A DNA stretch of 38,077 nucleotides from a virus, in the IMG/VR virus record IMGVR_UViG_3300024891_000047, positions 1 through 38,077 of that record, one strand, 5' to 3'. The notes beneath the pieces were generated by a model. That model was not told the DNA's origin, did not search any database, and saw only the letters and a program-made list of their open reading frames with translations. This document shows positions 1 through 38,077 of the stretch, piece by piece. The position numbers and the translations under genes were made by a program. Position 1 is the first letter of the stretch; the number at the start of each line of letters is the position of its first letter.

Positions 1-468
1 TCAACGAACGCGATTTAAAACACGCGTTAAATGATCAATAGTCGCATCGGTGACAATATTTTTATCCGAATCAGGGAAGCCGATTAAGTCCCTTTTTGGG
101 ATGCCAGGATGCCGCCCTTTACGCTCAGTACCAAAATGATGAATGCTAGGCAACTTGCCTTGAACTCGTGATTCATCAAATCCCAATACCAAATCGTCGC
201 CATTAACTGAATAATGAAAGCTGGCTAGCATACGACCTGTTTTATTAAGTGGCCCGCCTTTGCGTTTACCTTGAGCCAAGGTTACTAACGACAATTCTTG
301 CCAATCTTTGCCTTCAGGATCTTTGCCTGCATCATGTCGCTTTTGATTAGCGTTAAACAACGATTCGCCGATACTGCCCAGCATCTCTTGTGGTGTTGCT
401 ATTTCCCGGCGAACCGTCTCCATGATGCGATTCAAATGGTCAGTATTAAACTCTATTTCAAATTGCAT
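1..468 (-). CDS. G: Mu gpG-like virion morphogenesis protein
   Basis: 155 aa. It resembles the phage virion morphogenesis family (Mu gp31/gpG), which acts in head completion or head-tail joining. The family pattern is visible: an early segment on correct assembly of small basic helices, an LNKTGRMLASF block near residue 75, and an IHHFGTERKG...IPKRDLIGF block near residues 108-131 (family form: I-H-x-F-G...IPxRxFLG). It is the last gene of the leftward head operon, 105 bases downstream of gpF. Its stop codon is at the window edge, so anything further downstream is not visible. In Mu this gene is followed by the protease gene; here the protease is more than 21 kb away on the other strand. Confidence 0.85.
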   Translation of the reverse strand: MQFEIEFNTDHLNRIMETVRREIATPQEMLGSIGESLFNANQKRHDAGKDPEGKDWQELSLVTLAQGKRKGGPLNKTGRMLASFHYSVNGDDLVLGFDESRVQGKLPSIHHFGTERKGRHPGIPKRDLIGFPDSDKNIVTDATIDHLTRVLNRVR

Positions 469-546
469 AATCCCAACCTATATATATAATGAGTACGTGG
501 CGATAGGAGCCAGGGTGACTGCACACCAGACCGAACCAAAACCACA

Positions 547-572
547 GAACGGCCTTGCAGAATGGGCCGTTC
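547..572 (-). terminator. Inverted repeat between gpF and gpG genes
   Basis: Arms GAACGGCC (547-554) and GGCCGTTC (565-572) form an 8-bp perfect stem with a 10-base loop, starting 1 base after the gpF stop codon on the minus strand. The run after it is T-rich (TGTGGTTTTGG) but not a clean U tract. It is either a weak terminator/attenuator lowering gpG expression or an mRNA-processing hairpin. Confidence 0.4.
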
Positions 573-573
573 A

Positions 574-1893
574 CTATTTTTTAAACAACAATCGCCCCAA
601 ACGTTGTTTATCGAAATACTTTAACCGTTGTTTTGGCGATGATGGCTCAGACCGCATCACCGTCGCCCCTGTCCATCCGGTGCGCCCCCACTCAAACGCA
701 ACAATCGCATACTCGTTAGTGCCCTCTAGTTCAAACACTCTCAGATAGCGTCGTTTCAACCGCCAACGCTTAGGCTTATCTGGATTATTTGCAGTCCATG
801 CGCCATCCTCCTCCCAATGCCACCAGACCTCATCAGGCTCTAATAGAGCCATTGCCATTAAATTGAAATACCTGATACGGCGTAGTTTTTCAGGGTTTTC
901 GTCCCACTTAAATTTTCCAGACTCTTTATCGCCTTTGATAAATAGCGCCTTACTAACAGCGACAGCTGTATCAGTCGCATCAAAAAACACCGTGCCGACA
1001 TCGATAGTTGCACCGAAAATACCTAAAAAATCCTCGACTGCCGATTTAGGGTCCGTGCCTTCCGGCAATAAAATATTAGGCGAAACCTTGGTTGGTGTCG
1101 GCAAATCCGGTACCTTAAAACCAGTCGGCCAGGGCTTGTCACGTTGCTTTAATACTGCGTCGTAACCCGTCAACGGCGGCACTGTATGCGGCTCTAAATA
1201 AGCCTTGCCCGGATTGTACGCAAAGCCCGGATCAATGCCCTTCGGTACTTGTACAGTGCGCGGGTTACTGCCGTTTTTACCGACTACCTTATCTTCCCAC
1301 ACAGTCGGGGGCGCTTGGTCGGGGCCGGATTTACCGCGTAACTGCCAGTTTTGCTCAGCCTCAGTAGTGGTTAGCGAGCGCACGCGGCATTTACAGCCCC
1401 AGCCGTTTTGCGGGTAATGACTATCCCACCACACATCATCTGCAGACAACACCAGACCGTCCCAGGCTTTATGCTCCAGGCGCGGATGCTCAATACTGGT
1501 GTGGTCGTACTCCCAAAACGGCCGCAGGTGTTTGACGGCCATCATTTGTTGATAGCGCCCGGCGTTATAAGACTGCGTGATATTAGTATCGTAGATTATG
1601 CGGCTACGCCAGCCCGGTGCGCCGTTGTATGACCAGCCATGCTTGGTAGCGATATCTTTAAATGACTGCTTAAACTCCTCATAACCACCGCCTACGGTTT
1701 TAGCCTGGATAATGGCGTTGTAAAAATCCTCGACAAGGGCATCGGTGGCCGCGCCAGCTACAACAAACGCATGGCTATGCTGCTGTTGCCAAATGTCTGT
1801 CCAGCCTGACGTTGGCAGCTTGATTTTGTTTTTGAAAAAATCGATCGCCTCTTTAAATGGCAGTTGGGCGGGGTCAGTAGCCATAGACTTCAT
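574..1893 (-). CDS. F: Mu gpF-like head morphogenesis protein with C-terminal nuclease-like domain
   Basis: 439 aa. Residues about 90-175 carry the Phage_Mu_F (MuF, minor head protein) signature, ending in the cysteine pair of GWGCKCRV (residues 164-171). The MuF domain sits at the portal/capsid interior in this family. After a proline-rich linker (about 215-275), residues about 280-430 form a second domain (ALLEPDEVWWHWEEDG, RRYLRVFELEG, YAIVAFEWGRTGWTGATVMR) that resembles the PBECR group (Barnase/EndoU/ColicinE5/RelE-like RNases) often fused to MuF proteins. Mu gpF has no obvious counterpart for this tail. The first ATG (1893) has AGGA 3 bases upstream; a second ATG lies at 1884. It overlaps the preceding gene by 20 bases. 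The MuF call is firm; the nuclease call rests on remembered family patterns. Confidence 0.8.
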   Translation of the reverse strand: MKSMATDPAQLPFKEAIDFFKNKIKLPTSGWTDIWQQQHSHAFVVAGAATDALVEDFYNAIIQAKTVGGGYEEFKQSFKDIATKHGWSYNGAPGWRSRIIYDTNITQSYNAGRYQQMMAVKHLRPFWEYDHTSIEHPRLEHKAWDGLVLSADDVWWDSHYPQNGWGCKCRVRSLTTTEAEQNWQLRGKSGPDQAPPTVWEDKVVGKNGSNPRTVQVPKGIDPGFAYNPGKAYLEPHTVPPLTGYDAVLKQRDKPWPTGFKVPDLPTPTKVSPNILLPEGTDPKSAVEDFLGIFGATIDVGTVFFDATDTAVAVSKALFIKGDKESGKFKWDENPEKLRRIRYFNLMAMALLEPDEVWWHWEEDGAWTANNPDKPKRWRLKRRYLRVFELEGTNEYAIVAFEWGRTGWTGATVMRSEPSSPKQRLKYFDKQRLGRLLFKK

Positions 1894-2188
1894 CAGTCCT
1901 AGAGTTGTAATCAGAGAGCGACAAAAACGCTATTTTTAGACCAAAAAAAATAGGGCCTTCATCCATAGATCTTTCAAAATATACAGATGGACCCAGTTCA
2001 AAATTTTGGCAAAACGAAATATCCCGGACTAATTGATCAAGCGCTTTATTAACATTTTTGTACGCTATGCCATCGACTATAAAAACGGGTTTTTTAGGCT
2101 CAGCTGCACGACGTTGATACTCTGCCGAGAGAGCATGTCTAATATCGGTTAACTCATCATCGGTCATGGTTGAATAGTCATTCTTCAT
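1874..2188 (-). CDS. Hypothetical protein in head operon
   Basis: 104 aa from ATG 2188 (MKNDYSTMTDDELTDIRHAL). The N-terminal 30 residues look like a short charged helix (DDELTDIRHALSAEYQRRAAEP). The rest is a small mixed alpha/beta domain (VFIVDGIAYKNVNKALDQLV). I do not recognise a family. It overlaps the zinc-ribbon gene upstream by 11 bases and gpF downstream by 20 bases, so it is translationally linked inside the portal-gpF interval. This is a common place for non-conserved small genes in Mu-like phages. Confidence 0.6.
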   Translation of the reverse strand: MKNDYSTMTDDELTDIRHALSAEYQRRAAEPKKPVFIVDGIAYKNVNKALDQLVRDISFCQNFELGPSVYFERSMDEGPIFFGLKIAFLSLSDYNSRTDEVYGY

Positions 2189-2441
2189 GATTTTTACTCT
2201 GATGTTTATGTGGTAGCGGTAGATTAAACCTTGGCTGTTTCCACCTATCAGGATAGGTGGCATCGATTTGATAAGGTCTTCGGACTTGGTAATAACCTAT
2301 CGAGGTCTTTGTAAATTCATATTCATTTCCACATTTCTGACAATCCGCGGCCAAAGCGACCGGGTTACTGGTTTCCCTTGCCTCACATGGCAAGGGAGCA
2401 TAGATCCACGCATTACAATGCGGACATATAAAATCACTCAT
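2178..2441 (-). CDS. Small zinc-ribbon protein
   Basis: 87 aa from ATG 2441 (MSDFICPHCNAW). Four cysteines in two CxxC knuckles (C6/C9 and C34/C37) give a classical zinc ribbon, followed by a basic, proline- and tyrosine-rich tail. The ATG overlaps the portal stop codon. A GTG lies one codon earlier, but the ATG is the better start. Its role is unknown. Position between portal and gpF suggests a minor accessory of packaging or a moron; zinc ribbons of this size usually bind nucleic acid or protein partners. Confidence 0.6.
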   Translation of the reverse strand: MSDFICPHCNAWIYAPLPCEARETSNPVALAADCQKCGNEYEFTKTSIGYYQVRRPYQIDATYPDRWKQPRFNLPLPHKHQSKNHEE

Positions 2442-3991
2442 CACCTACCCTCATTAACATCACTCCGCCCCGCCAAATTAGCCGCCGCCAACCCTAACGC
2501 CACCGACTCTGCCCATGCCGAACTATCCAGCTTTAACGCCTCAATCCCGGCAATCGCCTCATCAAACGACCCTGCCTCAGCCACCAACGCCGCAATCTGT
2601 TGAATAACTGCTTGCTCATGCGGTACACATAACGCGGCTAATTGCGCGCTATAGGCTGCAGTAATGTCATCAGCCCCACCTTTTTGCGCCGCCAATGCCG
2701 CCAACCGTGTCAATGCAGCATTAGCAGCTGGAACAACCGCTTTACCGCTCGCCGTTAAAATCTTGGCATCTTTACCTGCACGCGGTATCTGTAACGATTG
2801 ATGCGCCCAATCGACATCAATCTCCATGCCCAGATCAGCGCCAATTTTTAGCACATCCACCATGGCTTTTTGATCGACCGACTCGGCCGTGTCGTACTTC
2901 AACACCGGCATACGGTCCGGCGCAAACATGCCGTTCAACAACACAATCGGCTTGATGATCTGTCTATTCATGGTGGGCTCAATTTGTCGCACGTCATGCA
3001 ACATAATCTCGCGCCGTACCTTGTCATGGATCAGGCCCAGTGCGTTGGTGCTGGTTTTGCCATCGGCTTGGCTGGTGAGTGTGCCGCCCAAAATGGCCAG
3101 CGATTGCTTGCGCTCCCAATATTCGGTGGCGTTTAAAAAGTCGTCTACTTTGCCGGTCTGAGCACTGACAAAATCAATCGACATCGTGCTAGGCACAATG
3201 CCCGCGCCATCATTGCCTAAATTGCGCACGGCTCTTAGCAGCTGGTCGCGCTCCGTCTTACCAATGCCGCTCGGATATTTACCCAGGCGCAACGGCATGC
3301 CGTACACCTCTAAAAACCGCTGCATGTCGCGGATGTTGTACGCCTTGTAAGCATAGGTCCAAGCTAGTACGCGGAACAACGCGGCTTGCTCGATGTAGCC
3401 GGACTTGGCGCGGTGCTCATGCACTACCCAGCCCCACTCGCGTAGCGGCTCTGGAAGGCTGTTTTTTAAATACATCAACTCGCCGGTCTTGATGTCAATT
3501 CGGAAATTGCGTTGCGGCTCAAATGTTATTGCCTTGGGCACCCACTCGCTGCCGGTTTGCCAGTCAATCTCCAGAGCCGCCAGACCTTTGCCGATCGCAT
3601 CGGTAATGTCATATTGGGCATCCTCAAAACTTGGGATTTTAACCAGCATATCGGTCAGCTCTTTTGTGCGGTCGAGCTCGGATTGATTAGCATCCTCCAT
3701 TGGGTGCAGTTGCCAACCCAGCCCAGTCACCGCGCGCCGACGTTTGCCTAGCTCACTAAAAATATGCGGGTCTTGCTCTTCGACCAACTCAAATAAGGTG
3801 GCCTGGTCGGTGATATAGCCCTGGTCGGCCTGAGCAAACGCCGCCGCTAGTCGCGTGGGGTCAAGCGTAGTAACGCTCATGTAATTAAGAGCGGTGCTTT
3901 GCGTAGAGCGCGCACCGGCTTGCAATGTTTCCAGGCCTTTTTTGCTGACCTGGGTAAGTTTGGCTAGAGCGGCCTTGGCTTGTTTAATCAC
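2441..3991 (-). CDS. Portal protein (Mu gp29-like, DUF935)
   Basis: 516 aa, typical length for DUF935 portals. Recognised by the N-terminal LDPTRLAAAFAQADQG stretch, EEQDPHIFSELGKRRRAVTGLGW (about residues 70-92), the WQTGSEWVPKAITFEPQRNFR region, and YGMPLRLGKYPSGIGKTERDQLLRAVRNLG. Twelve copies are expected to form the ring at the capsid vertex through which the terminase pumps DNA. The C-terminal 100 residues are alanine-rich helices, as in the family. It overlaps the small gene upstream by 8 bases and the zinc-ribbon gene downstream by 1 base. Confidence 0.92.
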   Translation of the reverse strand: MIKQAKAALAKLTQVSKKGLETLQAGARSTQSTALNYMSVTTLDPTRLAAAFAQADQGYITDQATLFELVEEQDPHIFSELGKRRRAVTGLGWQLHPMEDANQSELDRTKELTDMLVKIPSFEDAQYDITDAIGKGLAALEIDWQTGSEWVPKAITFEPQRNFRIDIKTGELMYLKNSLPEPLREWGWVVHEHRAKSGYIEQAALFRVLAWTYAYKAYNIRDMQRFLEVYGMPLRLGKYPSGIGKTERDQLLRAVRNLGNDGAGIVPSTMSIDFVSAQTGKVDDFLNATEYWERKQSLAILGGTLTSQADGKTSTNALGLIHDKVRREIMLHDVRQIEPTMNRQIIKPIVLLNGMFAPDRMPVLKYDTAESVDQKAMVDVLKIGADLGMEIDVDWAHQSLQIPRAGKDAKILTASGKAVVPAANAALTRLAALAAQKGGADDITAAYSAQLAALCVPHEQAVIQQIAALVAEAGSFDEAIAGIEALKLDSSAWAESVALGLAAANLAGRSDVNEGR

Positions 3992-4130
3992 TTAAAAAAT
4001 CCTCATCACATAAACCATCAACCCAATCCATTGCCTCATCCGTGCCTTCAGGATAGGGGCAATCAGCGTCGGTTAAACCGCACAATGCGGCATCCTGTCC
4101 TTCTGTAAATTCAGCTGATCTAATCATCAT
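3984..4130 (-). CDS. Very small acidic protein with RMF/CrpP-like pattern
   Basis: 48 aa from ATG 4130; a second ATG at 4127 lies at better spacing from GGAG, so 47 aa is equally possible. The core GQDAALCGLTDADCPY...W.DGL matches the pattern shared by ribosome modulation factor and CrpP-like proteins (G-x2-A...G...CPY...W-x2-G). Unlike RMF, which is basic, this one is strongly acidic, so ribosome binding is doubtful. It overlaps the portal gene by 8 bases. Homology is a suggestion from a short pattern only. Confidence 0.5.
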   Translation of the reverse strand: MMIRSAEFTEGQDAALCGLTDADCPYPEGTDEAMDWVDGLCDEDFLSD

Positions 4131-4500
4131 CGGTCTCCATTGCATATGGCGGCTTTGGGTAATCGACATCCCCGAACAATGCGTCAGTCGGAAACACCAT
4201 CGAGTCCATTGCGTCGTATAACTTGCTAGATTGAAAAAAAACAGACTTTGCTAATAGAGAGTCATAACCAAACTCATCGACAAACGTCGAGAACGTCGAA
4301 CCTCGTCCATTGATATACAGCCAATCCAAATAATCAGCCGCAATCCGCAACAGTGCGACATTGTTTAGGTGCGCGGTATGCCTTCTTTGGGCAGTATCAC
4401 GCCGCCTTAAAATTTCTGCTTTTTCTTCTGTCAATCGCTTCAATATATGGGTCTGCTCGTCATCGGTGAACTCACTTAGATCAAACGCGGTATCACTCAT
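4120..4500 (-). CDS. Hypothetical protein between terminase and portal
   Basis: 126 aa from ATG 4500 (MSDTAFDLSEFTDDEQTHIL), the start that overlaps the terminase stop codon as ATGAGTGA. The frame is open further upstream, but that part lies inside the terminase gene and uses it in another frame. Residues 10-60 are a charged helical segment (LTEEKAEILRRRDTAQRRHTAHL), followed by a mixed region with aromatic residues. No family recognised. The tight overlaps on both sides show it belongs to the late operon. Confidence 0.6.
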   Translation of the reverse strand: MSDTAFDLSEFTDDEQTHILKRLTEEKAEILRRRDTAQRRHTAHLNNVALLRIAADYLDWLYINGRGSTFSTFVDEFGYDSLLAKSVFFQSSKLYDAMDSMVFPTDALFGDVDYPKPPYAMETDDD

Positions 4501-6181
4501 CATCCCAATCCTCTTCATAAGTGCTTCGACGACTTGTCGAACGCCGTTTGTTGCGGCTATTACCCGCAGATGTGTATTCCCACTCGCCGCCAAACTGGGT
4601 GGAGATTTTAAACAGCATCTCCAACGCGTCCGGGCCGTCGTCATGGTCGGCTTCCGGCCAGAATTTCAGCTGCTCAATCAGCGTTGATTGATTGCGATGC
4701 AGCCGGATTAACCCGTTAACCACATGCGGCTGCAGGCTGATAATGCGCAAACCCTTATCGGTACTGGGCACTACTGGCACTGCCGGAAACGGTATCCCTT
4801 CCAACGCGGCGCGCTTGACCAATTCGGTAAACAAAAATGCCTGAAACTGTACCGTCTCAACTGCCCAGGCGACGCAATGGTATTCGGCTTGCAACTCAAT
4901 GGCGCGGCTGATGATTAAATCAGGTACCCGGCGGCAAATGTCCGCCTCCACTACATCCAGCACCATGGTTTCTCGGTTTAGCCCGCCCACCAATAACGCA
5001 GACGGGTCACGGCGCGGGCCTTGCTTACCCAGGGATGGATCAAGCGCGCCAAAAAACACCCAGTCCTTGCGCTTATCTACCCAAAAATGTAGCGTTTTAA
5101 ACGGCGCGTTCTCATCATTGCCGGCCTCGTTTTGCTGCTCTTGACTAAAACTATCGTGATTGACCGCGCGCATGCACATCAACCGGTACAGCGGCCGCAC
5201 CTCCGGCCAGCTGCACTCAGCGCCTGCGTCCATCTTGGACTTATGCTTTTTATAAAACGCCAGCGCCTCAGCCTCGAACGCCTCCTTTTCATCATCAGCA
5301 CCACTACGGGTATAGATGGCTTCCCATTGCTCCCACAGCGCCATGTTGTCCGGCCAGGTCATAATCGACCTGAACACCCGACGCCGCCAGCCCGGCGCAC
5401 GGCTCACCCGATTGATAGCTGCGTCGTAATGCAAACTGGTACCGACCCAGAACACGTCCATCCCGCCTTGCGGCCCGGCTAAGCCCAGCACTGCGCTCAG
5501 CACATACTTCTGCACCTTGTCGCGTTGGGTTTTGTCCTTAACGTTCTCATCGTTTTCTAAATCGTCTAGGAAGATCAAGTCAGGCCGGTGCGGGCCGTGC
5601 TTCATCCCTCTGATTTTTTTGCCGGTACCGCCGATGCGGATTTTGATGTTGTTGGCGGTGATGGCCGTGGTGGCTTGCCACACGCGGCCACGACCGCAGG
5701 CATCCGGAAAGTCCATCGCCAAGCGCGGGTTAGTGTCCAGCTCGGCTTTGATGCTTTCCAGCATCTCCGCAGCCTGCTCTTCGGTGTTCATGATGATGCC
5801 GATCATGTGCTTGCGACCGGTGACAATGCACCACAGCGAACCGAGCTGGGTTTCGTAAGTGGATTTAGCTTCGCCACGCGGCGCTTGATGTACTTCGCGG
5901 CCGTCGGCGGCACCATCTACAATCGCCGGGAAACGCTCAAAAATGAATTGATGAAACAGGCTGAAATGCGCCGTGGGTACGTAATGCGGAAAGTAGGTTT
6001 TGCAGAAGAAGCCGTAGTCAGCCTTGGCTTTGTTACGCCGAAGGGCGCTTTCGGCGGGGTCAGTTGCAAACGCCTCGCACTCCAGCTCGATCTGATTGCG
6101 TATCTGTTCGCCGAGTATGGCAAGTTCTTTTTCAAACTCTTTCCAGCTGCGAACGTCTTGGATGTCGATGGGCTCAGCCAT
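4493..6181 (-). CDS. Terminase large subunit (Mu gp28-like)
   Basis: 562 aa. The N-terminal ATPase has a variant Walker A (APRGEAKST, residues 100-108) and Walker B with catalytic acid (DLIFLDDLE, 201-209); WVGTSLHYD (245-253) fits the coupling motif. The C-terminal RNase H-like nuclease shows D381 (GALDPSLG), E442 (VETVQF) and the DHDDGPDAL acidic cluster (512-520). It powers DNA packaging and cuts DNA at the headful; in Mu-like phages it packages integrated DNA with flanking host sequence. ATG 6181 overlaps the upstream stop; a GTG 4 codons earlier is less likely. Confidence 0.92.
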   Translation of the reverse strand: MAEPIDIQDVRSWKEFEKELAILGEQIRNQIELECEAFATDPAESALRRNKAKADYGFFCKTYFPHYVPTAHFSLFHQFIFERFPAIVDGAADGREVHQAPRGEAKSTYETQLGSLWCIVTGRKHMIGIIMNTEEQAAEMLESIKAELDTNPRLAMDFPDACGRGRVWQATTAITANNIKIRIGGTGKKIRGMKHGPHRPDLIFLDDLENDENVKDKTQRDKVQKYVLSAVLGLAGPQGGMDVFWVGTSLHYDAAINRVSRAPGWRRRVFRSIMTWPDNMALWEQWEAIYTRSGADDEKEAFEAEALAFYKKHKSKMDAGAECSWPEVRPLYRLMCMRAVNHDSFSQEQQNEAGNDENAPFKTLHFWVDKRKDWVFFGALDPSLGKQGPRRDPSALLVGGLNRETMVLDVVEADICRRVPDLIISRAIELQAEYHCVAWAVETVQFQAFLFTELVKRAALEGIPFPAVPVVPSTDKGLRIISLQPHVVNGLIRLHRNQSTLIEQLKFWPEADHDDGPDALEMLFKISTQFGGEWEYTSAGNSRNKRRSTSRRSTYEEDWDDE

Positions 6182-6494
6182 AACGCAATCCACTCCACTG
6201 CCAATCAGTCATCCAACTAGGGCGATTTTCGCTGGTGTAATGTTTCGGCCGTAATTGCATATCTTGATATAGCGCTATCTGGGATCGAGACATACCCCTA
6301 TATACTTTCGGAGTCATACTTTCTTTTGCGCGCAACCGATAATATTTTGCCAACCACACATATCTCTCGGGTGATGCTGTTTTTTCTGCCATCTCAGACA
6401 CATAAACCATCGCCTCTAATAAGTTCATTTTTGGCCTTCTTTTTGGTGCTATATCCATGTAGCAGACCATCGCAGGATCAACATACTCAACCAT
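6174..6494 (-). CDS. Hypothetical protein between small and large terminase genes
   Basis: 106 aa from ATG 6494 (MVEYVDPAMVCYMD), which overlaps the DUF1804 stop codon. It is basic and rich in tyrosine, tryptophan, methionine and arginine (PERYVWLAKYYRLRAKES; SWMTDWQWSGLRYG). It looks like a compact helical protein, perhaps nucleic-acid binding. I do not recognise it. Position between the two terminase subunits and coupling on both sides suggest co-expression with packaging genes, but it may be a moron; its base composition looks more AT-rich than the terminase genes. Confidence 0.6.
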   Translation of the reverse strand: MVEYVDPAMVCYMDIAPKRRPKMNLLEAMVYVSEMAEKTASPERYVWLAKYYRLRAKESMTPKVYRGMSRSQIALYQDMQLRPKHYTSENRPSWMTDWQWSGLRYG

Positions 6495-6981
6495 AACGCT
6501 TCCCCAGCACCGCCCCAATATCCTCTAAATGTTCTTGCAGCACGCGCAGCGCCGCCGGGTCTTTTTTAGCCAGATGATCGGCGATGGTTTTTAATGTATC
6601 CAATGCGACAGATAGCCCGCTAAACTGCGGATTAACCCGGCTGAAAGCCTTGCTAAACTTGGCATAAGCATCAGCCAACTGCGCTAACAACTGCGCCTTG
6701 GCCTGTGCCGGAATGGCGGCGGTTTCCAGCTCGCGCGTGGTGGTAATCACCTGCCGGGCAAAATCCTCGACCAGCTGCTTATTTAGATCATCAATGCCAG
6801 ACTCGCTGATGCGATACGCGGCCCGCCCAGCATCCCAGCAGTCGCCTTTGGCTTTAGCCGCGGCTTTCCACTGACGGGCGCTGTCGTAGTTAACACCGCT
6901 GCTGACAGCGGCACCCGATAGCGGCATGCCCTCAATATAGAGCCTGCGGAGTTGCGCGCGGACCTCGTGAGAATGTGCCAT
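6487..6981 (-). CDS. DUF1804 protein, putative terminase small subunit
   Basis: 164 aa. It matches the remembered DUF1804 pattern well: MAHSHEVRAQLRRLYIEG at the start, a helix-turn-helix (LSGAAVSSGVNYDSARQWKAAAKAKGDCWD, residues 21-50), then helical segments ending DIGAVLGKRYG. DUF1804 proteins stand immediately before the large terminase in Mu-like phages of the D3112/BcepMu type, where Mu has gp27. By position and HTH they are thought to be the DNA-recognition subunit of the terminase. Start ATG 6981 overlaps the upstream stop by one base. Confidence 0.85.
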   Translation of the reverse strand: MAHSHEVRAQLRRLYIEGMPLSGAAVSSGVNYDSARQWKAAAKAKGDCWDAGRAAYRISESGIDDLNKQLVEDFARQVITTTRELETAAIPAQAKAQLLAQLADAYAKFSKAFSRVNPQFSGLSVALDTLKTIADHLAKKDPAALRVLQEHLEDIGAVLGKRYG

Positions 6982-7343
6982 TAGATACGCTTCAGCAGCT
7001 CAACCACGCCCGCCACCAGCGCTGCCGAGGCACCGCCGCCCATGGCTGAGTATTTAGTAATCTCCCGGATCATCGCCTTATCTTCTTTTTCCAGCGACGT
7101 CACCCGCTCACCCAGACCATCAATGCGTTTGTCAGTGCTGACGCCTAGGTCACGTATTTTCCCGACCAAACTGGTTTCAATTCGATCCATCCGCGTATTG
7201 CTTGCTTTATCCAATCGCCGAATATCGTCTTTAATATCCTCAATGCGTGCTGTTAAACCCTGGTGCATGGACTGTATTGCGCCGGTCAGCTGTCCGATGC
7301 TGTGCATAATTTGGCCGTTATCGACCGGTGCTTGCTCTCTCAT
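6981..7343 (-). CDS. Coiled-coil protein with C-terminal membrane segment
   Basis: 120 aa from ATG 7343, overlapping the Rz stop codon. Residues about 20-95 are a long heptad-type coiled coil (ARIEDIKDDIRRLDKASNTRMDRIE, DKRIDGLGERVTSLEKEDK). Residues about 98-118 are a single hydrophobic segment (YSAMGGGASAALVAGVVELL). The architecture resembles XhlA-type or DUF2730-like proteins that accompany lysis genes. It lies directly after the spanins, so a lysis accessory or holin-like role is plausible but inferred from topology and position. Confidence 0.65.
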   Translation of the reverse strand: MREQAPVDNGQIMHSIGQLTGAIQSMHQGLTARIEDIKDDIRRLDKASNTRMDRIETSLVGKIRDLGVSTDKRIDGLGERVTSLEKEDKAMIREITKYSAMGGGASAALVAGVVELLKRI

Positions 7344-7837
7344 TTGCGGCCATCCTCTGTATAAAAATTGATTAGCGCGTCCAGCCGGGCTCGGCAGGTC
7401 TCGTGACTGCCTTGGGCGGCAGCAATCCATCCGGCGACGTCGGTATCGGTGGCAATGGCGGTACTTTCTGCAACAGGTGCGCCGGGGGGCTCGGGCACGG
7501 CAGTAGTAGTGGTTTCGCGGGCGCGGTTGAGCAGCCCGACAGTAGCGCTATTAAGGCAAGCGCGGCCGGTAGTAATTTTTTTAAGCGCATCGGATTTTTC
7601 CAGGGTGGTTTGGGTTAACTCAAATTCGGTTTTTGCCAGCTGGGCCGATAGCCCATCGGCCTTGGCTTGCGTGGCGGATAAACGATCTAACGACAATTGC
7701 GAAGCAATCGCGGCATCTTCAGCTTGCTCTGTTTTAATCGCGGAAATTTGTACGCTGTTGATCCAGCCACTCACCAACCAACTAAAACCGCCACCCAGCA
7801 GCGCGCCACACAGGGCGACAATCGCTAATAAATTCAT
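7340..7837 (-). CDS. Rz: Rz-like inner-membrane spanin
   Basis: 165 aa from ATG 7837, overlapping the DUF4406 stop codon. One N-terminal membrane segment (LLAIVALCGALLGGGFSWLV, residues 3-22) is followed by a long periplasmic helix (residues 25-90: SLDRLSATQAKADGLSAQLAKTEF...), then a cysteine-containing, TP-rich C-terminal part. This is the i-spanin layout: anchored in the inner membrane, it pairs with the Rz1 lipoprotein to disrupt the outer membrane at lysis. The o-spanin gene is nested inside it in another frame, which strongly supports the call. Confidence 0.85.
   Translation of the reverse strand: MNLLAIVALCGALLGGGFSWLVSGWINSVQISAIKTEQAEDAAIASQLSLDRLSATQAKADGLSAQLAKTEFELTQTTLEKSDALKKITTGRACLNSATVGLLNRARETTTTAVPEPPGAPVAESTAIATDTDVAGWIAAAQGSHETCRARLDALINFYTEDGRK
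7372..7590 (-). CDS. Rz1: Rz1-like outer-membrane spanin lipoprotein, nested in Rz
   Basis: 72 aa encoded entirely within Rz in a shifted frame. It has a basic start (MRLKKLLP), a hydrophobic signal and lipobox LLSGC with the lipidated cysteine at residue 20. The mature part is proline-rich (about 14 prolines in 52 residues: PLLLPCPSPPAHLLQKVPPL...). That is the o-spanin hallmark. With Rz it forms the spanin complex across the periplasm. Confidence 0.85.
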   Translation of the reverse strand: MRLKKLLPAALALIALLSGCSTAPAKPLLLPCPSPPAHLLQKVPPLPPIPTSPDGLLPPKAVTRPAEPGWTR

Positions 7838-8187
7838 TTTGTAACCTCTGCCTGTTTGGCGCATCTGTCCCGCAACTTGTAATCAAACTGCAGGGCATCC
7901 TCAATGGAGTAGCGCGGAATCTTTAAATAACTGGCAACCAGGTTTTCAACACTGGCGCCTTTAGATGCACGGTAACCCGGCAGCAACACCACGCAATCAC
8001 AGGCCAGCATCTGTGTTAATGACAGACGCATATAGCCCTCCCAACTGCCGCATGGCGGTTGTTGGTTTTCCGCAGGGTTTTCCACAACAAAGCCACGCGC
8101 CCGCAACTGTGCCGCAGCTTCATTAAATGCCGGGTAATTAAACTCAGGCAGGCCCGACATCGGTCCGGCTAAATAAATGCGTGTCAT
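7834..8187 (-). CDS. DUF4406 family protein (nucleoside deoxyribosyltransferase-like)
   Basis: 117 aa. It opens with RIYLAGPMSGLPEFNYPAFNEAA, the DUF4406 signature, and continues LRARGFVVENPAE and LACDCVVLLPGYRASKGASVENLVA, as in the nucleoside 2-deoxyribosyltransferase fold. Phage members are common near lysis and packaging genes; the substrate is not established. It is the first gene of the leftward late operon, with GGGAG 5 bases before ATG 8187. A GGAAACGTTTCC palindrome lies 57 bases upstream of the start. Confidence 0.85.
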   Translation of the reverse strand: MTRIYLAGPMSGLPEFNYPAFNEAAAQLRARGFVVENPAENQQPPCGSWEGYMRLSLTQMLACDCVVLLPGYRASKGASVENLVASYLKIPRYSIEDALQFDYKLRDRCAKQAEVTK

Positions 8188-8244
8188 AACGAGCTCCCAA
8201 AACGAGCTTGCAGGTTACGCGCGCGCGAGGTGTTTTAGCAGCCG

Positions 8245-8256
8245 GGAAACGTTTCC
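8245..8256. promoter_or_regulatory. Putative late activator site (copy 1) before leftward late operon
   Basis: Perfect 12-bp palindrome GGAAACGTTTCC in the gap between the divergent leftward (8187) and rightward (8346) gene starts. It is identical to the site at 21696. As the site is symmetrical it could serve either direction. The spacing to the leftward start (57 bases) matches the other three copies. I infer a binding site for the Mor-like late activator; the -10 element cannot be fixed by eye. Confidence 0.65.
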
Positions 8257-8345
8257 AGCGCGGGCAATAGGCGGGGGTTGGCGTATCGTTTTGGCATGCC
8301 AATTTGTTGGGAGTACCGATATGGTCAATAGCAGAGATATTAAAA

Positions 8346-8498
8346 ATGACTGCAGCTAACCTACTGATAAAAATCAGTGCGGCCTTTGTGTTTCTGGCCA
8401 GCGTGGCGTTAGTAGCCCGGTTGCTCATCTTTATCTGCATTATTTTGGAGCCCATAGTGCTGCGGTTTTTTAGATGCAAACACTGCCCACACAGATAA
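8346..8498 (+). CDS. Small one-segment membrane protein
   Basis: 50 aa from ATG 8346 (MTAANLLIKISAAF). A hydrophobic stretch of about 30 residues (ISAAFVFLASVALVARLLIFICIILEPIVL) is followed by a basic, cysteine- and histidine-containing tail (RFFRCKHCPHR). No strong ribosome binding site is visible before the ATG, and the frame is open further back to a TTG at 8304, so the start is uncertain. Position at the head of a run of small membrane proteins next to spanin genes fits a lysis-related role. Confidence 0.5.
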   Translation: MTAANLLIKISAAFVFLASVALVARLLIFICIILEPIVLRFFRCKHCPHR

Positions 8499-8668
8499 CA
8501 GATAGCGACTGGCTAAAAGCGCGGCTGGACAAAATCCAGCAACGCTTAACCCATGATGATGCCCACCGCTTTACCGAGCGTGTCGGCATTAAAACAATAG
8601 CGGGCATCTCAGAGACTGAGGCCCGCGAACAAACGTTTAGAGACTACTACTGTGGAGGTTGCAATTGA
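8474..8668 (+). CDS. Hypothetical small protein
   Basis: 64 aa (MQTLPTQITDSDWLKARLDKIQQ...). Soluble and helical, ending in a cysteine pair (YYCGGCN). It overlaps the upstream membrane-protein gene by 25 bases and the next gene by 4. No family recognised. The residues DSDWLKARLDKIQQRLTHDDAHRF read as an amphipathic helix. It was checked for endolysin motifs and shows none. Confidence 0.5.
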   Translation: MQTLPTQITDSDWLKARLDKIQQRLTHDDAHRFTERVGIKTIAGISETEAREQTFRDYYCGGCN

Positions 8669-8829
8669 TTGATATCAATAAACATAAATTACTTGAGCAA
8701 GCGCAGGAACTTACTTATGCAATAGAGCGTTGCGGAGCCAGTGTAGAAATTACGCATGCTGTCGTTGAGTCGCAAAAATTGCTACAGGATTTAGATAATT
8801 TTTTAAAAATAGAAGGGGTAATTAAATGA
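8665..8829 (+). CDS. Small helical protein with TTG start
   Basis: 54 aa, reading MIDINKHKLLEQAQELTYAI and ending DLDNFLKIEGVIK. The start TTG at 8665 lies 6 bases after GGAGG (8654-8658), the strongest ribosome binding site of this cluster, and no ATG is available in frame. The last codons overlap the next start as ATGA. The protein is one or two amphipathic helices with no membrane segment. Similar short helical proteins occur beside phage membrane genes, but I cannot name a family. Confidence 0.6.
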   Translation: MIDINKHKLLEQAQELTYAIERCGASVEITHAVVESQKLLQDLDNFLKIEGVIK

Positions 8830-9395
8830 TGTTTATTTTAAATAGATTGCGCGGCACCTGGAGCTGGATGGCTAAAGTGGCAGGTGTGTTACTCGGCCTG
8901 CTGTTTGGCGTTATTACCGATAACCCATACCTGGGTTTGGCGGTGGCCATCGGGTACATTGCCGGGGAGTCATGGGGCTGGGGGGACTGGATAGGCGGTT
9001 TAATCGACGGCCGCGACTTTGTCGGCGCAGAGGGCCGCAATAACGGCATCGCCTGGCTAGCCGAAAAAATAGTGGCGTTTAACTACCCCACCCAGGGGCG
9101 CTCATTAGCCGACAACGTCAGGCGCTACAACATTGCCGCCTTAATCATCCGGGGCGTTTATTGGTGGGCACCAACACTCGGGCCGCTGGCCTGGGCGTTT
9201 AACCCCATCGAAGTTACCGTCGGCATCGTGTTTTTGTCCCTGTTTTGGCCGGTATCCATCTGGCTGGCACAAGAGACAAAATTCAGCATCCCCGGCTTGG
9301 TATCTGATACCTGGTCACGCAGCGAGGTAATCTACGGCGTTGCGCAAGACCTCGTCTTTACGCTGCTAATCGCACACTACTTATTGGGGGTTTAA
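8826..9395 (+). CDS. Multi-pass membrane protein
   Basis: 189 aa. Hydrophobic segments: about residues 15-45 (MAKVAGVLLGLLFGVI, NPYLGLAVAIGYIAGES), 100-125 (IAALIIRGVYWWAPTLGPLAWAF), 128-148 (VTVGIVFLSLFWPVSIWL) and 170-187 (VIYGVAQDLVFTLLIAHYLL). A glycine/tryptophan-rich loop (GWGDWIGGLIDGRDF) lies between. Start at 8826 overlaps the previous stop (a second ATG is at 8829), with AGAAGGGG upstream. No catalytic motif is seen. It may be a lysis-associated or inner-membrane phage protein; I do not recognise a named family. Confidence 0.65.
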   Translation: MMFILNRLRGTWSWMAKVAGVLLGLLFGVITDNPYLGLAVAIGYIAGESWGWGDWIGGLIDGRDFVGAEGRNNGIAWLAEKIVAFNYPTQGRSLADNVRRYNIAALIIRGVYWWAPTLGPLAWAFNPIEVTVGIVFLSLFWPVSIWLAQETKFSIPGLVSDTWSRSEVIYGVAQDLVFTLLIAHYLLGV

Positions 9396-9396
9396 C

Positions 9397-9567
9397 ATGG
9401 GTAAATTGGGTATTGACTGGAGCCAAAATTCCACCAAACGCGGCGCGATCTGGCTAGTAGCTGGGGTTATCGGATTAATTTACACCTGGGGCACAAAAGA
9501 CAGCTCGCAGTTGATGTTTATTGCGTCATCTGTCGCGGGTGGGCTAGGCGTGGGGATCAAAGATTGA
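9397..9567 (+). CDS. Holin-like two-segment membrane protein
   Basis: 56 aa (MGKLGIDWSQNSTKRGAIWL...). Two hydrophobic segments, residues 16-31 (RGAIWLVAGVIGLIYTW) and 37-54 (SQLMFIASSVAGGLGVGI), are separated by a short KDSS turn. Size and two-segment topology fit a class II-type holin, which forms membrane lesions that start lysis. The GGGGG tract before the preceding stop provides the ribosome binding site 7 bases from ATG 9397. The call is from topology and position, not sequence homology. Confidence 0.5.
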   Translation: MGKLGIDWSQNSTKRGAIWLVAGVIGLIYTWGTKDSSQLMFIASSVAGGLGVGIKD

Positions 9568-9635
9568 TGATTAACATGAGGTCGATTTTAATCGCGTTGG
9601 CGGTGATTAGCGTTGTTGCGTGGTTGTTGAGTTGA
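9567..9635 (+). CDS. 22-residue membrane peptide
   Basis: 22 codons, MINMRSILIALAVISVVAWL plus LS, almost entirely one hydrophobic helix with a basic N-terminal edge. ATG 9567 overlaps the stop of the holin-like gene by one base (TGATG), which favours translational coupling. Very small membrane peptides are known next to lysis genes, but at this length it could be fortuitous. It ends 34 bases before the REP-like palindrome. Confidence 0.4.
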   Translation: MINMRSILIALAVISVVAWLLS

Positions 9636-9663
9636 CCATTGCGAGTATATGCTCGCAATGGTC
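9634..9663. terminator. Strong palindromic hairpin between convergent operons
   Basis: Arms GACCATTGCGAG (9634-9645) and CTCGCAATGGTC (9652-9663) form a 12-bp perfect stem with a 6-base loop, starting at the stop codon of the rightward membrane-peptide gene. There is no U tract on either side, so it may act together with the second hairpin at 9671 as a bidirectional transcription end between the converging operons. Confidence 0.5.
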
Positions 9664-9670
9664 GTAACTT

Positions 9671-9700
9671 ATGGTGGGCACCGCTGTTTGTGCCCACCAT
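9671..9700. repeat. REP-like palindrome, copy 1
   Basis: Perfect 11-bp arms ATGGTGGGCAC and GTGCCCACCAT around an 8-base loop, followed by TTT. The inner 24 bases (9674-9697) match 22 of 24 with 21467-21490, so this is the same repeat family. Such GTGGGCAC palindromes look like chromosomal REP sequences. Here it probably helps end transcription of both converging operons. Confidence 0.6.
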
Positions 9701-9706
9701 TTTGAT

Positions 9707-9880
9707 TTACCCCAACCGGCTAATAATCCACCGGCTCAGCGGCATAGCCGCTGCATCAGCCGTCGCCTGCCACCGCGCTTTATCAGCAGGCTTGCAGCGC
9801 AGTAATATCACTGCAGCCGCTCGCGTATCAGCAGATTTTTCAGCATTTTTATTGCCGAGCCTGCCGGTTAATTTATCCAT
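9707..9880 (-). CDS. Small ribbon-helix-helix-like protein
   Basis: 57 aa from ATG 9880, with GGAGGTGGG 4 bases upstream; the start overlaps the end of the AcrVA2-like gene. After a basic N-terminus (RLGNKNAEKSADTR), the segment AAAVILLRCKPADKARWQAT...MPLSRWIISRL reads as a strand followed by two helices, the ribbon-helix-helix arrangement found in small DNA-binding repressors. It is the last gene of the accessory operon. An autoregulator of the operon (in the way Aca proteins control anti-CRISPR operons) is possible but unproven. Confidence 0.5.
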   Translation of the reverse strand: MDKLTGRLGNKNAEKSADTRAAAVILLRCKPADKARWQATADAAAMPLSRWIISRLG

Positions 9881-10856
9881 CACGCCCACCTCCAACAATC
9901 ATCGGCATCATCCACCGATAAAAAAACTTACGCTCCCCCTCGTGCGGCCCCTTCCAAAACCCATGCCAATGCCCGCGCCGCAAGTGCGCTTTAACGCTAC
10001 GGCCGGTTTGCTCGGCTAGATCTGCCTGAGACTGCCGTAACTGCGCGCCGATTTTGCCACCGACTGTCCAAATGCGCGGCTTGTCAGCCGGAAACAGTCG
10101 CCAGCCTTTTTTGGTTTTAACGGGTTTTGGCCTGCTCGGGGATGATCCCGGCACTCTGGCATCATCAATATCCGGCTCATCAGAGCACAGATACAGCAGC
10201 ATAGAGATCAGCGGGTTGATGTCTGCGGCCAGCTGCTGCACCTGCTCCGGATTTTTATCAAAGAGCAAATTAGCTAGGCCCGCCTGTTTGGCCGCTTCCG
10301 AGGCCATCCGGTCGATCGCCTCTGTCACGGTCCACGGGCCGATATGTACCGGCACCGGGATCAGGCTTTGCTCTGTATCCAGCAATAACCGCAATTCGTT
10401 GCGGTGAGCATTAACATCAAACTCCAGGTGGCACCAAAATCCGTGGAGCGTATCGCCGCACCATGTGCGTCCTGGTGTCTCGATATACACGCACCATTCT
10501 GGCAGTCGAAATAGCACCTCAGAGGGGATATCGCCAACGATGATGGTGTCGGCAATTGCTGCTTGCAAATCAGCGTCTAGCCGGTAAACGCCTTGGCTGT
10601 AACGCCAGGTGCCTATAGCTGCTAATCTGCCAACATCGGTAATCAAATGCGGAGGTAGGCGTCTTCCTGGTAACAATTTATCCATATTGGCTTGGCTGAC
10701 AACTGCATACCAGCCAGCCATCGGCATAAAGCACCAAGCGGGCCAATCCGGCAGGCCATGGCCTTTGTCGGCGCGGAACTCGTCAACCATGCGGCTGGTA
10801 TCGGGGTATAGCCGCATGGCGGCTCTTAGGTGTTCAGTGGGCCTTAACTTATTCAT
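9873..10856 (-). CDS. AcrVA2-family protein (anti-CRISPR against Cas12a)
   Basis: 327 aa; the Moraxella bovoculi AcrVA2 I recall is about 322 aa. Shared blocks from memory: WRYSQGVYRLD (84-94), FRLPEWCVYIET (116-127; AcrVA2 has NLPDWCVYVD), GFW (139-141), LLYLCSDEPDI (220-230; AcrVA2 LLWLCVAEPDI), WTVGGKIGAQLRQSQ (263-277) and HLRRGHWHGFWKG (291-303; AcrVA2 HIRRGHWHGYWQG). AcrVA2 lowers Cas12a by acting on its mRNA during translation. Homologues are also widespread in elements of hosts lacking Cas12a, so the true target here may differ. The gene is coupled by 8-base overlaps to both neighbours in a leftward accessory operon next to the repressor. Confidence 0.75.
   Translation of the reverse strand: MNKLRPTEHLRAAMRLYPDTSRMVDEFRADKGHGLPDWPAWCFMPMAGWYAVVSQANMDKLLPGRRLPPHLITDVGRLAAIGTWRYSQGVYRLDADLQAAIADTIIVGDIPSEVLFRLPEWCVYIETPGRTWCGDTLHGFWCHLEFDVNAHRNELRLLLDTEQSLIPVPVHIGPWTVTEAIDRMASEAAKQAGLANLLFDKNPEQVQQLAADINPLISMLLYLCSDEPDIDDARVPGSSPSRPKPVKTKKGWRLFPADKPRIWTVGGKIGAQLRQSQADLAEQTGRSVKAHLRRGHWHGFWKGPHEGERKFFYRWMMPMIVGGGRDG
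10812..10832. repeat. 21-bp direct repeat, copy 1 (inside AcrVA2-like gene start)
   Basis: Identical over 21 bases to 11383-11403. In this copy it encodes the HLRAAMR part of the AcrVA2-like N-terminus. The two copies bracket the gene at 10849-11349. This suggests that gene was inserted by duplication of the AcrVA2 start region. Confidence 0.8.
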
Positions 10857-11349
10857 GGCATATCCAGTCGTAATCCGTAACTTTTCCGAATTCTGAATTT
10901 AACCATTTTTTTATTAGGTTTTTTAGCTCTTTTCGCATAACAGCGGTTTGCACGCCGCCATTTGCAGATATAGAGCTAATGCCATCTACGTCGAGATTGA
11001 CGCGACCGCAAAAATAAACAGGCACGTCGTCATCGTCATCGTCATCAAACTGATGGATGAAATAGGGATCTAATGATATGAAATTTATCGTTACCTGAAT
11101 GTCATACTTTAGATAGCCTTCGCTCACCCTGTATGAAGCGTCGCCCACCAGCTCCCCTTTGCCTTCAGCTATTAATTTTTCAGCCAGATCTCTGCTGGGT
11201 TGGGTTAACTCCGCCTTCATAGCCAACCTGTACTCATCATGTTCAAGGGCAAAGCAGCGTTTGATACGATTTAGCGTTTTTTCGCATTCACCGTAATCGC
11301 ATGAATTAAATTGACTGTATGCTAGTGCAATTATTTCTAAATTTGTCAT
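10849..11349 (-). CDS. Hypothetical accessory protein
   Basis: 166 aa from ATG 11349 (MTNLEIIALAYSQF), with AGGAG 5 bases upstream. The frame continues upstream to ATG 11424, whose first residues (THLRAAMRIF) are a remnant of the AcrVA2-like N-terminus, so a 191-aa form is possible. Residues 1-80 look helical. A run of seven aspartates (HQFDDDDDDDVPVYF) precedes a strand-rich part with NLDVDGISSISANGG. No family recognised. It has the shared leader motif of the accessory operon. Neighbourhood with an anti-CRISPR homologue makes it a candidate defence-related gene, nothing more. Confidence 0.6.
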   Translation of the reverse strand: MTNLEIIALAYSQFNSCDYGECEKTLNRIKRCFALEHDEYRLAMKAELTQPSRDLAEKLIAEGKGELVGDASYRVSEGYLKYDIQVTINFISLDPYFIHQFDDDDDDDVPVYFCGRVNLDVDGISSISANGGVQTAVMRKELKNLIKKWLNSEFGKVTDYDWICHE

Positions 11350-11356
11350 AACATCT

Positions 11357-11374
11357 CCTATCAGATCGAGATTT
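11357..11374 (-). promoter_or_regulatory. Shared leader motif, copy A
   Basis: Plus-strand CCTATCAGATCGAGATTT, ending 7 bases from the start codon of the gene at 11349. It matches copy B (11660-11677) at 16 of 18 positions. On the minus strand it contains the ribosome binding AGG plus a conserved upstream ATCTCGA. Possible translational control element or cassette boundary. Confidence 0.6.
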
Positions 11375-11382
11375 AAAAAGAT

Positions 11383-11403
11383 CCGCATGGCGGCTCTTAG
11401 GTG
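11383..11403. repeat. 21-bp direct repeat, copy 2 with AcrVA2 N-terminal remnant
   Basis: Second copy of the 21-bp repeat at 10812. It lies in a short reading frame beginning at ATG 11424 (MMIRPETHLRAAMR), which resembles the start of the AcrVA2-like protein (MNKLRPTEHLRAAMR) and overlaps the stop codon of the gene at 11421-11651. This looks like the original coupled start of the AcrVA2-like gene before another gene was inserted. Confidence 0.75.
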
Positions 11404-11420
11404 GGTTTCGGGACGGATCA

Positions 11421-11651
11421 TCATTCAATCCAAAACCAAAATGGCTCAAGTGGGCCATCCCATCCCAGCCCAAACTGAGATAGCTCATCAGCTAATGCCT
11501 CAAACTCTACGTCAGTAACTGCACTTAAATCTACATCGTTGTCAGCGCAAAACAAGCAGAGCGTATCAAAATAATTGATGTCTTTTTTTGGGTCAATACA
11601 CACAGCATGTGAAGGTGCGCAGAGTTTTTTAGTTGAAAATATTATTTTCAT
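11421..11651 (-). CDS. Hypothetical small accessory protein
   Basis: 76 aa (MKIIFSTKKLCAPSHAVCID...). It is acidic, with four cysteines in the first 35 residues (C11, C18, C32, C35), then a helical segment (VTDVEFEALADELSQF) and an aromatic tail (GWDGPLEPFWFWIE). The mixture of small acidic size and aromatic tail is typical of phage morons. No family recognised. It has the shared leader motif 8 bases before ATG 11651. Confidence 0.55.
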   Translation of the reverse strand: MKIIFSTKKLCAPSHAVCIDPKKDINYFDTLCLFCADNDVDLSAVTDVEFEALADELSQFGLGWDGPLEPFWFWIE

Positions 11652-11659
11652 TTTTATAC

Positions 11660-11677
11660 CCTATCATTTCGAGATTT
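11660..11677 (-). promoter_or_regulatory. Shared leader motif, copy B
   Basis: Plus-strand CCTATCATTTCGAGATTT, ending 8 bases from the start codon at 11651. Matches copies A (16/18) and C (14/18). It is followed upstream by the hairpin at 11683-11701. Confidence 0.6.
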
Positions 11678-11682
11678 AAAGA

Positions 11683-11701
11683 GCCGCCCTGGTAGGGCGG
11701 C
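11683..11701 (-). terminator. GC-rich hairpin with T run between accessory genes
   Basis: Arms GCCGCCCT (11683-11690) and AGGGCGGC (11694-11701) with a 3-base loop. On the minus strand it is followed by TCTTTAAAT. It lies 8 bases after the stop of the gene at 11710 and just before leader copy B, so it may attenuate transcription into the downstream genes. Confidence 0.55.
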
Positions 11702-11709
11702 GTAGCTAG

Positions 11710-12003
11710 TTAAATGTCGTTATCAGCCTGAAACTGGATATTTTCCAGCATTTCATTAAATTCAATAATACTTGATCCCAGGCACAAATCACGAAGCTCT
11801 TTTTTTGATACCGACTCGCGGCAATTGCCGCGCATAGCTGAGGTGCTTTCTCCGTTAGAAACCCATTCATCACGTTCTGCTGAAGTTTTGAAACAATTAA
11901 CACCTACAGCATTGCTGTAATAACCTGTTTTAGCGTTTGGTTGGCCAGTTGTAGTATTTCTTCCAGACATGAATTGAACTGCATAAAAATATTTTGTTGT
12001 CAT
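11710..12003 (-). CDS. Hypothetical accessory protein
   Basis: 97 aa from ATG 12003 (MTTKYFYAVQFMSGRNTTTG). The N-terminal half reads as strands (KYFYAVQFMSGRN, KTGYYSNAVGVNCFKTSAERDEWV), with the pattern FxTxAERDxWV seen in small phage and plasmid proteins. The C-terminal half is helical (SKKELRDLCLGSSIIEFNEMLENI). No function known to me. It is first in the leftward accessory operon, behind a TATAAT-like -10 and the 34-bp palindrome. Confidence 0.6.
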   Translation of the reverse strand: MTTKYFYAVQFMSGRNTTTGQPNAKTGYYSNAVGVNCFKTSAERDEWVSNGESTSAMRGNCRESVSKKELRDLCLGSSIIEFNEMLENIQFQADNDI

Positions 12004-12011
12004 GATAATCA

Positions 12012-12029
12012 CCTATCTATTCGTGATCT
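12012..12029 (-). promoter_or_regulatory. Shared leader motif, copy C
   Basis: Plus-strand CCTATCTATTCGTGATCT, ending 8 bases from ATG 12003. Matches copy B at 14 of 18 positions. An imperfect GC hairpin (12031-12055, outer arms CCCAGT/ACTGGG) lies just upstream, the same order of hairpin, motif and gene as in copy B. Confidence 0.5.
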
Positions 12030-12077
12030 ACCCAGTGCCGCCGGGTCGGACTGGGCTTATCTGCTCCAGTGGTTAAA

Positions 12078-12083
12078 ATTATA
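12078..12083 (-). promoter_or_regulatory. Candidate -10 box for accessory operon
   Basis: Minus-strand TATAAT, perfect consensus, 75 bases before ATG 12003. The -35 region at 17-base spacing is a poor match and falls inside the 34-bp palindrome. Control by a protein bound to that palindrome is therefore likely. Confidence 0.5.
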
Positions 12084-12087
12084 CAGC

Positions 12088-12121
12088 ATTATTTTGTTTT
12101 GTATATACAAAACAAAATAAT
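12088..12121. promoter_or_regulatory. 34-bp perfect palindrome, putative operator
   Basis: Two 17-base perfect arms with no loop; outer part ATTATTTTG, centre GTATATAC. It is placed directly upstream of the -10 box of the accessory operon. There is no GC core or one-sided U tract, so an operator is more likely than a terminator. It is the longest perfect palindrome I see in the window. Confidence 0.65.
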
Positions 12122-12268
12122 TTATCGTGTAAAAGGATTGATGTCGGCGCGCTGCATCGTGCCGGTTTTTGTATTTGCAGCCGGACGCATGTGCAAAACG
12201 ATATGGCCACCCGCATAAACCCCTACGGTATAGCCGTTGGGGGCCTCAATACCAAACCGGGCTATTTC
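12122..12268 (-). pseudogene. Open coding-like frame without a start codon
   Basis: 48 codons, read as EIARFGIEAPNGYTVGVYAG...RADINPFTR, ending in TAA at 12122. It begins just past an in-frame TAA and overlaps the stop of the gene at 12262 by seven bases. No ATG, GTG or TTG occurs near its beginning, so it is either a remnant, a frameshifted C-terminal extension of the upstream protein, or a gene using ATT. The residue pattern (glycine/aromatic strands) is protein-like. Confidence 0.35.
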
Positions 12269-12933
12269 TTATTATTCTTGGGTAAATCAAACATCCCCAC
12301 TAAATGCACGGCATGAGCTACGCCGCCCATGCTATTTTCATAGTGTTGTTGACCCGTAACGATGCCACAAAAATTGGCGCGGCTATTAGCAACGATCTCT
12401 CCAGTTGAACCTACAGCAATAAAACGATATAGATTCCCCGAATCAGCAAACATCCCGCCTAGATAAATTTTTTGTGAGACTGTGCTATCTAGTTGTATTT
12501 CAATAACCTGCCCATTTACACATAAGCGCTTCCCCATCTGAGACGCCGAGTCTTTCATCACCAAACCATATTTTCCAAGCGGGATAGCCTGCAGATCTTT
12601 CCAACTCATATTCGTCGCCCCCCAAACTGCAAGAATAGCGGCGCCTTTGGTTACATCTGCACCCTGCGTGTCAGCCATGAATGGTTTAGCGGTATCAATG
12701 GCATCGTTTAGCGACTGAAATTTAAAATCTGGAGCCGCTGCTACTGGTGCAGGCTCACTTGGCACTTGATAGTCATCATGGGTCGAGCTTTGTGGCTCAG
12801 GTGTGGGCTCCTGCGCTTGGGCAATGGGTTCTGGTACAGTTTGGGTTTCCATAGGCACATCTGTTTTAAACCAATAGCCGCCAGTAAAACCAATGCACAG
12901 CGCAAAAAAATAGCCTATCAAATGTTGTTTCAT
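12262..12933 (-). CDS. Membrane-anchored protein coupled to the repressor
   Basis: 223 aa. One N-terminal membrane segment (HLIGYFFALCIGFTGGYWF, residues 4-22) is followed by a P/E/Q-rich spacer (about 28-68) and a globular domain (70-218) with LGKYGLVMKDSASQMGKRLC, IYLGGMFADSGNLYRFIAVG and ANFCGIVTG, probably periplasmic. The start overlaps the repressor stop as ATGA, so it is made when the repressor is made, in lysogens. That pattern fits lysogenic conversion or superinfection exclusion. No family recognised. The spacer resembles TonB- or SPOR-type stalks. Confidence 0.65.
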   Translation of the reverse strand: MKQHLIGYFFALCIGFTGGYWFKTDVPMETQTVPEPIAQAQEPTPEPQSSTHDDYQVPSEPAPVAAAPDFKFQSLNDAIDTAKPFMADTQGADVTKGAAILAVWGATNMSWKDLQAIPLGKYGLVMKDSASQMGKRLCVNGQVIEIQLDSTVSQKIYLGGMFADSGNLYRFIAVGSTGEIVANSRANFCGIVTGQQHYENSMGGVAHAVHLVGMFDLPKNNKK

Positions 12934-13382
12934 TTGTTTTTCCCGTTAATTTCAGAGCCGTCATTATAGCCCGGCCCATGCTCATGCACGGTATATGTCC
13001 CCGCTATCATGCTGACCTGCTGGACCGTCTGCTGGTAGGCGTTGGGCATGTCATCAATCGATATGCCGTTTGACTCACGTAAAAACACCAGCCCCTTTAA
13101 CCCTTCCCCTTCCAGGCCCTTAGTCGCCAATAATCGACACTGTCGCAAATAGCCCAGTTCCGTTGGGGTGTGGGCGACGTTTTCAGCTCGAACACCTGTA
13201 ACAACGTAGCCCACATCGACACCCAATATAGCCACTTTAGCTAGATAGTTGGCCTTAGGTGGCGTGTTGTTTTTTTCATAATCGATTTGGGTCTTCTTTG
13301 TTGTTTCTGCGGCCTCGCCCATTGATGTCTGGCTTAACTTCAGCCGCTCACGCTCTTCTTTTAGTCTGTCGCCGATAGTCAC
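12930..13382 (-). CDS. Xre-type phage repressor
   Basis: 150 aa. N-terminal helix-turn-helix of the Xre/HTH_3 family (residues 4-58: IGDRLKEERERLKLSQTSMGEAAETTKKTQIDYEKN). There is no S24 peptidase domain, so SOS-style self-cleavage is not expected. The rest is a helical oligomerisation region (TELGYLRQCRLL, NAYQQTVQQVSMIAG). Start is GTG 13382, with GGAG 7 bases upstream. It is divergent from the early operon, and the palindrome at 13409 between them is its likely operator. It plays the role of Mu repressor c but is unrelated in sequence style. Confidence 0.85.
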   Translation of the reverse strand: MTIGDRLKEERERLKLSQTSMGEAAETTKKTQIDYEKNNTPPKANYLAKVAILGVDVGYVVTGVRAENVAHTPTELGYLRQCRLLATKGLEGEGLKGLVFLRESNGISIDDMPNAYQQTVQQVSMIAGTYTVHEHGPGYNDGSEINGKNK

Positions 13383-13402
13383 TAAATATTCTCCAAATGA
13401 TA

Positions 13403-13431
13403 TTGACAGGTAACAAAATTGTTACCATAAT
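13403..13431 (+). promoter_or_regulatory. Early promoter
   Basis: TTGACA (13403-13408), 17-base spacer, CATAAT (13426-13431): near-consensus sigma-70 promoter 35 bases before the Cro/Ner-like gene. It is the strongest promoter match I see in the window and drives the transposition operon. Confidence 0.85.
13409..13426. promoter_or_regulatory. Operator inside early promoter spacer
   Basis: Perfect palindrome GGTAACAAAATTGTTACC (arms GGTAACAA and TTGTTACC around AA) filling the spacer and touching the first base of the -10 box. A protein bound here must block RNA polymerase. The Xre repressor and the Cro-like product of the next gene are the candidate ligands. Confidence 0.75.
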
Positions 13432-13465
13432 GAACGCCACTGAATCACACAACGGAGATTATCAC

Positions 13466-13666
13466 ATGTCAGCAGCAGTCGATAGAAATGCAGTGCTTCA
13501 CGCCCTGCACAAGCGCAACACTAACTTACGTAAATGGAGCGAGTCCGAGGGTTACGGCTATAGAAATGCATCAAATGTACTGAGAGGCACTAGCCGCGCG
13601 CACTTTGGTCAGGGACTGGAGATAGCCCAGAAATTAAACAAAATCGTTGAGGAGGAATCAGCATGA
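13466..13666 (+). CDS. Cro/Ner-like HTH protein (BcepMu gp16 family)
   Basis: 66 aa from ATG 13466, with CGGAGAT upstream. The segment HALHKRNTNLRKWSESEGYGYRNASNVLRGTSRAHFGQGLEIAQKL matches the BcepMu gp16-type phage proteins (a Ner/Cro-size helix-turn-helix: ...AxxNGYxxxTVxRVLxG...GxxxEIAxAL). First gene of the early operon. By analogy with Mu Ner, it should repress the repressor and early promoters. It overlaps the next gene by 4 bases (ATGA). Confidence 0.75.
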   Translation: MSAAVDRNAVLHALHKRNTNLRKWSESEGYGYRNASNVLRGTSRAHFGQGLEIAQKLNKIVEEESA

Positions 13667-13923
13667 GCACAACAAAGGCAACCGAACCTGATAACCGTAC
13701 CCAAAAAGAATTTTGTCAAGACCTGATGAGACGCGCTCCGGAAGGGGGCGATGAGTTTTGGTCGTTTCATAGGGCGGCCCACTACTACGAGTTGGCCGAG
13801 ATCGATAAAAACAAAACGACGGCGGCTCAACGAGCTCGTATGAAAGCGAGCAGAGCTTACAAAAAAGGATGGAAGTTAAAAAACCAAAGAACTGCAGATA
13901 AAAAAATGGGAGAGGCAGCATGA
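13663..13923 (+). CDS. Hypothetical early protein
   Basis: 86 aa, strongly basic in the C-terminal half (QRARMKASRAYKKGWKLKNQRTADKK), with an acidic-aromatic middle (GGDEFWSFHRAAHYYELAEID). ATGA overlaps link it to both neighbours, with GAGGAGG upstream of ATG 13663. The basic tail could bind nucleic acid. No family recognised. Confidence 0.6.
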   Translation: MSTTKATEPDNRTQKEFCQDLMRRAPEGGDEFWSFHRAAHYYELAEIDKNKTTAAQRARMKASRAYKKGWKLKNQRTADKKMGEAA

Positions 13924-14900
13924 AAGATTTAGTCATCACTGGCGAACTGCCAGAAGAGCCAAGCAACCAAGTAATCGCATTAGCTAAAGACCTAGGTTAC
14001 GAAGGTGAAGTAACGCTGGGCGCGCTAGAAGACGAAGTAAGGATGTATCAGCGTCGCACAGCTGAAGCCTGTATTGAGCTGGGCAAGCGCTTGCTGTTGA
14101 TAAAAGAGTTGGCGCCGCGGGGGCAGTTTGAAGAGCGAGCCAAATTATTAGGGTTTAGCAGGACATCAGCTTACCGATTTATGCAAACAGCAAAGAAGTT
14201 TTCAAACCGTCCCAAATTGGGACAGTTGGCAGCTAGTAATGAAAGTGCCTGCAAATTTTTGGAATTGCTTATCTTAGATGAAGACGATCTTACCTTGCTA
14301 GAAGAGGGAGGCAGCCCGTTTGGTGTGGCTTTAGACGAGATTGAATGCATGTCTGTATCAGAGTTAAAAGCCGCTATTCGTGATCGGGACAAACGCCTGG
14401 ACGATATGACCAACTCAGAATCTAAAACTGTCAAAGTCTTAAAGTCAGACCTTGAGCATAAAGATTCAATCATCGCCAACCTGACCGTTAAAAAAGCCTA
14501 TCAGTTTTTACCGCAAACCCACCATGTCCGCGAAGAGTGCCTAGCGTATCAAGCCGAGTGTGAATTGGCTTTAAACAGCATTTGGGCGATGTTTGAAGAC
14601 GCTGAAAAAGAAAACATTAACGAACCCGAATGGCGGTTGCGCACAGAGCAGATCTGGATAACGGCGCATGTGGTCGCCGCCCGCGCCGCTGACATGCTGG
14701 ATAAGGTCAGGCGCAGCGTTTATATGCCTGACGATATGCCCAACTCAATCACCATTAAGCACATTTTGACCGATGACGAAGCCACCAGCTGGTTGTTGGA
14801 ATACCCGATGATTGAGCGCAAACACGAGACTGCCAAAGCCACGCGTGTGCAAACGCGCATTGACAGCCAACCTAAAGGGCCGGGCCGCCCACGTAAATAG
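13920..14900 (+). CDS. DUF3102-like early DNA-binding protein
   Basis: 326 aa. Residues about 35-95 (RRTAEACIELGKRLLLIKEL...GQFEERAKLLGFSRTSAYRFMQTAKKFS) match the DUF3102-type domain, in which GFSxRTAxRxMxxA is a helix-turn-helix. A coiled-coil middle (150-190) follows, then a helical domain (200-270). The C-terminus KGPGRPRK is an AT-hook-like basic GRP motif. Similar proteins precede the transposase in BcepMu-type phages; role unknown, probably DNA-bound during replication. Confidence 0.7.
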   Translation: MKDLVITGELPEEPSNQVIALAKDLGYEGEVTLGALEDEVRMYQRRTAEACIELGKRLLLIKELAPRGQFEERAKLLGFSRTSAYRFMQTAKKFSNRPKLGQLAASNESACKFLELLILDEDDLTLLEEGGSPFGVALDEIECMSVSELKAAIRDRDKRLDDMTNSESKTVKVLKSDLEHKDSIIANLTVKKAYQFLPQTHHVREECLAYQAECELALNSIWAMFEDAEKENINEPEWRLRTEQIWITAHVVAARAADMLDKVRRSVYMPDDMPNSITIKHILTDDEATSWLLEYPMIERKHETAKATRVQTRIDSQPKGPGRPRK

Positions 14901-14917
14901 CAGGTTAAGGATGAGTC

Positions 14918-16588
14918 ATGAGAGCCAACACATTATTACAGCGCGTGGATAAAACAAGCGTTGCCGTCAGGCCAACTGCTCAGGTGATTGCGCTACGTCA
15001 GCGCAACCCCTGGAATGAGGCCAGCCATAAACAGCGCGCCATTGCCGTGGCGCGCATGGATATATGCGACGCCATTATTGCTATGGAAAACGAAGGGTTT
15101 AGCACTAACAAAGCCATCGCCACCTTGCTTAATAAAGCAGAGATAGGCGCGTTAAATACCCATTTGCAAACGGCATTGAAAGCAGCAGCCAAATCTAACC
15201 GAGACTACCCAAATCGCTCGGCATTATTCGAGTGGCGCCGGGTGGTTAAATTGGGCGGCGGTAAAGTTGAACTGTTAGATGAACACAAGGGCAAAGTGCT
15301 GAAAGAAACACCTGCTTGGTGGGGCCCAGCATTGGAGTATTACAACGCGCCAAGCAAGCCGGAAATGTCGGTAGTGCATCGGCTGTTAACCGAGGTTGAC
15401 AAGCATGCCTGCACTTATGAGCAAGTGCGCGGCTACTTAAGCAGCGTCCCGGCCATGCTGGGCCGCAACAGCCCGGCGCGGATAGGTAAAAACCTTTATA
15501 GGCTGACAGAAAAGCAATACATCCGCCGCTGCACAGATAACGCCTTACCCGGCGATGTCTATGTCGCGGACGGTTACTGCGCGGACATCTTGCTAGCCAA
15601 CCCACGCGACGGCCATTGGCCTTGGCGGCCTGAGCTGACTTGCTCGATTGATTTGCGCAGCCGGGTGCCGGTGGGCTGGCGAGCAGATGAGCACGAGGGC
15701 ACCGTGGCCGTGCAAAACATGTGGGCTGAGGCTTTCGCCCGCTGGAACCATGTACCGCTGTTTTTATACGTGGATAACGGCTCAGGCCATAAAAACAAAC
15801 TGATGAGCGATGAAATGACCGGCTTTTATGCTCGCCATAACATCACGGTAATCCACGCCATACCCGGTAACCCGCACGGCAAAGGCTGGATAGAGCGGTT
15901 TTTTGTGGAAGTTAAGCGTGACTTTTTGAAGGTGTGGCGACCGGCGTTTTACTGCGGTGACGACATGTCTGACGAGGCCCGCGCCCAAACAGCCAAGGAC
16001 GTTAAGAGCGGCAAGCTGATCCCGCCCACTCTGGCTGAATTTACCGATGCGTTTAATGCCTGGATTGCTCGCTACGCTAACCGGCCACATCCGGAAAACA
16101 AGCATGTCAGCAAAGCCTCATTGTGGGCGGAGCTGGCACCACTGCCACCAGTCAGCAGCGAGATTGAGATGAAGCGCCAATCAGTGGTGTTAACGGTGCA
16201 GCGGGCCAGCATTACCCAAGGCAAGCGCGTTTATAAACACCCCGACTTACATGCTTACAACAAGCAAAAGGTGGTGCTGGAGTATGACCTGATGGATGAC
16301 CGCGTCGCTATCATCCGTACCGATGACGGCCGCTGGATCTGTGATGCCGTGCTGGTTAACGCCATCGATGTGATTGCGCCAAACCGATTGGAAGAAAAAC
16401 GCGAAGAGCGGGTAGCCGGGCAACAAAAACGCATCCAGAAAAAGCTGGACGAACTCAACGCCCGCGCCGGTCTGGTGATCGATGTCGACTCAGTCGTCGA
16501 TAACGCGCAATCGCTGATGCAACCCGCTACACCTGAACTACCTAACCAACCGACTGATTTCAGTCTTGATGATTTTTTAAACAACTGA
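14918..16588 (+). CDS. A: Mu-type DDE transposase A
   Basis: 556 aa (MuA is 663). The rve/RNase H core carries the catalytic triad D218 (VYVADGY), D286 (LYVDNGSG) and E326 (GKGWIERFF), with 39 residues between the last two. A C-terminal beta-barrel region (about 410-470: YKHPDLHAYNKQKVVLEYD) fits Mu transposase C. N-terminal helical DNA-binding segments (35-110) recognise the phage ends. It catalyses strand transfer for integration and replicative transposition. SD AGGATGAG lies upstream of ATG 14918. Confidence 0.92.
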   Translation: MRANTLLQRVDKTSVAVRPTAQVIALRQRNPWNEASHKQRAIAVARMDICDAIIAMENEGFSTNKAIATLLNKAEIGALNTHLQTALKAAAKSNRDYPNRSALFEWRRVVKLGGGKVELLDEHKGKVLKETPAWWGPALEYYNAPSKPEMSVVHRLLTEVDKHACTYEQVRGYLSSVPAMLGRNSPARIGKNLYRLTEKQYIRRCTDNALPGDVYVADGYCADILLANPRDGHWPWRPELTCSIDLRSRVPVGWRADEHEGTVAVQNMWAEAFARWNHVPLFLYVDNGSGHKNKLMSDEMTGFYARHNITVIHAIPGNPHGKGWIERFFVEVKRDFLKVWRPAFYCGDDMSDEARAQTAKDVKSGKLIPPTLAEFTDAFNAWIARYANRPHPENKHVSKASLWAELAPLPPVSSEIEMKRQSVVLTVQRASITQGKRVYKHPDLHAYNKQKVVLEYDLMDDRVAIIRTDDGRWICDAVLVNAIDVIAPNRLEEKREERVAGQQKRIQKKLDELNARAGLVIDVDSVVDNAQSLMQPATPELPNQPTDFSLDDFLNN

Positions 16589-16598
16589 GGATAACCCC

Positions 16599-16925
16599 AT
16601 GAACACCACCCAAGCGATTGACCAAATGATTATCCCCCGGCAATATTTGACGGGCATAGCGGACGCCAGCCTGCTGTATTTGATAGTTAGCGTTAATGCA
16701 GAGACCAGGGAGCTGTTATTTGCCGACGTACAAAGCGGGCCAGATAGATCCACCATGATTGCGCCCGCTCGACGCATTGCAATGGGTCTTCTCGAGCGGT
16801 TTTTTAAGCGCTTGGAGCAGGACTTTTTAGCAACTCATACCGCCCGCACTGTTGCTGAGTTTAAAGAGCAAACCGCAGTCTATTTGGCGTCACTGGCTGA
16901 TGACATGGGCGTGGTGACGTTATGA
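16599..16925 (+). CDS. Hypothetical protein between A and B
   Basis: 108 aa. The first half is mixed (IPRQYLTGIADASLLYLIVSVNAETRELLFADVQ), the second helical and charged (RRIAMGLLERFFKRLEQDFLATHTARTVAEFKEQ). It sits between the transposase and its ATPase, overlapping the latter by 4 bases. Mu has no gene here, but related phages often carry one small gene. No domain recognised. Confidence 0.6.
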   Translation: MNTTQAIDQMIIPRQYLTGIADASLLYLIVSVNAETRELLFADVQSGPDRSTMIAPARRIAMGLLERFFKRLEQDFLATHTARTVAEFKEQTAVYLASLADDMGVVTL

Positions 16926-17872
16926 GCACAGCTAACACCTACCCGGAGCACTACAGCGCAGATGACATCGCGCTGATTGAGCAGATTAAAACTTGGCTGG
17001 CTGAGCACAGCTACACGCAAGCGGCGCTGGCCCGGCTGTCTCGCGTCTCTGCCAGCAGCCTTAACCAGATCATCAAGGGCAGTTATGCCACCTCGCCGGG
17101 CAAGCTCTTGGTGAGTGTAGTCAGCGCTATGCAACACGCCGAAGAGGCCGAGACTGATGCAGTAACCGCCGTTGAAACCAGCGTGTTTAGGCTGGCGACT
17201 ACGGCATTTCAAATGGCCCGGCGCAATCGCAACTTTTCAATATTGTCGGCTTACGTGGGCACCGGCAAAACCTTTGCGGCACGCCATTACCAACGCAACA
17301 CGCCCAACACGTACTTAATTGAAGCTACGCCAACCATGACCATGCAGGCGCTGATTAAGCAATTGGCGCGCTTGGTAACCGGTGCCGATAGCAAAGGCTC
17401 AATTGATGACAAATTTAGGATGATCATTAACAGCTTGGCCAATACCGATAGCCTGTTGATTGTTGATGAGGCCGAAACGCTCACCCCGCATGTGCTGGAT
17501 ACTATCCGGCGGGTACGCGACATTGCCAACATCGGCGTAACGCTGTGCGGTACCGAGACGCTGTCCGGCATCATCAAACCCGCCCAGGGCCAATTTGACC
17601 AAATCCGCAGCCGCACTCTGTTTTGGCCGGAGACCGTCAAGCAGATCACTATTGAGGACGCCGCAGCATTAGTGCAGACAGCCTTTGGTACCGAGGAGGT
17701 ACCCGACGATGTCATTGCCCGACTGTATGCTTACAGCAAAGGCTCGGCGCGGATGTTGGTCGAGGGGCTTATCTCAGCAGTTAAACAGCTTAGGCAGGGC
17801 CGGGAGCTGTCAGTAGGGATGGTCGATTTTGTCGCCGTTAAGGGCATGAGTTTACAAGCGCTGGCTAAATAG
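16922..17872 (+). CDS. B: Mu B-like transposition ATPase
   Basis: 316 aa. N-terminal helix-turn-helix (residues 31-55, YTQAALARLSRVSASSLNQII), Walker A AYVGTGKTF (110-118), Walker B SLLIVDEAE (177-185) and sensor-like TLCGTETL (207-214). AAA+ ATPase that captures target DNA, stimulates transposase A and gives target immunity. The HTH plus AAA+ order is that of MuB. It overlaps the upstream gene by 4 bases. Confidence 0.92.
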   Translation: MSTANTYPEHYSADDIALIEQIKTWLAEHSYTQAALARLSRVSASSLNQIIKGSYATSPGKLLVSVVSAMQHAEEAETDAVTAVETSVFRLATTAFQMARRNRNFSILSAYVGTGKTFAARHYQRNTPNTYLIEATPTMTMQALIKQLARLVTGADSKGSIDDKFRMIINSLANTDSLLIVDEAETLTPHVLDTIRRVRDIANIGVTLCGTETLSGIIKPAQGQFDQIRSRTLFWPETVKQITIEDAAALVQTAFGTEEVPDDVIARLYAYSKGSARMLVEGLISAVKQLRQGRELSVGMVDFVAVKGMSLQALAK

Positions 17873-17880
17873 GGGGCGAG

Positions 17881-18090
17881 ATGAGCATTTTTACAATCAC
17901 ATTAGAAGACAACGACAAGGGCGTTTTGGTTAAGGCCCACGCCGTTCATACTGCTGAGCAAATGCTGTCGGGAAATACCACTACTATCGCCACTACTATC
18001 GGCACGGAAATAGCGGAGCACATTCTCGCCCGGCTCAATGAAATAAGCCAGGCGGCGGCAACTATTGAGCACTCAACACTGCGCCACTAG
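17881..18090 (+). CDS. Hypothetical small early protein
   Basis: 69 aa (MSIFTITLEDNDKGVLVKAHA...). Two strands (FTITLEDNDKGVLVKAHAV) are followed by an alanine-rich helix (GTEIAEHILARLNEISQAAATIE). Similar short proteins occur after B in Mu-like phages. GGGGCGAG precedes ATG 17881. No function recognised. Confidence 0.55.
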   Translation: MSIFTITLEDNDKGVLVKAHAVHTAEQMLSGNTTTIATTIGTEIAEHILARLNEISQAAATIEHSTLRH

Positions 18091-18099
18091 GAGATCATC

Positions 18100-18327
18100 A
18101 TGTTTACCCATAAAAAACCCGCTGATTACACGATCGACCAGCTACGTAGGCGTCTGGATGCTACCCACAAATATATCAACAAACAGATGTGGGAGCTGCA
18201 CTGGGCACAATGGCGTTTGCGGATTGCCCACATCGGGCTGGTGGTGCTATCCATCACGCTGGCGGTGGTTATTTACTGCTGGCTAGAGGGGACTGCGCCG
18301 CAGGCATTAGCAGTCTGCACGCTATGA
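18100..18327 (+). CDS. Small membrane protein, early region
   Basis: 75 aa. A charged N-terminal helix (YTIDQLRRRLDATHKYINKQMWELHWAQWRL) is followed by one membrane segment (IAHIGLVVLSITLAVVIYCWL, residues 43-63). The stop overlaps the next ATG. Role unknown. Mu-like early regions often have a membrane gene of this kind (kil-like or exclusion candidates). Confidence 0.55.
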   Translation: MFTHKKPADYTIDQLRRRLDATHKYINKQMWELHWAQWRLRIAHIGLVVLSITLAVVIYCWLEGTAPQALAVCTL

Positions 18328-18878
18328 CCAACGCCTGCACCATCCCCTGTCCGTATTGCAACAAGGATATCGACATCATCCTGGGCATGGAATTGCTGGC
18401 GGGCAATGAATGGACGGCCCTGCTAAACAGCTTACCCAACTCTGTCATCGGTGCATTGCTACGATATTTGGAGCTGTTTAAACCGCTGAAACAAGAGCTG
18501 CGTTGGAGCCGTCGGGTAGTGTTAACTGCTGAATTAGTGCCGATGATGAAAGCCGCCCAGGTAAAGCGTAAAGGCATCACCTATGCCGCGCCGCTGACGA
18601 TGTGGGAAGCCGAAATGATGAAGTTAGTCGTTAACCGCCCGCCAACGCTAGTGCTACCGCTCAAGAGCAATGGCTATCTGCTGAGCATGATTGCCGGGCG
18701 CGGTGAGCAAGCGGCCGCAAAATTAGAGCAAGACGCCATCGAGCAAAAACGCAACAAAAGCAACGTCGGCGGCGGGCTGGTAGCCGTTGCCGAGCTGCAG
18801 CAAAAAGCCGCCAGCAAACCGCCCGACGGCTGGCGGGGCAATGTTAAAAAAACCAATCAATCAACCACAACGGAGTAA
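18324..18878 (+). CDS. Hypothetical early protein with N-terminal CxxC knuckle
   Basis: 184 aa from ATG 18324, overlapping the previous stop as ATGA. IPCPYCNKDIDIIL at residues 7-20 has a single zinc-knuckle half. The rest is mainly helical (WTALLNSLPNSVIGALLRYLELFKPLKQEL; KLEQDAIEQKRNKSN), with LTAELVPMMKAAQVKRKGITYAAPLTMWEAEM in the middle. It resembles helical proteins found before the DUF3164 gene in Mu-like phages. I cannot name the family with confidence. Confidence 0.6.
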   Translation: MTNACTIPCPYCNKDIDIILGMELLAGNEWTALLNSLPNSVIGALLRYLELFKPLKQELRWSRRVVLTAELVPMMKAAQVKRKGITYAAPLTMWEAEMMKLVVNRPPTLVLPLKSNGYLLSMIAGRGEQAAAKLEQDAIEQKRNKSNVGGGLVAVAELQQKAASKPPDGWRGNVKKTNQSTTTE

Positions 18879-18883
18879 CAACA

Positions 18884-19573
18884 ATGACTGCAACAACTAT
18901 CAACCCTGACGATTTAACCGAGCAACAATTGCAAGATTTGCTGGCGAAGAAGCTTAACCAAAAAGCCAACGATCGTAACGCCTATAAAACCATCGTTGCT
19001 GACACAGTGCCCCAAGCAGTCGCCCTGCTACGCAAAACCAGCGACGACTTAACCGATGTTAAAGCGCATATCTTTAACCTGTTTCGCGATGTGCTGACGC
19101 TAAAAGCCAGTGTGTACAACATCAAAGACGCCCAGCAAACTCACACCTTTAGCGACGACCAGCACAGCATTACCATCGGCTATCGCGTTAATGACAGCTG
19201 GGACGATACCTGCCATAGCGGCGTGCAAAAGGTCAACGAGTTTATAAAGTCGCTGGCTAAAGATGCTGACTCAGCAAAATTGGTTAACACCATTTTCAGG
19301 CTGTTGAAAAAAGACGCCAAAGGCAACCTGCGGGCCAGCCGGGTGATTGAGCTGCAAAAAATGGCCGACGAATTTAACAGCGCCGAGTTTAAAGACGGTG
19401 TGGACATCATTTTAAAATCGTACAAACCCAGCCGCTCGTGCTGGTTTATTGAGGCGTTTTACACCAGCGCTGCCGGAGTAAAAATCAGCTTGCCGCTGTC
19501 TATTTCAGCTGCCGAATTTCCCGCCGATTTTGAATTTGATTTTGCGCAGCCCACAGCGGCTACTGCTGAGTAA
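18884..19573 (+). CDS. DUF3164 family protein
   Basis: 229 aa. It matches the remembered DUF3164 features: an early TVADTVP-like helix, TFSDDQHSITIGYRVNDSWDDTCHSGVQKVNEFIKSLA (about 88-126), KKDAKGNLRASRVIELQKMA (about 145-164) and the strand-rich end CWFIEAFYTSAAGVKISLPLSISA. It occupies the place of Mu Gam or early accessory genes in D3112/BcepMu-like phages. The biochemical role is not established. SD is in CGGAGTAACAAC before ATG 18884. Confidence 0.8.
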   Translation: MTATTINPDDLTEQQLQDLLAKKLNQKANDRNAYKTIVADTVPQAVALLRKTSDDLTDVKAHIFNLFRDVLTLKASVYNIKDAQQTHTFSDDQHSITIGYRVNDSWDDTCHSGVQKVNEFIKSLAKDADSAKLVNTIFRLLKKDAKGNLRASRVIELQKMADEFNSAEFKDGVDIILKSYKPSRSCWFIEAFYTSAAGVKISLPLSISAAEFPADFEFDFAQPTAATAE

Positions 19574-19578
19574 CGGCC

Positions 19579-20037
19579 ATGGCTGATCTAATCCGTCATT
19601 ATCGTCAGCTAGTAGGCATCGCCAAAGGCTGGGCAGAGAAAAACCTGTCTGGCTGGGATGATGAGATACACCGCGCGCTGTTAGCCCGGCATGGTGCAAT
19701 TGAGGTTGCAGGCCGCATTACTGCCAGTAGCCTCAACCTAACGCAACTGGGCGCGGTGCTGGATGACTACGTGCAACGCGGCTGGCCACGGCACAAAGCG
19801 TTTTATCGGGGCGGCAATACATCGACCAAGCCTAAAGCGGTATCGCCGCAAATAGCGCTGCTGGTCAAGCTGTGGGGGCGTCTGGGGCAAGCGGGCAAAA
19901 TTGATAACGCCAGCCGGCAAGCCTTGCTGGCCTTTTGCGCCCGGCAAACCGCTCACAACGTACCCGACCTGGACAGCCTGACCGATGCTGAGCGGCAAGC
20001 CATCATAGAGGCGCTAAAAGCCTGGCTGGGGCGGTAA
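19579..20037 (+). CDS. GemA-like regulatory protein (DUF1018)
   Basis: 152 aa. DUF1018/GemA pattern: DLIRHYRQLVGIAKGWAEKNLSGWDDEIHRALLARHGAIE, SASxLNLTQLGAVLDDYVQRGWPRHKAF (here ITASSLNLTQLGAVLDDY), then a C-terminal helical domain LIALLVKLWGRLGQAG...LDSLTDAERQAIIEALKAWL. In Mu, GemA modulates host gene expression; it precedes mor there as it does here. The neighbour order GemA-Mor supports both calls. Confidence 0.85.
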   Translation: MADLIRHYRQLVGIAKGWAEKNLSGWDDEIHRALLARHGAIEVAGRITASSLNLTQLGAVLDDYVQRGWPRHKAFYRGGNTSTKPKAVSPQIALLVKLWGRLGQAGKIDNASRQALLAFCARQTAHNVPDLDSLTDAERQAIIEALKAWLGR

Positions 20038-20041
20038 CACC

Positions 20042-20743
20042 ATGAAAACGCCTGTCGTCTCTGATGATTTGCCAACCACGTTGCGGCCTGTGTTGCGCGC
20101 GATAGTTTTAGCCCTGGGTGAGTCTGGGGCCAGAGACTGGCTGCGAGCCTACGGCGGCGGCTGGGTTTACATACCACCTCATGATGATGAGCAGGCACAT
20201 TTACGGATCAGCCTGAGTACAAAAGAGGCCGCGCGGTTAATCGATGCCCTTGAGCCCTATTTATCAGCTCAGCGTTATGTGTTGATACCAGCGCCCAGGC
20301 AGATTGCTAAAGCGCGGGTACCGGCTGTAACTGAGGTGTTTCCGGAGGTTGACCCTGACCTGTTAGATTCGCTGCCCCCCATTTTGCGAGCAATCGTCAG
20401 GGCGCTGGGCTATGCCCGTGCCAGCGAATGGCTGCAGGATCACGGCGGGGTAAATATCCATATCCCACTGCATAAACCCAGGGCGCTGGGTCTGGATGAG
20501 GATGAGCTAAAAAGACTTAGGCAGGTACTGCAGCCGCACCTTGACAGCAATAACCGCCTGTGGTGTCCCAAAGCCGACAAGCTGATGGCTAAAGCTCGCA
20601 ATGCCTGCATTATCAACAACGCCCATCGGGAGAGCATCGCCCAGCAGGCCCGCATTTACAAACTATCCAGCCGCCAAATCACCAACATCCGTAGTGAGGG
20701 CGTCAACTGGCAACAAAGCGATTTATTTGGAGAGCTGCAATGA
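20042..20743 (+). CDS. Mor-family transcription activator with duplicated N-terminal domain
   Basis: 233 aa, against 129 for Mu Mor. Residues 10-94 and 111-188 are two copies of one unit: LPTTLRPVLRAIVLALG...GGGWVYIP...LEPYLSAQRYVLIPAPRQIAKAR and LPPILRAIVRALG...GGVNIHIP...LQPHLDSNNRLWCPKADKLMAKAR. The GGGxVYIP strand is the Mor dimerisation element. Only one helix-turn-helix follows (190-220, HRESIAQQARIYKLSSRQITNI). Mor and C activate middle and late promoters by binding dyads next to the -35 region. No separate C gene is seen, so this is the best candidate for binding the GGAA-N4-TTCC sites. Confidence 0.8.
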   Translation: MKTPVVSDDLPTTLRPVLRAIVLALGESGARDWLRAYGGGWVYIPPHDDEQAHLRISLSTKEAARLIDALEPYLSAQRYVLIPAPRQIAKARVPAVTEVFPEVDPDLLDSLPPILRAIVRALGYARASEWLQDHGGVNIHIPLHKPRALGLDEDELKRLRQVLQPHLDSNNRLWCPKADKLMAKARNACIINNAHRESIAQQARIYKLSSRQITNIRSEGVNWQQSDLFGELQ

Positions 20744-20925
20744 CAACACAAACACACGAGCACGAAATCGAACAAACCATCGAGCAACTAGCCGACCTGC
20801 TGGACCTGTGGCGCGCTACCTCTACCCAAGCCAAGCCCTATTTGCGCCGCGCGGTACTCATCGAGTTACGCCGCACCACACAAAAAATGGAGCTGCTCTG
20901 GAGCAACGAACAAATCCAGCAATAA
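20740..20925 (+). CDS. Small acidic helical protein
   Basis: 61 aa (MTTQTHEHEIEQTIEQLADL...). One amphipathic helical segment followed by RRAVLIELRRTTQKMELLW. ATGA overlap with the Mor-like gene. Last gene of the early/middle operon, ending 86 bases before the terminator at 21012. No family recognised. Confidence 0.55.
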   Translation: MTTQTHEHEIEQTIEQLADLLDLWRATSTQAKPYLRRAVLIELRRTTQKMELLWSNEQIQQ

Positions 20926-21011
20926 CCCTGGACGGCTCCAGCGGGCGGTGAGTTGAGACGAAAAATACCCGCAGTCACCCCGGTGCATCCTCATCGGCGC
21001 AATGACCGACT

Positions 21012-21037
21012 AGCCCCTCGAGACGGGGCTTTTTTTT
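21012..21037 (+). terminator. Rho-independent terminator of early operon
   Basis: Stem AGCCCC (21012-21017) and GGGGCT (21025-21030), a 7-base loop, then eight T from 21030. Clean intrinsic terminator closing the early transcript. It separates early from late functions, as expected where Mu has its middle promoter and C. Confidence 0.8.
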
Positions 21038-21080
21038 GCCGAGTATTATCAGTAGACTGACTTTTAAATTTGGAGAGAGC

Positions 21081-21458
21081 ATGAAAACTAAACAACAACT
21101 GCAACTAGCGATTGATGCGATTAGATTGATATGTATTGAGCATGGCATCGTCCTCGTTGGGACATGTGACAGAGAGGGGATTCTGGGGGAGATTTCAATT
21201 TTTGACGCTAATGACATTCCCGTGCCATTTGATGTTGATGCTAACCTTGTTGACGACTCATGGCAGCGCATGCGGGTAAGCGCGATTGGGGAGCCTATGG
21301 ATCATGGCGATAAATTATTTACCTATAGCAACGACGCGGAGGCACTAGCAGCATTGCTAGAGGCATATGCGCATGACTTGCGGCGTGGAGCACAAGTGGC
21401 TATCCACGCAGCCACATTAATTAAAGCCGCTGACCTAATCCGTAAAAACATTAAATAG
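21081..21458 (+). CDS. Hypothetical protein between early and late regions
   Basis: 125 aa from ATG 21081 with TGGAGAGAGC upstream (MKTKQQLQLAIDAIRLICIE). Strands GIVLVGTCDREGILGEISIFD and a helical end (EALAALLEAYAHDLRRGAQVAIHAATLIKAADLIRKN). It is alone between a terminator and a REP-like repeat, so it has its own promoter; TATTAT at 21044-21049 is a weak -10 candidate. It has no helix-turn-helix, so it does not look like Mu C, although it stands in that place. Moron candidate. Confidence 0.6.
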   Translation: MKTKQQLQLAIDAIRLICIEHGIVLVGTCDREGILGEISIFDANDIPVPFDVDANLVDDSWQRMRVSAIGEPMDHGDKLFTYSNDAEALAALLEAYAHDLRRGAQVAIHAATLIKAADLIRKNIK

Positions 21459-21460
21459 CC

Positions 21461-21543
21461 CGTAGGGTGGGCACCGCTTTTCGTGCCCACGCGGAATAAA
21501 TCAAAATAAAACGGTGGGCAGATACAGCGTTGCCCACCCTACG
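21461..21543. repeat. REP-like double-hairpin element, copy 2
   Basis: 83 bases bounded by 13-bp perfect inverted repeats CGTAGGGTGGGCA (21461-21473) and TGCCCACCCTACG (21531-21543). Inside are GTGGGCAC/GTGCCCAC (21467-21490; 22 of 24 bases shared with 9674-9697) and a second GGTGGGCA. It has the look of a chromosomal REP/BIME or small MITE. The rest of the 309-base gap (21459-21767) holds no gene; 21544-21690 shows nothing I recognise, and the late site follows at 21696. Confidence 0.65.
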
Positions 21544-21695
21544 CAACACACCACCATCAAAATACACTCCAAACCCCGCTAAGAAGCCATTTGAAAACCC
21601 GCCCACGCGTTTGAAGATTTTTAATTAAGCCTTTGTATAGCTAAGCCAAAAAACGCCTTAAATCGCCTCTGCTTCAATCGCTCTACCCACCCGCC

Positions 21696-21707
21696 GGAAA
21701 CGTTTCC
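21696..21707. promoter_or_regulatory. Putative late activator site (copy 2) before protease operon
   Basis: GGAAACGTTTCC, identical to copy 1, 60 bases before ATG 21768. The following AGC is also shared with the plus-strand flank of copy 1, and CCGG-type bases precede both. This is where Mu has the C-dependent promoter P-I before its protease gene. Confidence 0.7.
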
Positions 21708-21767
21708 AGCATTATTGTTTTTCCCCAATCAACGGACAATCACCTCAACACATTTTTTGAGGCTGAT

Positions 21768-22772
21768 ATGTCCACACCCCACGCTCCCAAACTTGCCGCA
21801 TTGGCGTTTGAAATTACCGCTGGTAACGGTGTACCTACCGAAGCGCACCTATTGCCGGTTGGCCCATTTCGCGCAACCGACGGGCGTCCGGAAGATGCCG
21901 ACGCCTGGCAATTAGACGCCACTATTGCAGCGGCGGTTATTGCCCACATGGCGGATGTGCAAAACGACACCTTGATCGACTACGAACACCAAAACCTACA
22001 CGCTGAATGGAATGGCCAGCCGGTGATTGCCGCAGGCTGGTTTCATGATTTGGAATGGCGTGAGGGCAAAGGCCTATATGCCGTCGGCGTCGACTGGACT
22101 AGCAAGGCCAAAGGGCACATCGTTGCTAAAGAATATCGTTACATCAGCACCGTTTTTTATTATTACGAGCGCACCGGCGAGGTGCTGGAGATTATCTCCG
22201 TAACACTTACCAATACCCCTGCATTAGACGGCCTAGACAGCCTAAGCGAGCCTGCGCTTGCCGCGCTATCCAAACGATTTTCTTTGCCCACACTTACCAA
22301 CCCGGAGATTGACATGCCAGACCCAACCCAATTAGCCGCACTCACTGTCGAGCGCGATAGCTTAACCACTAAAGTCACTGCACTGACGATTGAGCGCGAC
22401 AGCCTGTCAACACAGGTGGCCGCACTCACCACCGAGCGCGACACGCTTAAAACCCGAGTAGATGCGATTGAGGCCGAAAAAGCTCAGGCCGCGTTGGCTG
22501 CTGAGCAAACCCAAAAGGCCGATCTGGTAAAAGCCGCTTTAACCGACGGCCGCTTGCCGCCAGCGCTTAAAGACTGGGCTGAAAAACGCAGCCTGGCTGA
22601 TTTAACCGAGTACCTGGGCAGTGTTAACCCGCTGGCGTTGTTAAACAAACAAGCGGGCGATGAGCATACGACTAACGCCGCTGCGCTATCAAAAGAGCAA
22701 GCCGACATCGCCGCCAAACTGGGCGTAACCGCGGAAGAGTTTTTAGCAACCCAGCAAAAAAACGCTGGCTAA
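21768..22772 (+). CDS. I: Mu gpI-like head maturation protease and scaffold
   Basis: 334 aa. The N-terminal half (residues 1-165) matches Mu-like prophage I protease: HAPKLAALAFEI, PTEAHLLPVGPFRATDGRP, ATIAAAVIAHMADVQNDTLIDYEHQ, AAGWFHDLEW, YRYISTVFYYY. It is a serine-type protease that cleaves the scaffold and itself in the procapsid. The C-terminal half is the coiled-coil scaffold with three near-repeats of 14 residues (TVERDSLTTKVTAL, TIERDSLSTQVAAL, TTERDTLKTRVDAI). First gene of the rightward late operon. Confidence 0.9.
   Translation: MSTPHAPKLAALAFEITAGNGVPTEAHLLPVGPFRATDGRPEDADAWQLDATIAAAVIAHMADVQNDTLIDYEHQNLHAEWNGQPVIAAGWFHDLEWREGKGLYAVGVDWTSKAKGHIVAKEYRYISTVFYYYERTGEVLEIISVTLTNTPALDGLDSLSEPALAALSKRFSLPTLTNPEIDMPDPTQLAALTVERDSLTTKVTALTIERDSLSTQVAALTTERDTLKTRVDAIEAEKAQAALAAEQTQKADLVKAALTDGRLPPALKDWAEKRSLADLTEYLGSVNPLALLNKQAGDEHTTNAAALSKEQADIAAKLGVTAEEFLATQQKNAG
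22314..22772 (+). CDS. Internal-start scaffold protein (Mu gpZ-like)
   Basis: 152 aa in the same frame as the protease, from ATG 22314 (MPDPTQLAALTVERD) with GGAG 6 bases upstream. It contains only the coiled-coil scaffold part. Mu makes gpZ this way from within gene I, so an abundant scaffold product separate from the protease is expected here too. Confidence 0.65.
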   Translation: MPDPTQLAALTVERDSLTTKVTALTIERDSLSTQVAALTTERDTLKTRVDAIEAEKAQAALAAEQTQKADLVKAALTDGRLPPALKDWAEKRSLADLTEYLGSVNPLALLNKQAGDEHTTNAAALSKEQADIAAKLGVTAEEFLATQQKNAG

Positions 22773-22798
22773 ACCAACAATCCATATAGGAGCAGCAC

Positions 22799-23695
22799 AT
22801 GGCATTAACACAAGCGCAGATCGATGCTTTAAAAACATCGCTGCAAACCAATTTTGACAAAGGCCTGGTCAATACGCCCAGCAATTGGAAGGCGATTGCC
22901 CGGTTGATGAAAAGTACCAGCAAATCTAATACGTATGCCTGGCTGAGCCAATGGCCATCGTTTAGAAAATGGGTCGGCGCCAGATTGCATAAAGCGGTCG
23001 CTGAAAAAGCCTATACCGTTATCAATGACAAATACGAGGCCACCATTGATGTGCAACGTACGGAAATTGAAGACGATGATTTTGGGCATTATGCGATGGT
23101 CGCCAACGGCCACGGCGAGGCCGCGACCCGGCTGCAGGATGAGCTGATTTTTGCTGCATTAACAGCGGGCTGGTCAACCAACTGCTATGACGATCAATTC
23201 TTTTTTGATACAGATCACCCGGTTTATCCCAATACCGACGGCACCGGTGTTGCAGTTCCCAAATCAAACGTGCAAGCAGGTGCGCTGGCCGAGTGGTATT
23301 TATTTGCGCCTAATGCTCCGGCATTGATTTTACAAGAGCGGCTGGCAGCAAAGTTGGAGTCACAGACCACAGCAAACGCCACTGGTGTATTTGAAAACGA
23401 CGTGTTTAGTTTTGGTGGCAGATGGCGCGGCAATGCAGCGTATGGATTTTGGCAGTGTTGCTACGGTAGCAAAATCGCCCTAACCGCCGCTAATTTTGAC
23501 CTGCTTTATAACAGCATGTTGTCTCAAACCGGTGACGGCGGCATCAAGTTGGGCACTATCCCTAATTTGTTGGTTTGCGGACCGAGTAACCGGGTCGCAG
23601 CTGAGGCGTTGTTATTAAAAGAGACGCTGGCTAGTGGTGAGAGCAATACGAATTACAAACGTGTTGAGCTGTTAGTCACTCCATACATCGCATAA
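22799..23695 (+). CDS. T: Major head protein (Mu gpT-like)
   Basis: 298 aa. Mu-like gpT pattern: ALKTSLQTNFDKGL at the start, YAWLSQWPSFRKWVGARLHKAVAEKAYTVINDKYEATIDVQRTEIEDDDFGHYAMVANGHGEAA (about 47-110), and FFFDTDHPVYPNTDGTGVAVPKSN. The HK97-fold coat protein forms the icosahedral head. Strong SD AGGAG before ATG 22799. Follows the scaffold as in Mu. Confidence 0.93.
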   Translation: MALTQAQIDALKTSLQTNFDKGLVNTPSNWKAIARLMKSTSKSNTYAWLSQWPSFRKWVGARLHKAVAEKAYTVINDKYEATIDVQRTEIEDDDFGHYAMVANGHGEAATRLQDELIFAALTAGWSTNCYDDQFFFDTDHPVYPNTDGTGVAVPKSNVQAGALAEWYLFAPNAPALILQERLAAKLESQTTANATGVFENDVFSFGGRWRGNAAYGFWQCCYGSKIALTAANFDLLYNSMLSQTGDGGIKLGTIPNLLVCGPSNRVAAEALLLKETLASGESNTNYKRVELLVTPYIA

Positions 23696-23704
23696 GGATT
23701 AACC

Positions 23705-24367
23705 ATGGCTATTTACGTAAGAGTTAATCCACGCTCTCAGTTAGAGAGTCGCTACCGTGCCGGGCTGGAGTTTGGCGCTGACTGGACAGCAATCGATGTC
23801 GACGCCGCTGACCGTGCTGCGATTGAGCAAGATCCGTATTTAGAGGTAAGCGAAAGTGCCCCGACAGAAATTGAAGCAGTGGCGGTTGAAACTGAATTGT
23901 CGCCGGCAACATCAGCTGATGGTAATAGCTATAACTATCAGTCTGGGCAGGCGCCAGAAGGTTTTGAATGGGTATTAAAGCCCAATTTAGACGACGTGTC
24001 GGCAGACCTATTGAATAACCCACCCTCGGAAAATGCGGATGGGGCATTGGCACAAGAAGTTGGTGCCGAATCAGCCACAGTGGATAGCAGTGGCGATGCC
24101 CCGGCGGTTGTTGATGCAGTCATTGCTGAGGCTGCGCCTATTGATCTGGTCGAAGCTGTCGCGGCACCTGCCGACCAGCCACAGGCCGACGAGTTATATC
24201 AGGCTGTTAAAGCGGCTGTTGCCACGCTGGATAAAGACATCCCGGCAAACTGGCTAAAAGATGGCCGCCCAGCTACCAGACCACTAGAGGAGATCATCGG
24301 TAAAACCGTGTCCTCCGGCCTACGCGATTTGGTTTGGGCTGACATCCGTACCGAGGCGGGCGAGTAA
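23705..24367 (+). CDS. Mu gp35/FluMu-like head-associated protein
   Basis: 220 aa. The N-terminal 50 residues (VRVNPRSQLESRYRAGLEFGADWTAIDVDAADRAAIEQDPYLEV) fit the FluMu N-terminal domain. A long acidic, alanine-rich linker (50-160) follows, and a C-terminal helical domain (DELYQAVKAAVATLDKDIPANWLKDGRPATRPLEEIIGKTVS) typical of FluMu gp35. The same N-terminal domain reappears in the tail-operon protein at 27196. Position after the coat protein suggests head decoration. Confidence 0.75.
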   Translation: MAIYVRVNPRSQLESRYRAGLEFGADWTAIDVDAADRAAIEQDPYLEVSESAPTEIEAVAVETELSPATSADGNSYNYQSGQAPEGFEWVLKPNLDDVSADLLNNPPSENADGALAQEVGAESATVDSSGDAPAVVDAVIAEAAPIDLVEAVAAPADQPQADELYQAVKAAVATLDKDIPANWLKDGRPATRPLEEIIGKTVSSGLRDLVWADIRTEAGE

Positions 24368-24867
24368 TGCCGTTTGCAACCCGCGCCGATTTATTAGCTC
24401 GCAGTAATGCCATGCGCCTGGCGCAATTGGCGGTACCGGCTGATATAGCCATGCCGCCGGATGAGGCCATGCGCATTGCCATTGAGGGCGGCGATATAAC
24501 GGGCTATACCGCTGACGAACAAACAGCGCTAGCCCTGGCGTTGGATGCAATAGACAAAGCCTTGGCAGATGCCGAGGCCTTGCTTTTAAGTTACGGCATA
24601 CCAGCCACCGTGCAAACCACACTGCTGGCCCGGCTTGCCTCAACGGTCGCGCTGTATTACCTACAAGGTGCTACGCGCATGACTGATGATGTCAGCAATG
24701 CGTATAAGAGCGTGATCGACACTTTAAAAAGCCATGCCGAAGGGAAAATAAATTTAATCCCGCCTGCACCCGCATTACCCACTGACCCGGTTATCTCCGA
24801 GGATTTGGTGTTAATGAGTAGCAGCCCGCGCCGTTACAGCAGTGCCGATACGGCGAGCGACTGGTAG
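24367..24867 (+). CDS. Mu gp36-like head-tail connector (DUF1320)
   Basis: 166 aa. DUF1320 pattern: MPFATRADLLARSN, LALDAIDKALADAEALLLSYGIP, ARLASTVALYYLQG, and the C-terminal SSPRRYSSADTASDW. This family is part of the neck. Start overlaps the upstream stop by one base. Confidence 0.9.
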   Translation: MPFATRADLLARSNAMRLAQLAVPADIAMPPDEAMRIAIEGGDITGYTADEQTALALALDAIDKALADAEALLLSYGIPATVQTTLLARLASTVALYYLQGATRMTDDVSNAYKSVIDTLKSHAEGKINLIPPAPALPTDPVISEDLVLMSSSPRRYSSADTASDW

Positions 24868-25346
24868 TGATTTCTTTAACCCCACTCATCCAGCATTTAA
24901 TGCCTAAGCCGGTCGGGTTTGCCCGCTTGTGGTTTAGGAAGGTTGATGGCGCGGCAGAGTACGCAAAAATCGAACCAGAAGCATTGCCACTGCCTGCAGC
25001 TTGGGTGGTGCGCAGTACTGATAAAGAGACAGATGCCGGTGAGCGGGCATCCAATTTAACATTGGGCTTTGACGTAGTGATTGCCATAGGAAACGCCCAC
25101 AGCCATTACCCCGGCGAAACCGACGACATCATGCTTGCTTATCGACATGCCGTCCGTAAGTTGCTGCAGGGATGGGAGGTTGAGACCGATGTCCGCCCCA
25201 TCAAGTTTAAAGGCGGCAAGGTGTTAGATGTAACTGCTGGGGACATGTACTGGGCTGACCATTACGAGTTTGACGCCCTGATTACCAATTATTTACTAGA
25301 CCCAGTCCCGTTTAGCGAGCTGGTTTACACCGGAGATAAATTATGA
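24867..25346 (+). CDS. Mu gp37-like tail terminator
   Basis: 159 aa from GTG 24867, overlapping the previous stop codon (TAGTG). Gp37 pattern: LIQHLMPKPVGFARLWF, AAWVVRSTDKETDAGERASNLTLGFDVVIAIGNAH, and ADHYEFDALITNYL. Tail terminator/completion proteins cap the sheath and tube before head joining. ATGA overlap with the sheath gene. Confidence 0.85.
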   Translation: MISLTPLIQHLMPKPVGFARLWFRKVDGAAEYAKIEPEALPLPAAWVVRSTDKETDAGERASNLTLGFDVVIAIGNAHSHYPGETDDIMLAYRHAVRKLLQGWEVETDVRPIKFKGGKVLDVTAGDMYWADHYEFDALITNYLLDPVPFSELVYTGDKL

Positions 25347-26803
25347 CTATATCGTTTAATAACATCACGCAGGCGCTGCGTTATCCCAGTGTTTACATCG
25401 AGATCGACGGCTCACAAGCCGGTCTAGGCCAAGACATCCCAGCGGTATTGCTAGTCGGCCAAAAACTACCCACAGGCACCGCGCCGACTGGTGAGGTGTT
25501 GCCTATATCCAGTGTATCGGATGCTAAAACCAAAGCGGGTGCGGGCTCTATGCTGGCACAAATGGCCGCGCGGTACCGGGCAATCGACCCAACGCTGGAT
25601 GTTTATATTTTGCCGTATGCTGACAATGTTGCGGGGGTTGCCGCCACAGGCACTATCACGGTGACGGGTGTGGCCACCGTAGCAGGCACCTTGGCGCTGT
25701 ACATTGCCGGCAAGCTGGTCAGCGTAGGCATTACCGCCAGCATGACCCTGGCACAAATTGCCACGGCCATTGCTGCGGCCATTACTGATATTGAAATTCC
25801 GGTGACAGCGTCAGCCACTGGCGTAGTGGTAACACTCACTGCCCGTCACAAAGGCACTTGCGGCAACAACATCGACATCCGCCTCAATTTATACAATGAG
25901 ACGCTGCCAACGAATCTGGGCTTAACGTTTGCTTTGATGTCCGGCGGCACCGGCGACCCGGCACCGGGCAACCTGGAAGCCATCTTAGGCACTAGCCGTT
26001 GGTATCGTTACGTCGCCCTGGGCATTAATGACGCCGCCACACTGGCCGCCTGGCACACCGAAAGCCAGCGCCGTTACCAGCCGCCTGTGCAAGCGGGCTT
26101 TAGGGCCTTTACCGCGCACCGTGGCGACTACAACGCCGCTGCTGCCTTCGGCGTCACCAAAAACTACGAGCATATCGTTGATCTGTCGCTGGAAATAAAT
26201 CCAACCAGCACCTGGGAAGCCGCTGCCATTGTCGCCGCCGCCGCTGCGCCAAAGCTGTACAACAGCCCGGTGGAATCGCTGGAAGGCATCCAGTTGACCG
26301 GCATGATCGGCGTCAGCTATCACACCTGGACCAATGCCAACAGCCTGTTATTTAAGGGCATGAGCGTGTTGCAGGTTAACAAGGATGGCTCATGCAGCAT
26401 TAAACGCTTGATCACCATGCACCAGTTTAGACCGGACGGCAGCGCTGACGACGCGTATCTGGATGTTAACGCCCCGGAAGTGCTGGAGCGCATCCGCTAT
26501 GAACAACGCATCGGCGCCATCAAAAAGTTTGTCGGTACGGCAGCGGCCAAAACCAATGAGGGTTACCGGCCCGGCCTGCGCATCACCACCGAAGACTCGG
26601 TGCGCGCATTTTTGCTGAGCCTGTACCAGCACAAACTGCTGCAGGAATTCGGCTGGGTGCAGAACTACGCGTATTACAAATCGACGCTGATCGTGGAGCA
26701 AGACCCGCTCAACCCCAGCCGGTTTAACTATATAGATACACCGGTGCTGCTGTCACCGTTCTACATCTTGGCTGGCCGCGCGCAGTTTTTGAAAGCTGTT
26801 TAA
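25343..26803 (+). CDS. L: Tail sheath protein (Mu gpL-like)
   Basis: 486 aa, usual length for Mu-type sheath. FNNITQALRYPSVYIEIDGSQAG at the N-terminus, a beta-rich insertion (90-190: GTITVTGVATVAGTLALYIAGKL...), then MSGGTGDPAPGNLEAILGTSRW and the conserved C-terminal region VRAFLLSLYQHKLLQEFGWVQNY...YIDTPVLLSPFYILAGRAQF. Forms the contractile outer tail. Confidence 0.93.
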   Translation: MTISFNNITQALRYPSVYIEIDGSQAGLGQDIPAVLLVGQKLPTGTAPTGEVLPISSVSDAKTKAGAGSMLAQMAARYRAIDPTLDVYILPYADNVAGVAATGTITVTGVATVAGTLALYIAGKLVSVGITASMTLAQIATAIAAAITDIEIPVTASATGVVVTLTARHKGTCGNNIDIRLNLYNETLPTNLGLTFALMSGGTGDPAPGNLEAILGTSRWYRYVALGINDAATLAAWHTESQRRYQPPVQAGFRAFTAHRGDYNAAAAFGVTKNYEHIVDLSLEINPTSTWEAAAIVAAAAAPKLYNSPVESLEGIQLTGMIGVSYHTWTNANSLLFKGMSVLQVNKDGSCSIKRLITMHQFRPDGSADDAYLDVNAPEVLERIRYEQRIGAIKKFVGTAAAKTNEGYRPGLRITTEDSVRAFLLSLYQHKLLQEFGWVQNYAYYKSTLIVEQDPLNPSRFNYIDTPVLLSPFYILAGRAQFLKAV

Positions 26804-26827
26804 AGACGATTTTAAGGGGATTTACAC

Positions 26828-27190
26828 ATGGCTCAATTAAACAACATCCGCACCGTGTCGGTGCCCTCGCTGGGTAAGCTGCCATTGGCTGCAAGCCCTG
26901 GCACATTTACGCCCAGCGGCCTAAAACGCGACCACAAACCGGGCAGGCTGCCGGAAGACGGCGGCTACCTGACATCGTCAATGCCATCAAAGTTAGAGCT
27001 AAATATCAATCTGCAAGCCGGTGTCGATATGGATGCGATCAACGCTATTGAAAACGAGGACATTACAATCCGGTTAACAGATGGCGCGGTGTACATGATG
27101 TCGCAGGCATTTGTTACAGAGCCGGTCGGGTTTGGCGATGGCGAAAGCAAAATCGTCATCATGAGCAACACATCTGAGCGCATAGGTTAA
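26828..27190 (+). CDS. M: Tail tube protein (Mu gpM-like)
   Basis: 120 aa. Tail_tube family pattern: TVSVPSLGKLPLAASPGTFTPSGLKRDHKPGRLPEDGGYLTSSMPSKLELNINLQAGVDMDAINAIENEDITIRL. Forms the inner tube. Follows the sheath as expected; GGGGATTTACAC precedes ATG 26828. Confidence 0.93.
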   Translation: MAQLNNIRTVSVPSLGKLPLAASPGTFTPSGLKRDHKPGRLPEDGGYLTSSMPSKLELNINLQAGVDMDAINAIENEDITIRLTDGAVYMMSQAFVTEPVGFGDGESKIVIMSNTSERIG

Positions 27191-27195
27191 TTATT

Positions 27196-29244
27196 ATGGC
27201 TATCGTCTACGCACGCGTTAACCCATCATCACAACAGTCTGAGCATGTCCGCGTAGGCGTGGTGTTTACTACCGCATGGCAGTCCGTTGATGTCGATGCA
27301 GCTACCCGCACCGCGCTGTTTGCCGACCCGTTTTTGCAGGCGAGCGATACTGATCCAGGGGGCAGTTCTGGCGTAACGATTAACGAAGACAACCCGACTA
27401 AAGTCCGGACGTATAGCGCTCTTGATAAGCGCCCGGCAGCGGCTGTTTTTGGTGTTGGGGTTGCTCAGGTTGGCGGGGTATTGTCGGTATCAAATGGCAG
27501 CAGTTGGAGTAGTGTTGGTAGTGGGGGTGCTAATCTGCGATTAAAAACGTTAGTTATCGGCGACTCGCTTGTCACGCAAGGTATCGTTACCGGCACGGCT
27601 GCAGCACCACAACTTATCGGTAGATCTGAGTCGCATTTAGTTAATTTTTTTGCCGGCGGCGTGCTGGAGTTTCCGGAAACATCAGCGATAGTCCAGGCTA
27701 CCTACGCAGGCCATGCTGGTATTTCGCGAGACAGCCATTATAGTTACTCGGGGGCAACATCATCAGCTATCCTAGCCGATATTGATGCGTATCTAATACC
27801 ATCGCTGCAAGCAAGCAAGGTTATATATGACCTGTTGCTCATACCGGCACTATTTGATAATGATATTTCCGCAGCCATCCCAACAGCTACCTCTATCGCC
27901 AACGCAAAATCAATTATTGCTAAGCTAAAAAGCATTTACCCAGACATTTTAGTTGTTATTGGCACATCCAGACCTAGTTCGTTTTTTGACACAGCGCCAG
28001 AAAAGGCGCTATTTGCTGCTACGTATGCGGCTGTTTTAGCTCTGGATAACGGCAGTACTATCAGGGCCTATGCACAGGGCTACGACTATGCCAGTGCAGA
28101 TGGTACAACGCCAGTTGTCATCGGTGTAACGGGGACAATATCTGGCACAACCATGACGATAACATCAGTTAATAGCAATCCAACTGGTATTAAATTGCAA
28201 ATCGGGATGCAAGTGATTGATGCCGGTCACGCCATTACTAGTGTCCCTGATAATCTTGGCGGCATCGGAGTTTATGGGGTTACTACTGGCCTAACTGTTT
28301 CCGGCAATTTTATAGTGATGCCATACACAGATGGCGATGGAGCGGGACTAGGCGGCATACATACAAATGGTTTTGGCACCTCTTTAAACGCTCGCAAAGC
28401 AGCGGCAGTTATTAAACAGCTGGGGGCTAGTAATAAAACTAGAAACCTAATTTTGTCAGGCATTAAGGGCCTGGTCGGGTCGACTGCAGTAAATGCAACG
28501 ACTAACGTGACCGGCACTAGACCGCCGGGTGTTACATTTGCAGGATCGGCAACATCAACATTAGTCGCCGAGGCATTACAACCGGGGTTAAGACTATCGT
28601 ACTCTGCGATTGGTGATTCGGCAGTTATGCAAGATTTGGCGTATTTGGCATTTGATATCTACACCTTGCCCCAAGCAGTTGATGGGTATCGGATGATTGT
28701 TCGCGCGCGGATAGTCTCTGGGGCGGACTATATTGCACAAATTGATCTAGCTAATAGACAAACTGACAACGGAGTTTTGTTAAACCCACTTAATACATGG
28801 TTTAGCAATGGCACTGGAGCTGCTGGGGGCATTACTGGCGTTATCTATCAGGATGGTGATGAGCTCACATTTATTAGCCCCGTTATTAGATCTGCTGGCG
28901 TTGGTGCATTAATAACAGCGATTACCAGCTATTTGCATGTACGTGCAAAAGCAAAAACGCCTGCTGACGTGGCTATTGTTGTTGATTTATTGGATGTTGG
29001 TTATGAGTTAGTAACTGACGGTGCTGAGATAGCAACACTAGTGGCTGGTACTGTAACAATTAGTGATAGCAGAGTACGTACAGGGTCTAAGATTCGTTTT
29101 TGGCGGGTAATTGATGGCGGTACTGTAGGATCGTTAAAAGAGACTGCTAGGGTATCCGGCACATCAGTGACAATCGGCTCTTTTAATGCCGCTGGGGCTG
29201 CCAATGCGGCTGATACGTCGCAGATACGGTATGCAATTGAGTGA
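27196..29244 (+). CDS. SGNH hydrolase-like virion protein with FluMu-type N-terminal domain
   Basis: 682 aa. Residues 1-52 repeat the N-terminal domain of the gp35-like protein (MAIVYARVNPSSQQSEHVRV...DVDAATRTALFADPFLQASD). Residues about 115-405 look like an SGNH/GDSL esterase: TLVIGDSL with Ser124, IPALFDND (216-223) as block III, and GLGGIHTNGFG with His389 as block V; a strand-rich insert lies at 305-375. Residues 440-682 are a strand-rich C-terminal module. Mu has no gene between tube and chaperone. It probably sits on the virion and deacetylates a surface polysaccharide (inference). SD is weak. Confidence 0.6.
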   Translation: MAIVYARVNPSSQQSEHVRVGVVFTTAWQSVDVDAATRTALFADPFLQASDTDPGGSSGVTINEDNPTKVRTYSALDKRPAAAVFGVGVAQVGGVLSVSNGSSWSSVGSGGANLRLKTLVIGDSLVTQGIVTGTAAAPQLIGRSESHLVNFFAGGVLEFPETSAIVQATYAGHAGISRDSHYSYSGATSSAILADIDAYLIPSLQASKVIYDLLLIPALFDNDISAAIPTATSIANAKSIIAKLKSIYPDILVVIGTSRPSSFFDTAPEKALFAATYAAVLALDNGSTIRAYAQGYDYASADGTTPVVIGVTGTISGTTMTITSVNSNPTGIKLQIGMQVIDAGHAITSVPDNLGGIGVYGVTTGLTVSGNFIVMPYTDGDGAGLGGIHTNGFGTSLNARKAAAVIKQLGASNKTRNLILSGIKGLVGSTAVNATTNVTGTRPPGVTFAGSATSTLVAEALQPGLRLSYSAIGDSAVMQDLAYLAFDIYTLPQAVDGYRMIVRARIVSGADYIAQIDLANRQTDNGVLLNPLNTWFSNGTGAAGGITGVIYQDGDELTFISPVIRSAGVGALITAITSYLHVRAKAKTPADVAIVVDLLDVGYELVTDGAEIATLVAGTVTISDSRVRTGSKIRFWRVIDGGTVGSLKETARVSGTSVTIGSFNAAGAANAADTSQIRYAIE

Positions 29245-29267
29245 TTTTAAAAAAAGGTTAATTAATA

Positions 29268-29564
29268 ATGGCAATTTTAAATCTAAAACACCCGCTCACA
29301 TTCGGCAAAAAAACCATTGCTGAGCTGAGATTCCGCGACTACACCACTGCTGCCGATTACCTCTCTTTCGACAAGCGCGGCGGCGTGGCGCAACGGATTG
29401 CGTTGATTGCCAGTTTGACGGGTACGGATGAGGCATTAATTGAGCAGTTGCATGGCCCCGATTACCGCGCCGCTGAAAAAATTGCTGAGGCGATGTTGGT
29501 TGCTGATGATGCTGAGCCTGAGCAACCTGCCGATGCTAGTCAGGAGGCGGCCGAAAAAAAGTGA
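29268..29564 (+). CDS. Tail assembly chaperone (Mu gp41-like)
   Basis: 98 aa. Phage tail assembly chaperone E/gp41 pattern: AILNLKHPLTFGKKTIAELRFRDYTTAADYLSFD...GGVAQRIALIASLTGTDEALIEQLHGPDYRAAEKIAEAML. It keeps the tape measure soluble before tube polymerisation. It ends in GAA AAA AAG TGA, where a -1 shift continues into 29561-29701. Confidence 0.85.
   Translation: MAILNLKHPLTFGKKTIAELRFRDYTTAADYLSFDKRGGVAQRIALIASLTGTDEALIEQLHGPDYRAAEKIAEAMLVADDAEPEQPADASQEAAEKK
29555..29561 (+). promoter_or_regulatory. Programmed -1 frameshift site
   Basis: Slippery heptamer A AAA AAG in the zero frame, directly before the stop of the chaperone gene. A -1 slip places GTG 29561 next and continues for 46 codons. 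A small stem GTGAT/ATCAC (29561-29565 with 29573-29577) follows. A -1 shift between two tail chaperones is known for Mu, lambda G-T and related phages. Confidence 0.75.
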
Positions 29565-29701
29565 TACGCATCATCACGGCAGTTGGCCTAGTCACAAAGG
29601 TGATGAACCAGCCGCTGCCGGTGGTGAAGGCTCTGCCGTTAACAGAGCTGTTTTTATGGGCGAAACTGGCCGCCAGCATGGATGGTCGAGAGTTCCAATA
29701 A
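29561..29701 (+). CDS. Frameshift extension of tail chaperone (Mu gp42-like part)
   Basis: 46 codons in the -1 frame (VIRIITAVGLVTKVMNQPLP...LFLWAKLAASMDGREFQ). It has no ATG and its beginning is the slippery site, so it should be expressed mainly as an extension giving a product of about 144 aa. A GTG start at 29561 is formally possible. The amphipathic helix with LTELFLWAKLAA is typical for the second chaperone domain. Confidence 0.7.
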   Translation: MIRIITAVGLVTKVMNQPLPVVKALPLTELFLWAKLAASMDGREFQ

Positions 29702-29720
29702 TCCCCAGATGGCCCTCGCG

Positions 29721-29732
29721 GGAAACAGTTCC
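29721..29732. promoter_or_regulatory. Putative late activator site (copy 3, weaker) before tape measure
   Basis: GGAAACAGTTCC, two central differences from copies 1 and 2, inside a larger inverted repeat (CGCGGGAA ... TTCCCGCG). It lies 64 bases before ATG 29797. The spacing agrees with the other sites, but the mismatches and nearby terminator-like hairpin make it the least certain. Confidence 0.4.
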
Positions 29733-29760
29733 CGCGTAACAATTCGCCGCCCAACCCAAT

Positions 29761-29796
29761 AAACTCCGGTTACATCCCAGTCACCGGAGTTTTTTT
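29761..29796 (+). terminator. Terminator-like hairpin covering tape-measure ribosome binding site
   Basis: 10-bp perfect stem AAACTCCGGT (29761-29770) and ACCGGAGTTT (29783-29792), 12-base loop, T run to 29796, then ATG 29797. The only ribosome binding sequence (GGAG, 29786-29789) is inside the stem. It may terminate part of the tail transcript, and in the read-through RNA it would mask the tape-measure start. Confidence 0.7.
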
Positions 29797-31872
29797 ATGT
29801 CTAATGCCGCCGCCGATGTTGAAGTCCGGCTTAAGTTTGTTGATAAGGGCGCAACGTCAGCCATTGCCAAATATGCCAAAGAAGTTGAGAAATCGACTAA
29901 GCAAGCCGAAACCGCCGTTACTCAATCCAATACACGCCAGCGAAATAGTTACGACCGGCTATCACAAGCCCGAGAATCGTTGGGCGTACGCTCAGAAAAG
30001 AAAATCCAATTAGAAATATCAAGAACTGAAAGCGCGTATAAGCGCCTTGAAGCCTCCGGCACCCTAAGCCAAGCTCAGCTGGCCCGCGCTGCCGACAAAA
30101 CCAAAAGCAAAATCACCACGCTGACCAATGAAATGGGCAAGCTGACCCATGAGCAAGAAAAAGCCGCGCGGGCTGCTAAAGAGTTTGAAAAAAACCAAGG
30201 GCGGTTAAGGTTTGGTGCATCTGCAGCGGTGGGTGTGGGCGCAGCGGGTTATGCGCTTAAGGGGCCAATTGGTAAAGCCATGAGCTTTGATGAGATGTTG
30301 GTTAGTATGTCAAATACCGCATTTGCTGAGCGCGATGCACGTGGACGAATTGCCGGCAGCAAAGATCTTGAGTCAGTAATTAACCGGTCTATTGATCTTA
30401 AGCGTGGCGGTGGTGGTACCCGCGATCAAGCCGCCGAAGCATTAAGCGCCATGCTGGGGAAAGGCACGTTAGGTTTTCAACGTTCTATGGATTTTTTACC
30501 AACGGTAATGCGCACGGCAACCGGAGCCAGCGCTAATCCGTTAGATATTGCGGAGCTGTCCAGCGCGTTGTACGGACAAGGCGTCGTCAAGTCGGACCGC
30601 GAATTAAAAACAGCGCTGAATATGATTACCGCATCCGGCCAAGCGGGCGGCTTTGAGATTAAGGATCTATCCAAGCATTTGCCGGGGCAGTTAGCGGTTG
30701 GTAAATCTGCTGGTATGACTGGGTTAGATGGACTGCAAAAGATTTTGACGATGAATCAGGCCGCCGTGCTAACCAGTGCAGGCAATGATGATGCTGGCAA
30801 CAACGTTAAAAACCTGTTGAGTAAGTTGGCATCAAGCGACACAGCAAAAGACTTTGAAAAATCCGGCCGTGGCGATTTAGCGCAATTTTTAGTTAAACAA
30901 CGGTTGAAAGGGATTGATGCAGTTGACGCGTGGCAAAACCTGATCGACAAAGAAGCTGAGAAAAGCCCGGTATTGAAAACCGCTTTAACAAAACTAAAGG
31001 CATCGAAAGATAAGACCGAGCAGGCTTCGCTGATCGAGTCAATATCGCAACTGTCCGAGGGCAATGTAATTGGACAGTTTTTTCAAGATATGCAGGCGCG
31101 CAGCGCATTGTTTGGCATGCGCAATAAGGACGTTGTTGGCCGGGTAGATTCTGCGATCGGTAAAAACCGCACGGAGTTTGGTGCTAACGATGTCAACTGG
31201 GAGACCATGGCGGGTACAACCTCGGCGCAAGTACGCAACGCTGAACAAGAAGCGCAAATCGCTCAAAAAACAGCGATGGACAAGCTCACCCCCACTATCA
31301 GCAAGACCGCCGAGTTATTTACTGATTTAGCACAAAAGTTTCCAGGCATGACCTCGGCTACTATTGCCACTGTGCCACCCCTAATTGCCCTGGCCGGTGC
31401 TGCTGGAGTATCGGCACTGGCGCTGGGTGGTGGGGCTGCAGGTGGGGGTGGTATCGCCGCTAAAGGCGCAAGCATGTTGTCAAAGCTGGGTTCGCGTGGC
31501 AGTTTGTTAGGTGGCGCAGCATTGGCAGGCAGTGTTGCTGTTGACGCGGTTACCGAAAAAGACTCGGCATTAAATCGCTATGGATCGGCAGCCTTGCGCG
31601 GTGCCGGTACCGGGATGTTATTGGGCAGTGTTGTCCCCGGCATTGGTAATGCAACTGGTGCAGCGGTGGGCAGCATTGGCGCATTAATTGCCCAAGCTAT
31701 TACTGATTTTAGTGCTAACAAAACCCCAGAACCGCAGCCACCCACCGAGCTTAATGCAAAATTTGAGTTACTGGCCCCGCCCGGCTTCCAGTTTATCTCC
31801 AAAGGCATGCAAACAACTGGCCCCGGCAATGTCAATGTCAATACCGGCAACGTTTTTAACGGAGCCCCCTAA
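29797..31872 (+). CDS. Tail tape measure protein (Mu gp42-like)
   Basis: 691 aa. N-terminal coiled coil (about 15-145: KGATSAIAKYAKEVEKSTKQAETAV...), then the tape-measure core (FDEMLVSMSNTAFAERDARGR, GGGGTRDQAAEALSAMLGKG, IAELSSALYGQGVVKSDRELKTALNMITASGQAGGFEIKDLSKHLPGQL) and C-terminal hydrophobic, glycine/alanine-rich segments (about 520-560 and 600-640) that can enter the host membrane. Length sets tail length: about 690 residues at 1.5 angstrom gives roughly 100 nm. ATG at 29797 is preceded by the hairpin. Confidence 0.9.
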   Translation: MSNAAADVEVRLKFVDKGATSAIAKYAKEVEKSTKQAETAVTQSNTRQRNSYDRLSQARESLGVRSEKKIQLEISRTESAYKRLEASGTLSQAQLARAADKTKSKITTLTNEMGKLTHEQEKAARAAKEFEKNQGRLRFGASAAVGVGAAGYALKGPIGKAMSFDEMLVSMSNTAFAERDARGRIAGSKDLESVINRSIDLKRGGGGTRDQAAEALSAMLGKGTLGFQRSMDFLPTVMRTATGASANPLDIAELSSALYGQGVVKSDRELKTALNMITASGQAGGFEIKDLSKHLPGQLAVGKSAGMTGLDGLQKILTMNQAAVLTSAGNDDAGNNVKNLLSKLASSDTAKDFEKSGRGDLAQFLVKQRLKGIDAVDAWQNLIDKEAEKSPVLKTALTKLKASKDKTEQASLIESISQLSEGNVIGQFFQDMQARSALFGMRNKDVVGRVDSAIGKNRTEFGANDVNWETMAGTTSAQVRNAEQEAQIAQKTAMDKLTPTISKTAELFTDLAQKFPGMTSATIATVPPLIALAGAAGVSALALGGGAAGGGGIAAKGASMLSKLGSRGSLLGGAALAGSVAVDAVTEKDSALNRYGSAALRGAGTGMLLGSVVPGIGNATGAAVGSIGALIAQAITDFSANKTPEPQPPTELNAKFELLAPPGFQFISKGMQTTGPGNVNVNTGNVFNGAP

Positions 31873-33032
31873 TGGCTGAGCAAACTTATCAAGACCGCTG
31901 GGCTACTGCCTCGTTCCGGGGCTTTGAATTTCGCACTGACAGCCATGATGCCAAGTACGGCCGCCGTTTAGTCGTCCATGAATACCCAGGGGCAGAAGAG
32001 CCGCGGGTTGAAGACATGGGCGGCAAGGCCCGCGAGTATCAACTGACCGCCTATTTTACCGGCCCGCAGTATGACCTGGAGTGCAATGGGCTTTTAGCCA
32101 AGCTGAATGAATCCGGCCCGACTTGGCTCACGCATCCCTGGTTGGGACAGTTGTGGGTGCGCGCTCAGCAATGGTCTCGGACTGAGTCCAGCGATAAAAA
32201 CGGCTATTGCACGCTGTCGATTATGTTTGTACCCGGCGGCGAGCAGCCGTTTGGCGCTGAGCCCGATAAGGTAGATGTCGCATTTGATCGCTCGCACACC
32301 TTAGGCGATGCCGCTGAGGATGATTTTGACCCCGAAGCGATGAATGAAGATGGCATGACCGCGTTTATTGCCGCCGTGCAAAGCCAGCTGGAGGTAGTAC
32401 GCACGGTGATTGCCTTAGCCAGTTTGCCGCTGACCTATGCCCAGCAAATCATGGGGGTGATTGCCGGCATTAAAGGCGATATCGGCACACTAATGGGCAT
32501 GCCGGGCGCGTATGCCAATGCACTACGTGGGCTGATGAATAGCTTTGGTGCCAGTGCTGACCATGTTGATGTTGCCGATACCGACCGGCCGCGCGTGGTG
32601 TCACGGCTATGCACGCTGGCCGTGACGAATAACGCCGTTACAACTGGGCTAACTGATGGTGCAGTAAGGCGCAATTTACAACAACAATCTGTTTTGCAAA
32701 GCCGCTTGTTAGTGATGGCTGCGGCGCAAGTGGCGTTGACCGATTACCGCTCCGAGGCGGATAGAGACGCGGCCCTGGCCAGTGTGGATGCCGCTTTTGA
32801 GTCGTTGCTGCCCAGTCTGCCCGACGTGGTGTTTCAGGCGGCTGTGGATGCCCGCGCCGCGTTGCGTGAGGCGCTATTGGCGCAAGATTTAAAACCGGCG
32901 GTAGTGCGCGATGTGATTAACCCAATGCCTGCTACGCTGTTGGCGCATTTGCTGGAGGTTGATGAGGCGGTGTTATTGGCCCGTAACGCCGTGCGGCACC
33001 CTTTGTTTATGCAGGGGCGCGTCAATGGTTGA
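31872..33032 (+). CDS. N: DNA circularisation/baseplate protein N (Mu gp43-like)
   Basis: 386 aa. N-terminal DNA-circulation family pattern (QDRWATASFRGFEFRTDSHDAKYGRRLVVHEYPG...VEDMGGKAREYQLTAYFTG...NESGPTWLTHPWLGQLWVRAQQW). The C-terminal half is helical. In contractile phages this protein forms part of the baseplate hub/inner tail end despite its name. It starts one base into the tape-measure stop. Confidence 0.9.
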   Translation: MAEQTYQDRWATASFRGFEFRTDSHDAKYGRRLVVHEYPGAEEPRVEDMGGKAREYQLTAYFTGPQYDLECNGLLAKLNESGPTWLTHPWLGQLWVRAQQWSRTESSDKNGYCTLSIMFVPGGEQPFGAEPDKVDVAFDRSHTLGDAAEDDFDPEAMNEDGMTAFIAAVQSQLEVVRTVIALASLPLTYAQQIMGVIAGIKGDIGTLMGMPGAYANALRGLMNSFGASADHVDVADTDRPRVVSRLCTLAVTNNAVTTGLTDGAVRRNLQQQSVLQSRLLVMAAAQVALTDYRSEADRDAALASVDAAFESLLPSLPDVVFQAAVDARAALREALLAQDLKPAVVRDVINPMPATLLAHLLEVDEAVLLARNAVRHPLFMQGRVNG

Positions 33033-34035
33033 GTTACGGTTTGATGGCAAACGCTATGGGTATTGGCAAAAAGTGTCAATTAGTGAGTCGGTTGATGATA
33101 TGAGCGCAACGGTTCGGCTGTCGATTACCCGCCCTGGTACCGGTGAGTCATTGGGGTTGTCAGCCAGCACCGTCGTTGAGGTATTGATTGATGGCTTGTT
33201 AGTGGCCACTGTGCGGCCCGATGTGGTGCGCCGGTCGGTTGATGCTAATAGCCATACGATTAGCATTGATGCGCGCTCGTTGGCCCGCGAGTTGGTGGAT
33301 AGCCAGTATTCGGTCACGCTGTCCGGATTAAAACTGGGTGAGATTGCAAACAAGCTTTGTAGCACGTTTAAAGTGCCTATAAAGATCGTTGGTGACACAG
33401 CAGTTGTACCTGATTTTGCCATGCAATCCGAAGCCCCGGCCAATGCATTGATCAATGCCGCGCGAGCTGCAAATATGCTATTGCATCCCTCGCCAGATGG
33501 CGGACTGGTATTAACGCCGCCGACCAACGCCGCGCCGGTCGCTACTCTTATCTATGGCGTGCACATCAAGCGTTATGACGTGGTTGACGAGTTTAAGCTC
33601 AGGCACTCGGAGTATTGGGTAAAAGGCTACGACTACGAAAACGACGCAGCTATCAATGGCAAAGTAAAAGACGGCGGCATTACCCATTATCGCCCGATGC
33701 AGATTGTTGCTGACCGTTACGGCCAAGGCCAGGGCGGCAGTGATCGGCGCGCGTTGCTGGAGCGTAATCGCCGTCTGGCCAGAGCGCATCGCATCGAGCT
33801 GGACGTGGTCGGCTGGACCCATGCGGGCGGCTTGTGGGCGATTAATACTCAGGTGCGGGTGATTATTCCGGAGGAAGGCATCGACGGTGTGTTTTTGATC
33901 GGCGAGCGTAGCTTTACCCAGGACGACCATAACGGCACGACCACCCAATTGCAGGTAATGCACCGCCAGGCGTTTGAAGGCGATGCTAAAAAAACCGGCA
34001 AAAAAGGCGTCAGCAAAAAGAAGGTAAAAAAATGA
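33025..34035 (+). CDS. P: Baseplate hub protein P (Mu gp44-like)
   Basis: 336 aa from ATG 33025, overlapping the N stop as ATGGTTGA. gp44/gp27-like hub fold: VELRFDGKRYGYWQKVSISESVDDMSATVRLSITRPG, HTISIDARSLARELVDSQYS, LRHSEYWVKGYD, VVGWTHAGGLWAINTQVRVIIPEEGIDGVFLIGERSFTQDD. Lysine-rich end (KKTGKKGVSKKKVKK). Connects tube and spike. Confidence 0.9.
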   Translation: MVELRFDGKRYGYWQKVSISESVDDMSATVRLSITRPGTGESLGLSASTVVEVLIDGLLVATVRPDVVRRSVDANSHTISIDARSLARELVDSQYSVTLSGLKLGEIANKLCSTFKVPIKIVGDTAVVPDFAMQSEAPANALINAARAANMLLHPSPDGGLVLTPPTNAAPVATLIYGVHIKRYDVVDEFKLRHSEYWVKGYDYENDAAINGKVKDGGITHYRPMQIVADRYGQGQGGSDRRALLERNRRLARAHRIELDVVGWTHAGGLWAINTQVRVIIPEEGIDGVFLIGERSFTQDDHNGTTTQLQVMHRQAFEGDAKKTGKKGVSKKKVKK

Positions 34036-34526
34036 AACAGATCTGGAACCGGCTGCAATTGATGATCGGCCACGGTGTGGCCACGTTGGTAAGCGCTGAT
34101 AAATTGCAGGTAAAGGTGCTGGATGGCGAGGTGCTTAATAACGTGCGCCGGGTTGAGCCCTATGGGTTTAGCAGCCGACCGCTGGCGGGTTGCCAGGCGT
34201 ATATCGTCTTTCCGTCCGGTGATCGCTCGTATGGTGTGGCACTGGTGGTAGGCGATAAGCAATATCAAATGGACCTGGTTGGCGGCGAAGTGGCGCTGCA
34301 TGATGACCAGGGCAACTATGTGGCCATCAAGCGTGATGGCAATATTGAGGTTAAAGCCAGCACGAAAGTGCTGATTGATAGCCCCCTGGTCGAGACTAAA
34401 CAAAACCTAAAAGTCGGGGGTGACGTTGAGATTGTCGGCGGTTTGACGGTCAACGGTAAAAACGTCAGTGATACCCATACCCACACCAGCGCGGCGGCTG
34501 GCTCACCTACCAGCGGGGTTAATTAA
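34032..34526 (+). CDS. V: Baseplate spike protein V (Mu gp45-like)
   Basis: 164 aa. OB-fold N-terminal region (WNRLQLMIGHGVATLVSADKLQVKVLDGEVLNNVRRVEPYGFSSRPLAGCQAYIVFPSGDRSYGVALVVGDKQY) and a triple-strand beta-helix (AIKRDGNIEVKASTKVLIDSPLVETKQNLKVGGDVEIVGGLTVNGK). The tip ends in DTHTHTSAAAGSPTSG: the HxH motif known to hold an iron ion at the spike apex. It punctures the outer membrane. Confidence 0.92.
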   Translation: MKQIWNRLQLMIGHGVATLVSADKLQVKVLDGEVLNNVRRVEPYGFSSRPLAGCQAYIVFPSGDRSYGVALVVGDKQYQMDLVGGEVALHDDQGNYVAIKRDGNIEVKASTKVLIDSPLVETKQNLKVGGDVEIVGGLTVNGKNVSDTHTHTSAAAGSPTSGVN

Positions 34527-34930
34527 TGTTGAATTTAGTGCAAATTGATAACGGCGTGTTTGACCTGGTGTTTGCTGATCCTGCGCAAACCGACACCGAT
34601 GCTGCTGTGGCCACTCTTATATATACAGTGCTGTTTACCGATGCCGAGGCACCTATCAACCGAGCCCCGGACCGATTTACCCGGCGCGGCTGGTGGGCGA
34701 ATGCTGACGCGGGCAGCGGTATTTGGCATGTGCGCAGACAAGGCTTAAGCCCGGCCGCACGGCGTGAGGCACTAAACATGGTGCAACAAGCGCTGCAAAG
34801 CCATAGCCCGGCGGTATCTGAGGTAGTTGTATCAGAGCGAATCGCGCCGCCGGGAAGTGTTTCCAGTCTGTTTATAGACATCGCTGGCTTGCACAATGGC
34901 ACAAATTTTTTATTCAGCACGGCATTATGA
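34526..34930 (+). CDS. Baseplate protein gp46-like
   Basis: 134 aa. GP46 family pattern with early LVQIDNGVFDLVFAD and FTRRGWWANADAGSGIWHVRRQGLSP. It is the wedge-associated W-type protein (related to T4 gp25). One-base overlap with the spike gene and ATGA overlap with gp47. A degenerate late-activator site lies inside its 3' end. Confidence 0.88.
   Translation: MLNLVQIDNGVFDLVFADPAQTDTDAAVATLIYTVLFTDAEAPINRAPDRFTRRGWWANADAGSGIWHVRRQGLSPAARREALNMVQQALQSHSPAVSEVVVSERIAPPGSVSSLFIDIAGLHNGTNFLFSTAL
34853..34864. promoter_or_regulatory. Putative late activator site (copy 4) before baseplate J gene
   Basis: GGAAGTGTTTCC, two central differences from copies 1 and 2, with shared flanks (CCGG before, CAGT after the TTCC, here TTCCAGTC). 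It lies 62 bases before ATG 34927, inside the gp46 gene. TATAGA at 34873-34878 could be a -10. It may give an extra internal late promoter for baseplate and fibre genes. Confidence 0.45.
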
Positions 34931-35973
34931 CTATTTACGCCCGCCCATCTTACGACGCATTAAAAACGCGCATTGAAACTGATCTGGCTGCTATGCCAGC
35001 GGTATTGCGCGGCCCGTTGTCTGCAGCATGGGCGCGGGCGTGTCACGGTCAGCATGGTTATTTAGAGTGGATTGATGCCCAGTGCAGCCCGCTGACCTGC
35101 GAGCTGGAGCGGTTGTTTGATTGGGCGGCATTATATGGTGTGGATCGATTAGCGCCCTCATTGGCCAGCGGCGTGGTGTTGGCTACCGGTACTGCAGGGA
35201 CTGACCTGCTGGCTAATACACTATTGCGCGGCCAAAACGGGTTGGATTACACGGTATTGGCAGCGGTAACGCTGGGCGCGGGGGCGACATCGGTCACTGT
35301 GCGCAGCGTGTCCACCGGTGCTGCAGGTAATTTGCTGGCAGGCCAGACGTTAACCCTGGTTGATCCAGTGCTTGGTGTTACCAGCACGTTGACTGTTGAT
35401 GCAGCCGGATTAACCGGCGGCGCAGCGGAAGAGACGCTGGAAGCATGGAGGGTGCGCGTGGCCGATGAGTGGCGTGTGATGGTAGTGCGGGGCGGTCGCT
35501 CCGGCAAACCAGAAGATTATCGTTTTTGGGCGCAAAGTGCTCATCCGTCAGTCACTGGTGCATTAGTGCAGCCGCATGTTTTAGGATTGGGCACGGTAGT
35601 TGTGCGGCCAATCTGCAACGGTTTAACTGATCGTTTGCCAACACCTGCGGTATTAGCGGCTGTGGCAAGTTATTTTAATGGCATTGCCCCGGCCACGGCC
35701 GACTGGCGCGTCACTAGCCCGTTATTAAAAGCCGTCAATATTATGATTGCGTTGTTGCCCGGCTTTGATAGCGGCGCTAATCGCGTGGCTATTGCAGCGG
35801 CGCTGCAGGCGTTGGTGTTATCTGAGACAACAGAGACGGCAGTGCTGACCATGGCAGAGATTGATGCCGCCATTGCCACAGTTACCCAGCAATATACCCG
35901 CCTGTTACCGCTGGCCAGCATCGCGGTTGGCCCCGGTGAGATTTTTGTTTTAAATCCGGTGCAGTGGTCATGA
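34927..35973 (+). CDS. Baseplate J protein (Mu gp47-like)
   Basis: 348 aa. Baseplate_J pattern: CELERLFDWAALYGVDRLAPSLASGVVLATGTAGTDLLANTLLRGQNGLDYTVLAAVTLGAGATSVTVRSVSTGAAGNLLAGQTLTLV, AEETLEAWRVRVADEWR, GGRSGKPEDYRFWAQSAHPSV and EIDAAIATVTQQYTRLLPLASIAVGPGEIFVL. It is the structural core of the baseplate wedge (T4 gp6-like). Confidence 0.92.
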   Translation: MTIYARPSYDALKTRIETDLAAMPAVLRGPLSAAWARACHGQHGYLEWIDAQCSPLTCELERLFDWAALYGVDRLAPSLASGVVLATGTAGTDLLANTLLRGQNGLDYTVLAAVTLGAGATSVTVRSVSTGAAGNLLAGQTLTLVDPVLGVTSTLTVDAAGLTGGAAEETLEAWRVRVADEWRVMVVRGGRSGKPEDYRFWAQSAHPSVTGALVQPHVLGLGTVVVRPICNGLTDRLPTPAVLAAVASYFNGIAPATADWRVTSPLLKAVNIMIALLPGFDSGANRVAIAAALQALVLSETTETAVLTMAEIDAAIATVTQQYTRLLPLASIAVGPGEIFVLNPVQWS

Positions 35974-36551
35974 TGCAGATCAATCCGCATGATGCCAATG
36001 ACTATGCCCGCGCCATCAAAGCCCTGTTACCGCCGGGTGCGGCTTGGGATTGGCCGGATGGTGGTGTTGGTTTTGCGATGCTTGAAGGTACTGCACAAGA
36101 GCTGGCTCGCGTTGATGCTGCCACACAGGCTGTTTTAGATAATGCCATCGAAACCCATCGTCCAACTATTGCCAACTGGCATATCAGTACCTATCGGCAA
36201 GTGGCCAATCAAGCGGTTGCGGGCATTGCTGAGGCGATGCCCCGCCAGATGTGCGCGGTAGGTAGCCGCATTGGCGTGCGATTGTGGAGCAGTGCCGCGC
36301 CGACATTAAATTTTCCGGTCCCCCTGGTGCAGGTTGATCATTTGGTGGGGCCGTTTCGGGTAGGCAGTACGGTGGGGAGCAGTTTGTTTAGCTCGCGGAG
36401 CCGTTATATTTTACGAGTGCGTTATTACCGGTCTGTAGTGCCTCCCCATCTGTTGTGGGCGGCACTTAAGGCGTTTAAACAAGCGCATGTTTATTTATGG
36501 TTTGAGGACATCACCGGCAGCGGTGGAGAGGTTAACTATGCACAAAATTGA
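35970..36551 (+). CDS. Baseplate protein gp48-like (DUF2313)
   Basis: 193 aa from ATG 35970 (ATGATG, overlapping the gp47 stop). DUF2313 pattern: ANDYARAIKALLPPGAAWDW, EGTAQELARVDAATQAVLD, THRPTIANWH and PHLLWAALKAFKQAHVYLWFE. Links baseplate wedges to fibres (Mu gp48, P2 gpI-like). Its end overlaps the fibre gene by 14 bases. Confidence 0.88.
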   Translation: MMQINPHDANDYARAIKALLPPGAAWDWPDGGVGFAMLEGTAQELARVDAATQAVLDNAIETHRPTIANWHISTYRQVANQAVAGIAEAMPRQMCAVGSRIGVRLWSSAAPTLNFPVPLVQVDHLVGPFRVGSTVGSSLFSSRSRYILRVRYYRSVVPPHLLWAALKAFKQAHVYLWFEDITGSGGEVNYAQN

Positions 36552-37476
36552 CGGCGCGGGGCATCTCGGGCACATGTTTGTAATGGAGGATGCGCTGATA
36601 AATCGCCCCCCCACTGAGATTACCGCAGATTTTATGAACGCCTTGCAGATGGAGTTAAGTAACGTCATCGAGTGGGCGGGTTTAGAGCTGAGTAAAGCAG
36701 ATAACGGCCAGTTGCTACAGGCATTACAGGCCAAATTTGCATCGATAAACCCGGCCGGTGACTATGCGACTAAAACAGCTGTGCAGTTTGATGATTATAA
36801 AATTGCTGATGCCAGTGTTGTGGGTTCAGCCAATGCGATCGTCGCTGGGTTTTTTCCTGCTATTACTGATTTGGCGTCCTCGCATGGCATGGTGTTGTAT
36901 GTGCGCTGCTTGGCTGATAACACCATAACGACACCCACATTTACACCTAATAACGGCATTATTGCTGCTAAAACAATCGTCAAAGGCAATAACCTACCAT
37001 TGGCAGCTGGTGATATTGCTGGGGCGGGCTATTGGGCATCGTTGCAGTATGATTTAACGCTGGATAAGTGGGTTTTAAAAAATCCGGCTAAAGGGCTAGA
37101 CCCTATGTCGTATGCGTCAATTGCTGAGGCTCAAGATTTAACATCAACAACAAAAATTATTACTCCACAAACTCTTCTTCTCGCTTTTCAAGGGGTCAAC
37201 CGCAGTCCGGTGGCAAATGGATCGCAGCTCCTTCCTGGTGGATTTATTTTAAAGTGGGGCATAACGTCGCCGGTAATAACTAATACCGATTTTTACGTTA
37301 CGTTCCCAATAGCGTTCCCAGCGTATTGTTTTCATGCAAATTTTATCGCTACAGCAAAAGATGGTACGGCCGCACAAAATAACCCATCAGTTCCTGCTAT
37401 TTCTGCCGGTGGTTTTACTGGTTATTGTTCTCGATCTATCACATCAACTTTTTTTTGGTTTGCCTTAGGTTACTAA
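36538..37476 (+). CDS. Tail fibre protein
   Basis: 312 aa from ATG 36538 with GGAGAG upstream. N-terminal baseplate-attachment part (MHKIDGAGHLGHMFVMEDALINRPPTEITADFMNALQMEL), ATKTAVQFDDYKIADASVV, and a C-terminal tip of the gp53-like type (LLPGGFILKWG...TNTDFYVTFPIAFPAYCFHANFIATA...FFWFALGY). The last 110 codons are more AT-rich than the front part, as is common when fibre tips are exchanged between phages. The tip binds the host receptor. Confidence 0.85.
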   Translation: MHKIDGAGHLGHMFVMEDALINRPPTEITADFMNALQMELSNVIEWAGLELSKADNGQLLQALQAKFASINPAGDYATKTAVQFDDYKIADASVVGSANAIVAGFFPAITDLASSHGMVLYVRCLADNTITTPTFTPNNGIIAAKTIVKGNNLPLAAGDIAGAGYWASLQYDLTLDKWVLKNPAKGLDPMSYASIAEAQDLTSTTKIITPQTLLLAFQGVNRSPVANGSQLLPGGFILKWGITSPVITNTDFYVTFPIAFPAYCFHANFIATAKDGTAAQNNPSVPAISAGGFTGYCSRSITSTFFWFALGY

Positions 37477-37477
37477 T

Positions 37478-38077
37478 ATGTATTTTGCGGAATTTGATCA
37501 TAATAAATTGCAGCCAACGCAGGTAATTAGCTGGCATGACGGCGAAACGATAGCTAAACAATCGGCAGCCCAGGCGGATATTCTTACGCTAACAAAATCG
37601 CAGTGGGATAATCGACATATGACACCATATGTCTACAATAACTTGCTCATAGCACCGCCATCCGGCCCCTATCAGTCATGGGCAGGATCATCATGGAGCG
37701 ATGATCCCTCTAAATTGCGTGATGCTAAAATATCCCAACTTAGCCAGGCGTGCGAAGATCAAATCATCGCGGGTGTCGATTGCGCTGCATTGGGTAGTTT
37801 GCATACATATCCATCGACACGTAATGATCAAAACTTTTTGTCGGCGCGATTTGCTAAAGCGCAGGCGTTGGGTGCCGCTGGCGAGCCGTATGCATTTAAA
37901 TGTCAAGATGCTACGGGTGTTTGGGCGCGGATTGATCATACGGCCGCACAAATTATCGCCGTGGGTTTAGCAGTTGATGCGCATATTACTGAGTCGCTAA
38001 ATCATTTAGATAACTGCATGGCCGATCTGGCTACTGCAGGCGATGATTTAGCGGCAATCGAAGCTGTTGTTTGGTAG
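37478..38077 (+). CDS. Tail fibre assembly protein (DUF4376)
   Basis: 199 aa. An N-terminal part (MYFAEFDHNKLQPTQVISWHD...SWSDDPSKLRDAKISQLSQACEDQIIAGVDCAALGSLHTYPSTRNDQNFLSARFAKA) is typical of DUF4376 proteins encoded next to fibres (HTYPSTxxDQxNL motif). It starts 1 base after the fibre stop and should be its chaperone or a fibre-associated protein. Its stop codon is the last codon of the window. Confidence 0.8.
   Translation: MYFAEFDHNKLQPTQVISWHDGETIAKQSAAQADILTLTKSQWDNRHMTPYVYNNLLIAPPSGPYQSWAGSSWSDDPSKLRDAKISQLSQACEDQIIAGVDCAALGSLHTYPSTRNDQNFLSARFAKAQALGAAGEPYAFKCQDATGVWARIDHTAAQIIAVGLAVDAHITESLNHLDNCMADLATAGDDLAAIEAVVW

Follow-up and report, generated by a model that had tools for sequence, protein, structure and literature searches.

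A two-unit Mor/C-type activator with a single HTH, the probable late activator of a Mu-like transposable phage with probable methanotroph hosts

The window, i.e., the whole stretch of 38,077 nucleotides of viral DNA that was analyzed, encodes a protein best read as a new variant of the Mor/C activators, to which an oligomerization unit devoid of an HTH has been added. Our main reading, held at a probability of roughly 0.55, is that this protein is the sole Mor/C-type late activator of its phage and that the added unit most likely changes the assembly of the activator or offers a surface to the polymerase. The gene product probably turns on all late genes, both the particle-building and the lysis ones.

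The record is a Mu-like transposable phage; its 38 kb carry the genes of transposase A, transposition protein B, head, tail and lysis proteins, and among named phages KS10 and TJ1 have the most similar transposases (36%). A close relative of the activator gene was found in a Methylomonas koyamae prophage, so that the host is likely a Methylococcales methanotroph, and Methylococcales are the probable hosts of the phage. Elsewhere in the record, the products of 23705-24367 and 27196-29244 share similar starts of about 55 residues (MAIYVRVNP... and MAIVYARVNP...), and the product of 27196-29244 (682 aa), encoded among the tail genes, contains a GDSL-like LVIGDSLV motif and has no PHROG match.

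The open reading frame of the activator is intact. Its parts and the preceding gene are as follows:

19579..20037, plus strand: gemA-like gene immediately 5' of the activator gene, as in Mu and KS10
20042..20743, plus strand: two-unit Mor/C-type late activator gene (233 aa), assigned by homology
20066..20317, plus strand: unit 1 (residues 9-92), HTH-less copy of the oligomerization part, orthologous to unit 1 of prophage G035
20111..20176, plus strand: repeat r1 of unit 1 (ALGESGARDWLRAYGGGWVYIP)
20207..20293, plus strand: repeat r2 of unit 1 (ISLSTKEAARLIDALEPYLSAQRYVLIPA), counterpart of the Mu Mor pre-HTH strand
20318..20356, plus strand: inter-unit linker, with pLDDT below 50 at residues 89-98
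20402..20467, plus strand: repeat r1 of unit 2 (ALGYARASEWLQDHGGVNIHIP)
20486..20572, plus strand: repeat r2 of unit 2 (LGLDEDELKRLRQVLQPHLDSNNRLWCPK)
20573..20722, plus strand: HTH DNA-binding domain, whose counterpart in sister phage L002 best matches Mu C and Mor

Smith-Waterman self-alignment, a check proposed by the preceding sequence-only reading, revealed the homology of the two units, with 33 of 80 residues identical between unit 1 (residues ~9-92) and unit 2 (~106-186) and a score of 126 against a mean of 25.6 (sd 4.2, maximum 48) in 2000 shuffles; unit 1 differs from unit 2 at 59% of residues. Each half taken alone matched PHROG 836, 'late transcriptional activator' (4.7e-6 and 5.2e-16), and the whole protein matched it with 84 bits (E 1.7e-23). 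On the 133 positions of this profile unit 2 spans 10-132 and unit 1 spans 9-68, and the HTH follows unit 2 only. The sequence-only reading had described exactly such a Mor-family activator, with two tandem units and an HTH after the second alone; this description is borne out, and the unit boundaries it gave (10-94 and 111-188) were correct to within a few residues. The PHROG 836 plan consists of one unit (two alpha-beta repeats) and one HTH, whereas the window protein has two units, four repeats and one HTH and is thus a variant rather than a plain member of the family. The match to the Pfam Mor family, PF08765, started at residue 173 and scored 23.9 bits against a gathering cut-off of 24.9; among annotated relatives, KS10 (22.0) and TJ1 (20.4) fell below this cut-off and B23 (43.4) above it. 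No NCBIfam model matched the window protein or its relatives.

The same two-unit gene is carried by IMG/VR contig L001, which is 100% identical to the window over 7.9 kb, and the same architecture is present in a separate prophage, G035; therefore, the two-unit gene is not an assembly error. Production of two proteins from the gene, the long one and a short form composed of unit 2 and the HTH, appears very improbable: an in-frame GTG at residue 99 does lie near the start point of the one-unit gene in L002, but it is not preceded by a Shine-Dalgarno sequence at a fitting distance and has no counterpart in G035. This internal start was accordingly judged unconvincing.

One element of the sequence-only reading, namely that a GGG-x-VYIP-like stretch in each unit corresponds to the strand by which Mor dimerizes, did not survive alignment with Mor and C. 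The stretch occupies residues 38-45 in unit 1, and its unit 2 equivalent is GGVNIHIP at 135-142. In Mu Mor, GGGQVYIP stands immediately ahead of the HTH and aligns with AQRYVLIP of unit 1 and SNNRLWCP of unit 2, not with GGGWVYIP; these two segments, both without glycines, take the position of the pre-HTH dimerization strand motif GG-x-h-h-IP of Mor/C. Consistent with this are the start of the Pfam Mor match at residue 173 and the position of residue 81 of the one-unit model, which superposes on residue 74 of Mor (1rr7). Mor's strand thus matches the second strand of each unit, and GGGWVYIP, as the alignment indicates, is part of an extra, earlier strand. In one-unit PHROG-836-type proteins the first and second strand regions proved to be the same motif, roughly iGxxaaxxLvxxyGGxxvxVPk, the comparison of the two regions giving an hhalign probability of 97.7% (E 2.4e-12) versus 13.9% at most in 20 column shuffles (51 aligned sequences, of which hhalign kept 43). 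As each unit consists of two alpha-beta repeats, the window protein comprises four such repeats and one HTH.

The AlphaFold2 (AF2) model of the full protein, built with 11 sequences, has the order helix-strand-helix-strand in both units; its quality is moderate (mean pLDDT 71, pTM 0.47), and it is unreliable on the packing of the units. Two unrelated folds, named earlier as the outcome that would speak against tandem duplication, were looked for and not found. Foldseek with the full window model returned nothing usable, and in the structural comparison of this model Mu C ranked first, though weakly (Z 4.0). For L002, the one-unit sister (89% identical), the HTH domain had Mu C as its top solved match (Z 8.2, with 53 residues at 1.8 A), followed by Mor (Z 6.5). 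The only strands in the AF2 model of the L002 protein are 41-43 and 75-77 (pLDDT near 80); since a strand assignment in the DSSP string requires a partner, these two presumably pair together, which suggests that strand pairing occurs within each unit. This bears on the proposal of an internal pseudo-dimer, in which unit 1 would pair with unit 2 of its own chain as two Mor chains do, and one or two chains would bind DNA. Homology of the units and their common predicted order of helices and strands agree with it. However, each unit already holds two alpha-beta copies, and if the strands of the L002 model must pair mutually, unit 1 is unneeded as a partner; we consider the pseudo-dimer rather unlikely.

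Most relatives of the gene have one unit. Sister phages L002 and L013 carry at the same locus a one-unit gene of 134-136 aa starting at the point that matches the linker of the window protein, and the DNA of L002 is 84-92% identical to the window across most of the aligned length. One-unit genes were also found in six prophages (G003, G124, G180, G060, G144 and G158) and in contig L094, the closest one-unit activators, again at the same locus, being 64-90% identical to that of L002. The search for other two-unit members, suggested with the original proposal, was run on phage, plasmid and viral-contig collections and on genome samples (311 Methylococcales genomes, with the phrog_836 pass over 251 of them, and 369 other Gammaproteobacteria); such members exist but are rare, namely the identical copy in L001 and the 234-aa product of G035, whose gene lies in the same gene order. 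The other long open frames that gave hits, L058-L064 and L069, are one-unit genes with an unrelated upstream reading. In two Methylococcales genomes (L066, 1-600; L067, 2600-3250), the HTH of Mor-like proteins is followed by a further ~80 residues at the C-terminus. No paper on tandem Mor proteins was found in the literature searched.

The units 1 of the window and G035 are 50% identical and have GGGWVY[IV]P and ISL..EA.RLID.LEP in common. In phylogenetic trees they form a clade (support 98/99), while each unit 2 groups with the one-unit proteins of its own phage lineage, and a sister placement of the window and G035 was rejected both by unit 2 with the HTH (p-AU 2.7e-45) and by gemA (4.8e-7). 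Because of this conflict between trees, unit 1 arose once and was later moved or lost, with at least two changes, and behaves as a conserved module that is either present or absent. In G035, unit 1 opens with 36 residues similar to the native beginning of one-unit genes, which indicates recombination between repeats. Identity of the two unit 1 copies at codon positions 1, 2 and 3 is 0.59, 0.72 and 0.35, respectively (chance at position 3, ~0.26), and the second and third positions differ significantly (chi-square p 7.7e-7). Judged by these codon positions, in two two-unit sequences with saturated silent sites, purifying selection acts on unit 1 at the protein level. The view of unit 1 as an idle remnant of a recent duplication, to which its occurrence in just two lineages might point, is hardly credible, as unit 1, although diverged from unit 2 at well over half of its residues, persists in two phages whose silent sites are saturated, and its second codon positions are conserved. 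Another conceivable role is poisoning of competitors, in which unit 1 would enter mixed oligomers with the activator of a related phage that co-infects the cell or already resides in it. Such a role would fit the finding that closely related sister phages sharing a host group may have or lack unit 1, and that unit 1 and the phages have had separate histories; nevertheless, self-poisoning would be expected unless unit 1 favored foreign partners, and we regard this explanation as quite unlikely.

GGAA-N4-TTCC occurs four times in the window versus 0.43 expected, and an xAxxxT hexamer (GACAAT, TAAACT, CACAAT, TAACCT or TATCGT) stands exactly 27 nt from each palindrome; the combination of palindrome, 27 nt and -10-like hexamer occurs five times versus 0.04 expected. 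The candidate promoters are:

21696..21740, plus strand: candidate late promoter of the head operon, GGAAACGTTTCC, 27 nt, GACAAT, 5' of the protease gene at 21768
29721..29765, plus strand: candidate late promoter, GGAAACAGTTCC, 27 nt, TAAACT, 5' of the tape measure gene at 29797
34853..34897, plus strand: candidate late promoter, GGAAGTGTTTCC, 27 nt, CACAAT, 5' of the baseplate wedge gene at 34927
8212..8256, minus strand: candidate leftward late promoter of lysis/packaging genes, GGAAACGTTTCC, 27 nt, TAACCT
8245..8289, plus strand: candidate rightward promoter using the same palindrome (8245-8256), 27 nt, TATCGT

With the hexamer placed at -12 to -7, the center of the palindrome falls at -45.5. 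The same five promoter positions were found in 10 of 10 phages, one-unit and two-unit, with the spacing fixed at all 50 sites, so the GGAA-N4-TTCC sites put forward by the sequence-only reading are real and conserved; those in prophages were selected by position among genome-wide matches, and chance matches occur elsewhere in the bacterial records. The 50 sites have the core GGAAAYRTTTCC and an invariant G two bases outside it, and core variants do not divide two-unit from one-unit phages. The G035 sites stand 5' of genes orthologous to those of the window for the protease, tape measure, baseplate wedge and 2-deoxyribosyltransferase. Since one-unit and two-unit phages have the same palindromes, unit 1 apparently left the DNA target unchanged, which would be unexpected if the HTHs were held in a new geometry by the pseudo-dimer considered above. 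The region 8212-8289, with one palindrome between two divergent -10-like hexamers at 27 nt each in 10 of 10 phages, is a candidate bidirectional late promoter. Its leftward operon begins with a nucleoside 2-deoxyribosyltransferase-like gene (phrog_355; 7834-8187, minus strand) ahead of the spanin gene, kept also in G035 and G124; a rightward transcript from 8245 would head to a membrane-protein-like open reading frame (8826-9395) without a PHROG match.

Six-frame searches of the record with phrog_836, phrog_532 and PF08765 matched this locus only, revealing no other Mor/C-type gene and upholding the earlier remark that no separate C gene is visible. A second phrog_836 match was likewise absent from the one-unit L002 and G003. 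The suggestion that the protein does the work of both Mor and C therefore stands as far as a sole Mor/C-type gene is concerned, but not as to the two-unit structure being the cause, L002 and G003 being alike in this respect. As these two phages have one phrog_836 gene and the same five positions, a single activator for all late promoters is apparently general in the clade and independent of unit 1; on comparison of the sequences, the combined role predates unit 1. Most relatives being without unit 1, it is unnecessary for activation as such. Some elements carry both kinds of activator: on a single contig, L068 (G078:C79), ~1.6 kb separates a PHROG-836-type activator from a Mu-type Mor.

Mu Mor (129 aa; PDB 1rr7, 9l0y) resembles the window activator in the fold of the HTH domain, in the location of its gene right after gemA and in the replacement of -35 by a palindromic site, at about -44 to -46, predicted in the case of the window; in Mu, a 16-bp dyad element centered at -43.5 is bound by Mor and replaces -35 (PMC4390567). 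In contrast to the window protein, each Mor chain contains a single GG-x-h-YIP strand motif and a single unit; the site sequence of Mor is different, and Mu has a separate C. Mu C (140 aa; PDB 9l0x, 9vw8) provides, via L002, the best solved match of the DNA-binding domain and activates several late promoters, as is predicted for the window activator, but it is the product of a middle promoter, separate from Mor, and each of its chains has a single alpha-beta motif. Burkholderia phage KS10 shares the split-capsid genome plan of the window, and gp27 (annotated as Mor, phrog_836-like), its only annotated Mor-type gene, also follows gemA and encodes two alpha-beta repeats and an HTH; gp27 has, however, one unit only and is 22% identical to the L002 unit. 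The one-unit activators of the sister phages and Methylococcales prophages listed above share with the window the locus and the five promoter positions and differ by the absence of unit 1. By chain count, 9l0x and 9vw8 contain four C chains and 9l0y four Mor chains, 9l0x and 9l0y being titled E. coli transcription initiation complexes.

In the mechanism we propose, the activator would be produced at the end of the early operon, and its HTHs would bind the C-N-GGAAAYRTTTCC-N-G palindrome, by analogy with Mu as a dimer or a larger assembly. The palindrome, centered at about -45.5, would substitute for the -35 element, and the bound activator, again as in Mu, would recruit the host RNA polymerase to all late promoters. 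The lineage would have gained an N-terminal second HTH-less oligomerization unit (two alpha-beta repeats) that leaves DNA recognition as it is, the sites being recognized by the HTHs of unit 2. Two chains might then contribute two HTHs and four oligomerization units, and we propose for unit 1 a tetramer-like role, as the covalent equivalent of the four Mu Mor or C chains on the promoter complex; alternatively, it may be an additional surface for RNA polymerase. In the narrower version of the latter idea unit 1 would be a platform for RNA polymerase (alpha-CTD, sigma) or a phage or host regulator with the oligomer unchanged. Mor requires contacts with the alpha- and sigma-CTD (PMC4287176), and a conserved signature, GGGWVY[IV]P...ISL..EA.RLID.LEP, sets unit 1 apart from unit 2; on the other hand, there is no known partner, and conservation in unit 1 extends to repeat-core glycines and strand residues instead of being confined to a separate surface patch, which makes a pure platform doubtful. 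More generally, and tentatively, Mor/C-type activators may operate with a core of four alpha-beta repeats per promoter complex, to which four Mu chains would contribute one each or two one-unit chains two each; with its four repeats and one HTH in every chain, the two-unit form would build this core with fewer HTHs or double it, and phages would swap the module by recombination while the regulon stays constant.

The near-identical phage pairs that differ by one activator domain, with apparently identical promoters, constitute a natural experiment on oligomerization in class II activation, and the four activator chains of the 2025 Mu Mor and C promoter complexes offer a structural setting for the two-unit form. 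The conserved sites provide a defined and testable late regulon for transposable phages of methanotrophs, in which, as far as their genes and sites indicate, the two-step Mor-then-C cascade of Mu would be replaced by a single activator.
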